Assembly (NCBI GenBank): GCA_009773415.1
Contig: WSNO01000018.1
Location: 1-52,935 of the forward strand
Origin: Nitrospirota bacterium
GTDB taxonomy: Bacteria; Nitrospirota; Thermodesulfovibrionia; Thermodesulfovibrionales; Dissulfurispiraceae
DNA length: 52,935 nucleotides
Reading direction: 5' to 3'
The position numbers and the translations under genes are program-made. Numbering within the stretch: the stretch's first letter is position 1; each line of letters begins with the position of its first letter. Under the pieces are notes generated by a model. The model was not told the DNA's origin, searched no databases, and saw only the letters and a list, made by a program, of their open reading frames with translations. This document shows positions 1 through 52,935 of this stretch, one piece after another.

Positions 1-115
1 TGGCAAGCCGACGCGGGTTCGATGCGTTCGGGCTTATTGAATACCCCTCTCATTTGGGAAATCTATTCGGTTGAAAAAATGTTCGTGCAACGGACTCCAG
101 AATGAATCGCTTTGT

Positions 116-1282
116 TCAATTCGTTTCCGACTGGTTGCGGACAAAGAGACTAATCAGAAAACCTGCGACCGGAAGAATTCCGATGCATTTCAGGGCAACG
201 GGAACCCCGTAAGCATCGGCAATGATGCCGAGGATGGTCACCCCGACTCCGCCCATGCCGATGGCGAATCCCACGGTGAGTCCGGACGCCATCCCGAGAT
301 TGTTCGGCAGAAAGCGCTGCGCCATCACGATGGTGATGGTGAACGACGAAATGAGCACCATGCCGAGCAGGGCAAATACGAAAAAGATGGCATACATCCC
401 TTCGGTAAAAAAGATGAGCGGGAAGATGAGCGATGTCAGTCCGAGCGAGAGGACAAGGACGTTCTTGTGACCCCATCGGTCGGCAAGGGGGGCCCCGCTC
501 AGCGTGCCGACAACCCCGCCGAGCAGAAAGGTGGAAACCAGGGTTCCCGCATAGAGCGGATCTCCCTTCATGTGGTCGATATAGTAAAAAGGGATATAGG
601 TTATCAGACCGAACTGGGTCCATGAACGCGCGATAACGCTTGCAATAACAAGCGCAAGCCCGGAGACGGCACCCGGCCTGGTCGCGGCTTGTTCCTTCCG
701 GCCGGCGGCATGGGCGCTGGTATGGCGCGCAAGAGATTTCCACGAAGCGAGGATCAGTGCAACAAAAATGAGCGCGGGCAGAGCCATGAGGGGCAGATAC
801 TCGATTCCCCCGAACAGTGTAATGACAAGAATTGCAAGCGTCGGGCCGAGGGCGAATCCGAAATTTCCGCCGACGGTGAAGACGGACAAGCCGGTGGCAA
901 CATTTTTGCCGGTGAAGAGGCGTGCTGTTTTGTATCCTTCAGGATGATAAGCGGCTATCCCCAGTCCGCTGATGAGCACGAGCGCAAGAACAACGAAGTA
1001 GTGCTCGCTTACGGCAATCAGCGAAAAGCCTGCGGCGGCGCACAAAACGCCGAGCGGCAAAAAGAATGCCTTTCTTTTTCTGTCCGAAATCATGCCGAAG
1101 AGAGGCTGGACCACCGATGAAGTAATGCTTGATGTCATCATGATTACTCCGGCTGTCGTGTACGAAAGGCCGAGCTTCTCCTTGATAAACGGCAGCACTG
1201 TCGGCAATGCCCCCTGATAGATGTCGGTAACAAGGTGGCCAAGCGAAAGCAGCAAGAGCATTCTGAGATTGAATGAAGACAT
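116..1282 (-). CDS. MFS exporter, fosmidomycin-resistance (Fsr) type
   Basis: 388-residue, almost wholly hydrophobic protein with about 12 membrane segments, so an inner-membrane proton-coupled exporter. The first helix carries LGHLVTD, the loop after helix 2 has the MFS motif-A-like SDRKRK, and helix 4 has GLGIAAYHPEG, a signature of the Fsr/YfnC-like branch. Drug export is the branch name; the real substrate is unknown. A longer frame opens 23 codons upstream, but the start at 1282 is preceded by AAAGGGAAACGA, a good ribosome-binding site, and is where family similarity begins. It stands alone, divergent from the HD-GYP gene, and ends close to the window edge. Confidence 0.85.
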   Translation of the reverse strand: MSSFNLRMLLLLSLGHLVTDIYQGALPTVLPFIKEKLGLSYTTAGVIMMTSSITSSVVQPLFGMISDRKRKAFFLPLGVLCAAAGFSLIAVSEHYFVVLALVLISGLGIAAYHPEGYKTARLFTGKNVATGLSVFTVGGNFGFALGPTLAILVITLFGGIEYLPLMALPALIFVALILASWKSLARHTSAHAAGRKEQAATRPGAVSGLALVIASVIARSWTQFGLITYIPFYYIDHMKGDPLYAGTLVSTFLLGGVVGTLSGAPLADRWGHKNVLVLSLGLTSLIFPLIFFTEGMYAIFFVFALLGMVLISSFTITIVMAQRFLPNNLGMASGLTVGFAIGMGGVGVTILGIIADAYGVPVALKCIGILPVAGFLISLFVRNQSETN

Positions 1283-1515
1283 TTCGTTTCCCTTTCCGGA
1301 GCTGCAGAACAGTCTCAGCGCGACACTGACAAGAATAACTGCCGGCCGCAACGGCTCTACTCATATAGTATGCCTCAGAATGCGGCAACGTCGCTTCATG
1401 CAACAGATATCCGAAGCGCGACAAGTGTTAAAATGATTCAATGCGGATACAATAAAAGGCAAGCGCGCAGCGAGCGTGTGACAGGACAACAGGCGCGGGG
1501 GCGCAATAGAAGAAC

Positions 1516-2604
1516 ATGGCGATGAGAAGAAGAGTATTTATACACGAAGCACCGTCGGGATCTGAGGAAACGAAAAACGTTCCTGACGCCGACTCTCGTC
1601 TTTCCGAGTCGCAGGTGCTGATGAACTTCTCGAGCGCCAAAGAGCAGTTTTTTCCGATTGACAAGCACATGCTTCTTCCGGGGACATCTATTGACTTCAG
1701 CGTTTTCAGACAGACGGGATTGCACTTCAGCCTTCTGCTGGAGGCGGCAGGCGAATCTCCCGTCAGATTGAGCGACGAGATATTCCGGTTTTTGTTCGGC
1801 GACTCCGGGTCGGAGGTTCTGATAGAAAAGGCCGCGATTCCGCGCTATCGGTCCTATCTGCATTCCGCGGCCGAGGCTTCAGCCTCTTTGTCCGAGAATG
1901 TGAGCATCGCAAGAAAAGCCATGATGATGAAAGAGAATGCAAAAATAGCGATGAAGGATTTTTTCGACAGCCCCGTGAGTTCCGAAAAGCTGGACGCTAT
2001 GAGGGATGCCGTTGACAGTATCGTCGGCATTCTTTGTGACAATGCACATGCGATCTATGACATGCTCACCCTGAGCAAATTTGACTACTATACCTATACC
2101 CACAGCGTAAACGTTGCTGTTTTGAGCGCCGGTCTCGGGCTGGCCGCAGGACTGAGCAAGTCCGCCGTTGTGGACCTGGGGACAGGAGCGATGCTGCACG
2201 ATGTAGGCAAAGCCTCGGTTTCCTCCCAGATTCTCAACAAGCAGGGCGGGCTCGATGCTCACGAGTATAAAATCATGCAGGGGCATGTCAGGCAGGGCGG
2301 AGCGATTCTGCGCGGGCACGACAGAATCGCTGAAACTGTTTTCGATGCGCTGTTGCAACATCACGAGAAGCTGTCCGGAAAAGGGTATCCCTTCAAGCTC
2401 AGGGGCCACGAAATCAGCCTCGCCGGCAGAATATGCGGCATCGCAGACTGCTATGACGCTCTTACGACAAACAGACCATACCGGGCGGCTCTGAGCCCGT
2501 ATCATGCGCTGGACATCATTTCGAAAGATGTCGGAGACTTCGATGCGGACCTTCTCGCTGATTTTGTGAAGATGCTCGGGAGGGTTAGAAAAATTGCGCG
2601 CTGA
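1516..2604 (+). CDS. HD-GYP domain protein, candidate c-di-GMP phosphodiesterase
   Basis: 362 residues. The N-terminal ~150 residues match the DUF3391-like region often found before HD-GYP domains; the C-terminal half is an HD-GYP domain. HS (around 195), LHDVGK (around 226-231), HHEK (around 281) and GKGYP (around 289-293) are all present, so the metal site and the GYP signature are intact and hydrolysis of cyclic di-GMP to pGpG/GMP is expected. No membrane segment or receiver domain is visible, so it should be cytoplasmic. The start has only a weak purine-rich site (AGAAGAAC). A possible -10 (TACAAT) lies at 1448-1453. A GGDEF cyclase sits 6.4 kb downstream in the same window. Confidence 0.85.
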   Translation: MAMRRRVFIHEAPSGSEETKNVPDADSRLSESQVLMNFSSAKEQFFPIDKHMLLPGTSIDFSVFRQTGLHFSLLLEAAGESPVRLSDEIFRFLFGDSGSEVLIEKAAIPRYRSYLHSAAEASASLSENVSIARKAMMMKENAKIAMKDFFDSPVSSEKLDAMRDAVDSIVGILCDNAHAIYDMLTLSKFDYYTYTHSVNVAVLSAGLGLAAGLSKSAVVDLGTGAMLHDVGKASVSSQILNKQGGLDAHEYKIMQGHVRQGGAILRGHDRIAETVFDALLQHHEKLSGKGYPFKLRGHEISLAGRICGIADCYDALTTNRPYRAALSPYHALDIISKDVGDFDADLLADFVKMLGRVRKIAR

Positions 2605-2640
2605 CCCCAAGCTCGTCCTGTCGAACAGCAGGCAGAAGGG

Positions 2641-4920
2641 TTAATCCTGATCTCTGCTGCGGGTTATTTTGTCGACAAGGGAGGACGAGGAGGAAGCCGA
2701 GCCGTCGGGAGCAATGTCTCTCGGCTGTGTTCCTGACTTGAAGAACTCCTGCAACGCTTTATCGCTATAGGAAAGAAGACCCGTCGCCGGGTCTATCGCC
2801 ACGCGCACGATACCTTCAGGAACGGCAAATCCTGCTCCGCTGCCGCCGATGCTCTTCATATAATCGCTCCAGATGGGGGCCGCAGCGCGCCCGCCGACTT
2901 CCTCTCTGCCGAGCGGTCGTCGCATGTCATCGAAGCCTACCCATACCGCCGTCGCAAGGTCCGGCGTGTACCCGACAAACCATGCGTCCTTGTAGTCATT
3001 TGTCGTGCCGGTCTTGCCTGCGGCGGGCCTGCCGATGGCGGCGCGCCCGCCGGTCCCGTAACTGATGACATCCTGCAGCATGGAGGTAAGAAGAAAGGCG
3101 TCCTGCTCGCTCATGGCGACAATCCCTTCAGGCTCGCACGACTCAAGGAGGTTGCCTTTGGCATCTCGAACCTCAAGAATCGAGATCGGGCGGATTGCAA
3201 CGCCGGCATTCGCAAAGGTTGCATATGCGGCTGTCATTTCGAGCGGTGTTACGGCGACGGAGCCGAGGGCAATCGAGAGTTCTGCCGGAATTTCCTGCTG
3301 TATGCCGATGTCCTTGGCGAAAGCGATTGCCTTTGCAACACCGACAGACTCCAGCAGCTTTACCGTCACAACATTGCGAGAAAAAGCGAGGGCCTCGCGT
3401 AGGCGCGTCGGACCGTAATGCTTGAGGTCATAGTTTGACGGACTCCACGAACCATAGGAGAGCGGTTCATCATTGACAACGCTGGCCGGCGTGAAACCAT
3501 GCTCCAGCGCGGCGCCGAAAATGACCGGCTTGAAGGCCGAACCCGGCTGGCGCTTTGCGAGCACTGCCCGGTTAAATTCGCCGCGCGAAAAGCTGAAGCC
3601 GCCAATCAGCGCCTTGATATGACCGTTTTCAGGGGATATCGAGACGACCGCGCCTTCGACATCAGGCTCCTGGTCAAGGCTGAAGGCACCCTGCTTTGCA
3701 GTTACCGCCTTGAAACGAACCCATACAATATCTCCGACATTCAGAATATCTGTCAGTTTGAAATTTTTAATGACTCGGGTCTTCCCGTTTTTTTCGACAA
3801 TTGTATGTGCCCACTGTGCATCGGCTGCCGACAGCTTGCCGGTCAGTCCGCGGGACCTGATGGTGGCTTCTTTTGCGCTGAGCGCAATAACGACTCCTTT
3901 TGAAACGTCGCCTGCTGATGCCGAAAAAGATACTTTCGGCTCTTCGACATCTGTTTTCACGTTTTCGCGCTTTCCAATGGGACCCCGCCAGCCTCGACGC
4001 TTGTCTACCTGCCGCAGGCCCTCCTGCAGAGACTTCTGCGCCTGAAACTGATACTGTCTGTTCAGCGTGGTGTAAACGCGGAGACCTCCCTTGTAAACCG
4101 TTTCGACGCCGTATTTTGACTCGAGCTGCTGCCGGACATATTCAAGAAAATAGTTGTTCGCCTCGGTTGCGGTTTTCAGGGACGAGAGCAGAATCTGCTG
4201 CCGGCGCGCCTCGGTGCGCTGGGCGGGCTTCAGGTATCCTTCCTCTTCCATGAGCTGAAGCACAATCTCCTGACGCGACTTGGATCTTACAAGATCGTTA
4301 TATGGAGAATAGGTCGTCGGGGCCTTGACAAGGCCGGCAAGGAGCGCGGCTTCAGCGACTGTTATCTGCGAGACCGACTTGCCGAAGTAGATGCGGGACG
4401 CCATCTCGACACCGTACGCGCCATGGCCGAAGTATACATTGTTCAGGTAGAGTTCCAGGATTTCATTCTTGGACAGCTGTTTTTCGAGTTTGATGGCAAG
4501 CTGCATCTCCTTGAGCTTGCGGGTAATCGTCTTTTCCGGAGTGAGGAACATGACCTTGGCGAGCTGCTGGGTTATCGTGCTTGCGCCCTCTTTCAGGCTG
4601 GCGTGCATTATGTCTTTCACCAGCGCACGGGCGATGCTGATGTAGTCGATGCCGCTGTGGCTGTAAAAACGGCGATCCTCGACCGCGATAATCGCTTCCC
4701 GCATGTGCTTCGGTATCTCTTTCAGCGGCTGATGAATGCCCTTTTCCATCTTGAACTCGCCGATGAGCGAGTTGTCGTCCGCATAAATCTTCGCGCCGTC
4801 GGACGGACGGTACTTTTTGAGGTCCTCGACAGACGGCACGCCGGTTGCAAGCGCAAGAAAACCGCCGGCTGCCACTCCAAGGATTATGACGGAGAGAATG
4901 AGGATCCACCTGAAACGCAT
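2641..4920 (-). CDS. mrcA: Class A penicillin-binding protein 1A (bifunctional)
   Basis: 759 residues: short cytoplasmic N-terminus, one membrane anchor (about 5-27), GT51 transglycosylase (about 50-220) with catalytic Glu in VEDRRFYSHSGID and the KLKEMQLAIKLE segment, an OB-like insert, and a transpeptidase with SAFK (around 460, the acylated Ser), SRN and KTGT (around 635). All catalytic motifs are intact, so it should polymerise glycan strands and cross-link peptides in the periplasm. The C-terminal tail is Ser/Asp-rich. The start codon is unambiguous, but there is no Shine-Dalgarno sequence: a perfect TATAAT ends 5 nt before the ATG (see promoter entry). It is a single gene, convergent with the HD-GYP gene. 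Confidence 0.95.
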   Translation of the reverse strand: MRFRWILILSVIILGVAAGGFLALATGVPSVEDLKKYRPSDGAKIYADDNSLIGEFKMEKGIHQPLKEIPKHMREAIIAVEDRRFYSHSGIDYISIARALVKDIMHASLKEGASTITQQLAKVMFLTPEKTITRKLKEMQLAIKLEKQLSKNEILELYLNNVYFGHGAYGVEMASRIYFGKSVSQITVAEAALLAGLVKAPTTYSPYNDLVRSKSRQEIVLQLMEEEGYLKPAQRTEARRQQILLSSLKTATEANNYFLEYVRQQLESKYGVETVYKGGLRVYTTLNRQYQFQAQKSLQEGLRQVDKRRGWRGPIGKRENVKTDVEEPKVSFSASAGDVSKGVVIALSAKEATIRSRGLTGKLSAADAQWAHTIVEKNGKTRVIKNFKLTDILNVGDIVWVRFKAVTAKQGAFSLDQEPDVEGAVVSISPENGHIKALIGGFSFSRGEFNRAVLAKRQPGSAFKPVIFGAALEHGFTPASVVNDEPLSYGSWSPSNYDLKHYGPTRLREALAFSRNVVTVKLLESVGVAKAIAFAKDIGIQQEIPAELSIALGSVAVTPLEMTAAYATFANAGVAIRPISILEVRDAKGNLLESCEPEGIVAMSEQDAFLLTSMLQDVISYGTGGRAAIGRPAAGKTGTTNDYKDAWFVGYTPDLATAVWVGFDDMRRPLGREEVGGRAAAPIWSDYMKSIGGSGAGFAVPEGIVRVAIDPATGLLSYSDKALQEFFKSGTQPRDIAPDGSASSSSSLVDKITRSRDQD

Positions 4921-4925
4921 TTTGA

Positions 4926-4955
4926 ATTATAAACCAGCGGGTGCTAAAATTTCAC
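4926..4955 (-). promoter_or_regulatory. Predicted leaderless promoter of PBP1A
   Basis: Read on the minus strand: GTGAAA (4950-4955), 18-nt spacer, TATAAT (4926-4931), then only TCAAA before the ATG at 4920. Transcription starting about 7 nt after the hexamer would begin at the start codon. No GGAGG-like sequence is present. Confidence 0.55.
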
Positions 4956-5024
4956 TCCGGCGCGCCGGGAAGACGGAAATCGTGACGGGCGGGCGGCGAC
5001 AGGAAAACAGAAAAGGAGCGGAGC

Positions 5025-5507
5025 ATGCGAGAACAGTTCGTCTGCAAAAGTCCGGTCGGGTATATCTATTGCAGTTTTATCGGCGGAGCCTTGTCCTCCC
5101 TCGACATCAGACCCCGTGGACGTGTCTCGGCGGGCAGGCTTGCCTCTGAACAGAAACGGCTTCGCGATGAGCTTGAGGACTATTTTTCCGGAAAAGGGCA
5201 GGGGGCATTCAGCCAACCCCTGCGCTTCAGCAGCGGAACGCCGTTTCAGCAGGAGGTATGGAAGGTTCTCCTGACGATTCCGTTCGGGGAAACACGCTCC
5301 TACCAATGGCTGGCTGAAGCAGTCGGACGTCCCAGGGCGGCGCGGGCAGTCGGTCAGGCAGTCGGAAAAAACCCGATTCTGCTTGTTGTTCCCTGCCACA
5401 GGATTATCGCAGCTGACGGCTCTCCCGGAGGGTTTTCGTGCGGGGTGCCGGTGAAGAAATGGCTTCTGGCGCACGAAAAAGCAGTCTGCAAATTACGGGA
5501 CCCATAA
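5025..5507 (+). CDS. ogt: Methylated-DNA--protein-cysteine methyltransferase
   Basis: 160 residues, the usual length of a single-domain Ogt/AdaB. Function: transfers the alkyl group from O6-alkylguanine (and O4-alkylthymine) in DNA to its own cysteine, a suicide repair reaction. The active-site PCHRI is at about residues 123-127. Before it come the QEVWKVLLTIPFGETRSYQWLA helix region and the winged-helix segment RAARAVGQAVGKNP, and after it GGFSCG. Start 5025 has a strong AAAGGAGCGG site. The 5' leader overlaps the divergent PBP1A promoter region. No Ada regulatory domain is fused, so it is probably constitutive. Confidence 0.93.
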   Translation: MREQFVCKSPVGYIYCSFIGGALSSLDIRPRGRVSAGRLASEQKRLRDELEDYFSGKGQGAFSQPLRFSSGTPFQQEVWKVLLTIPFGETRSYQWLAEAVGRPRAARAVGQAVGKNPILLVVPCHRIIAADGSPGGFSCGVPVKKWLLAHEKAVCKLRDP

Positions 5508-5544
5508 GTTCGGGAGGGCGGTTCGTCCTGCCTCCCGGCCACTG

Positions 5545-7251
5545 TCATCGAATATACGCCTCGGTCACATAGAGCCGCATCATGCGGTGCGTATTGAAGT
5601 AATAGGCGTTTTTGCTGATTGCGTTTTCCATGATTTTTATCCAGCCGTGCCTGTCATTATAGTATGTGGGAATGATGACGGTTTCAAGTTTATGATACAG
5701 GTCGTCCGCATCGTGTGCAGAATCTGCAGACACATCCGCCGAAGGCCCGATTGACCAGCCGGTAATCCCTTCGATATGCCCTTCAATCCACCATCCGTCC
5801 AGAACGCTGAAATTCGGTACGCCGTTGTGGCAGGCCTTCATGCCGCTCGTTCCGGACGCTTCAAGGGGCCGGAGCGGCGTATTCAGCCAGACATCGACGC
5901 CTGAAATGAGATCCCGCGCAATGTTCATGTTGTAATTCTGGAGGAATACGATCTTCACCCGGTCCTTCAGACGCTCCCGCATCTGGAAAATTCGCTGAAT
6001 GAGCTGCTTGCCGGATTCATCGCGCGGATGCGCCTTGCCTGCGTAAATAATCTGCAGACGGCCCTCGCCGATACGGGCGAGCCGCTCGATGTCCGAAAAG
6101 AGTAGGTCCGCGCGCTTGTATGCCGTTGCCCGCCGGGCAAAGCCGATCGTGAGCGTGTCATGGTTCATGTCGGACTGCGTCTCACGGTTGACGTAATCGA
6201 TGATTTTTCTTTTGGCCTCCATGTGGGCTTCCCAGAGCTCATCGTCCGGTATTCTGCCGGCGCGGACAAAGATTTCGGGCTCGTTTGCCCAGCCTGGCAG
6301 ATACTTGTCGAACAGGCGGCGCATGCTTTCGCAGACCCATGTATAGGAATGCACTCCGTTTGTTATCGCGTGGATTTCATACCCAGGGAACATGGTCTGC
6401 GATACTTCGCCATGTTTTTTTGCCACGCCGTTGATATAGTTGCTGAGATTGATGCCGAGCATCGTCATGTTCAGCGCCTCCGGACCCGAGAAATCCTTGA
6501 TGACATTCAGCGGGATGACACCGCAAATGGTTTTCTCGGCCATTTCATACGGGAACTTGTCATGTCCGGCAGCGACCGGCGTGTGCGTAGTAAATACACA
6601 GAGGCTGCGGACTTTATCGATATCCCATACGAGGCGCTCGTCCCAGACTTCTTCGATGTCTTTCTTGAAGCGTTTCAGCAGTTCCAGGGTCAGCAGGCTT
6701 GAGTGGCCTTCGTTCATGTGATACTTCTTGATTTCAAACCCGAGTTCCTCAAGCATGCGCGTGCCTCCGATCCCGAGGACAACTTCCTGTTTCAGGCGGT
6801 AGAGGGGATCACCGCCGTAGAGGGAATAGGTCAGCTCCTGATCCTGAGGTTCGTTTTCCGGGAGATCGGTGTCGAGGAAAAATACCGGGAGAGTGCCGCC
6901 CGTTGCGCTCTCAACAAGGTAGAGCCAGGCTGCAACGAGTACCGGCCTTCCCTCAAAACAGACCCCGACGCGCTCAGGCAGCAGTGTCATGAACTCGGCA
7001 GGGTTCCATTCATCAGGGGCTTCGGTCTGGCGGCCGTGGCTATCGAGTTCCTGACGAAAATAGCCCTTGCGGGCCAGGAGTGTTACCGCGACCATCGGCA
7101 GACGAAGGTCTGCGGCCGACTTGATGGTATCGCCTGCAAGCACGCCAAGGCCGCCGCTATATGTATGAATTTCGGTGCGAAGCCCAATTTCCATCGAGAA
7201 ATAGGCTATTTTCGGCTCCTTTGTGAAACGTTCGAGAATGTCGTGAGGCAT
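5545..7251 (-). CDS. glgP: Alpha-glucan (glycogen) phosphorylase, short type
   Basis: 568 residues, much shorter than the ~800-residue E. coli/muscle enzyme and typical of the compact Thermotoga/actinobacterial-type phosphorylases. Reaction: phosphorolysis of alpha-1,4-glucan to glucose-1-phosphate. Visible landmarks: EIHTYSGGLGVLAGD near the N-terminus, HMNEGHSSLLTLE, THTPVAAGHD, TNGVHSYTW, and the cofactor region EASGTSGMKACHNG, whose Lys (around 471) should carry pyridoxal phosphate. Start 7251 has AAAGGAGAGG. It lies 15 nt downstream of mqnD and is probably co-transcribed, although the pathways are unrelated. glgC (30.0 kb) and a phosphoglucomutase gene (41.7 kb) complete a scattered glycogen set. 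Confidence 0.92.
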   Translation of the reverse strand: MPHDILERFTKEPKIAYFSMEIGLRTEIHTYSGGLGVLAGDTIKSAADLRLPMVAVTLLARKGYFRQELDSHGRQTEAPDEWNPAEFMTLLPERVGVCFEGRPVLVAAWLYLVESATGGTLPVFFLDTDLPENEPQDQELTYSLYGGDPLYRLKQEVVLGIGGTRMLEELGFEIKKYHMNEGHSSLLTLELLKRFKKDIEEVWDERLVWDIDKVRSLCVFTTHTPVAAGHDKFPYEMAEKTICGVIPLNVIKDFSGPEALNMTMLGINLSNYINGVAKKHGEVSQTMFPGYEIHAITNGVHSYTWVCESMRRLFDKYLPGWANEPEIFVRAGRIPDDELWEAHMEAKRKIIDYVNRETQSDMNHDTLTIGFARRATAYKRADLLFSDIERLARIGEGRLQIIYAGKAHPRDESGKQLIQRIFQMRERLKDRVKIVFLQNYNMNIARDLISGVDVWLNTPLRPLEASGTSGMKACHNGVPNFSVLDGWWIEGHIEGITGWSIGPSADVSADSAHDADDLYHKLETVIIPTYYNDRHGWIKIMENAISKNAYYFNTHRMMRLYVTEAYIR

Positions 7252-7266
7252 TGTTCCTCTCCTTTG

Positions 7267-8073
7267 TCAGAATCGGGCGGCAGCTGCCCGCTGCACCAGT
7301 TCATCCAGCGCAGCCCGCCCTTCCGGACCAATAGAAATAGTGAAATCGTTTACATATAAAGCAATATGCCGGCGGATCACGTCTTCCGCAAGTTCCTGTG
7401 CGTGGTCCCTGATATACGGCATGGCTGCCTCAGGATGTGCAAACGCATACCGGACGCTTTCCCGGATTATCTGCTCTGCATCGCTGATAACGTGTTCTCC
7501 CAGATTCTTCTCTGCGATAATTCCGCCAAGCGGAACCGGGAGCCCGGTCGCTTCTTCCCACCACAGTCCGAGATCAATCAGGCATCGCAGCCCGTGGTTC
7601 TGATAGGTGAAGCGACCTTCATGAATAATCACTCCGGCATCCACTCTGCCGGCGGCTACGGCCGGCATGATTTCGTGAAAAACCATAGGAACAAAACCGG
7701 CCGCCTCCACTCCTGCGGCACTGCAGAAAAGACGGATAAGCAGAAATGCCGTAGTAAGCTCTCCCGGAATCGCCACGGTGCGATTGTTCAGAAAGTCCGC
7801 ACCGGCGTGCTCCCGGGCAATTACGAGAGGTCCGCAGCCCCTGCCGAACGCTCCTCCGCTTTGCAGAAAACGGTACTGGTCGCTGAAACGGACATAAGCG
7901 GCGCAGGAGACCTTGGCAATGTTGAGAGCGCGGGCTGATGCGCGGCGATTCAGCCCTTCCACGTCGTCGATAACGACGGAAAAGTCGTATCCGCGAAGGT
8001 CGACGGCCCGATGGGTGAGGGCATGGAAGATGAACGTATCATTCGGACAGGGCGAAAAACCGAGCGAAAGCAT
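7267..8073 (-). CDS. mqnD: 1,4-dihydroxy-6-naphthoate synthase (futalosine menaquinone pathway)
   Basis: 268 residues, periplasmic-binding-protein fold but without a signal peptide. MqnD converts cyclic de-hypoxanthinylfutalosine to 1,4-dihydroxy-6-naphthoate. The N-terminal SPCPNDTFIFHAL is the MqnD signature; VSCAAYVRF, GRGCGPLVIAR, IPGELTTAFLL, VIIHEGRFTYQNHGL and PLGGI also match the family, and the HEGRFTY histidine corresponds to the proposed catalytic His. Only this step is encoded here (no mqnA/B/C), so the pathway must be completed elsewhere. The start at 8073 lacks a Shine-Dalgarno sequence and sits just after an extended -10. First gene of the mqnD-glgP unit, divergent from the HDOD gene. 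Confidence 0.92.
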   Translation of the reverse strand: MLSLGFSPCPNDTFIFHALTHRAVDLRGYDFSVVIDDVEGLNRRASARALNIAKVSCAAYVRFSDQYRFLQSGGAFGRGCGPLVIAREHAGADFLNNRTVAIPGELTTAFLLIRLFCSAAGVEAAGFVPMVFHEIMPAVAAGRVDAGVIIHEGRFTYQNHGLRCLIDLGLWWEEATGLPVPLGGIIAEKNLGEHVISDAEQIIRESVRYAFAHPEAAMPYIRDHAQELAEDVIRRHIALYVNDFTISIGPEGRAALDELVQRAAAARF

Positions 8074-8082
8074 AGTAACAAA

Positions 8083-8112
8083 ATTCTAACATGCCGGTTT
8101 TCCCGCTGTCCA
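8083..8112 (-). promoter_or_regulatory. Predicted promoter of mqnD-glgP, near-leaderless
   Basis: Minus strand: TGGACA (8107-8112), 18-nt spacer, TAGAAT (8083-8088) preceded by TG one base upstream (extended -10), then 9 nt to the ATG. The expected start point leaves a leader of about 2-3 nt. Confidence 0.45.
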
Positions 8113-8163
8113 AGCCGGCGGGGCGCTTTTTAAATTTTGCAGGATGATTTTTTCCCGGAGGTG

Positions 8164-8172
8164 TGCTATATT
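8164..8172 (+). promoter_or_regulatory. Extended -10 promoter of the HDOD gene
   Basis: TGCTATATT (TG-n-TATATT) lies 11 nt before the ATG at 8184, so the leader would be about 5 nt. No convincing -35 is seen. GGAGG at 8157-8161 lies upstream of the hexamer and would not be in such an RNA. Confidence 0.4.
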
Positions 8173-8183
8173 TTATTTTAACG

Positions 8184-9035
8184 ATGGAAAACGGAAACGA
8201 TAAAGCTCTCCGCATATTAGTGCAGAAGATTCCAAAGCTTCCGACGTTGCCGATGATTGCCGAGCGCATTCTCGGCATGGTGGACGACGATGTTGCCAGT
8301 GTTGAAGCCATTGAGGAGACGATTGCGCAGGATCCTGCGATTGCGGCCAAGGTGCTGAGCTTCGCCAACGCCGCTTTTTACGGCTCCGGAGAACCGGTGC
8401 TCAGCGTTCGCGATGCGGTCATGAAGATCGGCTTCAAGAATATCAGAAGCATCGCTCTCGGCATCTCTCTCATGACGATTTTCTCGGAGAACAGGGAGAA
8501 ATTTGCGTCGGCCTATCACCGCATCTTTCTTCATTCGGTTTCGGTCGGCGTCATCTCGCGTCAGATAGCCGAAAAAGTCGCCGGCGAACTGGCAGATAAA
8601 GCGTTCATTGCCGGACTGTTGCATGACATCGGACAGCTTGTCATCAATAAATATTTCGATGAAGAGTATCAGCGCATCATTGATGAGTTCAATCAGGGAC
8701 TTTTCCTGGTTGACGCTGAAAAAAAAGTGCTTGGCATTACCCATGCCGACATAGGCGTCTGGCTGGCGGATAAATGGAATCTCCCGACAGTTATCCAGGA
8801 CGCAATCGAGTTCCACCATATGCCGTCCGCTGCAACTGATAACCGGATGCTCGTTGCGCTGATTCATGTCGGCAACGCTGTCGCCTCCCGTCATTCTCTC
8901 GGCATCATTGAAAGCGAACCGGTCAACGCATTTGATTCCTCCGCGCTCGACATCCTCGGCATTTCTGAAAAGGATCTTGAGACCATTGAATCCGGGCTTG
9001 ACAAGCAGGCATTCCCGGGCGAGCTGTTCCAGTAA
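8184..9035 (+). CDS. HDOD domain signalling protein
   Basis: 283 residues from the ATG at 8184. A GTG at 8163 also opens the frame but sits on top of a GGAGG, so I prefer 8184. The protein is almost entirely one HDOD domain, the HD-related output domain of signal-transduction proteins. The N-terminal part has IPKLPTLPMIAERIL and the AAFYG / AVMKIGF region; the core has GLLHDIGQLVINKYF with His-Asp present, and EFHHMP further on. Biochemical activity of HDOD domains is poorly known; they often act in motility or c-di-GMP networks. Its stop codon directly abuts the start of the GAF-GGDEF gene, so the two are co-translated and probably work together. Confidence 0.85.
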   Translation: MENGNDKALRILVQKIPKLPTLPMIAERILGMVDDDVASVEAIEETIAQDPAIAAKVLSFANAAFYGSGEPVLSVRDAVMKIGFKNIRSIALGISLMTIFSENREKFASAYHRIFLHSVSVGVISRQIAEKVAGELADKAFIAGLLHDIGQLVINKYFDEEYQRIIDEFNQGLFLVDAEKKVLGITHADIGVWLADKWNLPTVIQDAIEFHHMPSAATDNRMLVALIHVGNAVASRHSLGIIESEPVNAFDSSALDILGISEKDLETIESGLDKQAFPGELFQ

Positions 9036-10349
9036 ATGCCGCGACCGCACGGTTCAGAATCGCTGCTTGTTGAACGACTGTACCGTTGTTGCATGTCGGG
9101 CATTGCGTCGACGATCTCACTTGAAGGCCTTTCCGATCGGGAACGGTTTATTGCACTGAAGCTCAATGAAGAGATCTCGCAGGGAGATCGGTGCAGGATT
9201 GTTTCGCGTGCATTCCATCGGGCCCTCGACGAAGTCGATCGCTTTTACGAGCTGTCCATCCGTGTTCTGTCGGCCCTCATTAAGGTCGGCCGAATTGACG
9301 AAGCTTTTTACGACCCCGACAGATTCTGCAGAAATGTCCTCGATATATTTTCCGAAGAGCTTGATTTCGAGAATTGTTCAATCATGCTGAAGACAGCCGA
9401 CGGGAAAATGCTCAAGGTTGTTGCCGGCAAGGGGAAGGGTGATCGCTATGCCGTGGCAGGCTTCCAGGGAAAAACCGGGAATGTGATCAAAATCGGCGAG
9501 GGCGTTGCCGGCACAGCAGCGAAAAAGGGCACCTATGTCTTTGTCCCCGACATTTCCAAAGATGAACAGTTCAAATCCCTGGATATGAACGTTGAAGTTG
9601 CCTCGCTCCTTTCAGTGCCGATTCGCACCGACAAGGAGATTATCGGCGTCATCAACTTCAGCCACCCGATGCCGGGGGTCTTTGACGAGAACATGATTAA
9701 TCTGGTGATGATTCTCTCAAACTTTGTGGGGCAGATGATCCTGCTCATGAAGCTCTACGGAAGGGTTGCAAGCTGGAATGAGACGCTGAAAACGGAAGTC
9801 GACAACAAGACGGAAGAGCTGAAAAAGAAAAATGCCCAACTCCGGCGCATTACGCTCATCGACCCGTTGACGAATATTTTCAACCGGCGCTTCTTTTTCC
9901 AGAAACTCGAAGAGGAATATGCCCGCCATCAGCGTTATGAAGAACCTTTTTCGGTGCTTTCCGTCGATATCGACAACCTGAAGGCGATAAACGATACCTA
10001 TGGACACCTTGCAGGAGACATGGCAATCAAGGGGGTAGTTCACGGCATGAAGGCAATCGGGCGCAGGGGCGATGCGATCTGCCGCATTGGCGGTGATGAA
10101 TTCGCCTGCATCCTGCTGAATTCCGATCTTCAGGGCGCGCTGACCTTCGCGAAGCGCGTTCAGGGGCGCCTCAGGAAAATGGATTTCAAGAGTCTTGAAC
10201 TTCGCCCTACCGTCAGCGTCGGCGTTGTGAACTCCGCGTCTGCAAAGTTTCTTGACGCACTCGACATGTATCGGGCGGCTGATGAGGCCCTGTACCGGGC
10301 CAAACAGGATCGCGACGCTGTCCGGCATTATGGTGAAGATAAAGCCTGA
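9036..10349 (+). CDS. GAF-GGDEF diguanylate cyclase
   Basis: 437 residues. Order: N-terminal ~70 residues of helical sequence, a GAF sensory domain (about 75-235), a short coiled-coil linker (NETLKTEVDNKTEELKKKN), then a GGDEF domain (about 270-430). The signature is IGGDEFA with GGDEF intact at about 352-356, and the D-x-D-x-x-K metal/substrate site appears as SVDIDNLKAIND, so synthesis of cyclic di-GMP from two GTP is expected. No clear RxxD inhibitory site is seen. No membrane segment. The start codon directly follows the HDOD stop; a start at 9093 is possible. With the HD-GYP gene at 1.5 kb the window encodes both making and breaking of the second messenger. Confidence 0.87.
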   Translation: MPRPHGSESLLVERLYRCCMSGIASTISLEGLSDRERFIALKLNEEISQGDRCRIVSRAFHRALDEVDRFYELSIRVLSALIKVGRIDEAFYDPDRFCRNVLDIFSEELDFENCSIMLKTADGKMLKVVAGKGKGDRYAVAGFQGKTGNVIKIGEGVAGTAAKKGTYVFVPDISKDEQFKSLDMNVEVASLLSVPIRTDKEIIGVINFSHPMPGVFDENMINLVMILSNFVGQMILLMKLYGRVASWNETLKTEVDNKTEELKKKNAQLRRITLIDPLTNIFNRRFFFQKLEEEYARHQRYEEPFSVLSVDIDNLKAINDTYGHLAGDMAIKGVVHGMKAIGRRGDAICRIGGDEFACILLNSDLQGALTFAKRVQGRLRKMDFKSLELRPTVSVGVVNSASAKFLDALDMYRAADEALYRAKQDRDAVRHYGEDKA

Positions 10350-10398
10350 CGTTCTACCGCCGGTTGCCGTTTTTTCATCTGTTGCCTGACGTTTGCTC

Positions 10399-10428
10399 TT
10401 GATAGAACAGGAATTTTTGTGCTAACCT
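10399..10428 (+). promoter_or_regulatory. Promoter of the rpsB operon
   Basis: TTGATA (10399-10404), 18-nt spacer, TAACCT (10423-10428). It lies 100 nt upstream of rpsB, leaving a leader of about 95 nt that contains a nested hairpin. Confidence 0.5.
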
Positions 10429-10455
10429 TCGTAGCTAAATCACACGCCCGGTAAA

Positions 10456-10500
10456 GCTCTTTTTTCTGGTCTCCCGCCCTTGGCGGGAGGAACGAAGAGC
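10456..10500 (+). promoter_or_regulatory. Structured rpsB leader RNA
   Basis: A perfect 8-bp stem, CTCCCGCC (10471-10478) with GGCGGGAG (10482-10489), closed by a 3-nt loop, sits inside an outer 6-bp stem, GCTCTT (10456-10461) with AAGAGC (10495-10500). GCCC/GGGC just outside could extend it. No U-run follows, so it is not a terminator. rpsB leaders are known S2-binding autoregulatory sites in several phyla; that role here is inferred. Confidence 0.5.
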
Positions 10501-10531
10501 GGGCGGAGGCACAACCAGAGGAGGAAGTTTA

Positions 10532-11341
10532 ATGAGTGTTGTAACCATGAAAGAGCTGCTTGAGTCAGGTGCCCATTTCGGTCATCAGGTCAAGCGGTGG
10601 CACCCGAAGATGAAAAAGTATATTTTCGGGGAGAGAAACGGCATCCACATTGTCGATCTCCAGAAGACGCTCAAGGGGATTGAAGAAGCATACAGTTTTG
10701 TAAAAACCATCTCTGCAGCAGGACATTCGGTCATGTTTGTGGGCACCAAGAAGCAGGCACAGGATTCGGTCTCTGATGAAGCGCGCCGCTGCGGCGCATA
10801 TTACGTCACCAGCCGGTGGCTCGGCGGCATGCTCACCAACTTTGCAACCGTCAAGAAGAGCATCGACTATCTCAAGAAGATTGAGCGTATGAAGGAAGAC
10901 GGCACTTACAATGTTCTGACCAAAAAGGAAGTATCCGGTCTCGAAAACGAGCGCATAAAGCTTGAAAAGAATCTCTGCGGGATCAAGGACATGAACAGAT
11001 TTCCGGCGGCGGTTTTTATCATCGATCCGAAAAAAGAGAAGATTGCGGTCGCGGAAGCACGCCGCCTTGCCATTCCTGTCGTGGCTGTCGTTGATACGAA
11101 CTGCGACCCGGATGATGCCGACTATGTCATTCCCGGCAATGATGACGCAATCCGGGCAATCAAGCTCATCTCGTCAAAAATGGCCGAAGCGGTCCTCGAA
11201 GGCAAGGGTATTCTCCAGAAGAAGATGGACGAAGCCGCTGAAGTTGCGGCGGTGAAGGAGAAGGCTGCTGCCGAGGCGGCAGAGGAGAAGGCTGCTGCTG
11301 CGCCGAAGAAAACAGCACGGATTCCGGAGGAAGGCAAATAA
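10532..11341 (+). CDS. rpsB: 30S ribosomal protein S2
   Basis: 269 residues. Family hallmarks: [38 protein letters not shown] at the N-terminus, [10 protein letters not shown], and [29 protein letters not shown]2 assembles late on the 30S back and contacts S1. The last ~40 residues form an Ala/Glu/Lys-rich tail beyond the globular fold, as in many bacteria. GAGGAGG precedes the ATG. The stop TAA overlaps the tsf ATG by one base. First gene of rpsB-tsf-pyrH-frr, with its own promoter and structured leader. Confidence 0.98.
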
Positions 11342-11961
11342 TGAGCATTTCTGCTGAAACGGTACGGGACCTGCGCGAAAAAACCGGCGCAGGCATGATG
11401 GACTGCAAAAAAGCCCTCACCGAGACGAATGGTGACATGGAAAAAGCTATCGATATTCTGCGTCAGAAGGGGCTTGCGAGTGCCGCGAAGAAGTCGGGCC
11501 GCTCGGCATCTGAAGGTCTTGTCGGCTCCTATATTCACATGGACAAGATTGGTGTCATGGTTGAAATCAACTGCGAGACCGACTTTGTCGCCCGCACGGA
11601 CGACTTCCGCGCGCTGGTGAAGGACATTGCAATGCATATTGCCGCTGCGAACCCTCAGTATGTGAGCCGCGAAGAGGTTCCGGCAAATGTTATCGATCGT
11701 GAGAAGGAGATTTACCGGGCTCAGGTCACCGGCAAACCGGCGCCGGTCGTCGAGAAGATTCTCGAAGGCAAGCTTGATAAATACTTTGCCGATTTCTGTC
11801 TGCTTGAACAGGTTTTTGTAAAGGACCCGGAGGGCAAGAAGAAGATTAAGGATCTTGTAACGGAGAAAATTGCCAAGCTCGGAGAAAACGTCGTTGTCCG
11901 GCGCTTCGTGCGCTTTCAGCTCGGCGAGGGGCTTGCAAAGGCCGAGAGCTGCGGGAGCTGA
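11341..11961 (+). CDS. tsf: Elongation factor Ts
   Basis: 206 residues, the short form (E. coli has 283): the N-terminal UBA-like domain with [21 protein letters not shown], then the EF-Tu-binding core with [16 protein letters not shown], and one core subdomain instead of two. It releases GDP from EF-Tu. The short form is common outside proteobacterial gamma/beta groups and is not a truncation: the C-terminal [11 protein letters not shown] motif is present. Translation is coupled to rpsB through the TAATG overlap. Confidence 0.97.
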
Positions 11962-11967
11962 GAATCC

Positions 11968-12711
11968 ATGCCAGCGAACGCTGCCAAAAAACCGGAGACG
12001 AAACGTGCGTACAAGCGTCTGCTGCTCAAGTTAAGCGGCGAGTCGCTCATGGGCGATAAACACTACGGTATCGACCCGGCAACGGTGAACTACATGGCGA
12101 AAGAGATTCAGAAGGTCTTTTCGCTCGGCGTTGACGTTGCGGTGGTAATTGGCGGCGGAAACATCTTTCGTGGCGTGGAGGCATCGCTTCAGGGAATGGA
12201 GCGGGCGTCAGCAGACTATATGGGGATGCTCGCCACCGTCATTAATGCCCTTGCGCTACAGAATGCGCTCGAAAATCTCGGCCTGCAGACCCGTGTTCAG
12301 TCAGCTATCGAGATGCGGGAACTGGCGGAGTCATATATTCGGCGACGGGCGATGCGACATCTCGAGAAGGGCCGTATTGTCATTTTCGCCGCTGGAACGG
12401 GAAATCCGTATTTTACAACCGATACCGCTGCGGCATTGCGGGCAATGGAGATCAGCGCCGACATCATATGCAAAGGCACCAAGGTCGACGGCGTTTATAC
12501 GGCCGATCCGAATAAAGATCCGAAGGCAAAGAAATACAATGTTATTTCGCATATCGATGTGATCAAACAGAATCTGAAGGTGATGGATTCAACCGCGATC
12601 ACGCTCTGTATGGACAATAATCTGCCGATCGTTGTCTTTGATATCAAGAAGCCGGGCGGACTGGTGCAGCTTGTGCAAGGCAAGAAGGTCGGCACACTGG
12701 TAAAATCCTGA
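11968..12711 (+). CDS. pyrH: Uridylate kinase
   Basis: 247 residues, hexameric amino-acid-kinase fold, UMP + ATP to UDP + ADP. Visible: KLSGESLMG (phosphate loop), [58 protein letters not shown]. It carries about 12 extra Lys-rich residues before the usual [10 protein letters not shown] start. The start at 11968 is 6 nt past the tsf stop with GGAG upstream, so the extension is probably real. Third gene of the operon. Confidence 0.97.
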
Positions 12712-12723
12712 ACGGGGTGGAAC

Positions 12724-13278
12724 ATGCAGGAGAGCAAGAAAAAAGCGAATGAACGGATGAGTGCGGCAATCGAGTCCCTCAAAAAGGACTTCGGCACAAT
12801 CCGAACCGGACGCGCATCGTTGTCGCTTCTGGATAATATCAGGATTGATTATTACGGCACCCCGACGCCGCTGGCGCAGGTTGCCACGCTTGGCATTCCG
12901 GAGAGCAGGCAGATAACCATCCAGCCGTGGGAACAAAAACTGATTTCTGATATTGAAAAGGCGATTCTCAAATCCGACCTCGGACTTATGCCGAACAACG
13001 ACGGCAGGACGATCAGAATCAATATCCCCATGCTGACCGAAGAGCGGCGCAGGCAACTCGTAAAGGTTGTGAAGAAGCGTGCTGAAGAAGCGAAGGTTGC
13101 GGTCCGGAACATTCGCCGCGACATTAATGAAGAAGTGAAAAAATCGGAAAAAAAAGAGCATCTCAGTGAAGATGATGTGAAACGGTTGCAGGAAGAGATC
13201 CAGAAGATTACCGATCAGTTTGTTGCCAGGGTTGACGATGTGCTTCAGCACAAAGAAAAGGAAATCATGGAGGTTTAA
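12724..13278 (+). CDS. frr: Ribosome recycling factor
   Basis: 184 residues, the normal length. With EF-G it splits post-termination ribosomes. Features: N-terminal long helix, [15 protein letters not shown], the beta domain [30 protein letters not shown], and the C-terminal helices [25 protein letters not shown]. Start 12724 is 12 nt after pyrH with GGGGTGG. Just after its stop comes an unlisted 46-codon ORF with an excellent ribosome-binding site instead of the usual uppS/cdsA genes. Confidence 0.97.
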
Positions 13279-13280
13279 CG

Positions 13281-13421
13281 ATGGCGGTGAATTCGAATTT
13301 TCTTGTAAAGGTTACCGATGCGAAGCTCTCGGATGTGCAGAAAGCGCTGCAGGCGGCCGGCATTTCGATCAGAAGCATTATCGAAGTTCATAAGGAAGAG
13401 ACAGAAGCCGCAGCACAGTAA
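13281..13421 (+). CDS. Small conserved-looking protein after frr, 46 aa
   Basis: ATG at 13281, TAA at 13419-13421. GGAGG (13269-13273) lies 7 nt upstream of the start, inside the end of frr, and the gap to the frr stop is 2 nt, so it reads as the fifth gene of the rpsB operon. Composition is ordinary soluble protein: starts MAVNSNFLVKVTDAK, then LSDVQKALQAAGISI and RSIIEVHKEE, ending in TEAAAQ. The pattern beta (FLVKV) - helix (LSDVQKALQAAG) - beta (SIRSIIEVH) resembles half of a ferredoxin-like or ACT-type fold. I do not recognise the family. The strong start signals and operon position argue it is translated. Confidence 0.65.
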   Translation: MAVNSNFLVKVTDAKLSDVQKALQAAGISIRSIIEVHKEETEAAAQ

Positions 13422-13494
13422 ACTGACGGCGATGAATCAGGACTCCGTGTGTTTGCGCCCGCGGTTTCATTGACCATCAGGCGGAGGACAGTTC

Positions 13495-13974
13495 ATGACA
13501 AAAAAGAAAGCGGACGTAATAAAAAAGACGCCGAAGAAGGATATAGTGAAGGCTGATCCTAAAGCTGCGCCTGTGGCCGCTGCTGAAGAGGATGAAACTC
13601 TGCGGGTGGAACGTCTCAGAAAGGTTCTTGTTCAGAAGCGTGAACATATTCTGAAGGAATCCAAGAAGGAGATCAAAAAGCAGGTTTCGGGCGAGAATCG
13701 CCAGTTTGTCGAGACTGTTCTCGACGATGGTGATCTTGCCGTGGTGGACGTAGCTGAGGATATTAACCTCAAGCAACTGACTGCTCAGCGCCAGATGCTT
13801 ATCAAGATTGATGCGGCGCTGACCAAGCTTCGCGAAGGATCCTACGGGATCTGCGAGGAGTGCGGCTGCGAGATTGAAGAAGGCCGCCTTAAGGTGATGC
13901 CTTTTGCTATCTGCTGCCGTGACTGTCAGGAGCTGATCGAGGTTCGGGACAAAATAGAGGCGCAGCGCGACTAA
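13495..13974 (+). CDS. DksA/TraR-family zinc-finger protein
   Basis: 159 residues. The Lys/Ala-rich N-terminus is probably disordered; it is followed by a coiled coil (about 35-105) and a C-terminal four-Cys zinc finger of the form CEECGC...ICCRDC (about 119-145), the DksA/TraR signature. DksA proteins enter the RNA polymerase secondary channel and adjust promoter response, often with ppGpp. The tip residues cannot be assigned with certainty (a DDGDLA segment lies between helices), so full DksA activity is unproven. GGCGGAGG precedes the ATG. It follows the rpsB operon by 73 nt and may be read through from it. Its stop abuts the stop of convergent truA with no gap. Confidence 0.88.
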   Translation: MTKKKADVIKKTPKKDIVKADPKAAPVAAAEEDETLRVERLRKVLVQKREHILKESKKEIKKQVSGENRQFVETVLDDGDLAVVDVAEDINLKQLTAQRQMLIKIDAALTKLREGSYGICEECGCEIEEGRLKVMPFAICCRDCQELIEVRDKIEAQRD

Positions 13975-14742
13975 TCAGTAAGAGACGCTCTCCAGAAACA
14001 GACCACTGGCCGGCGCAGTCGGTCCGGCTTCCGAACGGTTTTTTGAGCGGAGCAGAGCCGGGACAGCGTCGGCTTTTCTTTTGTCAATGCCGACCTCGAC
14101 CAGTGTTCCGACAATATTTCGCACCATATGCCTCAGAAAGGCGTCTGCAGTCACACGGATAACCAGGAACGTACCCTCCAGCCGCAAGCCGAGAAAATCC
14201 ATGCCGGAATGTTTCGAAACGTTGATGGAAGCGACAGTACGATCTGTTGTCCGTGCGCCGCATCCTGCGCCGCGAAAAGAAGAAAAATCATGCTTTCCCT
14301 CCAGAAAGCACCCAGCTTTGCGCATCTCATCGCTGTTCAGGGGATGCGTGATCTTCCAGGCATACCGAACAGCGAAGGGAGAGAGTTCCGGAGTGTTTGC
14401 TATCACGTATGCGTACACCTTGCCGGTGGCGTCAAAGCGGGGATGAAAGCTATCGGCGGCACATTCAGCATCAAGAATACGGATATCAGACGGCAGAGTA
14501 GCATTGAGCGCCCGCTGAAAGACTTCCGGAGCATGACGCGAAGACGTCCGGAATGCAGCAATCTGTCGGAGCGCGTGGACCCCCGCATCGGTTCTTCCGG
14601 CGCTCAGGACAACAACGTTTTCCCCGGTGATGACGGCAATCCGGTCCTGTATGACCTGCTGAATTGAAATGCCGTTCGGCTGGATCTGCCAGCCGTGGTA
14701 GCGTGTGCCGTCATACGCAATGGCAAGACGAATCGTTTTCAT
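13975..14742 (-). CDS. truA: tRNA pseudouridine(38-40) synthase
   Basis: 255 residues from the ATG at 14742. It isomerises U38-40 in the anticodon arm. Catalytic Asp is in SAGRTDAGVHA; MKTIRLAIAYDGTRYHGWQ is the canonical N-terminus; HDFSSFRGAGCGARTTDRTV and FLRHMVRNIVGTLVEVG are family motifs. The open frame extends 92 codons further, but that part is unlike the family and runs into the divergent gene. An ATG 7 codons upstream (14763) has GGAAG at a reasonable distance and is the main alternative. The 3' end meets dksA with zero intergenic bases. Confidence 0.94.
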   Translation of the reverse strand: MKTIRLAIAYDGTRYHGWQIQPNGISIQQVIQDRIAVITGENVVVLSAGRTDAGVHALRQIAAFRTSSRHAPEVFQRALNATLPSDIRILDAECAADSFHPRFDATGKVYAYVIANTPELSPFAVRYAWKITHPLNSDEMRKAGCFLEGKHDFSSFRGAGCGARTTDRTVASINVSKHSGMDFLGLRLEGTFLVIRVTADAFLRHMVRNIVGTLVEVGIDKRKADAVPALLRSKNRSEAGPTAPASGLFLESVSY

Positions 14743-14827
14743 CTGCCATAGTTTAACACTCATTCGCGGAGCGCTTCCCGCAGTCTGCTGAAACGCACAA
14801 TTCGGAGCATCTGCGAACGCCGTCTGT

Positions 14828-14857
14828 TTTATGAATCGGACGCATACGCTGTATAAT
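14828..14857 (+). promoter_or_regulatory. Promoter of the exonuclease-xer unit
   Basis: Perfect TATAAT at 14852-14857, with a weak -35 (TTTATG, 14828-14833) 18 nt upstream. The expected RNA start is about 14864, about 20 nt before the TTG start codon, leaving room for GGAGG at 14874-14878. Confidence 0.5.
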
Positions 14858-14884
14858 AAATTATTACGTTTCCGGAGGATTATC

Positions 14885-15676
14885 TTGATTGAGAATACAT
14901 TTTCCCTGTTGCCGGGCGTCGGCGAAAAGCTGGAACGCCGCCTCTGGCAGAAAGGGGTATTGACATGGGACGACTTTCTCGCGTCCCGCCGGCTGGAAGG
15001 CATATCAGACGAGCGCAAACAGCTCTATGACCAGAAGCTCGGTCTCTGCAAGGACGCTCTCGATGCCCGCGATTCGGTATATCTTGCCCATGCAATCAAG
15101 AGGCGCGAACACTGGCGGCTTTTTGACCTCTTCCGCGGCGAAGCGGTCTGTCTCGATATTGAAACCAACGGCCTGCAGCCTTCGCAGGGCGGTTATCCTA
15201 CGGTTGTCGGGCTATCCGACGGCCATGACGCGGTCACCCTTGTCCGCGGCGAGAACCTCACGTCCGAGACCCTGAACCGCCATCTCGAGGGGTATAAGCT
15301 TCTGATAACTTTTTATGGTGCCGGCTTTGATGTGCCTTTTTTGCTGATGACAATGCCGGGAGTCCATTTTGACATCCCTCATTTCGATCTCTGCTTTGCC
15401 GCGAAACGGCTCGATCTGCACGGCGGTCTGAAGAGCCTTGAAGCACAGTTCGGCTTTGCGCGTGATGCCTCGGTACAGGGATTAAGCGGTTACGATGCTG
15501 TCCGCCTCTGGCAGCGTGCCAGGTACGGCGACCTCACGGCCCGTGAATTGCTTTTGGCGTATAACCGGGAAGATGTCGCCTATCTGCTGCCGATGGCCGA
15601 TATCCTGTACGATAAACTGAAGAGCTCAACCGGAATCATGGAGCATCTTGTCGGTGCCGGGCATGGCAACGCTTAA
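14885..15676 (+). CDS. RNase H-like (YprB-type) exonuclease
   Basis: 263 residues if translation begins at the TTG at 14885, which has GGAGG exactly 6 nt upstream. A longer frame from 14831 overlaps the promoter and is unlikely. N-terminal helix-hairpin-helix (LLPGVGEKLERRLWQKGV), then an RNase H/DEDD-like nuclease domain: CLDIETNGL (first acidic pair), FYGAGFDVPFLL (second) and YNREDVAYLLP (third). These match the YprB ribonuclease H-like family; DNA or RNA as substrate is unknown. The end overlaps the start of the xer gene by 14 nt, so the two are coupled. Confidence 0.82.
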   Translation: MIENTFSLLPGVGEKLERRLWQKGVLTWDDFLASRRLEGISDERKQLYDQKLGLCKDALDARDSVYLAHAIKRREHWRLFDLFRGEAVCLDIETNGLQPSQGGYPTVVGLSDGHDAVTLVRGENLTSETLNRHLEGYKLLITFYGAGFDVPFLLMTMPGVHFDIPHFDLCFAAKRLDLHGGLKSLEAQFGFARDASVQGLSGYDAVRLWQRARYGDLTARELLLAYNREDVAYLLPMADILYDKLKSSTGIMEHLVGAGHGNA

Positions 15677-16538
15677 GGCGTTTCTCTCGTATGCTGCTGT
15701 CGAGAAGGGACTTTCGCGCAATACGATCATGTCATATGCTTCGGATCTGCACGCATTTGAGGCATTTCTGGACGAGCGCGAGATAACACTCCTTACGTTT
15801 CAGCGGCAGGACATTGCGGACTACGTCGGCTTATTGCGGGAGCGCGGTTCTGCTGCATCGAGTGTTGCCCGGTACATTTCTTCAGTCAGGGCGTTCTGCA
15901 AGTATCTGCTGATAGAAAAGCTTATTGCCGATGACCCGACCGAGGCTCTTCGCATGCCGAAGCAGTGGGAGCGCCTGCCCAAAGCTCTCGATTTGCCGGA
16001 CATCAAACGACTGCTTTCGACGGAACTGCCGACCCGCATGTTCCTGCGCGACAGTGCCATGCTTGAACTGCTCTATTCATCGGGGTTGCGGGTGAGCGAG
16101 ATTATCACCATCCGCATACAGGACCTCAACGTTGAGGGCGGGTTTCTTCGCGTTTTCGGCAAAGGGGCGAAGGAACGGGTCGTTCCGATGAACCATCGCG
16201 CAGCCGGCAAGATGAAACGCTATCAGCTCGAGCTTCGTCCGTCGCTGGTGCGCCATAAGGGATCGCCGTACCTCTTCCTCTCGAATCGCGGGGAGCCGAT
16301 GACGCGACAGCGTTTCTGGCAGGCATTGAAAGAATTCGGGAGAGCTGCCGGTGTTGAGATTTCTCCACATGTGCTGCGCCACTCATTTGCAACACATCTT
16401 CTGGATGGAGGCGCGGATCTCCGTTCGGTCCAGAAAATGCTCGGGCACGCGGATATTGCGACTACCCAGATTTACACAAAGGTTTCTTCTGATAGAATAA
16501 AGAAAGCATATCTCGCGCATCATCCGAGAGCGAAATAG
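15663..16538 (+). CDS. xerD: Tyrosine site-specific recombinase XerC/XerD
   Basis: 291 residues from the ATG at 15663. N-terminal SAM-like core-binding domain (about 1-85), then the catalytic domain with all active residues: Arg in SSGLRVSEI, Lys in FGKGAKERVVP, HVLRHSF (His and Arg), LGHADIATTQ (His) and the nucleophile Tyr in QIYTKVS. Lengths and motifs fit a chromosome-dimer resolvase acting at dif rather than a phage integrase. XerC versus XerD cannot be settled by eye. No neighbouring attachment sites or phage genes are seen. Translation is coupled to the upstream nuclease. Confidence 0.9.
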   Translation: MATLKAFLSYAAVEKGLSRNTIMSYASDLHAFEAFLDEREITLLTFQRQDIADYVGLLRERGSAASSVARYISSVRAFCKYLLIEKLIADDPTEALRMPKQWERLPKALDLPDIKRLLSTELPTRMFLRDSAMLELLYSSGLRVSEIITIRIQDLNVEGGFLRVFGKGAKERVVPMNHRAAGKMKRYQLELRPSLVRHKGSPYLFLSNRGEPMTRQRFWQALKEFGRAAGVEISPHVLRHSFATHLLDGGADLRSVQKMLGHADIATTQIYTKVSSDRIKKAYLAHHPRAK

Positions 16539-16650
16539 CATCCCGCAGTCGTCTGCTTTTCGGTATGCCGACGTCTGGAAAATACAGAATACGGGCATGC
16601 TGATTGCGGCGGGACGTATTTTCAGGTTTAGATAGGGCTAAGGAGGCTGC

Positions 16651-19086
16651 ATGATCAGCAAGCTGAATTATGAAGAAGTAGCTCTTGTCTGTGCAGAATC
16701 AGTGTTTGCTTTTGCGACAACGGCAGATCTGTCTGAACTTGGCAGCACCATTGGTCAGGAGCGGGCCTTTGATGCGCTGGATTTCGGTCTGAGCCTCACC
16801 AACAAGGGGTTCAATATCTATGCGCTCGGGGAGAGCGGCACCGGAAAAATGCGCACTATCCGCCAACTGCTGACTGAGCGGGCTGCGCGGGAGCCGGTTC
16901 CGGACGACTGGTGCTATGTCTTCAATTTCAGCGATCCTGATGCCCCGCTCGGCGTCCGGCTGCGCTCCGGGCAGGCCATTGAATTCCAGCGCGATATGGA
17001 GCTTCTCCTGAAATCCCTTCGGGTCGAAATCCCGAGAACCTTTGAGTCAAAGGAGTATGACAAGCAGCGCGCCAAAGTCGTTGAGGAGTTCCAGCAGAAA
17101 CAGAAAGAGCTTTTCACGAACCTGGAGCAGGAGGCTCAGTCCAAGGGGTTTGCAATCCGCAAGGCGGCAGCCGGCCTTATGATGGTGCCGGTAAAGAAGA
17201 CCGGGGAAGGGCTGACGGAAGAGGAATTTGCGGCGCTTGACAAGGAAATGCAGGCGAAGGTGCAGGAGATCGGGACCGCTTTGCAGGAAAAGCTGGAAGA
17301 CATTGTACGCGCCGTTCGCGAGGCGGAGAAGATTCTGAAGGCGATGCTCGCCAAGCTCGAGCGGGAAATAGCGCTGAGCGCAATCGGCCATTTTATTGAT
17401 GAGCTGAAGAAAAAATATGACGGCCATGAGCGGATTCTTTCTTATCTGGGCGCGGTGCAGGAAGATGTTCTGTCGCATCTCGAAGATTTCAAGCCGGCCG
17501 AAGAGCAGCCGTCGCCCGTGCCGTTCATGAAAATGCCGAAACAGGAAGTGTCCTTCGCAAAATACACGGTGAATGTGCTGGTGAACAATACTGACGCAGC
17601 CGGCGCTCCGGTTGTTTTTGAAAGCAATCCGACCTATCTCAATCTCTTCGGCAGAATCGAATACAAGGTGCAGTACGGTATGGCGCTTTCTGATTTTACG
17701 ATGATACGAGCAGGTTCGCTGCATCGGGCAAACAACGGATACCTTGTAATCAACGCACTCGATCTACTCAAGAATATTTTCTCCTACGATGCCCTGAAGC
17801 GGGCTTTGCGTAATCTCGAAATCAAAATTGAAGATGCGTGGGAACAGTATCGTCTTGTGAGTACGGTCGGCATGAAGCCTGAACCGGTCCCGCTCAATGT
17901 CAAGGTTATTCTGGTCGGCAACCCTTATATTTATTATATGCTCTATAACCTCGACGATGAGTACCGGGATCTTTTCAAGGTGAAGGCCGATTTCGACAGC
18001 CAGATGGAGAGGACGCCCGAAAGCATCGAGAAGTATGCCGCCTATATCGCATCATGCCAGCGCGAAGACAACCTCCTGCCGTTCGACCGCGGCGGGGTCT
18101 GCCGCATCATCGAATACGGCGCCCGCATCGCTGGACACAGGGACAAGCTCACCACACGCTTCAGCGCTATTGCCGATATGGTGAGGGAATCCCACTTCTG
18201 GGCGAAGCGAGCGGGCAGTCAGAACGTGGAGGCAGGGCATGTCGTTCAGGCGCTTGAGAAGAAGGTCTACCGCTCCAACCGCATCGAGGAGCGCATCCGC
18301 GAGTTGATGTACGACGACACCTTCATCGTCAACACCTCCGGTTCTGCCGTCGGCCAGGTGAATGGGCTTGCGGTGCTTTCGCTTGGTGATTACAGCTTCG
18401 GCAAGCCGTCGCGCATCACGGCAAAAACGCATGTTGGCAAGGCAGGCGTTGTCAATATAGAACGTGAAACCAAGATGAGCGGCAAGATTCACGAAAAGGC
18501 GATCATGATAATCAGCAGTTATCTGGGCAGCACCTATGCAAGGAAACGGCCGATCAGCCTGTCTGCATCTATCACGTTTGAACAGCTCTATGAAATGATT
18601 GAGGGAGACAGCGCTACCTGTGCAGAGCTGTATGCATTGTTGAGCAGTATTTCAGGGGTGCCGCTCAAGCAGAGCTTTGCCGTTACCGGCTCGATGGATC
18701 AAAACGGCGATGTTCAGCCCATCGGCGGCGTCAATGAGAAGCTGGAGGGTTTTTTCGAGCTCTGCAAGCTTCGCGGACTTGACGGCACGCATGGAGCCGT
18801 TATCCCGCGGCGCAACCTGAAAAATCTGATGCTCAAGCAGGAAGTTGCCGATGCGGTCAGGAATGGAAAGTTCAGCGTGTATGCGATAGATCGCATGGAG
18901 GAAGGACTTGAGATTCTGACGGGCATGCCGGCAGGCGAACTGCAGGAGGACGGCACCTATCCGGAAGGCACGGTGAATTATCTGGTGATGAAGCGTTTCG
19001 ACGAAATCACGCTGGCGCTTGAAAAGAAAAAAAATATGAATGACGGGGAGAAAGAAGCAAAAAGGCGGGACGATGAATCGAATTGA
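16651..19086 (+). CDS. Lon-family ATP-dependent protease (LonB/YcbZ type)
   Basis: 811 residues. N-terminal AAA-like region with Walker A GESGTGK (about 61-67), a long helical/coiled-coil insert (about 125-285), the rest of the ATPase region, and a C-terminal Lon protease domain. The catalytic dyad is visible: Ser in IEGDSATCAELYALLS and Lys in PIGGVNEKLEGFFELCK. This arrangement is that of the YcbZ/LonB-like proteins (PF13654 plus PF05362), which lack the classical Lon N-terminal domain. Soluble, no membrane segments, so unlike archaeal LonB. Good TAAGGAGG site. It is followed 27 nt later by the acyltransferase. Confidence 0.9.
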   Translation: MISKLNYEEVALVCAESVFAFATTADLSELGSTIGQERAFDALDFGLSLTNKGFNIYALGESGTGKMRTIRQLLTERAAREPVPDDWCYVFNFSDPDAPLGVRLRSGQAIEFQRDMELLLKSLRVEIPRTFESKEYDKQRAKVVEEFQQKQKELFTNLEQEAQSKGFAIRKAAAGLMMVPVKKTGEGLTEEEFAALDKEMQAKVQEIGTALQEKLEDIVRAVREAEKILKAMLAKLEREIALSAIGHFIDELKKKYDGHERILSYLGAVQEDVLSHLEDFKPAEEQPSPVPFMKMPKQEVSFAKYTVNVLVNNTDAAGAPVVFESNPTYLNLFGRIEYKVQYGMALSDFTMIRAGSLHRANNGYLVINALDLLKNIFSYDALKRALRNLEIKIEDAWEQYRLVSTVGMKPEPVPLNVKVILVGNPYIYYMLYNLDDEYRDLFKVKADFDSQMERTPESIEKYAAYIASCQREDNLLPFDRGGVCRIIEYGARIAGHRDKLTTRFSAIADMVRESHFWAKRAGSQNVEAGHVVQALEKKVYRSNRIEERIRELMYDDTFIVNTSGSAVGQVNGLAVLSLGDYSFGKPSRITAKTHVGKAGVVNIERETKMSGKIHEKAIMIISSYLGSTYARKRPISLSASITFEQLYEMIEGDSATCAELYALLSSISGVPLKQSFAVTGSMDQNGDVQPIGGVNEKLEGFFELCKLRGLDGTHGAVIPRRNLKNLMLKQEVADAVRNGKFSVYAIDRMEEGLEILTGMPAGELQEDGTYPEGTVNYLVMKRFDEITLALEKKKNMNDGEKEAKRRDDESN

Positions 19087-19113
19087 TCTCCGCATGCACC
19101 GGATGGTTGATGC

Positions 19114-20019
19114 GTGAAGAGACTGATCTGGCTCATTCAGGCATGCGGACTCCTGCTGGTCGTCCTGCCGGTAGCGCTCATGCCATATCGCCTTGCCTGT
19201 GCGTTTGGGCAGGGGCTTGGCATGGCGGTGCATATGCTCTGGAGCAGCAGACGGCGCATTGCAATCGACAATATCCGCAGAGCGATTGACAACGGCGCGC
19301 TGCCGGCATCGCTCGATGCCGAGCAGGCAGTGCGGGATTTTTTCCGTCAGCTCGGCAGATCAGTCGCTGAGCTGATCAAGATTTATTGCGGTCTTGGCCG
19401 GCATATCCTTGATGGAGTCCGCATTGAGGGCAAGGAGTATTTCGATGAGGCAAAGCGCAGCGGCAGGGGAATCCTATTTATTACTGGACATTGCGGCAAC
19501 TGGGAGATTATGGCGCTGGTTACCGGTCTTCGCTGTGAACCGGCGTCGGTCGTTGCGCGGGCACAGAATAATCCGTACCTGAATCAGATGATCGCATGGG
19601 TGCGCGCCAGGTACGGCAACCACATCATTTACAAACAGGGAGCGCTGAAGGCGATCCTGTCGGAACTGCGTCATAACCGGATAGTCGGCATTCTTATGGA
19701 TCAGGCGGTTTTCGAGAATGAAGGGGTCCTCATCGAGTTTCTCGGACGGCCAGCGTGGACCACAAAGATGCCGGCGCTGATCGGCAGAAAAACCGGCGCT
19801 GCAATGCTCTCGGCCTTCATCCATCGCGAGGGCGATGAGCAGGTTATCCGCTTTTCTCCGCCGTTTTATTTGGACGGGGGCTCCGGCGAAGGTGAAGCTG
19901 CCCTGATTGCAGACACTCAGCGACTCAGCCGGCATATCGAAGATCATATCCGGGCATATCCGTCCGAATGGCTCTGGATTCACCGGCGATGGAAAAGAAC
20001 CGGAGAGGAGAAGGCATGA
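19114..20019 (+). CDS. Lysophospholipid / lipid A acyltransferase (LpxL-HtrB family)
   Basis: 301 residues from a GTG start. N-terminal hydrophobic anchor (about 5-28), then the HtrB/LpxL acyltransferase domain with catalytic GHCGNWE (His around 126, Glu 5 residues on), VARAQNNPYLN, GILMDQAV and the C-terminal PSEWLWIHRRWK. Members add secondary acyl chains to lipid A on the inner face of the inner membrane. Its presence supports a Gram-negative envelope. The stop overlaps the ATG of the HD gene by 4 nt (ATGA), so the two are translationally coupled. Confidence 0.88.
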   Translation: MKRLIWLIQACGLLLVVLPVALMPYRLACAFGQGLGMAVHMLWSSRRRIAIDNIRRAIDNGALPASLDAEQAVRDFFRQLGRSVAELIKIYCGLGRHILDGVRIEGKEYFDEAKRSGRGILFITGHCGNWEIMALVTGLRCEPASVVARAQNNPYLNQMIAWVRARYGNHIIYKQGALKAILSELRHNRIVGILMDQAVFENEGVLIEFLGRPAWTTKMPALIGRKTGAAMLSAFIHREGDEQVIRFSPPFYLDGGSGEGEAALIADTQRLSRHIEDHIRAYPSEWLWIHRRWKRTGEEKA

Positions 20020-21239
20020 TAACAAGGGGACTGGTGGAGCGGCTGTTTGAAGCGGCAAGCATCCAGCGCTGGAACGACCATGTTCGGCCGGTCGAATTTG
20101 TCGAGCTCGACAAACAGGCGCACAAAATGGTGATTGCCTATGTGCTGGGCCGATTCGAGGAGACCGAGCGCGAGGCGAAGATTGACTGGAGCAGGCTGAT
20201 TGAGGGCGGAATCTTCGAGTTTTTCCAGCGCGTCATTCTGACCGACATCAAAGCGCCGGTATTCCATCAGCTGATGGCCAGAAAGGGCCGTGAACTGAAC
20301 GCGTGGGCGCTCTCCCAGCTTGCCGTAGACATACATCCTGTCGGTGCCGGCTTCAGTGATCGCATGCAGCGATACTTTTTCGAGCCAGACTATGCCCGGC
20401 TCGAAAAACGAATTCTGCGTGCCGCCCATTATCTGGCGACGAACTGGGAGTTCAAGATTATCTACAATGCAAGTCCTTTTATCTACGGCATTGACCGTAC
20501 CCGGGAAGAGATCGAAAACCAGATAGAGGATCACTATGATCTCATCGGAGTGCAGAAGATTCGCCTCGGCAAAAAGTCGTACGGATTTGTTGATCTCTGC
20601 GGCCAGCTCCGTTTTCAGCAGCGGTGGGCTCAGTCGCCGCGCATTCCAAAAACCTCGGTGCTCGGCCATATGCTTATTGTTGCAATGCTCTCCTACTGCT
20701 GCTCAGTCGACATCGGCGCATGCAACCGTCGCATGTACAACAATTTCTTCGCGGCGCTTTTTCATGACCTGCCGGAAGTGCTGACCCGCGACATTGTATC
20801 GCCGGTCAAAACTTCGGTTGCAGGACTCGACAGCGTAATCAAGGAATACGAACATATTCAGATGGAGGAGAAAATCATGCCCCTGCTCCCGTCGGCATGG
20901 CATGACGAGTTCCGGTATTTTGTCGAGGATGAGTTTTCCAATAAGATCCGCGAGGACGGCACGATCCGGAAGAATGTGACATTCGATGAAATTCAGGGAC
21001 ATTTCAATCGCGATGAGTTCAGCCCTGTTGACGGCGTGCTGCTGAAGGCATGCGACCATTTTGCTGCATTCGTTGAAGCATCACTTTCGATTCAGCACGG
21101 CATTACGGCGCGCCCCCTTGAGGAGTGCCGGGTTTCGCTTCCGGCGAAGTATCTCGATGTTGTTATCGGCGGGATTGATTTCGGGAAGCTCTACGATTAT
21201 TTTTTGGCAAAGACTACTGACTTCACATCAGGGGATTAG
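20016..21239 (+). CDS. HD-domain phosphohydrolase, YfbR-like
   Basis: 407 residues from the ATG at 20016, which has GAGAGGAGAAGG directly upstream; the frame remains open 16 codons further but that part lies inside the acyltransferase gene. The middle-to-C-terminal part carries an HD domain: GHMLIVAML, then AALFHDLPEVLTRDI (HD around 249-250) and SPVKTS, resembling the HD_2/HD_3 group that contains the 5'-deoxyribonucleotidase YfbR. It is twice the length of YfbR, with an uncharacterised N-terminal ~180 residues, so substrate is uncertain (nucleotide monophosphate is the family guess). Coupled to the LpxL-like gene. Confidence 0.75.
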   Translation: MITRGLVERLFEAASIQRWNDHVRPVEFVELDKQAHKMVIAYVLGRFEETEREAKIDWSRLIEGGIFEFFQRVILTDIKAPVFHQLMARKGRELNAWALSQLAVDIHPVGAGFSDRMQRYFFEPDYARLEKRILRAAHYLATNWEFKIIYNASPFIYGIDRTREEIENQIEDHYDLIGVQKIRLGKKSYGFVDLCGQLRFQQRWAQSPRIPKTSVLGHMLIVAMLSYCCSVDIGACNRRMYNNFFAALFHDLPEVLTRDIVSPVKTSVAGLDSVIKEYEHIQMEEKIMPLLPSAWHDEFRYFVEDEFSNKIREDGTIRKNVTFDEIQGHFNRDEFSPVDGVLLKACDHFAAFVEASLSIQHGITARPLEECRVSLPAKYLDVVIGGIDFGKLYDYFLAKTTDFTSGD

Positions 21240-21249
21240 GGTAAAAAAT

Positions 21250-21600
21250 ATGAAAAAACTCAGAGTGCTCATCAGTCTGATTCTGATCGGTCTTTTGTTT
21301 GCACTCCTCATGAACGCCGCCGGACATCCGGCAGAAGCGGCGCGGCCATATTCGGACATCACCGTAATCATGTACATGACCGACTGGTGCCCATACTGCA
21401 TACAGGCCCGAGGGTATATCAAATCCCTTGGGGTTCGGCTCATCGAGCACGACATCGAACGTGACAAGGACAAGGCGCGGGAAAGCATGCGGAAGTCCGG
21501 CAGGCGAGGCGTGCCGATCATTGACGTTGAGGGTGTCGTCATTCCCGGGTATTCCCCTGATCGGATTAAAAGCGCAGTTGAAATGAAGCGGAGTCTGTAG
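21250..21600 (+). CDS. Exported glutaredoxin-like protein
   Basis: 116 residues from the ATG at 21250; an out-of-place longer frame overlaps the HD gene. Residues 1-30 look like a cleavable signal peptide (KKLR, then a long hydrophobic run, then AEA at the likely cleavage site). The mature part is a small glutaredoxin/NrdH-like fold: WCPYC with cysteines at about 47 and 50, cis-proline in RRGVPIIDVEG and IPGYSPDRIK. Most glutaredoxins are cytosolic, so the signal peptide predicts a periplasmic thiol role. The start has no clear Shine-Dalgarno sequence. It follows the HD gene by 10 nt, so is probably in that unit. Confidence 0.8.
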   Translation: MKKLRVLISLILIGLLFALLMNAAGHPAEAARPYSDITVIMYMTDWCPYCIQARGYIKSLGVRLIEHDIERDKDKARESMRKSGRRGVPIIDVEGVVIPGYSPDRIKSAVEMKRSL

Positions 21601-21680
21601 AAGGAGATTTTCCGGGAATACGATAATGTTCCAGCGGCTTCCTGAGGGGCACCCAAGATTTCATTAGCCAAGTATCAAGG

Positions 21681-21812
21681 GTGACGGCATGCCGCTTGCA
21701 GACAGTGACGGGGTGGACGCCGCTCAACCCGGGCGGATATGTGCTGAATTCCGATCGCATGCTTGTCGTGAATAATTCATTTCCAGAACGGGTGCGTGTC
21801 AGATATTCTTAA
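21681..21812 (+). pseudogene. Short coding-like remnant, 43 codons from a GTG
   Basis: The stretch between the glutaredoxin and the DUF3108 gene (346 nt) holds no full gene. One frame is open from 21627 to the TAA at 21810-21812 and reads as plausible protein: its last part is GWTPLNPGGY, VLNSDRMLVVNN and SFPERVRVRYS. The only ordinary start is GTG 21681 (or TTG 21693) with a weak CAAGG before it. AAGGAG at 21601-21606 and an ATG at 21626 lie in another frame that stops after 13 codons. This looks like the tail of a decayed or frameshifted gene, or a short real protein. I do not recognise a family. Confidence 0.3.
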
Positions 21813-21911
21813 ACCGCGTGCGGATTGAGATGAATGCCGGTTTCCTGCATTCGCCGTCTCGGCAGGGATCGCCACTTCTCCGGTCTTTTTCCACGGCACC
21901 TGTTCCATGAT

Positions 21912-21940
21912 TTGCGAATTGATTTTTGAGATGGTATGCT
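21912..21940 (+). promoter_or_regulatory. Predicted leaderless promoter of the DUF3108 gene
   Basis: TTGCGA (21912-21917), exactly 17 nt, TATGCT (21935-21940), then 6 nt to the GTG start at 21947. The predicted RNA start coincides with the start codon. Confidence 0.55.
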
Positions 21941-21946
21941 CAGAAC

Positions 21947-22990
21947 GTGGCACTGAACTATAAAGAGCGTTCGTACGGAAAAATCATACTTTTTGCGGTT
22001 GCAGCCTCAGTGCTGCTGCATGTCATGCTATTTGCCGTTCTTTCGGAGGTCGAAATAGATCTTTTCAGCATGCTGCAGGATAAAGAGATCACTGTGACAA
22101 TGGTGGAACCGAAAACGTCCCCTCCGCGCATGCAGCAGCCGGCAAGTCAGCCAAAAGCATCTCAGCACAAACCTTCTCGGGAAGAACGCTCAGATGCGTT
22201 GCCATCGAAGCCTGAGCCCAAGCCCGAAAACGATGCTGTCGGCGGCGGGGCACGGCGGGAGGAGGATCAGAAGCCGCAGCAGGCAGCCGAATCACTGCCG
22301 CCTGCTGAAGCTGAAGATGTGGGCGCTCTTTTGCCTGTAAAAAAAGAACTATTAAAATATGATCTGTACTGGTCGGGAGTGTATGTCGGACTGGCAGAGC
22401 TTGAGGCAGTACATGGAGACGGTTCGTTCATAATTACATCCAAAGCCCGGTCCGCCGGCGTTATTTCCGCTTTTTACACGGTCGATGACTTTGCACAAAG
22501 CATTCTGCTGAACGGGCGTCCGTATTCCTTCAGGTTCAGACAGCATGAGGGGAAGAACCGCGGAAACAAAGAGACAAAATTCGATCCCCTGACGAGGAAA
22601 ATATCATTTTCCAATGCGGTGAAAAATGTCAGCAGTGAGCATGATTTGCCTGCGACGCGCCTGTGGGATATCCTCTCAGGTTTTTATTATGTGAGGATGA
22701 GGCCGCTTGAAGTCGGCAAGAAAGTCGGGATTGATATCTTCGACAGCGGGAAGTTTGCGCGAGTGGGAGTTGATGTGCTGAAAAGGGAACAGGTCGATAT
22801 CACTGATGTCGGCAAGTTCAATGCGGTGGTGATCAAGCCGAATGTCGAAACGGAAGGCCTTTTCAAGAAGAAGGGAGATATTTTTATCTGGCTCAGTGAT
22901 GACGACCAGCGTATTCCGCTGCGCGTCGAAACTATTGTGCCGATTGGTAAGGTTACTGCTGAGTTGCGGAGCAGAAGCGTCGAGAAATAG
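21947..22990 (+). CDS. DUF3108 protein with TonB-like N-terminus
   Basis: 347 residues. Residues about 13-33 form one membrane helix, followed by a Pro/Gln/Lys/Glu-rich linker (about 50-130, including PKPEPKPEN-like sequence) as in TonB/TolA periplasmic arms, and a C-terminal DUF3108 domain (about 140-345; YWSGVYVGLAELE, SAGVISAFYTVDD, DILSGFYYVR). DUF3108 proteins are envelope proteins of unknown function. The start is the GTG at 21947: the frame opens upstream at a TTG, but that lies inside the promoter, and the conserved order begins VALNYKER. No Shine-Dalgarno sequence; -10 hexamer ends 6 nt before. Confidence 0.78.
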   Translation: MALNYKERSYGKIILFAVAASVLLHVMLFAVLSEVEIDLFSMLQDKEITVTMVEPKTSPPRMQQPASQPKASQHKPSREERSDALPSKPEPKPENDAVGGGARREEDQKPQQAAESLPPAEAEDVGALLPVKKELLKYDLYWSGVYVGLAELEAVHGDGSFIITSKARSAGVISAFYTVDDFAQSILLNGRPYSFRFRQHEGKNRGNKETKFDPLTRKISFSNAVKNVSSEHDLPATRLWDILSGFYYVRMRPLEVGKKVGIDIFDSGKFARVGVDVLKREQVDITDVGKFNAVVIKPNVETEGLFKKKGDIFIWLSDDDQRIPLRVETIVPIGKVTAELRSRSVEK

Positions 22991-23029
22991 GATGATCCGG
23001 GAGAGTTGCGGATTCGATAGTAACCTCCA

Positions 23030-23058
23030 TTGTAAAAGCTTCTTTTCAAGGCTATACT
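23030..23058 (+). promoter_or_regulatory. Promoter of nrdJ
   Basis: TTGTAA (23030-23035), 17-nt spacer, TATACT (23053-23058). The RNA start at about 23065 leaves a leader of about 16 nt containing AGGAGG. That is far too short for an adenosylcobalamin riboswitch, although the enzyme uses that cofactor. Confidence 0.6.
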
Positions 23059-23080
23059 GTGTTTAGTTCCAGGAGGTCGG

Positions 23081-24781
23081 ATGGGAAAATTCTCTGAAAA
23101 TGCGCTCTCGGTCCTCCGGGCCCGGTATCTGAGAAAGGACGATACGGGACGCATTATTGAAACCCCTGATGAAATGTTCAGACGCATTGCGCGCGCGCTT
23201 GCATCTGTCGAAGAACGCTACGCGGGGAATGTTGATCTTTGCCGCGAGCGTTTCTACGAGTTTCTTTCGTCTCTTCGGTTTCTGCCAAATTCTCCGGCGC
23301 TCATGCATGCAGGCGTTCCGAACGGCCAACTCGCTGCCTGCTTTGTTTTGCCTGTCGAAGACAATATGGCGAGCATTTTTGAGACGCTCAAAAACGCAGC
23401 ACTCATTTTGCAGAGCGGCGGGGGTACCGGCTTTTCCTTCTCCCGTCTTCGTCCGGCAGCCGACCCGGTGCATACCACCGGCGGGGTTGCGAGCGGTCCG
23501 GTTTCGTTTATGAAGATATACAATACGGCAACTGAGGTTGTGAAACAGGGAGGGGCGCGGCGCGGTGCGAACATGGGAATTCTGAGCATCGACCACCCTG
23601 ATATCATCGATTTTATCAGATTGAAGCGAGACCATGCGGAACTTGCCAACTTCACTATTTCGGTTGCGGTGACGGATGCCTTCATGGAGGCGGTAAGGCT
23701 GGACTCCGATTTCCCCCTCATCAATCCGAGAACCGGGAAGGCGGTAAAATCGCTTCGTGCCCGGCAGGTTTTTGACGAACTGGCCGAGAGCGCGTGGGCA
23801 TCCGGAGATCCGGGAGTAGTCTTTATCGACCGAATCAATGAGGCAAATCCGACCCCTCACCTCGGCACGTTTGAAGCAACGAATCCATGCGGAGAGCAGC
23901 CGCTGCTGCCTTATGAGGCCTGTATTCTCGGTTCTCTGAATATGCCGTTCTATGTGCGCGAGGGGGCAATTGATTACATGGCGCTCGGCGATGACATTGC
24001 GCTTGCGGTACGTATGCTCGACAATGCAATCGATGCGAATCATTATCCGCTCCGCGAAATAGCCCGTATGCACAAGGGCACCCGAAAAATAGGTCTAGGC
24101 GTTATGGGGTGGGCTGATACTCTTATTCTGCTCGGCATACCCTATGACAGCCCGGAAGCAGTTGCCAAAGCCCGGCGTGTCATGCGTTTTATCCAGGAGT
24201 CGGCGCATCATGTTTCTGAGGAACTTGCTGAGGAGCGCGGGCCGTTTCCGTACTTCACCGGATCCGTATACGAACGGACCGGAACGCCGCCTCGCCGGAA
24301 TGCTACCCTGACGACCATTGCGCCAACCGGAACACTCTCAATCATTGCCGACTGCTCGAGCGGCATCGAGCCGCTTTACGCGCTTGCTTTCAAGCGCCGT
24401 GTCCTGGATACCGAAATGGTCGAGGTGAATCGGCATTTTATCGGAATTGCACGCAGAGAGGGCTTTTATTCAGAGAAGCTGATGGAGTGCGTGATGGCGC
24501 ACGGAACGGTTAGTGGGCAGCGCTCAGTGCCGCTGAGCTTCAGGCGCCTTTTCAGAACTGCGCATGAAATCAATTATGCGGCGCATATCGAAATGCAGGC
24601 AGCATTTCAGCAGTTTACCGACAATGCGGTCGCCAAGACCATCAACCTGCCGCACCGGGCGACCAGAGAGACTGTGGGGCGGGCATTTCATATGGCGTTT
24701 GACAAGCGACTGAAGGGGCTTGCCGTATTCCGGGCCGGCACGAAGCCGGGCGCTCTTGGTAAATTGAACGATTCGGACTAA
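23081..24781 (+). CDS. nrdJ: Adenosylcobalamin-dependent (class II) ribonucleotide reductase
   Basis: 566 residues. Reduces ribonucleotides to deoxyribonucleotides using a B12-generated thiyl radical, with or without oxygen. Active site: Asn268, Cys270 and Glu272 in NPCGEQ; the redox pair is Cys87 (AACFVLP) and Cys281 (YEACILGS), with the 11-residue gap to Cys270 found in the Thermotoga enzyme. LQSGGGTGF, VKQGGARRGANM and TIAPTGTLSII also match. Oddity: it ends at FRAGTKPGALGKLNDSD without the C-terminal CxxC tail that normally re-reduces the active site via thioredoxin. AGGAGG precedes the ATG. It has its own promoter and no nrdA/nrdD is present here. Confidence 0.95.
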   Translation: MGKFSENALSVLRARYLRKDDTGRIIETPDEMFRRIARALASVEERYAGNVDLCRERFYEFLSSLRFLPNSPALMHAGVPNGQLAACFVLPVEDNMASIFETLKNAALILQSGGGTGFSFSRLRPAADPVHTTGGVASGPVSFMKIYNTATEVVKQGGARRGANMGILSIDHPDIIDFIRLKRDHAELANFTISVAVTDAFMEAVRLDSDFPLINPRTGKAVKSLRARQVFDELAESAWASGDPGVVFIDRINEANPTPHLGTFEATNPCGEQPLLPYEACILGSLNMPFYVREGAIDYMALGDDIALAVRMLDNAIDANHYPLREIARMHKGTRKIGLGVMGWADTLILLGIPYDSPEAVAKARRVMRFIQESAHHVSEELAEERGPFPYFTGSVYERTGTPPRRNATLTTIAPTGTLSIIADCSSGIEPLYALAFKRRVLDTEMVEVNRHFIGIARREGFYSEKLMECVMAHGTVSGQRSVPLSFRRLFRTAHEINYAAHIEMQAAFQQFTDNAVAKTINLPHRATRETVGRAFHMAFDKRLKGLAVFRAGTKPGALGKLNDSD

Positions 24782-24816
24782 AGTCGGACTAAAGCTGGTG
24801 GCATGTATTCCCGCTT

Positions 24817-24844
24817 TTGCGTCGACACTGTTTTTTTGTACGAT
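24817..24844 (+). promoter_or_regulatory. Possible promoter of pdxJ
   Basis: TTGCGT (24817-24822), 16-nt spacer with a run of seven T, TACGAT (24839-24844). It lies 57 nt before the pdxJ start. Confidence 0.3.
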
Positions 24845-24900
24845 TATGCCGGATTCTGAATGCTGAGTTCGGACTACTGACCAGACGGAGGGAGCGAGCA

Positions 24901-25617
24901 ATGATTCTTGGCGTCAACATCGACCACGTTGCGACGGTGAGGCAGGCCCGTCGCACTTTTGAACCCGACCCGGTTGCTGCAGCAACGCTCGCCATTCTTG
25001 GCGGTGCAGACGGCATAACTGCCCATCTCCGGGAAGATCGCCGCCATGTGGACGATCGGGATATCCGCCTGCTTCGTGAAGTCGTCGTCTGTGAGTTTAA
25101 TCTGGAAATGGCGGCAACTGCCGAAATGGTGAAGATTGCCCTTCAGGTGAAGCCCGATATGTCAACGCTTGTGCCGGAGAAGCGGCAGGAATTGACAACT
25201 GAAGGCGGTCTTGACGTTGCAGGCAACAAAAAGCTGCTGAAAGAGGCGATTGCAAAACTGCAGGCCGGCGGCATCCGGGTGAGCCTCTTTATCAATCCGG
25301 AGCAGGATGCCGTCGACCGTGCAAGAGAAATCGGCGCCGACATGGTCGAAGTCCACACCGGACGCTATGCCGATACCAAGGGCAAGGCACAGCAGAGCGA
25401 ACTTCGGCGCGTCATTGATGCGGTTCTTTACGCAGAGCGCATCGGGTTGACGGTCAACGCAGGCCACGGTCTGAATTATTTCAATGTAAAGCCCGTTGCG
25501 GCGATTCCGGGCCTGCGCGGGCTCTATATCGGCCACAGCATCATCTCGCGTTCGATCATGGTCGGCATCGAACGCGCTGTGCGCGAAATGAAAACTCTCA
25601 TCGAGCACCATGCATGA
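24901..25617 (+). CDS. pdxJ: Pyridoxine 5'-phosphate synthase
   Basis: 238 residues, TIM barrel. Condenses 3-amino-1-hydroxyacetone-phosphate with 1-deoxyxylulose-5-phosphate to pyridoxine-5'-phosphate (DXP-dependent B6 route). Signature stretches: [76 protein letters not shown], and GHSIISRSI. Start 24901 has GGAGGGAG. The stop overlaps acpS by 4 nt, the pdxJ-acpS order seen in many bacteria. PLP made here would serve glgP among others. Confidence 0.97.
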
Positions 25618-26012
25618 TCGTCGGTCTCGGCACAGATATTGTCGAAATTCAGCGGATTCAGGATGCGGTTGAGCGGTGGGGCGACCACTTTCTCCACCGC
25701 GTTTTCACCGCTGAAGAGCGTTCCTACTGCATGGCCGGCAAGAAGAATCCGTATCCGCACCTTGCCGCCCGCTTTGCCGCAAAAGAATCAGCTGTCAAGG
25801 CGCTGACACCGCTTCGCGGGCCCGGCGAGGGAGCGCCGAACCTGACCGATATTGAAATTTTCAACGACGCAGACGGCAAACCGCATATGCGCCTGCATGG
25901 TCCTGCGCAGGCCGTGCTGAAAAACCACACGATTCATGTCTCCCTTTCGCATGAAAAGCGCTACGCCGTCGCCACGGTCGTGCTTGCCAGAACCGACACC
26001 CAAGCGGTATAA
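25614..26012 (+). CDS. acpS: Holo-[acyl-carrier-protein] synthase
   Basis: 132 residues. Transfers 4'-phosphopantetheine from CoA to the Ser of acyl carrier protein. [15 protein letters not shown] (magnesium-binding Asp) and [11 protein letters not shown] (Glu and catalytic Lys) are intact; C-terminal [16 protein letters not shown] also fits. ATGA overlap with pdxJ. The end of this gene contains the predicted promoter of etfB. Confidence 0.96.
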
Positions 26013-26013
26013 T
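25984..26013 (+). promoter_or_regulatory. Promoter of etfB-etfA-fabD
   Basis: TTGCCA (25984-25989), 18-nt spacer, TATAAT (26008-26013), overlapping the acpS stop codon. Leader of about 42 nt with GGGGAGGG before the GTG. Confidence 0.5.
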
Positions 26014-26061
26014 TTTTCTTCAGTTTTCAATCCTTTATTTCAATTCAGGGGAGGGCTCCCA

Positions 26062-26844
26062 GTGCAGATCATTGTCTGTATAAAACAGGTGCCCGATACT
26101 GCTGAGGTGCGGATCAATCCCGAGACCAACACCCTCATCAGAGAAGGCGTTCCGAGCATCATTAATCCGTACGATGTCCATGCTATCGAAGCAGCGCTCC
26201 AGATTCGCGAAAAGGCGGGCGGTAAGGTAACGGTGATTACCATGGGTCCTCCGCAGGCTGAAGAGGCGCTCCGCGAATCCATCGCAATGGGTGCGGACGA
26301 TGTGCGTCTCATCTCAGATCGGTTGTTCGCCGGGTCCGACACGTGGGCAACGTCTTATACGCTTTACAAGGCAGTTCAGAAACTCGGCGCAGACATTATT
26401 CTCTGCGGCAAACAGGCTATCGACGGCGATACCGCCCAGGTTGGCCCGGCGCTTGCCGAGTATATGAACATCCCGCATATCTCTTACGTCAGGAAGCTCG
26501 AAGATGTGACGGAAACCTCCATTCGCGTGCAGCGTCTGATGGACGACGGCTACGATGTCGTCGAGTCACCGCTTCCCGTGCTTCTCACCGTTGTCAAGGA
26601 GATGAACGTACCGCGCCTGCCGTCGCTCAAAGGAAAGATGGCCGCCAAAAAGGCGGTCATCATCAAAATGACGGCAGAGGATATCGGGGCCGAAGAGCAG
26701 AACATCGGTCTCAGGGGCTCGCCGACCCAGGTGAAGAACATCTTCGCGCCTCAGGCGAAGGGCGACCGCAGGGTGCTGGAGGGCACGCCGGAACAGCAGG
26801 TCGATGCCCTCGTGGCGGAACTGAGGAGGCTGCAATGCGTATAG
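26062..26844 (+). CDS. etfB: Electron transfer flavoprotein beta subunit
   Basis: 260 residues from the GTG at 26062, chosen because GGGGAGGG stands 6-14 nt upstream and the family begins (M)QIIVCIKQVPDTAEV. Binds AMP in ordinary ETFs or a second FAD in bifurcating ones. Visible: NPYDVHAIEAAL, GKVTVITMGPPQAEEALRE, LAGADDVRL-like IAMGADDVRL, CGKQAIDGDTAQVGP, and the C-terminal LPSLKGKMAAKKAVI. The end overlaps etfA by 10 nt. The matched partner with an N-terminal ferredoxin domain suggests the bifurcating or confurcating branch. Confidence 0.95.
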   Translation: MQIIVCIKQVPDTAEVRINPETNTLIREGVPSIINPYDVHAIEAALQIREKAGGKVTVITMGPPQAEEALRESIAMGADDVRLISDRLFAGSDTWATSYTLYKAVQKLGADIILCGKQAIDGDTAQVGPALAEYMNIPHISYVRKLEDVTETSIRVQRLMDDGYDVVESPLPVLLTVVKEMNVPRLPSLKGKMAAKKAVIIKMTAEDIGAEEQNIGLRGSPTQVKNIFAPQAKGDRRVLEGTPEQQVDALVAELRRLQCV

Positions 26845-28028
26845 TGATAGATGCGGAACTCTGTACCGGGTGTGAAGCCTGCGTAAACGCCTGCCCGTTC
26901 GGCGCCATGGAGATGAAGGACGGCAAGGCGGTCATCAATGATTTCTGCAACGTCTGCAAGGGCTGCATCGATGTGTGCCCTGTCGGCGCCATATCGGAAG
27001 TGGCCGACGGCGATGAGTTCAAGCCGGGTAACGATCTGGCGGACTACAAGGGTGTCTGGATCTTTGCAGAGCAGCGCCACGGCAAGGTTGCCGGTGTGGC
27101 TTACGAGCTGCTCGGCATCGGCCGGAAGCTTGCAGAGGAGCGAAACACCACGCTTTCCGCGGTTCTTTTCGGTGCCGATGACAGCGAGGCGCAGGAACTT
27201 ATCAGGTGGGGCGCCGAAAAGGTCTACCACGCCAAGGATGTTCTTTTCGACACCTTCAACGATGAGCCGTATTCCCAGCTCATGATTCGCCTCATTGAAC
27301 AATATAAACCGGAGATTGTTTTGGCAGGCGCGACCGCTATCGGCCGTTCATTCGTGCCGCGCGTGGCGGGCCGCATCAAGACCGGACTCACGGCTGACTG
27401 CACGCAACTCGAGATCGACAGGGAGACAGGAAACCTGATGCAGATCCGCCCTGCATTTGGCGGCAACATCATGGCGACCATACTCTGCCCGAGCTACCGC
27501 CCGCAGATGGCGACGGTACGGCCGCGCGTCATGAAGCGCGGTGAATACGATGCGAGTCGCACCGGAGAGATTATTCCGGTAAATGCTGAAGGGCTTACCT
27601 GCCGCACCAGAGTGCTCGCATCAGTCTGCGAGGAAGGCACCTGCAAGATCAACCTGCAGGATGCTGAAATAATCGTTTCAGGCGGCCGCGGCCTCGGCGA
27701 TGCGAAGGGCTTTGAGCTGATACGCGAGGTTGCCGAACTTGTCGGCGGCGTGGTCGGCTCATCGCGCGCCGCCGTGGACGAGGGCTGGATTCCGTACCGC
27801 CACCAGGTCGGCCAGACCGGCAAGACGGTCTGTCCGAAAATCTATATTGCCTGCGGCATCTCCGGCGCGGTGCAGCATATTGTCGGCATGTCGTCCTCAG
27901 ATATCATCATTGCGATCAACAAGAACCCTGATGCGCCAATCTTTAATGTCGCCACCTATGGAATCGTCGGGGATCTGTACGAAGTGCTGCCGCTCCTCAT
28001 AAAGAAAATCAGGGAGGCAAGGGGATAG
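26835..28028 (+). CDS. etfA: Electron transfer flavoprotein alpha subunit with ferredoxin domain
   Basis: 397 residues from the ATG at 26835 (GAGGAGG upstream); a longer frame reads through etfB out of register and is not real. Residues 1-55 form a 2[4Fe-4S] ferredoxin domain with Cys at 10, 13, 16, 20 and 38, 41, 44, 48. Then comes the ETF alpha domain and the FAD-binding domain (GSSRAAVDEGWIPYRHQVGQTGKTVCP; CGISGAVQHIVGM; INKNPDAPIF). This architecture is known from CarE of Acetobacterium and related clostridial/delta ETFs, where extra clusters feed ferredoxin-linked bifurcation. No acyl-CoA dehydrogenase, lactate dehydrogenase or FixCX partner is adjacent. fabD follows after 1 nt. Confidence 0.95.
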   Translation: MRIVIDAELCTGCEACVNACPFGAMEMKDGKAVINDFCNVCKGCIDVCPVGAISEVADGDEFKPGNDLADYKGVWIFAEQRHGKVAGVAYELLGIGRKLAEERNTTLSAVLFGADDSEAQELIRWGAEKVYHAKDVLFDTFNDEPYSQLMIRLIEQYKPEIVLAGATAIGRSFVPRVAGRIKTGLTADCTQLEIDRETGNLMQIRPAFGGNIMATILCPSYRPQMATVRPRVMKRGEYDASRTGEIIPVNAEGLTCRTRVLASVCEEGTCKINLQDAEIIVSGGRGLGDAKGFELIREVAELVGGVVGSSRAAVDEGWIPYRHQVGQTGKTVCPKIYIACGISGAVQHIVGMSSSDIIIAINKNPDAPIFNVATYGIVGDLYEVLPLLIKKIREARG

Positions 28029-28029
28029 C

Positions 28030-28959
28030 ATGGGCGTCTGCTTTGTTTTTCCGGGACAGGGATCCCAGTCGGTCGGAATGGGCAAGTCCCTGTTCGATCA
28101 GTTCGATTCTGTAAAAAAACTGTACGCGGAAGCTTCCGAAGCGCTCGGCTATGATGTGGCGAAAATGAGCTTTGAAGGCCCGCTTGAAGAGCTGAACAGG
28201 ACGCAGGTTACGCAGCCATGCCTGCTGACCGCAAGCATTGCCGCGTGCACTGCGCTTGCGGAGAAAGGTATTACCCCCGCTTTTGTTGCGGGCCATAGCC
28301 TCGGCGAATACTCTGCTCTTGTTGCGGCGGGCAGCATTGCTTTTCATCATGCGGTCAAGCTGGTTGAAACCCGCGGCAGAATTATGCAGGAAGCGGTTCC
28401 CGCGGGCACCGGCCTCATGGCGGCCATTCTCGGCATCGACCGCACAAAACTTGATGAGATCTGCACAAGCGTGACTGAGGGGTATGTCGGCATTGCCAAC
28501 TGCAACTGCCCTGGCCAGACCGTCATTGCAGGCGAAAAGACCGCTGTCGAAGTCGCCATGGCAAAAGCAAAGGAAGCGGGAGCAAAGCGTGCGCTCCCCC
28601 TTGAGGTGAGCGTGCCGTCACACTGCAGGCTCATGGAAGTAGCCGCAGCACGGTTTGCGGATGTGCTCAATGCCACGCCGGTCAGCGATGCGCGGGTGAA
28701 GTTCGTCAATAATGCAGACGCCAAGGAACTGTCGGCCGCTGCAGATATCCGGGCTTCTCTGGTGCGCCAGTTGAGCCGGCCTGTTCTCTGGGAAGACTGC
28801 GTAAGGACGATTGCGTCCGGCGGTGCCACGACATTTATTGAGACTGGTCCGGGCAAGGTGCTTGGCGGTCTCATCAGGCGCATAGAGCCGTCTTCTGTTT
28901 GTTTGAATGTTGAAGACATTGACTCTCTGACTAAAACGATTGAAGGACTCAGAGTGTGA
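28030..28959 (+). CDS. fabD: Malonyl-CoA:ACP transacylase
   Basis: 309 residues. Loads malonyl onto acyl carrier protein to start fatty-acid elongation. FPGQGSQSVGMG at the N-terminus, catalytic Ser in AGHSLGEYSAL (around 91), Arg in ETRGRIMQ, catalytic His in VPSHCRLM (around 199), and TGPGKVLGGLI near the end. Starts 1 nt after etfA, so co-transcribed with the ETF genes rather than with the usual fabH/fabG/acpP cluster. The functional tie is with acpS three genes upstream. Confidence 0.96.
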   Translation: MGVCFVFPGQGSQSVGMGKSLFDQFDSVKKLYAEASEALGYDVAKMSFEGPLEELNRTQVTQPCLLTASIAACTALAEKGITPAFVAGHSLGEYSALVAAGSIAFHHAVKLVETRGRIMQEAVPAGTGLMAAILGIDRTKLDEICTSVTEGYVGIANCNCPGQTVIAGEKTAVEVAMAKAKEAGAKRALPLEVSVPSHCRLMEVAAARFADVLNATPVSDARVKFVNNADAKELSAAADIRASLVRQLSRPVLWEDCVRTIASGGATTFIETGPGKVLGGLIRRIEPSSVCLNVEDIDSLTKTIEGLRV

Positions 28960-29059
28960 AGGACAGAGGTATTCAGGCACAGGGGCTGAAATGTGTCGAG
29001 GTAGTGAGTCTCGCCGTGTCTATCTTTTGCCGCTTCGCCGCCCGCCCCGGCGTTGCCGT

Positions 29060-29299
29060 ATGATTTCGATAGACGCACGCGGCCTGCGCCATCCTCACCA
29101 TATCAATGCATTCCGGGATGAGCTTGCCGGCCTCTGCGGAGTTTTTGAGGATGTCGAGATATTGTTCGACAATCTTCCGGAGGAGCGCAAGAAACTGGAG
29201 ATGTTTATTCGCTCCTGCCGGGCCGCTTACAGCATTGAGCAGTCTCCGGAAGGTCATTTGAGGTTATTTGTTCAGCAGCCTTTCTCTCTGTGCGGTTAG
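29060..29299 (+). CDS. TusA-fold protein with Cys-to-His replacement
   Basis: 79 residues from the ATG at 29060. The sequence follows the TusA/SirA/YeeD pattern: [11 protein letters not shown] at the start, EDVEILFDN in the second strand, [13 protein letters not shown] in the second helix, AYSIEQ and HLRLFV strands. In the TusA family the LDxRGLxCPxP motif carries the sulfur-binding Cys; here that residue is His11 (GLRHPHH), so sulfur relay through this position is impossible. Cys residues at the C-terminus (SLCG) and mid-protein do not replace it in position. An alternative start at 28991 has AGGGGC before it and adds 23 Arg-rich residues. Sits between fabD and ndk. Confidence 0.55.
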
Positions 29300-29306
29300 C
29301 ACAGAG
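29286..29306 (+). other. Hairpin across the TusA-like stop codon
   Basis: Perfect 8-bp inverted repeat CTCTGTGC / GCACAGAG with a 5-nt loop (29294-29298), spanning the TAG at 29297-29299 and 28 nt before the ndk start. There is no U-run, so it is more likely an RNA stability or processing element than a terminator. Confidence 0.4.
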
Positions 29307-29333
29307 GAACCCTATTATGTAACGGAGGACACG

Positions 29334-29747
29334 ATGGAACAGACGTTGTCGATTATCAAGCCTGATGCAGTCAAGAAGAATGTTACCGGCCAGATCATAT
29401 CCCGCTTTGAGCAGAATGACCTGCGTATTGTCGCGATGAAACGCATTCAGCTGAGCAAGGCTGAAGCAGAAGGTTTTTACTATGTGCACAAAGAGAGGCC
29501 GTTTTTCGAAAGCCTGACCACGTTCATGTCTGAGGGGCCGATTGTCGTGATGGTGCTGGAGGGTGAAGACGCCATTGCAAAGAACCGTGCCCTTATGGGT
29601 GCCACCAACCCGGCAAATGCCGAGTCCGGAACGATTCGCAAGGACTTTGCCGATGACATCGAGCGCAATGCCGTGCACGGGTCCGATTCCGCTGAATCCG
29701 CAGCATTTGAGATACTCTATTTCTTCTCCGGCATGGAAATCCGGTGA
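29334..29747 (+). CDS. ndk: Nucleoside diphosphate kinase
   Basis: 137 residues from the ATG at 29334, which has GGAGG 6 nt upstream; a longer frame includes the upstream hairpin and is rejected. Moves the gamma phosphate between nucleoside triphosphates and diphosphates through a phospho-His. Visible: [39 protein letters not shown], and the active His in [13 protein letters not shown]. Full length. It works with pyrH and nrdJ in nucleotide supply. A terminator-like hairpin overlaps its stop codon. Confidence 0.97.
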
Positions 29748-29756
29748 GATTTTTTT
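29725..29756 (+). terminator. Rho-independent terminator of ndk
   Basis: Stem TCTC+CGG (29725-29731) with CCG (29741-29743) and GAGA (29746-29749), a 2-nt bulge between the two halves, loop of 9 nt, followed by seven T (29750-29756). It includes the ndk stop codon. The stem is modest in strength. Confidence 0.5.
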
Positions 29757-30015
29757 GAGGAGCGGCCGGCGCTGTCATGGCACGCAGCTCCTTGTCCCAT
29801 CACGATTGTCCGGCACAGTTCTCTTTATTTCCTGATGATTGACGAGTTGATATGTTTGAAACCGAAGCGCGTTATTTTCAACCCCGGTTCTGAAAATCCG
29901 GCGGCATACGAACTGTTGATCATCATGCTCAGGACAGGGCAATTTTAGCGTATTGCAGTGTGGTCAAATGAGCAAAGCCGACAAGAGCTTATCCGTGTAA
30001 ATGGGAGGATATGGT

Positions 30016-31254
30016 ATGACCTACAGGGGAATCGGGAGCATCGCGAAAAACACTCTGGCAATGGTGCTTGCCGGCGGCAAGGGCGAGCGTCTGAGTCCTA
30101 TCACCATCCGAAGGTCAAAACCATCTGTGCCCTTCGGAGGAAAGTACAAGATTATCGATTTCGTCCTGAGCAACCTGTTTAATTCCGGCATCAGAAAGGT
30201 CTATATTCTCACCCAATACCGGGCGTATTCGCTGAACAGGCATATCAGGGAGTCGTGGGCAAAATGGACGGGTCTTGGCGAATTCTTCGATACCATTCAG
30301 CCTGAGACAGGCAGTATGAGCGATGAGTGGTTCAAGGGGACAGCGGATGCGATCTATCAGAACCTGAGATTTATCGAATCTTCGGGCGTTGACCATGTGG
30401 CGATTTTCGGAGGAGACCACATTTACAAGATGGAGGTCTCCCAGATGCTCGAGTACCACATCATGAACAGGGCGGACATCACAATTGCCGCTCTGGAGGT
30501 CTCAGTTGATGAAGCGAAGCGCTTCGGAATTTTCAACGTCGACGACGACCTGAGGGTGAATTCATTTGTTGAAAAGCCGACAGTACCGCAACCGATACCG
30601 GGGAGAGACACCTGTTTTGCATCCATGGGAAACTATATCTTTTCCACGAGAAAGCTCCTGGAGGTGCTGCACGAGGGCAAGAAGCGCTATGATGACCTTG
30701 ATTTCGGGAAGCACGTAATCCCGATGATGCTCGAGGCGGGCGACAAGGTTTACGCATATAACTTCTTTGACAACTGCGTTCCGGGCATGGAAGTGAACGA
30801 ACGCGGCTACTGGAAGGATGTGGGCACTCTCGAATCCTACTATGATGCAAACATGGACATTGTCAGTCCGAGTCCGCAGCTGAACCTCTATAACTACCAG
30901 TGGCCGATCCTTACCAACCAGGGGAATCTGCCTCCCGCCAAGTCGGTCTTTGACGACGATGACCGGCGCGGTCAGAACATTGATTCCCTTGTGTGCGGCG
31001 GGTGCATCACGAGCGGGGGTGTTGTCCGCAGATCGATCGTGGGGCCCTGCACGAAGGTGAACAGCTTCAGCCTTGTGGAGGATTCAATTCTTTTTGAACA
31101 TGTGGAAATCGGGAGGCACGCCAGAATCAGGCGGGCTATCATCGACGAGAACATCTCCATTCCGGAAGGAACGGTCATAGGCTATGACCACGACCAGGAC
31201 CGGCAAAGGGGATACACCGTAACCGAGGGCGGCATAGTCGTCGTATCGGCTTAG
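30016..31254 (+). CDS. glgC: Glucose-1-phosphate adenylyltransferase
   Basis: 412 residues from the ATG at 30016, with GGGAGG 6 nt upstream. Makes ADP-glucose from ATP and glucose-1-phosphate, the committed step of glycogen synthesis. N-terminal nucleotidyltransferase domain: MVLAGGKGERLSPIT, RRSKPSVPFGGKYKIIDF, IFGGDHIYKM, FVEKP, and YWKDVGTLESYY. C-terminal left-handed beta-helix with repeated I/V-x-x-x-x-x units (VRRSIVGP, VEDSILF, HARIRRAIIDEN). No glgA/glgB is adjacent. It stands alone, 268 nt after ndk; that gap shows no gene and no convincing promoter. Confidence 0.96.
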   Translation: MTYRGIGSIAKNTLAMVLAGGKGERLSPITIRRSKPSVPFGGKYKIIDFVLSNLFNSGIRKVYILTQYRAYSLNRHIRESWAKWTGLGEFFDTIQPETGSMSDEWFKGTADAIYQNLRFIESSGVDHVAIFGGDHIYKMEVSQMLEYHIMNRADITIAALEVSVDEAKRFGIFNVDDDLRVNSFVEKPTVPQPIPGRDTCFASMGNYIFSTRKLLEVLHEGKKRYDDLDFGKHVIPMMLEAGDKVYAYNFFDNCVPGMEVNERGYWKDVGTLESYYDANMDIVSPSPQLNLYNYQWPILTNQGNLPPAKSVFDDDDRRGQNIDSLVCGGCITSGGVVRRSIVGPCTKVNSFSLVEDSILFEHVEIGRHARIRRAIIDENISIPEGTVIGYDHDQDRQRGYTVTEGGIVVVSA

Positions 31255-31322
31255 CTTTCGCCTCTTTGTAGAGAGTGCGCCGGTAAACGGACCAAGCGGA
31301 TGCCCGGCTCACCGGAGATGCG

Positions 31323-32615
31323 CTAAGATCCGCCTGTTTTGCGCTGTCGATTGCCGCGTAAAGACTTCACAGAGGTGGCAGGACCTTTGCGCGGATTGAC
31401 ACGCATCGTTTTCTCCATATGTTTTTGGATCAGGACAGCAGGTGTCGGTCTTCGTGATTGCCCCGTTTTTGTCGTCTGCGCGGGTGGAGCAGATACGCTG
31501 TAATCAAAGCCGCTTATCATGCGGCGTTCAATTCTGCTGCCGAGAACTTTCTCAATATCCCTCACCATGACAGAGTCGTCAGGAGTAACAAAGGTGTACG
31601 CATCGCCGGTCTGTGCAGCCCGGCCGGTGCGTCCGATGCGATGGATATAGGCATCGGTCGTATTCGGAATGTCATAGTTAATGACATGCGAAATCTGCGA
31701 AACATCGATTCCCCTGGCGGCGATATCGGTCGCTACCAAAATCTGGTAGGTGCCGTCCCGAAACCCGTTCATTGAAGCCTGTCGCCGCCCTTGGGAAAGA
31801 TCTCCCTGCAATGCAGCCACCTTGTGTCCGGCTTTGGCCAGTTGGTCAGACAGACGTCTGGTCCGGTGTTTCGTGCGGGTGAAAATCAGGACCGAATCGG
31901 CGTCCGTATGTCTCAACAGCTCCAGAAGCAGGGATGTTTTCAGATGCTGCGGAACCGGGTAGAGCGCATGGCTGACCGTGACCGCTGCTTCAGAATGCCC
32001 CACATCTATGACAACCGGGTTATTAAGGGCATCATTGGCCAAATTCCTTATCTCATCAGGCATTGTGGCAGAGAAGAGGAGCGTCTGTTGCCGGTGGGGA
32101 AGGAGCGCCAGAATCCTTCGGATGTCGGGGAGAAACCCCATGTCGAACATATGGTCAGCCTCATCAAGGACCAGCACTTCCACGCGGGACAGGTCAATTG
32201 TGCCCTGCGATACATGATCGAGCAGCCTTCCAGGACAGGCGACGACGATCTCCACTCCGCGTTTCAGTTTTACAACCTGCGGACTGTAGCCGACACCGCC
32301 GTAAACCGTTGCGCTCTGAACACCTGTTTTCCGACCGAGCGCTCCGGCCGATTCGTGAATCTGCTCCGCAAGTTCACGGGTAGGGGCGACTATAAGCGCC
32401 CTGACATGCCTGCGTCCTCCCTGCATTAAACGGTGCAGGATGGGAAGCATGAAGGCCGCGGTCTTGCCGGTGCCGGTCTGCGCCAGTCCCATGACATCAC
32501 GTCCCCGCAAAACAGGAGGTATCGCGGATGCCTGTATCGGTGTGGGCGTCGTATAGCCAGCGGCGGCAACCCCTGATGCGACAAGCGGGTGGAGATTGAA
32601 TTCATTAAAACTCAT
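31323..32615 (-). CDS. DEAD-box RNA helicase, RhlE type
   Basis: 430 residues from the ATG at 32615 (AAGAAGGAATCA upstream); the open frame continues 82 codons into non-family sequence. All motifs are present: Q motif (FNLHPLVASGV... TPTPIQ), AQTGTGKT, PTRELA, DEAD in VLDEADHMFDMGF, SAT, RGID and HRIGRTGR. The C-terminal tail of ~65 residues is Lys/Arg/Thr-rich, as in RhlE/CshA-like enzymes, and probably binds RNA. ATP-dependent RNA remodelling in ribosome assembly or mRNA turnover is likely. Convergent with glgC; the 68 nt between them hold no clear terminator. Confidence 0.93.
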   Translation of the reverse strand: MSFNEFNLHPLVASGVAAAGYTTPTPIQASAIPPVLRGRDVMGLAQTGTGKTAAFMLPILHRLMQGGRRHVRALIVAPTRELAEQIHESAGALGRKTGVQSATVYGGVGYSPQVVKLKRGVEIVVACPGRLLDHVSQGTIDLSRVEVLVLDEADHMFDMGFLPDIRRILALLPHRQQTLLFSATMPDEIRNLANDALNNPVVIDVGHSEAAVTVSHALYPVPQHLKTSLLLELLRHTDADSVLIFTRTKHRTRRLSDQLAKAGHKVAALQGDLSQGRRQASMNGFRDGTYQILVATDIAARGIDVSQISHVINYDIPNTTDAYIHRIGRTGRAAQTGDAYTFVTPDDSVMVRDIEKVLGSRIERRMISGFDYSVSAPPAQTTKTGQSRRPTPAVLIQKHMEKTMRVNPRKGPATSVKSLRGNRQRKTGGS

Positions 32616-32847
32616 TGATTCCTTCTTTCTGGGCAGGCGGGAAATGAAACGTCTTTCCTTTATCATACCATTGATGACTGAAAAGACACCTGCGCGGACT
32701 GGGGAGCTGGCACTATTTCTTTTGAAACTCAGCGCGGGTCCGTACACCACGGCACCTGTGCTTTCCTGCCTGAAGCGTTCAGAATGCCTGCCGGCCGAAT
32801 GATTAACGGATTGTTGTTGTCGGGCAGTTCGCCGGGGAGAGTCTTGT

Positions 32848-32988
32848 ATGGCTTGCATCAACTATGAATTTTCCTTGCCGCGTGTTGCGGCCGATCAAAA
32901 TCGGGAACTCCATGGCCGAACGATCATTGATGGTAAAATGTGTGCGGAAAAAGTAATGGCCGACGCAGAATTCTATCTGGACAATTGA
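32848..32988 (+). CDS. Possible small protein, 46 aa
   Basis: ATG 32848 to TGA 32986-32988, with GGGGAGAG 6 nt upstream of the start. It begins MACINYEFSLPRVAADQN and ends MADAEFYLDN: soluble, mildly acidic, no membrane segment. Unlike anything I recognise. It is the best-supported frame in the 547-nt gap between the DEAD-box gene and the ferritin-like fusion. The rest of that gap (32616-32847 and 32989-33086) shows nothing clear. Function unknown; could be chance. Confidence 0.4.
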   Translation: MACINYEFSLPRVAADQNRELHGRTIIDGKMCAEKVMADAEFYLDN

Positions 32989-33086
32989 CCGGCGTGCAGC
33001 ATTTCTCTGCTCCGGGCAGAATGGATGTCGAGCACTCCTTTCCGGCAATGCAGATGAGATTTTCGGGAACGCTGAAGAACGTCTGT

Positions 33087-33115
33087 TTGACACAGCAACT
33101 CATTTCTGATAGCTT
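33087..33115 (+). promoter_or_regulatory. Promoter of the T2SSE_N/ferritin-like gene
   Basis: Perfect TTGACA (33087-33092), 17-nt spacer, TAGCTT (33110-33115). RNA start expected at about 33122, 29 nt before the GGGAGG at 33151-33156. Confidence 0.55.
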
Positions 33116-33162
33116 CAATAAAAAGAGATCCTGCGCAGGGCCATCAACTAGGGAGGTCTGTC

Positions 33163-33804
33163 GTCGAACAGAACGCTGAATTAGGGATACTCCTTCTTGC
33201 TAAGGGACTTATCACGGAGTCTCAGCTTGACCATGCTCTTCAGGAACAGCAGTCGGGCTCCAGGACAATAGGTGATGTTCTGCTCGAACTCGGGTATGTT
33301 TCGAGCAATGATCTCGACCAGCAGTGCCGTGATCTCATGATGAAAAGCCTGCTGGAAGTGCTTCAACCCGTGTTCGATCTTGAACTTGTTGTTTCTGACT
33401 TCTATTATATGTGTGCTGAACAGTTTCCCGAGATAGCCGAATTCTGGAAGTACCTGGGAAACGACGGGATACGCCATTGCCTTTACATCGGACAGATCAT
33501 CGAAGCGCTTTATAAGCGTCCCCACTTATTTTCAAAGTGCAGTCCTTTTACTCCGCAGGTAGTCACTGATCTGACAGCATCTGTACAGCATGCTCACCGG
33601 CGCGTCAAGAGTGAGCATCTGTCTTTAAAAGAGGCATTGCGGTTTGCGTATGATTTTGAAATAGGCATGCTGGAGCACAGGCTTTTCGATCTGCTCTCCA
33701 CACGGGACGAAGAGGTTCAGAAGCTGATCGAGAGAATCAGGAGTGAAGCTCAGTTGCATCGGCAAAAGATAATAGATACCGCAAGCGGGGCAGGGGCTTT
33801 ATAG
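33163..33804 (+). CDS. T2SSE_N-like plus ferritin-like domain fusion, no canonical start codon
   Basis: 213 codons from 33163. Residues about 8-50 (LGILLLAKGLITESQLDHAL ... IGDVLLELGYVSSNDLDQQ) match the N-terminal domain of type II secretion ATPases (T2SSE_N, PF05157), here a free-standing adaptor. Residues about 60-205 are helical and resemble a ferritin/rubrerythrin-like bundle (ELVVSDFYYMCAEQFPE, FWKYLGNDGIRHC, FEIGMLEHRLFDLL, SEAQLHRQKIID), with some metal-site Glu lost. Promoter and GGGAGG (33151-33156) stand in front, but from the upstream stop (33088) to the ATG at 33337 the frame has no ATG, GTG or TTG. Spacing points to GTC at 33163. Either an atypical start, a start-loss mutation or a sequence error. 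Confidence 0.55.
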   Translation, partial: VEQNAELGILLLAKGLITESQLDHALQEQQSGSRTIGDVLLELGYVSSNDLDQQCRDLMMKSLLEVLQPVFDLELVVSDFYYMCAEQFPEIAEFWKYLGNDGIRHCLYIGQIIEALYKRPHLFSKCSPFTPQVVTDLTASVQHAHRRVKSEHLSLKEALRFAYDFEIGMLEHRLFDLLSTRDEEVQKLIERIRSEAQLHRQKIIDTASGAGAL

Positions 33805-33870
33805 CGTCCGGTGCAGCCGGCGCTTTGCAGAACCGAAACCATCAGGAACAAACCTTTCGTCCCTGGTCAG

Positions 33871-33886
33871 CAGGAATTCATTCCTG
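33871..33886. promoter_or_regulatory. Inverted repeat, candidate operator upstream of smsCB
   Basis: CAGGAAT-TC-ATTCCTG, perfect 7-bp arms with a 2-bp centre, ending 7 nt before the -35 hexamer of the smsC promoter. Position suits a repressor or activator dimer. No regulator gene (IscR/SufR type) lies nearby, so the binder is unknown. Confidence 0.4.
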
Positions 33887-33893
33887 ATACAAT

Positions 33894-33921
33894 TTGACAC
33901 GAAAGCGAAACAGAGTACAAG
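33894..33921 (+). promoter_or_regulatory. Promoter of smsC-smsB
   Basis: Perfect TTGACA (33894-33899), 16-nt spacer, TACAAG (33916-33921). RNA start about 33928, with GAGGGA before the ATG at 33947. Confidence 0.5.
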
Positions 33922-33946
33922 CGCCTGTTTTTTTGCGAGGGACGCA

Positions 33947-34654
33947 ATGGTGGAACTCAGAAATATTTTTTTTCAGGCCGGTGCCCGGAAGATTCTCGAT
34001 GGATGCTCTCTTGTGGTTCGTCCTCATGAAATTCATGCCCTGCTCGGAACAAACGGAGTCGGCAAGAGCACTCTTGGATATATCATCATGGGCTGTGAGG
34101 GATACCAGCCTACCGCCGGGGAGATTCTTTTCAGGGGCGAAGTCATCAACCGGCTCGGCATTTCAGAGCGGGCGCGGCGCGGCATAACCATGACATGGCA
34201 GGAGCCGGTTCGTTTCGAAGGCATCTCGGTGCGCGACTATATCTCACTTCGGAATCCATCTTGCGATGAAGCCAGCTATCTCCGTCTTGTGGGACTCGAT
34301 CCCTCTTGGTATCTTCAGCGTATGGTCGATCGCTGTCTGAGCGGCGGTGAGCGCAAGCGAATTGAACTTGCTTCGGCACTCGCGCTTCATCCGCAGTTTG
34401 CCGTCCTGGACGAGCCTGATTCCGGCATTGATATGCTCTCTTTTGACGATATTGTCCATGTCATTCGGCTATTTCGTGATAACGGGGCTTCTGTGCTGCT
34501 TATTACTCACCGGCCTGAACTTGCCCTGATTGCGTCTTCAGCCTCGCAACTGTGCGGAGGGCGCATTGTCTGCACCGGATCGCCCCGGGAAGTTACAGAC
34601 TTTTTCATGGCAAAGAAGTGTTCTGTCTGTACTGAGGTAATGTGCGATGCCTGA
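33947..34654 (+). CDS. sufC: Fe-S assembly ATPase SufC, SmsC type
   Basis: 235 residues. ABC ATPase with Walker A GTNGVGKST (about 36-44), Q-loop in MTWQEPVRF, signature CLSGGERKRIELASAL, Walker B plus LDEPDSGID and the switch His in LITHRPE. The LDEPDSGID form and a Cys-rich C-terminal tail (KKCSVCTEVMCDA) are typical of the SufC partner in two-gene minimal SUF systems (SmsCB), found in archaea and many anaerobes. It powers the SufB scaffold in cytoplasmic iron-sulfur cluster assembly. GAGGGA precedes the ATG. Overlaps the next gene by 8 nt. Confidence 0.9.
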   Translation: MVELRNIFFQAGARKILDGCSLVVRPHEIHALLGTNGVGKSTLGYIIMGCEGYQPTAGEILFRGEVINRLGISERARRGITMTWQEPVRFEGISVRDYISLRNPSCDEASYLRLVGLDPSWYLQRMVDRCLSGGERKRIELASALALHPQFAVLDEPDSGIDMLSFDDIVHVIRLFRDNGASVLLITHRPELALIASSASQLCGGRIVCTGSPREVTDFFMAKKCSVCTEVMCDA

Positions 34655-35582
34655 GCTGGATTCCCTGATTGCGGCATACCGGAAGTGCGGGGGCGATGAA
34701 GGCGTACTTGCTGACGCGGAGACGCCGCATCTGCTGGCAAGCGGACATTCAGTTCTGAGCATGCGCGGGGTGGATGGACTCGATGTACAGACGTCTGCAA
34801 CTGACGACGGCATTATCATTCGTGTCGAGCTGGGCGAAAATGTCAGCCTGAAACAACCGCTTCATCTCTGTTTCGGGGTGCTCCATGAGGAAGGAATACA
34901 GCGAATTACCATACATGTTCGCCTGATGAAGAATTCCGCGGCTCATTTCATAGCCCACTGTGTATTCCCTGATGCCCGCAAGGTGCAGCATATCATGGAT
35001 GCGACGATTGAAATTGAAGAAGGCGCGGAGATGAGGTATGCGGAAACACACTACCATGGTCCATACGGCGGGGTTGAGGTTATTCCGAAGGCAACAGTGG
35101 TGCTGGGAGAGCGCGGACGCTATTATGCCGATTTTTCATTGCTGGAAGGCCGTGTCGGAACGCTTTCACTCGACTACGCGGTGCGGGCGGGCAAGGAAGC
35201 TGTTGCCGAGCTTTCGGCCCGCGTTTTCGGACATGGATGCGATGTGATTGTTCTCCGGGAAAAGATAGTTCTTGAAGGCGAAAATGCGCGCGGTCTGATC
35301 AAGACGCGCATTGCGCTGGAAGGGGACGCCTCAGCCGAAGTGACCGGGATTACCGAAGGGAATGCCGCCGGAGCGCGGGGACACGTGGACTGCACGGAAA
35401 TCGTGAAGGATAATGCGGTTGCAAGGGCAATCCCGGTTGTAAGCGTTATCCACCCGGATGCCAAGGTGACGCATGAAGCCGCCATCGGCAGCGTCGACAA
35501 AAAGCAGATGGAAACCCTGATGGCGCATGGATTGACGCCGGAAGAGGCCGTGGACATGATTGTGAAGGGGATTCTCCGATGA
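34647..35582 (+). CDS. sufB: Fe-S scaffold SufB/SufD family, SmsB type
   Basis: 311 residues, shorter than E. coli SufB (495). Beta-helix core: IEIEEGAEMRYAETHYHG, FSLLEGRVGTLSLDYAV, KIVLEGENARGLIKTRIAL, then the conserved end VIHPDAKVTHEAAIGSVDKKQMETLMAHGLTPEEAVDMIVKGIL. The family's catalytic His/Glu area (THEAAIG) is present. Alone with SufC and no SufD, SufS or SufU, it corresponds to the SmsCB minimal system; a cysteine desulfurase must come from elsewhere or sulfide is used directly (inference). Translationally coupled to smsC. Confidence 0.9.
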   Translation: MPELDSLIAAYRKCGGDEGVLADAETPHLLASGHSVLSMRGVDGLDVQTSATDDGIIIRVELGENVSLKQPLHLCFGVLHEEGIQRITIHVRLMKNSAAHFIAHCVFPDARKVQHIMDATIEIEEGAEMRYAETHYHGPYGGVEVIPKATVVLGERGRYYADFSLLEGRVGTLSLDYAVRAGKEAVAELSARVFGHGCDVIVLREKIVLEGENARGLIKTRIALEGDASAEVTGITEGNAAGARGHVDCTEIVKDNAVARAIPVVSVIHPDAKVTHEAAIGSVDKKQMETLMAHGLTPEEAVDMIVKGILR

Positions 35583-35615
35583 GGTGCCCCTCGTTCCGGG
35601 CATTCATGGTATAAA

Positions 35616-36254
35616 ATGACCGACAGCCCTCCGCTGAATCACGGGAATATCGCTCATTTAAACCTGACACTGCCTGCAGAGCGCATCGCCGACTTTTTTT
35701 ATCTGCTTCAGTCAGGATTTTATGTCGGCACCCGATATATCGGCTGCAGTATCCGCGCTTTTCTCAGCGGGCAGGCCGGCATGTCGGAAGAGTATATCAG
35801 TCGGCATATCAGCACTGTTTTTCTCGACGGAATGCCGGTAGATACTATTGATACCGCCCTGCTGAAGCACGGCTCGCGGCTGGCGCTTTCATCGGCAATG
35901 CCGGGACTGGTCGGGGCGACGATGCGGCAGGGGAGTCCGCTGGCCTCACTGAGGGATTCGATTTCGTATAAAGCCACCGGAAGCAGCGAGGGCGGGGAGG
36001 GATTTGTTTTTCTGAAACTGTTTAATCTGGTGATGAAGGAGCGGGGAAGTCAATTTCTGCAGAGCGGTATTCTGGTTACGGCGGGGGAACTCAGGACATT
36101 TCTTTGCGGTCATCCTCACAGTGTGCAAAGCTGCAATGAGATATTTCTGAATGGAACTGCCTGCGGAAATGACCGATTGCTTGACGCTGTGCTCAGCACC
36201 GGGGCTCACTATATTCGTATTGTTCTTCGCATACAAAACGGCGCCGCGTCATAG
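35616..36254 (+). CDS. Hypothetical protein with two internal repeats
   Basis: 212 residues, no signal peptide or membrane helix. I do not recognise a family. Two halves share a pattern: first FYLLQSGFYVGT ... IRAFLSG ... ISTVFLDGMPVDTIDTALLKHGSRLAL (about 27-95), then FLQSGILVTAG ... LRTFLCG ... NEIFLNGTACGNDRLLDAVLSTGAHYIRIVL (about 147-205). The repeat unit is FLQSG-x(~8)-(I/L)RxFLxG-x(~12)-(I/V)FLxG-x(~6)-DxxLLxxGxxxxL. That suggests a duplicated small beta-rich domain. The start lacks a Shine-Dalgarno sequence, and the gap after smsB is 33 nt, so it may be the third gene of the Fe-S unit. Confidence 0.7.
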   Translation: MTDSPPLNHGNIAHLNLTLPAERIADFFYLLQSGFYVGTRYIGCSIRAFLSGQAGMSEEYISRHISTVFLDGMPVDTIDTALLKHGSRLALSSAMPGLVGATMRQGSPLASLRDSISYKATGSSEGGEGFVFLKLFNLVMKERGSQFLQSGILVTAGELRTFLCGHPHSVQSCNEIFLNGTACGNDRLLDAVLSTGAHYIRIVLRIQNGAAS

Positions 36255-36343
36255 ACGTTGTAACAATCTTGTGCAGGCGCTCTTTAGAAAGACGGGGGGA
36301 CGGCTATCGCTATCCCCCTCGCAGATACTGATACGGCTCTCTT

Positions 36344-36997
36344 TCAAAACCCTAACTCTTCATTAATCAGCACCACTTTGATGCGATGCTTCGGAAATGA
36401 CTTCTCCGTAATGGTCCAGATGTTGCAAATCCGGTCTGAGCTTTTGCAATCCTGGCAGACCGAGGTGGTCACGCACGGCGTTTTCTTGTCGAGCCGCATC
36501 GAATTTATCGGCGCAGAATAATTTTTGATGCGCAGCATCGCATCATCGAGATCCGGCACTACTTTGTTTCGTCCTGCAAGAACCACGACATTTTTTGGAC
36601 CAAAGTTTAAAGCTCCGACACGATTGCCGATCATGTCGAGATTAACGAGGCGGCCGTCTTCAGTGACCGCATTCGTACCGGTCAGGTATACATCGACCAG
36701 CAGCGCCTGCCTGCGGCGCTCGTATGCCTCTGCCGGCGCAATCCCCTGCTCATAGGGATTGATAATCGTCAGGGACGGGTCAGCCAGGAGTGCGGAGCTG
36801 ATGCCGGTTGCCCCGAATGTCATGGAGCCTCCCCACGAGACGGTTTTCGGCAAAAGCGAAGGAATAATCGTTCTGAGCACGAGTTCTTTTGCCGCTGCTG
36901 TGTTCTGCGCGACAAAGACCTCGAAATTGTTCGTTTCCAGCTCTTCCTTCAGGGCGGTCAGTCTGATAGTCCAGTAGTTTTCAACAGGGGTTTGCAT
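36344..36997 (-). CDS. LUD-domain (LutC/DUF162) protein
   Basis: 217 residues from the ATG at 36997, where GAGGAGG stands 5 nt upstream; the frame is open 16 codons further without support. Single LUD domain (PF02589): WGGSMTFGATGISSALL, PYEQGIAPAEAYERRRQAL, YLTGTNAVTEDGRLVNLD, NKVVPDLDDAM, and a Cys cluster of the form PCVTTSVCQDCKSSDRICN near the end, which could bind a metal or cluster. LutC-like proteins act with iron-sulfur LutA/LutB in lactate oxidation; no lutAB is next to it here, and stand-alone copies are of unknown role. Confidence 0.85.
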   Translation of the reverse strand: MQTPVENYWTIRLTALKEELETNNFEVFVAQNTAAAKELVLRTIIPSLLPKTVSWGGSMTFGATGISSALLADPSLTIINPYEQGIAPAEAYERRRQALLVDVYLTGTNAVTEDGRLVNLDMIGNRVGALNFGPKNVVVLAGRNKVVPDLDDAMLRIKNYSAPINSMRLDKKTPCVTTSVCQDCKSSDRICNIWTITEKSFPKHRIKVVLINEELGF

Positions 36998-37063
36998 GTA
37001 ATCCTCCTCGATAATTAAATGGTTTTGGACAGATGATGGAAGCAAAACTATGCGAGAGCTTTT

Positions 37064-37600
37064 CTACCGCCAGATCGTGCCGATGCCGATTCCCCAAGAC
37101 GGTCCCCACCAGAATGAAGGGTAGTAGGGATAGTAATAATCAGGGGGTCTATCAGTCTCGCGGGGCCAAAGGTAAAGCTCACGAATCCGGAAAAACGGAT
37201 ATGCATAATCCATTTCCTCAATTCTGCCCATCTGCACACCGTCAAATGCTCCGGCAACGGTCACTTTTCTGCCTTTCGCAAAGATGACCGGATCCAGCAG
37301 TCCCTGCTCCTTGGGCATGAAAACAAGAACCCGGGTGCCGGATAGTGAGTCCTGAAGAGCGCCGCGCGAATTGACGGAACTGAAAGCCAGCTCAACAAGA
37401 GAACCGGCGACTGTTGCCCTGGCAGAAGCAATCGTTCCGCCAAAAATAAAAAGTTTGGCGCGATAGAGATCCGGCCGCAGCTGCATATCGGCAAGGGGTA
37501 CGATGGTTGATCCTTGTTCCATTGTGCGTTGCGTGAGCACGGGAGCGCATGCAGCGGTGAAAGCGACAAAGAAACAAGCAAGAATTAACAGGCATTTCAT
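37064..37600 (-). CDS. Slp-family outer-membrane lipoprotein
   Basis: 178 residues from the ATG at 37600. Signal peptide with lipobox-like TAAC (Cys18), so lipid-anchored. The mature part follows the Slp pattern (LRPDLYRAKLFIFGG, ELAFSSV, FMPKEQGLLDPVIFAKGRKVTVAG, YAYPFFRIRELYLWP) and ends in an aromatic, Pro/Tyr/Trp-rich tail (YYYPYYPSFWWGP). E. coli Slp is starvation-induced; the role here is unknown. Another ATG lies 6 codons upstream inside the promoter. No Shine-Dalgarno sequence: TATACT ends 6 nt before the start. Confidence 0.85.
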   Translation of the reverse strand: MKCLLILACFFVAFTAACAPVLTQRTMEQGSTIVPLADMQLRPDLYRAKLFIFGGTIASARATVAGSLVELAFSSVNSRGALQDSLSGTRVLVFMPKEQGLLDPVIFAKGRKVTVAGAFDGVQMGRIEEMDYAYPFFRIRELYLWPRETDRPPDYYYPYYPSFWWGPSWGIGIGTIWR

Positions 37601-37606
37601 TGAAAT

Positions 37607-37634
37607 AGTATAGCGCATTCAACCAATAAATGAA
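37607..37634 (-). promoter_or_regulatory. Predicted leaderless promoter of slp
   Basis: Minus strand: TTCATT (37629-37634), 16-nt spacer, TATACT (37607-37612), then 6 nt to the ATG at 37600. The -35 is weak. Confidence 0.45.
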
Positions 37635-37834
37635 CGCGTGTCGCTGGAAGTGCGCCGTACACGCCACACTGCGCTCCATATGCGATATCGAAGGCTAAGC
37701 AGAGACAAGAAAATATACAATATACAGATCCTTGTCGATGCCGAAGATGCCAGATGCGAAGCCAGATTTTATGGTTCTATCGGTATTGGCGGGCATCTCG
37801 ACCATTAAACTCATCCCACGCAGTGCAGAGCAGG

Positions 37835-37843
37835 TGGTATACT
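37835..37843 (+). promoter_or_regulatory. Extended -10 promoter of the hybrid kinase gene
   Basis: TGGTATACT (TG-n-TATACT) at 37835-37843. The RNA start at about 37850 leaves a 41-nt leader with AAGGGAG before the GTG. The rest of the 290-nt divergent gap to slp holds AT-rich sequence and no gene. Confidence 0.45.
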
Positions 37844-37890
37844 ACAAGCGTCATGAATTAGGTAGTAATTGCCGTTCAAGGGAGCGATTG

Positions 37891-40599
37891 GTGTCGAAAA
37901 TTTTCCTGCACATGCTGCGGGTTGGTCTTGTGTGCATAGTGCTTGCCGCATTTTTTGCCGAACGTGCCGTATCCGCTAATTCAGGCGTACGTCAGGAAGT
38001 CCTGATCCTGCATTCCTACAGCCCGGATTATGCATGGACCCGCTCCGAACAGAGCGGGATAGACAGTGTTTTTCAACCACTTAACCATCTGTTTAAGGTC
38101 AGAATCGAATATCTTGATTCTAACCATAATCCGGAGCTTCTGCAGGGAAATCTTCTCCGTCAGCTCTATAAGCAGAAGTTTGCCACCACACCCTTTCAAG
38201 TTATTATCGCAACGGATAATGCCGCTCTTAAGTTTCTGCGAAGTCACCGCCAGGCTATATTCCCGGGGGTGCCGGTAGTTTTTTGCGGGGTCAACGGGTA
38301 TGAACCCGGCATGATTCTGGGATTATCCAACATCACCGGCATTGCTGAGGATAATGATTTCATAGGCCTTTTCAATCTCATTGTCAGGCTGCATCCGTAT
38401 ACGAAACGCATCGTCATTTACGGTGTCCCTGATGACCCTTCGCATAGCGCAAATATCGCCCTGATTCGCAAGCTCCGGCCGGAGTTCCGGCAGGATGTAG
38501 CTGTGGAAGTCCGCGAGTTTCCGAATATTGAGCGCGCTATTCTTGATGCCAAGACTCTCCCTGCCGACAGCATCGTCCTTATGGTTGGCGGTATGCGCAA
38601 TGTGGCAGGCGTCGGCATCAACCTGCAGCGGGCCAATGAGCTCATGTCCCCGGAGATTAAGGTTCCGATCTACACAGCGTGGGACTTCGGAGTGAATCAC
38701 GGAGCGGTCGGCGGATTCGTTACCAGCGGATTTGAACAGGGCCGGCTTGCGGCTGAAATAGCGTGGCGCATTTTGCAAGGCGAGCGGGCAGACAATATTC
38801 CTGTTATCAGGCATTCCGCAAACTATTATCTGTTTGACTACCGGCAGCTCAGCCGCTTTGGTATGCGAATGGATATGCTGCCGGCGGATGCAAGGATTCT
38901 GAATGAACCGGAGAAGGGATACCGCATGCCGAGCCAAGTGCTCTGGGCGGTTTTTCTGTCGTTCGCGATTCTTTCGACTACGATTGTCGTTCTTGCGCTC
39001 AACATCCGCAGCCGCAGGCGTGCCGAAAAGGCGCTTGCAGCATCTGAGGAAAAATACTCCAAGGCCTTTCGCAACAGCGCCGACGTTGTCGGAATAGCGC
39101 GGCTGAGCGATGGCAGCATCATGGAGGTCTCCGATGTCTTCTACGAAACGTTCGGCTACGTGCCGGAAGAAATTATCGGCAAAATTGGCGGGGTGCGAGG
39201 GCATGAAGGAACGGACGGCTTTGCCCTCTGGGAAAGCGCTGAAGAGAGGTCATCTGTTTTTGCACAGTTGGCGTCTGAGAAATCAGTAAAAAATCTTGAG
39301 CTTGCCTGGTACGCTAAAAGCAGTGATTGCTTTGTTGGACTCTTTTCCGCCGAGATCATCCTTATCGGCGGCCAGTCCTGCATTATATTTGTCTGGCACG
39401 ACATTACGGATCGCAAGAAGGCCGAGGAAAAGCGGCAGGAACTTGAAGACCGGCTCCGTCAGACGCAAAAAATTGAAAGCATCGGCATGCTCGTCGGCGG
39501 CATAGCCCATGATTTCAATAATGTGCTGACGCCGATTTTCGGCTACGCAGAGATGCTGCTCGCAAAGGTGGACAAAGCGGACGGACGGTACAACAAAATC
39601 CTCCAGATCAAACTGGCAGCCGAGCGTGCATCAGCGTTGACGAGGCAGTTGCTTGCCTTCAGCCGCAGACAGGTGCTTGAACTGAGGGTGCTTGACCTTG
39701 CGCTTATTATCAAACAATGTGAACAGATGCTTCGCCGTACCATCCGCGAAGATATAAACATTGACATGAGAATCTCACCGGACGTCGGGTTGATTAAGGC
39801 CGACCGCGGGCAGATTGAGCAGGTTCTGATGAATCTGGCGGTCAATGCGCAGGATGCCATGCCAAACGGAGGAACTATGCTTATCGGCGCAAAGAACGTC
39901 ATGCTTGATGACTCATACGTCATGGCGCATCCGGATGCCTCGGCCGGACCGCATGTTGTTCTGTCTGTAAGCGATACCGGGACCGGCATCGATCCGAAAA
40001 TCAGGGAGCATTTGTTTGAGCCTTTTTATACAACCAAGGAAGAGGGCAAGGGAACCGGCCTGGGCCTTTCCACGGTATACGGCATTGTGAAGCAGCATGG
40101 CGGAAGCATTTCCGTCTATTCCGAGCCCGGCAGGGGAACAGTCTTTCATGTGTATATGCCGAGGGTTCCCTCAGATATCGCTGCCGATAGTTCTCCATTT
40201 GCCGAGACCCAACCTGCCCAACTGCCTCGGGGCGATGAGCTTATTCTGCTTGTTGAGGATGATGACATGGTGCGCACTCTTGCCGTGGAAATGCTGGACA
40301 TGCTTGGATATCGTGTCATTGCGGCGGATAGCGCAGAAAGTTGTTTTGCTCTTTTCGAGCAGTCCAAGAACGAGATTGCTCTGCTTCTGACTGATGTCAT
40401 CATGCCGAACATGAACGGCAAACAGATATATGAACATCTTGCAGCAAAGCATCCGGCACTGAAAGTGATCTTCATGTCCGGGTACGCCGGTGATGTCATC
40501 TCCCATCATGGAGTCCTCGATGATAACGTGCATTTCATGCAAAAGCCGCTCTCGCTGCAGACGCTTGCGGAAAATATCCGGCATGTCCTCGATTCCTAG
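37891..40599 (+). CDS. Hybrid sensor histidine kinase with ABC-substrate-binding-like sensor
   Basis: 902 residues from the GTG at 37891 (AAGGGAG upstream); the 53 codons before it are promoter and leader. Signal peptide (about 1-30), periplasmic PF04392-like substrate-binding domain (about 34-330; EVLILHSYSPDYAWT, GVPVVFCGVNGYEP, YTAWDFGVNHGAVGG), one membrane helix (about 350-373), PAS (about 386-510), HisKA with phospho-His in GGIAHDFNNVLTP (around 540), HATPase (NLAVNAQDAMP, DTGTGI, GTGLGLSTVYGIV) and a C-terminal receiver with Asp in LLLTDVIMPNMNG (around 834). No response regulator or cognate transporter follows, so the output partner and ligand are unknown. Confidence 0.9.
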   Translation: MSKIFLHMLRVGLVCIVLAAFFAERAVSANSGVRQEVLILHSYSPDYAWTRSEQSGIDSVFQPLNHLFKVRIEYLDSNHNPELLQGNLLRQLYKQKFATTPFQVIIATDNAALKFLRSHRQAIFPGVPVVFCGVNGYEPGMILGLSNITGIAEDNDFIGLFNLIVRLHPYTKRIVIYGVPDDPSHSANIALIRKLRPEFRQDVAVEVREFPNIERAILDAKTLPADSIVLMVGGMRNVAGVGINLQRANELMSPEIKVPIYTAWDFGVNHGAVGGFVTSGFEQGRLAAEIAWRILQGERADNIPVIRHSANYYLFDYRQLSRFGMRMDMLPADARILNEPEKGYRMPSQVLWAVFLSFAILSTTIVVLALNIRSRRRAEKALAASEEKYSKAFRNSADVVGIARLSDGSIMEVSDVFYETFGYVPEEIIGKIGGVRGHEGTDGFALWESAEERSSVFAQLASEKSVKNLELAWYAKSSDCFVGLFSAEIILIGGQSCIIFVWHDITDRKKAEEKRQELEDRLRQTQKIESIGMLVGGIAHDFNNVLTPIFGYAEMLLAKVDKADGRYNKILQIKLAAERASALTRQLLAFSRRQVLELRVLDLALIIKQCEQMLRRTIREDINIDMRISPDVGLIKADRGQIEQVLMNLAVNAQDAMPNGGTMLIGAKNVMLDDSYVMAHPDASAGPHVVLSVSDTGTGIDPKIREHLFEPFYTTKEEGKGTGLGLSTVYGIVKQHGGSISVYSEPGRGTVFHVYMPRVPSDIAADSSPFAETQPAQLPRGDELILLVEDDDMVRTLAVEMLDMLGYRVIAADSAESCFALFEQSKNEIALLLTDVIMPNMNGKQIYEHLAAKHPALKVIFMSGYAGDVISHHGVLDDNVHFMQKPLSLQTLAENIRHVLDS

Positions 40600-40662
40600 C
40601 TGAACTGAGCCTCCATCAGAGCGCGGGTGTGAAAATGCTTTCCCGATGCGGCATAATACTAC

Positions 40663-41574
40663 ATGTCCCCTGATGCCGCGCCTGCTCATCTTCCTGAAAA
40701 AAAGCTGAATCTGTTGTTTACTCTTCTCATGGTATTTTCCATGGTCATCTGGGGAGGCAGTTGGGTTTCCGCCAAGGTTGTTGCGGGAAGGATTTCTCCA
40801 GAACAGCTGAGTTTTTGGCGCTTTTTTCTGAGCTTTCTTTCTTTTATGCCGCTGATCTTCTTGCTCCGTATCCCTGTTGCCATGTCAAAAGCGAGCTTTG
40901 GATACTGTGCTTTAGCTGCTATCTTTATGGGTGCATATATGTTCTTCTTCTTTAAGGGACTGCAGTCCGGATATGCCGGAGCAGGCGGGGTTCTGGTGAC
41001 GTCGATGATTCCTTTGATGACGCTGTTGCTGTCATTCATACTCCTGAACCGGAGGGCAAAAAAGCGAGATTTTATCGGCCTTGCGCTCGGCATAACGGGG
41101 GCTGCAGTGCTGCTGCAGGTCTGGGCAATTGATTCGACGCTGCTTCTTCAAAGCGGAAATCTTTTCTTTCTCATCTGCCCGGCGCTGTGGGGAATGGTCA
41201 CTATTTCAAGCCAGTGGGCTGGAGAGAATATCTCTTCGTATCTGTTCAGCTTTGTTGCATATGGACTGGCAAGCCTGCTGTATATGCCATACGCCGCAAT
41301 GCAGGGTTTCGGACAGGTATTTCAGCAGGACGCTGTCTTCTGGATGAACATCTTTTTTCTCTCGGTTATTTCCGGCTCCTTTGCGACAACAGTCTATTTC
41401 ATGGCTGCCGAACGCCTTGGTTCTTACAGAACCAGTTCATTTGTTTTTATTGTTCCTGCCAGCGCCATGCTGCTCAGCTGGCTTTTTCTGGGCGAGGTGC
41501 CCGAGTTTACGACATTGTTCGGCGGGACGATTGCTGTCGGAGCGGTATACCTGATCAACCGCGCTGATACATGA
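40663..41574 (+). CDS. EamA/DMT-family permease
   Basis: 303 residues with 10 predicted membrane helices in two EamA repeats. The first repeat starts FSMVIWGGSWVSAKVV, RISPEQLSFWRFFLS, and the second ICPALWGMVTISSQWAG. The family exports amino acids, nucleosides or other metabolites; substrate not predictable. The ATG at 40663 has no Shine-Dalgarno sequence; CATAAT (40652-40657) ends 5 nt before it, so it may be leaderless as well. It follows the hybrid kinase by 63 nt. Confidence 0.87.
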   Translation: MSPDAAPAHLPEKKLNLLFTLLMVFSMVIWGGSWVSAKVVAGRISPEQLSFWRFFLSFLSFMPLIFLLRIPVAMSKASFGYCALAAIFMGAYMFFFFKGLQSGYAGAGGVLVTSMIPLMTLLLSFILLNRRAKKRDFIGLALGITGAAVLLQVWAIDSTLLLQSGNLFFLICPALWGMVTISSQWAGENISSYLFSFVAYGLASLLYMPYAAMQGFGQVFQQDAVFWMNIFFLSVISGSFATTVYFMAAERLGSYRTSSFVFIVPASAMLLSWLFLGEVPEFTTLFGGTIAVGAVYLINRADT

Positions 41575-41652
41575 ACAGAGCTTTATCGCATTGTATGCAT
41601 AAAGTAGGCTAGAATGATAATCTGAAATCACTGCTCAAGGGAGAAGGAGACG

Positions 41653-43284
41653 ATGAAACAGGCATTTTCAAGTGCGACTGAATGCTGGAAAACCATACTC
41701 GCTGACGCGGCGAAAAACGCTTCACTGCTAAGCACCGTGGAGCAGTTTGCCCGTGCGAATACTGCTCCGGTGCAGGTTGTATTCGGGACGTCCGGCTGGC
41801 GCGGTGAAATAGGAACTGATTATACGTTTCGTAATCTGCACATCGTGACAGCGGCAATTATCGAGTCGTTGCAGACTGGAGACGCTGAATTTTGCCGCGC
41901 CATGGGAGTTGACGATTTTAAAGAGGTTCAGCGGCGCGGCGTTATTGTAGGGCATGATAACCGGTTCCTCGGAAAAGAATTTGCTCTTGATGTTATCGGT
42001 CTGCTTGAAACAGCAGGCATCCGCACCTGGTATGCGGGCGAAGCGACAACTCCTGAATTCTCGTCCGGCATCGGGATGCTGAAGGCGGCAGCTGCCATCA
42101 ATCTGACGCCGTCGCACAACCCTGCGAATTATGCGGGATTCAAATTTAATCCTGCTGACGGCGGACCCGCCGGCACCGAAATTACGTCACAGTTTGAAAA
42201 AATTGCGAATCGCATGATGTCTGAGAATGCTGCCGTTTCCGTGGCCCCTCCGGAGCGGGTTGAGAAGATCGACCTGATGGATCTGTATATCAAATATCTG
42301 GCCGAACGCAAGACGATCGATCTTGACAGGATACTTTCGTTTGTGAGGGATGCAGATTGCATTATCTGTGTTGACCATGTGCATGGATCGACGAAACACC
42401 GGCTAAAGCGGATTCTCGGAGAGAGTGAAAAAATTGTTCACCTCAGGGAGAATGACGATATTCTGTTCGGCGGGATTGCGCCCGAGCCGAGCGAGAAAAA
42501 CATGGAGGGCGTCATGCGGGTTCTGAACAGCAGTGAGGCGAAGTTCAGGATCGGCGCAATTATGGATCCGGACGGCGATCGCATCCGCCATGCAGACGCA
42601 ACGCTCCAGATACCGATGAATTATTTCGGGGCCATGGCGCTGCATTTCCTGCATGTGCACAAGGGATATCAGGGAATTGTTGCAAAGTCCGTCGGCACGA
42701 GTAATTTTGTGAATGCGATAGCGTCAAAGCTGAATATCCCCATCAGGGAGACCAAGGTAGGCTTCAAGAATTTCCGTCCGTATTTGCTGCCGGATGCGTC
42801 GGAGCGGGCAATCGCGGCCTTTGAAGAGTCCGACGGCATTTCGGGATACAATCATACCCTTGAAAAAGATGCCATGTTCGGCCTATTGCTTGCAATTGAA
42901 ATGGTGGCGACTCTCGGAAAGAACCTCGGCGAATACCTGCAGGATATCATGAACGAGTTCGGCGCCTATTATCCCGACCGCTCGGGTATCGGGGTCGACA
43001 GGTCGCTTGCCGGAGCGGCGCTTGTTCAAAAATTATCTGCAATCCAGAAGAAATATCCGACGGGTTCGAAGATGACAATCGGCGGCGTGAAGCGGACCGT
43101 TGCAAACCTCATCACCGTTGACGGCACGAAGCTGGTATTCGATGACGGATCGTGGCTCATGATCCGCCCGTCAGGGACCGAACCGAAGGTGCGCTTCTAT
43201 ATCGAAGCCAGGACTGAAGCGGGAAAGCAAGCGGTTTTTGATACTGCTGAGCGGCTCACAAAGGAAGCACTGGGAATTGTATAG
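41653..43284 (+). CDS. Phosphoglucomutase/phosphomannomutase
   Basis: 543 residues, four-domain alpha-D-phosphohexomutase. FGTSGWRGEIG start region, phosphoserine loop LTPSHNPANYAGFK (Ser around 155), metal loop MDPDGDRI, sugar-recognition loop FEESDGISG, and phosphate-binding RPSGTEPKVRFY near the end. Interconverts hexose 1- and 6-phosphates, linking glgP/glgC products to glycolysis (glucose specificity inferred). GGGAGAAGGAGACG precedes the ATG. The radical SAM gene starts 3 nt after its stop. Confidence 0.92.
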   Translation: MKQAFSSATECWKTILADAAKNASLLSTVEQFARANTAPVQVVFGTSGWRGEIGTDYTFRNLHIVTAAIIESLQTGDAEFCRAMGVDDFKEVQRRGVIVGHDNRFLGKEFALDVIGLLETAGIRTWYAGEATTPEFSSGIGMLKAAAAINLTPSHNPANYAGFKFNPADGGPAGTEITSQFEKIANRMMSENAAVSVAPPERVEKIDLMDLYIKYLAERKTIDLDRILSFVRDADCIICVDHVHGSTKHRLKRILGESEKIVHLRENDDILFGGIAPEPSEKNMEGVMRVLNSSEAKFRIGAIMDPDGDRIRHADATLQIPMNYFGAMALHFLHVHKGYQGIVAKSVGTSNFVNAIASKLNIPIRETKVGFKNFRPYLLPDASERAIAAFEESDGISGYNHTLEKDAMFGLLLAIEMVATLGKNLGEYLQDIMNEFGAYYPDRSGIGVDRSLAGAALVQKLSAIQKKYPTGSKMTIGGVKRTVANLITVDGTKLVFDDGSWLMIRPSGTEPKVRFYIEARTEAGKQAVFDTAERLTKEALGIV

Positions 43285-43287
43285 CGC

Positions 43288-44403
43288 ATGCGGAATAAAA
43301 GATTCGGTCATATAGACATTCCGCTTCAGCGGGTGCATCTTGAGCTGACGAACGTCTGTGACTTCAACTGCGTTTTCTGTCCGAAGTCGCTCATGAAGCG
43401 GCCATACGGGTATATGGATGCTGCGCTTGCAAAGCGGCTGATAGATGAGATATCCGATGAGGGGCTCTGTGAAAAGATTACCTTTCATGTTATGGGAGAG
43501 CCGCTGTTGCACAAGGACTTTTTTGCGATTTTGGAGCATGCGCAGAATCGCGGAGTGCAGGTGGGCCTCACCACCAACGGCGGTCGTCTCGGAGCGGAGG
43601 CGGGGATTCGCCTTCTGGAGTATCCGCTCCATCAGCTTGATATTTCCCTGCAGACGCCGGATGAAAAGTCGTTTGCATTGCGGAGAGCCGGCACGCTCAC
43701 CTTCGGGGAGTATCTGAGCGGAATCTTCAGCTTCTTCGCAGAATACCACCGTCGCCATCCGCAGACGGTCTTCAAGTTCCGCTTTCTGAATACACGCTTT
43801 CCCAAGAAGCCGATGGAGCGGAGACTGGGTCCTGTCCGTGTCATTTCCTCAACACAGGAGCTGCGGGCGACGTTCAAATACTGGGCAGGGCGCGTGTATG
43901 ACGGGCTGCAGACGTCCGAGGCTGAGCGCGCGCAGGCACTGCGAGAGATAGACAAACTGTCCGCCTATAAATGGCACGTCGTCGAAGTAGCGCCGAATGT
44001 TTTCTTTGAGACATATATCCTGGAAGACTGGGGCCATGCGTTCGGCGATGAGAAGGTGCATGACGCGTGGGGCGGCTATTGCTTCGGCATGCGAGATCAC
44101 TTTGCGGTGCTCTGGAACGGTGATGTGGTGCTTTGCTGCGTTGACTTCGACGGCAATACTGTAGTCGGCAATGTCAAAGATGGGACTCTAAAAGAAGTTC
44201 TGTCGTCGAACGCTGTCGGTACGATTATGGACGGCTTCCGGAAATACCGCCTCGAACACCCCTACTGCAAACGCTGCCTCGGAAGCAGTTCCCGCATCGG
44301 CTGGGCGCTGAAGCCTATTCTGGCAGTGAGCGGACTGAAGCTGCTGAAACCGTTTTTTTATAAGAAGACAAAGCTGACCGGCACATCTTTCCGAAGTTCT
44401 TGA
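43288..44403 (+). CDS. Radical SAM / SPASM domain protein
   Basis: 371 residues. Cluster motif Cys24-x3-Cys28-x2-Cys31 in LTNVCDFNCVFCPK, followed by the HVMGEPLLH segment (GGE-like) and LTTNGG. C-terminal SPASM/twitch region with further Cys: YCFGMRDHF, VVLCCVDFDG, HPYCKRCLG, which could hold an auxiliary [4Fe-4S] cluster. Radical SAM/SPASM enzymes modify peptides, proteins or sugars; the substrate is not visible here and no short precursor-peptide gene was found beside it. Close linkage to the phosphoglucomutase gene (3 nt) hints at carbohydrate or envelope modification, which is inference. Confidence 0.88.
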   Translation: MRNKRFGHIDIPLQRVHLELTNVCDFNCVFCPKSLMKRPYGYMDAALAKRLIDEISDEGLCEKITFHVMGEPLLHKDFFAILEHAQNRGVQVGLTTNGGRLGAEAGIRLLEYPLHQLDISLQTPDEKSFALRRAGTLTFGEYLSGIFSFFAEYHRRHPQTVFKFRFLNTRFPKKPMERRLGPVRVISSTQELRATFKYWAGRVYDGLQTSEAERAQALREIDKLSAYKWHVVEVAPNVFFETYILEDWGHAFGDEKVHDAWGGYCFGMRDHFAVLWNGDVVLCCVDFDGNTVVGNVKDGTLKEVLSSNAVGTIMDGFRKYRLEHPYCKRCLGSSSRIGWALKPILAVSGLKLLKPFFYKKTKLTGTSFRSS

Positions 44404-44427
44404 TTTCACTTTGTGGCTTCTTTTGTC

Positions 44428-44491
44428 ATTCCGGCCTTCGGCGTGAACTCAGTCGAACGCTTGTCCGGAATCCTTCTGGCACGAATCCTTC
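44428..44491. repeat. Short inverted and direct repeats, REP-like
   Basis: ATTCCGG (44428-44434) pairs with CCGGAAT (44465-44471), and GAATCCTTC is repeated at 44468-44476 and 44483-44491. The 291-nt gap before the chemoreceptor contains this element and no gene. It resembles short dispersed intergenic repeats, but only one copy is seen in this window. Confidence 0.35.
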
Positions 44492-44591
44492 GGAAAGACT
44501 CCCGGCATCCTTAATACAGGACAAGCGCGGCAGTGACAGAAATAGTACAAATGCTCATGACAATTTTTGGATAAGCGATAGCAGAGCTGTC

Positions 44592-44600
44592 TGCTATAAT
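44592..44600 (+). promoter_or_regulatory. Extended -10 promoter of the chemoreceptor gene
   Basis: TGCTATAAT (TG-n-TATAAT), perfect extended -10, 94 nt upstream of the start. The ATG formed by its last bases is not the translation start. Confidence 0.55.
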
Positions 44601-44694
44601 GAAGGCATTGTTTATCACATTCAAACGGAAGCAGGACAATCTTTTGGTGAATAGCAGCATGGGAGAAAAAAATCAAAAAGGAGCGACAGGAACG

Positions 44695-46314
44695 ATGGCA
44701 AACGATAGAACCTCCGGCATGACAATCTCAAAAAAAATGTACGGACTTGTAGGTGCGCTCGTAGTAGTTATCGTAGTGGGAACCTTCGGTGCGTTTATGA
44801 TTCAGCGGCATCTTGTGGCAGAGTATGAGTCGTTGTCGAAAGTTGAATATGCGCTTGTTGATTCTGCTGCACAGGCGCGGTATGCGACCGAACTTTCTGT
44901 CCGTGAGATGAAGAACTTCATCATCCGCCGTGAGGACAAATGGGCCGACGAGTTTCGGAAGGCAATCGCCGCTGCAAGAAAACACCTTGATAAATATACT
45001 CAATCTGCCCGGACGGCGGAGCAGAAACTGATGGCCGAAGAAGCAAAAAAGCACCTTGAACGGCACGTGGCCGGATTTGAAGAGTCGTTCAATGTGCTCA
45101 AGAAGAATCCTAAAATCTCACTTGAGGAACTTGACAAGCTCCAGGCGGGAATAAACCGGCCGGTGGCTGCTATTACCCTGAAGATGCAGGAAAGTGCACT
45201 CAAGGATTATGAAGCCAAATCAACGGCTATTCAGAAGCTCTCCACAACGGCAGGGTACGTCCTTGTCGGAGGGTCTCTCGGGATTGCCGCCCTTGCAACA
45301 TTTGTCATTGTTGCATTCGTGCGGCGGCTTGTGCGTTCTATTACCGATGCGGTAGATACGGCAGTGAAGGTCGCGGATGGAGATCTGACGGTCAATGTGA
45401 CCGCGCAATCAGGCGATGAGATCGGCCTCATGATGAACAAGATACGGGAAATGGTCGAACGCCTGAGAAGCCATGTGGGGAGTTTGAAGCAGGCCTCACT
45501 GAGCATAGCTTCGGGAAGCGACCAACTGAGCAGTCAGTCCACCACGATGACCCGGACGCTCAACGAGCAAAGCTCAAGGGCAACGCAGATAGCCACGGCG
45601 TCCGAAGAGATGTCTCAGACTGTCGTCGATATTGCCAGAAACGCGGCAGATATAGCGAACTCCTCAACAGCCACCGCATCAGTCGCCCAGCAGGGAGCGC
45701 GTGTTGTCCAGCAGTCGATTGCCGAATCCCGCGCCATCGCCGAGACGGTGACCCGATCGACCGAGGTGGTGAAGACGCTCGGAGCGAAGTCACAACAGAT
45801 TGGTGAAATCGTTTCTGTAATCAATGATATTGCGGACCAGACAAATCTTCTTGCATTGAATGCCGCCATTGAAGCAGCCCGCGCAGGGGAGCAGGGCCGC
45901 GGATTTGCAGTGGTGGCGGATGAAGTCAGAAAGCTGGCGGAACGCACCGCCAAGGCAACCGCCGAAATCAGCGGCATGATCCGGGGCATCCAGGCTGAAG
46001 TCGGCAATGCTGTTTCTTCAATGGAGACGGCTAACGAGAAGGTTGAGAGCGGTCTTAAATTCTCGATGGATGCCGGAACTCAATTGCAGAAGATAGTCGA
46101 GAGTGTTTCCGGACTCCAGTCCATGGTTCAGCAGATCGCTTCAGCGACCGAAGAGATGTCGTCCACTTCAGAAGGGATATCGGGAGATATTCAGGAAATC
46201 GCGAGCGGCGCACATAATCTTACGGACGGGTCGCAGCAGATAGCACAGTCTTCATCAGAACTGGCGAGGCTCTCGCGTCAGCTCAAATCCAGTATTGAGC
46301 ATTTTAAGGTGTGA
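44695..46314 (+). CDS. Methyl-accepting chemotaxis protein
   Basis: 539 residues from the ATG at 44695, with AAGGAG and AGGAACG upstream; the frame starts 32 codons earlier, inside the promoter. Membrane helix 1 (about 18-36), a ~145-residue helical periplasmic sensor of the four-helix-bundle kind, helix 2 (about 184-206), HAMP (about 207-260) and the cytoplasmic signalling coil with the hairpin tip [20 protein letters not shown] (about 380-400). Gln/Glu pairs for methylation are visible on both arms. No CheW/CheA/CheR genes are nearby and no C-terminal CheR-tether peptide. Ligand unknown. Confidence 0.93.
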
Positions 46315-46393
46315 TCCTTTTTTCATGCGGCGGCTCACCGCTGTAATGGATGCATAAAGTTGTGTGAGCAGCTTCAGGAAAATGCGGCTGACG

Positions 46394-46425
46394 AAAAAGC
46401 CCCGCTCTATGCGCGGGGCTTTTTT
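46394..46425. terminator. Bidirectional rho-independent terminator
   Basis: Perfect 12-bp stem AAAAAGCCCCGC / GCGGGGCTTTTT with a 7-nt loop, flanked by A-run and T-run, so active in both directions. It separates the chemoreceptor gene (+) from the convergent recR operon (-). Confidence 0.9.
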
Positions 46426-46451
46426 ATATCAGGCGTTGACGCAGTCCCGAT

Positions 46452-47045
46452 TCAAAGCTCCCGACGTCCTTCAAGAGACTTGCTGAGAGTGACTTCATCG
46501 GCAAATTCTATATCGCTGCCGATGGGAAGGCCATACGCGATGCGGGAAACACGGACACCGAGCGGCTTGAGCAGTTCAGTGATATGGCGGGCGGTCATTT
46601 CGCCCTTCGTGTTCGGATTGGTTGCGAGAATCACTTCTTCAACACCGCCATTTTGGACTCTGCCGACCAGTTCTTTTATTTTCAGACGATCCGGCGTAAT
46701 TCCGTCTATCGGCGAGAGCGCGCCGAGTAGCACATGGTATACGCCGCGAAAACACCGTGTACGTTCCACTGCAAGTATATTGCTCGGCTCTTCGACCACG
46801 CAGATGCGACTTCGATCACGAGCCTCATCACGGCAGATGTCGCACGGATCGGCGTCCGCAATATTGGAGCATATCGAGCAGAACCGGGCCTTTTCCTTGA
46901 GATCGACAATCGCTTCGGCGAGAGCCTGAGCATCATCCTTCGGCAGGTTCAGGATAAAAAATGCAAGCCGCTGAGCGCTTTTCCGGCCCACGCCCGGCAG
47001 ACGTGTGAGTTGTGTAATCAGGTTGTTGATGATATTCTGGGTCAT
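46452..47045 (-). CDS. recR: Recombination mediator protein RecR
   Basis: 197 residues. Helix-hairpin-helix (LTRLPGVGRKSAQRLAF), zinc finger with four Cys (FCSICSNIADADPCDIC), Toprim domain (ICVVEEPSNILAVERT; GGVEEVILATNPN), and C-terminal IAYGLPIGSDIEFADEVTL. Complete. It helps load RecA at gaps with RecF/RecO. The start has no obvious Shine-Dalgarno sequence. Third gene of dnaX-ybaB-recR, a widely conserved trio, ending at the bidirectional terminator. Confidence 0.97.
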   Translation of the reverse strand: MTQNIINNLITQLTRLPGVGRKSAQRLAFFILNLPKDDAQALAEAIVDLKEKARFCSICSNIADADPCDICRDEARDRSRICVVEEPSNILAVERTRCFRGVYHVLLGALSPIDGITPDRLKIKELVGRVQNGGVEEVILATNPNTKGEMTARHITELLKPLGVRVSRIAYGLPIGSDIEFADEVTLSKSLEGRREL

Positions 47046-47124
47046 GGTTACATTTCGATAGAAGAGCGAGCAGGAAAAATGAAGACTTTCCGTTTCTGAC
47101 TTTTCTCTTTATCCGTTGTCCTTT

Positions 47125-47466
47125 CTACCGGCCAAGCATGCCGCCAAGGCCGCCCATGCCGGGAATGTTCATTCCCATAGTCAGCTTCGACATGTCATCG
47201 TTGACAGCCTGCTGTGAACGGCGGAGCGCTTCATTGCAGGCGGCAAGAATGAGGTCCTGCAGCATGTCGACGTCATCAGGGTTCACCACGTCTTTTTCGA
47301 TCCTGATAGACACAATTTCGCCTGCACCGCTTGCGGTTACGGTTATCATGCCGCCGCCTGCGGTCGCTTCAACCGTCTTCTTTTTCGCCTCTTCCTGGAC
47401 ACGCTGCATTTCAGACTGAAGCTTCTGGGCCTGGCGCATCATATCGCCGATCATCTTCTTAGACAT
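47125..47466 (-). CDS. ybaB: YbaB/EbfC nucleoid-associated protein
   Basis: 113 residues, small DNA-binding dimer. MIGDMMRQAQKLQSEMQRVQEEAKKKTVEATAGGG (split by the usual QxxMxxxQ helix), the VTASGAGEIVSIRI strand region, LQDLILAACNEALRRSQ helix and a Gly/Met-rich tail (MGMNIPGMGGLGGMLGR). Overlaps the dnaX stop by 8 nt, so it is co-translated. Confidence 0.96.
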   Translation of the reverse strand: MSKKMIGDMMRQAQKLQSEMQRVQEEAKKKTVEATAGGGMITVTASGAGEIVSIRIEKDVVNPDDVDMLQDLILAACNEALRRSQQAVNDDMSKLTMGMNIPGMGGLGGMLGR

Positions 47467-49147
47467 CAGAATCCTCCTTGAGCATTTGTTTTGTAAGGGT
47501 CACATCAACAATACGGCCGTCAAACAGCTCGAGAGCTTCGCGGATCACAGGATTCTGCAGCGCCCGCTCACGGAGATCCGTCTTTGAAGCCGTTTTTGCT
47601 TCTTTCGTTTCTATGGCTATCCGCACAGGGCGTCCTGCAAGTTCCTGCACAATTGTCCGGATAGCCGAAAGGTTTTCGCCTACCGAATCGGCGTGCACCG
47701 AACTTCCCCCGTTAAATACGAGCGTTATCTCATCATGTTTGAAGGAAACAGAACTCGCCTGAATTTTGAAACCCAGCGGATGGTTTTCCTGATTCAGGCG
47801 TTCCATCGCAGCCTGCCAGGCGGCATCCAGCCGTGGTCTGTCCGTCTGCTTCGCAGGAACTGCAGATGCTGCCGGTTTCGGAGCAGGCTCCGGAGCAGTT
47901 TCAGCCGTCCGACGCTCCGCTGGTCCGGACATCGGCGCTTCAGGTGCGGGGGTGTTCTTTTTCAGGGAAACGCCTTCAGACGGGGAACTCTTTCCCGCAG
48001 GGCGCGGTGTTTTTTCGGCAGATGCGCCAAGCATCTGAAATGCCTTATCAATAGCCGTGAATCGGCTCATCAGGCTCAGGCGGATGAGCGTCAGTTCACA
48101 GACAACGCGGGGCTGCAGTGCGCTCCTGACGGCGGGCTCTGCTTTGATCAGGTCGCTCAGCAGCAATGCACAATGCTCCTCCGATGTCAGCTCCTTCAGC
48201 TGGAGAAGTGCGGTTTTCTCTGATTCGCCGAGATCGAGCACACCATCAGGATTGTCAACAATTTTCGTGATCAGGAGATTCCGGGTGAACTGGAGCAGGT
48301 CTCGCATGAAGGGTTTCAGGTCAGTGCCGGTATCGGTCAGATCCGATATCAGCGCAACGATGTCACGGCTTCGCCCTTCGATAACGGCTGATAACATATG
48401 GCTGAGTGTTTCAGTATCCGTATAGCCGAACAGATCTTTCACATCGTTTGCCGTGATATTTTCCGCAAAGGAAATGACCTGGTCAAGCGTGGTGAGGGCA
48501 TCGCGCATGCCGCCGTCTGCTGTCCGCGCTATCATCTCGACTGCTGCGTCGGCAATGACGATCTCCTCGGCATCCGCAATCTGACGGAGACGCTGCATGA
48601 TTGTCTGTGTCGATATCTTCCGAAACGGCAGATGCTGACAGCGTGAAAGCACCGTTGCCGGTATTTTTTTCGGTTCGGTGGTCGCGAGAACAAAAATAAC
48701 GTGCGGCGGCGGTTCTTCCAGTGTCTTCAGAAGCGCATTGAACGCCGGCGTTGAAAGCATATGCGCTTCGTCGATGATGTAGACCTTGTATTTTGCTTCA
48801 GATGCCGCATATTTTACCCGTTCACGCAGGTCGCGAATATGATCAACGCCGGTGTTGGATGCACCATCAATCTCAGTGACATCCAGAGAAAATCCATCCG
48901 AAATTGCCTCGCACGAACGGCATGTTCCGCATGGATCAGGCGTGGGACCGTGTTCGCAGTTCAGGGCTTTTGCAAGAATCCTGGCAGTCGTTGTCTTGCC
49001 GACGCCGCGCGGGCCTGAAAAAATATAGGCATGCGCAACCTTGCCGACGGCCACCGCATTGCGCAGAATGCGGGCAATCGGCTCCTGGCCGGTCAGTTCC
49101 TCAAAGGTCTTCGGTCGCCATTTTCTGGCCAATACGAGATACGACAT
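47459..49147 (-). CDS. dnaX: DNA polymerase III subunits gamma and tau
   Basis: 562 residues. AAA+ clamp-loader: YLVLARKWRPKTFEELTGQE, Walker A GPRGVGKTTTAR, zinc module (CEHGPTPDPCGTCRSC), DEAHML, the SRC sensor region LSRCQHLPFRKI. From about 375 to 440 there is a Pro/Ala/Glu/Lys-rich linker, then a C-terminal tau-like domain (about 445-562). No A/T-rich slippery sequence with a following hairpin was noticed, so a short gamma form by frameshift is not predicted. GAGGA precedes the ATG. The SRP RNA gene lies 69 nt upstream on the same strand. Confidence 0.96.
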   Translation of the reverse strand: MSYLVLARKWRPKTFEELTGQEPIARILRNAVAVGKVAHAYIFSGPRGVGKTTTARILAKALNCEHGPTPDPCGTCRSCEAISDGFSLDVTEIDGASNTGVDHIRDLRERVKYAASEAKYKVYIIDEAHMLSTPAFNALLKTLEEPPPHVIFVLATTEPKKIPATVLSRCQHLPFRKISTQTIMQRLRQIADAEEIVIADAAVEMIARTADGGMRDALTTLDQVISFAENITANDVKDLFGYTDTETLSHMLSAVIEGRSRDIVALISDLTDTGTDLKPFMRDLLQFTRNLLITKIVDNPDGVLDLGESEKTALLQLKELTSEEHCALLLSDLIKAEPAVRSALQPRVVCELTLIRLSLMSRFTAIDKAFQMLGASAEKTPRPAGKSSPSEGVSLKKNTPAPEAPMSGPAERRTAETAPEPAPKPAASAVPAKQTDRPRLDAAWQAAMERLNQENHPLGFKIQASSVSFKHDEITLVFNGGSSVHADSVGENLSAIRTIVQELAGRPVRIAIETKEAKTASKTDLRERALQNPVIREALELFDGRIVDVTLTKQMLKEDSDV

Positions 49148-49216
49148 ATGTCCTCACAGTGCGGAACTGATGGTGCGGTCTTTCCCCATCCGGTGGCCGG
49201 CGCTGGAATGAAAAGT

Positions 49217-49314
49217 GGAGCCGGCTTGCTGCGGCACCCAGACAAAGCGCTTACCGTTGCTTCCTTCCGGACCTGGCGGGATTCACACCGATCTGCTGCG
49301 CAGGGCCGACCCCC
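49217..49314 (-). ncRNA. ffs: Signal recognition particle RNA, small bacterial type
   Basis: On the minus strand the core AGGTCCGGAAGGAAGCAAC, the Ffh-binding apical loop of 4.5S RNA, is present at about 49252-49274. The ends pair: GGGGTCGGC with GCCGGCTCC in nine positions including G-U pairs, giving a ~98-nt single hairpin without an Alu domain. Together with Ffh it targets membrane proteins co-translationally. Between tRNA-Ser and dnaX, a common location. Confidence 0.9.
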
Positions 49315-49363
49315 GGATGGGGAAAGCAGCATGCTGCCAATGATTATTATGCGTATGCATGGC

Positions 49364-49450
49364 GGAGAGAGAGGGATTTGAACCCTCGGTGAGGTGTTGC
49401 CCCACACACGATTTCCAGTCGTGCACCTTCAGCCGCTCGGTCATCTCTCC
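49364..49450 (-). tRNA. tRNA-Ser (GGA)
   Basis: 87 nt on the minus strand. Acceptor stem GGAGAGA/TCTCTCC, D-arm with GAGCGGCTGAAGG, anticodon stem-loop CACGA-CTGGAAA-TCGTG with anticodon GGA, a long class II variable arm (GTGGGGCAACACCTC region) and T-arm GAGGGTTCAAATCCCTC. CCA is not encoded. Reads UCC and UCU codons. Confidence 0.95.
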
Positions 49451-49510
49451 AGTGCATCTGCTTTCTGCAGCGGCAGCATGCTTCAAGATGATTATCTTAA
49501 CATTTTTCGT

Positions 49511-49720
49511 ATGGGGAGGTGCAGTCCAATAATAAAAAAGAAGACTGCTGATGCCGCACATGAGATCCGACACCGACTTGCTGAACTCTTTGAAGAAGCC
49601 GGCATTACGATAGCATTCCCGCGGCGTGACGTTCACACAGACGCTTCTGCGCCGATTGCGGTTCAGGTCATCGGCCAGTCGCCGGCATCGCCGATTGCGG
49701 AGAAAAGTTCATCGCAGTGA
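49511..49720 (+). pseudogene. C-terminal remnant of an MscS-family mechanosensitive channel
   Basis: In the 367-nt gap between tRNA-Ser and the AI-2E-type gene one frame contains HEIRHRLAELFEEAGITIAFPRRDVH, split here at AGITIAFPRRDVH, the characteristic end of the MscS cytoplasmic domain. It continues for 28 low-complexity residues to a stop at 49718-49720. The pore helices and most of the vestibule are absent, and the frame upstream runs into the tRNA, so this is a decayed fragment. An ATG at 49511 has no ribosome-binding site in front. The rest of the gap shows nothing. Confidence 0.55.
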
Positions 49721-49817
49721 CATCGACCTGCCGCCAATTGAGCTGCCTTATCTACAGAGCAAGCGCATGGAATTGTACGCCGCCCGACCGCTTTTTCCAG
49801 GCATAAGCTTTTTGCTG

Positions 49818-50819
49818 TCAGTCCGAGTTTTTAAGATACATCCTGCCGATTCGCCGCAGTGTTAATATCAGGGGGATCGCCAGTATCGCGCCCACCGGCC
49901 CGAGCACCCACGACCAGAAGAGAACTCCAAGAATAATCATCAGAAATGAGATGTCGAGGCTGTCTTTCATGAATTTCGGCTTGACAATGTTATCGCCGAC
50001 AAAATTAATAATCCACCAGCTGACAGCAACAGTCGCAGCGCTTTGCCACCCAAGATCCAGCAGTGCAACAAATACCGGCGGAATGACGGCAAACACAAAT
50101 CCGACCATCGGAATAAAATTACAGAAGAAAAACAACACGCCCCATGTTGCCGCAAAATCCACCCCGATTATATACAGTGCAATCACCTTTACAACCGCCT
50201 GCAGCAGACCCATCAGCGCGGTGATGCCGACAAATGTTCTGGATTCCGCGTTGATTTCCGCTATCCGTGCAACCAGAGAATCGGGCGCATATTCTCCGCC
50301 GGCGAGCTTGCGGTCGTTGTGGGCGAGTTCCAGAAGAAAGATGACGCCGAGAATGAGCAGGAGAATTCCATTGCCGAGCGCTCCTGCAAAAAGTCCGAGC
50401 AATGACCCTGCAAACTGCATTATTTTTACCGGCTCAATGCCTTCAACAGTCGCACTATGAGCAAGATCAACACCTCTTCCTTGCAGGAAGGCAACCGCCG
50501 CGTGCGTCATCTGCAAAAACTGCTGCTTGTACGACGGAAATTTTGCGAGCAACCCTGAAACTGACGATGCCAGAAATGCGAGAACTGCCAACCCCCCGCC
50601 GACGACGAGCACTATGGTTATCAGCACTGAAATCACTGTCGAACACTTTTTCTGTTGCAGCCAGTTCGGCAGCGGGGCGAGGCTTTGCGCAAGCAGGAAC
50701 GCAAGCAAAACAATGTTGAGCGTCGAAGCGGCCTCTTTTAGTCCGGCAATGACAACAACGAAGCAGGCGCCGCCGAGCAGCAGCGAGAGCGCCGGCGAAA
50801 TTGCAACGCTTTTATTCAT
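49818..50819 (-). CDS. AI-2E-family (PerM/YtfF-like) membrane permease
   Basis: 333 residues from the ATG at 50819 (AGGAGGAAACC upstream); 21 upstream codons are discarded. Seven to eight membrane helices, with the family's helical soluble insert after helix 3 and the C-terminal VGDNIVKPKFMKDSLDISFL, followed by VLFWSWVLGPVGAILAIPL. The family (PF01594) includes TqsA, linked to autoinducer-2 export, and Na+/H+ antiporters; the substrate here is unknown. It lies 114 nt downstream of the DinG-like gene on the same strand. Confidence 0.88.
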   Translation of the reverse strand: MNKSVAISPALSLLLGGACFVVVIAGLKEAASTLNIVLLAFLLAQSLAPLPNWLQQKKCSTVISVLITIVLVVGGGLAVLAFLASSVSGLLAKFPSYKQQFLQMTHAAVAFLQGRGVDLAHSATVEGIEPVKIMQFAGSLLGLFAGALGNGILLLILGVIFLLELAHNDRKLAGGEYAPDSLVARIAEINAESRTFVGITALMGLLQAVVKVIALYIIGVDFAATWGVLFFFCNFIPMVGFVFAVIPPVFVALLDLGWQSAATVAVSWWIINFVGDNIVKPKFMKDSLDISFLMIILGVLFWSWVLGPVGAILAIPLILTLRRIGRMYLKNSD

Positions 50820-50933
50820 GGTTTCCTCCTGCACTCTTGGTGCATTTATGCTGTCGGCAGTCCACAGGCGCAATCTTTCCAAGTCGTTGAGAAGGCGGAC
50901 AAGGAGAGACTCCGGCTCTAAGCCGCAAAAAAA

Positions 50934-52817
50934 TCAGGAAAGGTTCTTTCCTATGCTTTTCAGGAATGCCTGCCCGTATCGCTTTGTTCTGATACGCTCA
51001 TCGCAGATGATAACCCGTCCGGTGTCAGTTTTTGACCGAATCAGACGGCCGAAGCCCTGCTTGAACTTCAACACTGCGCGCGGGAGGCTGTATTCCATAA
51101 ACGCATTACGCCCCCGGCGCTGCAGATCCTCGGTTCGAGCCATGGTAATCGGTTCCGTCGGAACCTCAAACGGCAGTTTGGCTATAACGAGACAGCGAAG
51201 CGAGTCTCCCTGCACGTCAACACCTTCCCAGAAGGAGTCGAGGCCGAAGATGACGGCATTTGTGCATTCCCGCATGATTTCGAGCATGGCGCGGTTCTGG
51301 TACTCATCTCCCTGCATCATGGCGCGCCTGCCCGCAGCCCGCAGTTCGTCTGCGGCATGCTCCCATGTTTTGCGCATCGCATCGCGTGATGTGAAAAGCA
51401 CCAGTATGCCGCCGACTTCTTTGCCGGCAGCCTCTACGATCACATCCGCAAGCTTCCGAACGCCCGTTTCGTCGTTTCTGAGGTCTATTCCGGTGCGGAA
51501 TTCGACCTGCACCTGTCGGCTGATATCAAACGGAGAGGAAAGGCTGATTGTTGCTGCGTCTTCAAGGCCGAGCAGTTCCTGCATAAAGCTGAAGTCGCCG
51601 GAGACCGAAAGCGTTGCCGACGTAAAAATGGATGTTTCGTATTCCGGCAGAATGTTTGTCCGGACAAACGAACGCGGATAGAGTGGCGCAAGCCGCAGCG
51701 CGGTTCGCTGCGGCTCTATTTCCGCCCATCTCACGGTCTGCTGATTCTCTTCCATCATGCCTGCGCACGCATCAGCCAGGGCTCCGAGCTTGAGCAGCGA
51801 TGCTTTCAGCTCAATCTCCTCATCTTCCTGAAATAGTCCGAGTGTGCCTTCCTGTGCTTTTTCGACAACATCGCCCACAGCAGCGGCAACTGCGTTGAGC
51901 TTCTCCTCATCAGCCAGCCGTCCGCGCATCATCCTGCGATCCTGATAACGCCCGCGAACCGAATTCCAGAGATCGGCGAGACAGAATTTCAGCATCTCCA
52001 CGGCAGGGAACAGCGGGGGGGAGAGCGACAGAAGACCTTTGTAAACGCCACGGTCATCAATCCGGAGAAGGCGGTTCAGCACATAGTCAAAGCTGCGGTT
52101 GGAGAGGGTAATGCCGATCTGATCGGAGAGCACTTTTTCGAGTCCATGAGCCTCGTCGACAACGAGCAGTTCTGCCTGCGGCAGGAGCTTGCTCTCCTTA
52201 GACAGCAGGGCATTGATGGAGGTCAGGGCATGGTTTGAAACGATAATCTGGGCTTCTTCCCATTGTCTTTTGGCTTCGAAGTAATAGCATCGGGAAAAAT
52301 GCGCGCAGGCTTTTCCGGTGCAGGCATCGGCATCGGTGCAGACGCGGTCCCAAACGCTGAAGACCGCAACCCCGAAATCTTCGACATCGCCGCTCCGCGT
52401 GTCAGCCGACCACTGAGCAATGCGCCGGTATTCGCGTTCCTCTGACGCATCTTCAGAACGGAATGCGTTCAGTCTTCTCAGGCAGAGGTAGTTTGAACGG
52501 CCTTTCGCAATGGCATAGGAGAAGTCAACCACGGACGAGAGAAAGCGAAGATCTTTCCTGACAAGTTGCTCCTGCAGGTTGATGGTTCTGGTCGAAATAA
52601 TCGCACGCCGCCCCGATACGATAATAGGGATGAGATACGCGAATGTTTTGCCGGTGCCGGTGCCGGCCTCGGCCATAAGCGCTCCGCCGCGTTCGGTTGC
52701 TTCAGCGCATGCCGCGATGAGCTGTTCCTGGGATTCCCGGTGTTCAAATCCGGGCATCGACGGGGCAGCCATGTCAAGGAGAAAACGAACGGAGGCATGT
52801 CCAAGTGAAGAGCTCAT
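50934..52817 (-). CDS. dinG: DinG/XPD-type iron-sulfur DNA helicase
   Basis: 627 residues from the ATG at 52817. Superfamily 2 helicase: Walker A AEAGTGTGKT (about 47-56), DEAH in VVDEAHGLEK, four Cys for a [4Fe-4S] cluster (NYLCLRR, then VCTDADACTGKACAHFSRC; five Cys are in the region), HD2 motifs FGLDSFWEGVDVQGDSL and QGFGRLIRS. 5'-3' unwinding of DNA forks, D-loops or R-loops is the family role. The frame opens 11 codons earlier, but that lies in the promoter. No Shine-Dalgarno sequence: TACAAT ends 6 nt before the ATG. Confidence 0.92.
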   Translation of the reverse strand: MSSSLGHASVRFLLDMAAPSMPGFEHRESQEQLIAACAEATERGGALMAEAGTGTGKTFAYLIPIIVSGRRAIISTRTINLQEQLVRKDLRFLSSVVDFSYAIAKGRSNYLCLRRLNAFRSEDASEEREYRRIAQWSADTRSGDVEDFGVAVFSVWDRVCTDADACTGKACAHFSRCYYFEAKRQWEEAQIIVSNHALTSINALLSKESKLLPQAELLVVDEAHGLEKVLSDQIGITLSNRSFDYVLNRLLRIDDRGVYKGLLSLSPPLFPAVEMLKFCLADLWNSVRGRYQDRRMMRGRLADEEKLNAVAAAVGDVVEKAQEGTLGLFQEDEEIELKASLLKLGALADACAGMMEENQQTVRWAEIEPQRTALRLAPLYPRSFVRTNILPEYETSIFTSATLSVSGDFSFMQELLGLEDAATISLSSPFDISRQVQVEFRTGIDLRNDETGVRKLADVIVEAAGKEVGGILVLFTSRDAMRKTWEHAADELRAAGRRAMMQGDEYQNRAMLEIMRECTNAVIFGLDSFWEGVDVQGDSLRCLVIAKLPFEVPTEPITMARTEDLQRRGRNAFMEYSLPRAVLKFKQGFGRLIRSKTDTGRVIICDERIRTKRYGQAFLKSIGKNLS

Positions 52818-52823
52818 CGTGAT

Positions 52824-52852
52824 ATTGTACAGATATTGAGTCTGTTGCACAA
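52824..52852 (-). promoter_or_regulatory. Predicted leaderless promoter of dinG
   Basis: Minus strand: TTGTGC (52847-52852), exactly 17 nt, TACAAT (52824-52829), then 6 nt to the ATG at 52817. Confidence 0.55.
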
Positions 52853-52911
52853 ACCCAAGGTTTTCAGTGAAGTGATAAAATAGAGGACATCAAGCGACAA
52901 GAGAGGTAGAG

Positions 52912-52935
52912 ATGTCCTACAACGTAAAGACGATC
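52912..52935 (+). CDS. Start of an unidentified gene, cut by the window edge
   Basis: ATG at 52912 with GAGAGGTAGAG directly upstream; only MSYNVKTI is visible. A -10-like TAAAAT lies at 52876-52881. Divergent from dinG with 94 nt between starts. Too short to assign. Confidence 0.5.

Follow-up and report, generated by a model that had tools for sequence, protein, structure and literature searches.

The window analysed here, a stretch of 52,935 nt from a Nitrospirota bacterium, raises the question of how a gene is translated when its reading frame lacks a canonical start codon where coding appears to begin. The frame (33091-33804, plus strand) opens after an in-frame TGA (33088-33090). As the sequence-only reading of this DNA had stated, ATG, GTG and TTG are absent across 33091-33336 (82 codons), and ATG 33337 is the first canonical start. 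To assess the extent of coding, a codon-usage score (log-odds, bits per codon) was trained on long genes of the window itself. The score is +0.243 per codon for 33160-33336, compared to 0.23 ± 0.16 for the window's genes, and −0.43 for 33091-33159, compared to a wrong-frame value of −0.39. Since codon usage is gene-like from 33160 and not before, we conclude that coding begins at about 33160 and that the missing start does not stem from a misjudged frame. A frameshift was rejected as well, as the other frames offer no canonical start near the ribosome-binding site; the sole one in any frame across 33120-33215 is TTG 33197, which lies in a different frame. The resulting coding sequence (33160-33804, plus strand) comprises 214 codons and a stop, is free of internal stops and frameshifts, shows homology to an orthologue (L032) and a paralogue (L031), and encodes two recognizable domains. 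The length of the gap before the first canonical start was also compared within the window. Six open frames of at least 200 codons have an equally long one; judging by position, we take the five besides this frame to be spurious or antisense. Their codon scores are not all clearly non-coding (frame 4120-4932 scored 0.233) and, therefore, gap length alone is weak evidence and the argument rests on homology.

Upstream of the gene, a promoter is found at 33087-33115 on the plus strand (TTGACA, a 17-nt spacer ending in TGA as an extended −10, TAGCTT). The same layout precedes the orthologue (spacer of 18), the paralogue and the dac gene of the congener, and can be written in common as TTGACA-17/18-TGnTAGnnT. 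With spacers of 16-18, this pattern occurs at six sites in the 2.46 Mb genome and at none in a reversed control. Another site of the type (TTGACA-17-TAGCGT, preceded by TGT) is located in the window's genome at G000:C59:105226-105254. The promoter is followed by a nine-base ribosome-binding site, TAGGGAGGT (33149-33157, plus strand; GGGAGG at 33151-33156). Both elements were thus present where they had been placed from the sequence alone, the site being strong and the promoter conserved. The duplex of TAGGGAGGT with the standard anti-SD, used because no 16S was detected in the genome itself, has an energy of −12.4 kcal/mol, the best among 38 window starts compared, some of which are mechanical guesses of position. 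None of 5000 random 22-mers reaches this value. By the same calculation, the energies are −7.2 kcal/mol for the orthologue, −12.1 kcal/mol for the paralogue and 0.0 kcal/mol for ATG 33337. Since the site in front of the paralogue's ATG is almost as strong, the strength of the site is no sign of compensation for an unusual start.

The position of the start was derived by comparison with a single congeneric genome (G001; one genome per species) and with the paralogue. The best relative in G001, taken as the orthologue, shows 41% identity along the full length and starts with ATG. At the start, AGGGAGGTCT-GTC-GTC-GAA-CAG-AAC of the window aligns with CAGGAGTGTCT-ATG-GTC-GAT-CAG-AAC of the orthologue, the codon before the start column being TCT in both, and TTGACA is 73 nt away from the start in both genes. 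The column of the orthologue's ATG and the equal distance from promoter to start map the window's start to GTC 33160-33162 (plus strand), the most probable initiator or former initiator. A second GTC (33163-33165, plus strand) lies one codon off the orthologous start. It was this codon that the sequence-only reading had proposed; it is indeed a GTC and better spaced after GGAGG (6 nt, compared to 3 nt for GTC 33160), but there are two GTCs and homology favors the first. Initiation at 33163 may nevertheless occur instead, given its spacing. On the homology reading, the critical base is consequently 33162 rather than 33165. The paralogue, 32% identical and encoded in the window's own genome, starts with ATG-ATG. 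Thus, GTC is conserved at the start of neither relative, and conservation of an atypical start is not apparent from these data. ATG in relatives had been named beforehand as the sign of mutation or error, and of the alternatives offered then, a GTC start and a recently lost start both remain in play, while the relatives speak against a conserved atypical start.

The N-terminal part of the protein corresponds to an MshE-type motif domain (33178-33336, plus strand; 24+5+24 residues), spanning about 53 residues after position 6. The NCBIfam model NF053729 (c-di-GMP_motif; cut-off 38) scores 53.2 bits for the window protein, 55.4 for the orthologue and 67.9 for the paralogue, and a profile of the three family members matches MshE (PDB 5htl) with an E-value of 2e-13. 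Pfam MshEN itself gave no match with the window protein. A single-sequence AlphaFold model superposes on 5htl at 0.8-0.9 Å across about 50 residues; its mean pLDDT over the whole protein is 52.5, and it is usable for the N-terminal 50 residues only. This supports the earlier assignment of a T2SSE_N/MshEN-type domain that would be removed by a start at 33337, and, together with the codon usage, the claim that coding extends well upstream of that ATG. The exact 24+5+24 layout and glycines 11, 18, 40 and 47 of MshEN are retained. The window protein differs in Arg9 to Glu, Arg38 to Thr, Leu58 to Cys and Gln61 to Leu, and no ATPase follows the domain. In MshE, c-di-GMP is contacted by Arg9, Gln32, Arg38 and Gln61 (PMC5013675). 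The corresponding residues are E, Q, T and L in the window protein, so that Gln32 alone is kept. Of the four, the orthologue retains Arg9 alone, and the paralogue Arg38 and Gln61. Judged from these replacements, binding of c-di-GMP by the window's domain is doubtful.

The C-terminal part (33337-33801, plus strand), with ATG 33337 at its 5′ end, resembles rubrerythrin- and ferritin-like helical domains, as had been proposed: a profile of seven relatives matches the ferritin-like diiron protein 1vjx (E-value of 1.2e-6) and symerythrin. One stand-alone relative passes Pfam PF02915; for the window protein alone, no ferritin family of Pfam scored. The four-helix pattern and the ligand positions of helices 1, 3 and 4 of rubrerythrin-type proteins (1vjx TM1526, symerythrin, sulerythrin; PF02915) are recognizable, but glycine replaces the helix-2 glutamate. 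The complete di-iron set E/ExxH/E/ExxxH is consequently broken in helix 2 (ExxH to GxxH, here GIRH). The orthologue has EVRH and keeps the full pattern, and the paralogue has lost more (ARAQ). By its ligand residues, the domain appears diverged or degenerate. A stand-alone ferritin-like relative with the full ligand pattern is encoded in the congener (L033:1348-1836), and no separate copy of it was found in the window's genome. In a survey covering 176 genomes from the order and a draw of 395 from the phylum, this genus alone carried full-length fusions of the two domains; the gene belongs to a small family that, within the sampled genomes, occurs only here. A scan of genome contigs gave a single distant match, restricted to the ferritin part, and a literature search yielded no paper joining MshEN with rubrerythrin.

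Does the neighborhood hint at a function? Downstream, from 33947, lie sufC and a SufB/D-like gene, the Fe-S genes whose proximity the sequence-only reading had pointed out. A meaning of this proximity is not supported: at the sufC locus of the congener (L080), the upstream gene codes for an NtrC-type regulator and the fusion gene is absent. The neighborhood is not conserved, and a link to Fe-S genes was rejected. The orthologue directly follows a nifS gene close to the end of a contig, possibly by coincidence. Three proteins are encoded in 33947-36254: an ATPase resembling SufC, a short SufB/D-like protein that, within NCBIfam, best matches SmsB of the minimal SUF-like system, and one of 212 residues without a match in Pfam or NCBIfam; the first two and the start of the third are conserved in the congener. 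The paralogue is located 19 nt before a diadenylate-cyclase-like gene (L031:2282-4014), lying between the promoter and the cyclase gene. In the matching ilvD-tRNA-dac locus of G001 (L090), the dac gene and promoter are present and the promoter directly precedes the cyclase, the paralogue being absent. The paralogue thus appears to have been gained or lost inside a cyclic-dinucleotide operon.

Based on these results, the gene is real and otherwise intact, with GTC in place of a start codon. Weak but genuine initiation at this GTC is the single likeliest reading, ahead of consensus error and decay, although we hold it with slightly less than even confidence. To our knowledge, GTC has one earlier known case as a start codon, in Streptomyces. 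There, sigR has a proven GTC start adjoining a AGGAGGTG site; replacing GTC with ATG raised reporter expression about 4-fold in one assay, and the GTC, proven by mutation, is shared by 32 of 34 species (PMC5472188). Likewise, the candidate initiator studied here follows an extended ribosome-binding site (TAGGGAGGT), and relatives outside the group use ATG. In contrast to sigR, the window's GTC is known from the sequence of one genome, and the congener has ATG.

Among the rival explanations, an error of consensus or assembly survives best, though we consider it unlikely. The true start would be GTG 33160-33162, with base 33162 either miscalled or taken from a minority strain in a metagenome bin. 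At the column of the orthologous start, GTC is a single base away from GTG. A search for 16S rRNA in the 2.46 Mb assembly of 61 contigs (completeness given as 100%) gave no match; the 61 contigs without a detectable 16S suggest a metagenome-assembled genome. However, substitution errors are rare in covered short-read consensus, there is no homopolymer at the site, and the remaining frame is clean.

Somewhat less probable still is a start-loss mutation in a gene no longer needed, in which case the protein would not be usefully made and the frame would be a young pseudogene. Besides the ATG of the relatives, this would fit the fast divergence (41% identity, compared to 81% for the adjoining sufC), the lost metal ligand and the paralogue with an ATG in the same genome. 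Further, the congener's matching locus lacks the paralogue, so members of this family come and go. Yet 214 codons remain without stop or frameshift, and the promoter and ribosome-binding site are intact. Translation from ATG 33337 or 33340, giving the ferritin-like domain alone, is very improbable: it would use the first canonical start in frame, and stand-alone ferritin-like relatives exist in the order, but 33337 has no ribosome-binding site, gene-like codon usage and conservation extend over the 59 codons upstream of it, and the promoter and strong site are located at 33160. Other in-frame non-canonical codons are just as improbable as starts, since CTG 33106 lies within the promoter, codon usage across 33091-33159 is not gene-like, and ATA 33187 lies within the first motif helix without a ribosome-binding site.

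We therefore return to weak initiation at GTC, which is favored because of the sigR precedent and the intact frame, and we infer that GTC is present in the living genome and acts as an initiator. Gene-like codon usage from 33160, the orthologue's ATG in this column at an equal distance from the promoter, and the strongest site among the starts compared speak for it. Against it, GTC, with two bases different from those of ATG, is no near-cognate codon, neither orthologue nor paralogue conserves it, and the first GTC lies just 3 nt past GGAGG. An ancestral ATG or GTG at 33160 would have become GTC, while the nine-base ribosome-binding site and the conserved promoter were kept. Ribosomes would still initiate at GTC 33160 (or 33163) with lower efficiency than at an ATG, and a low level of full-length protein would result, as for Streptomyces sigR.

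Should the case instead be an error or a lost start, it would serve as a worked example of how such a case looks. The two-domain protein, with a paralogous copy near a cyclic-dinucleotide cyclase, may interest the field of cyclic-dinucleotide signaling, though most of its key contact residues have been replaced. A GTC that is genuine and in use would be a rare example in nature of initiation at a codon differing from AUG by two bases, and would show that gene callers drop whole N-terminal domains in such genes. Tentatively, a lineage remote from Streptomyces would then have the second bacterial gene naturally translated from GTC beside a very strong ribosome-binding site; a possible nucleotide-sensing/ferritin-like fusion would be kept at low levels sensitive to IF3, with ATG as the start of its paralogue.
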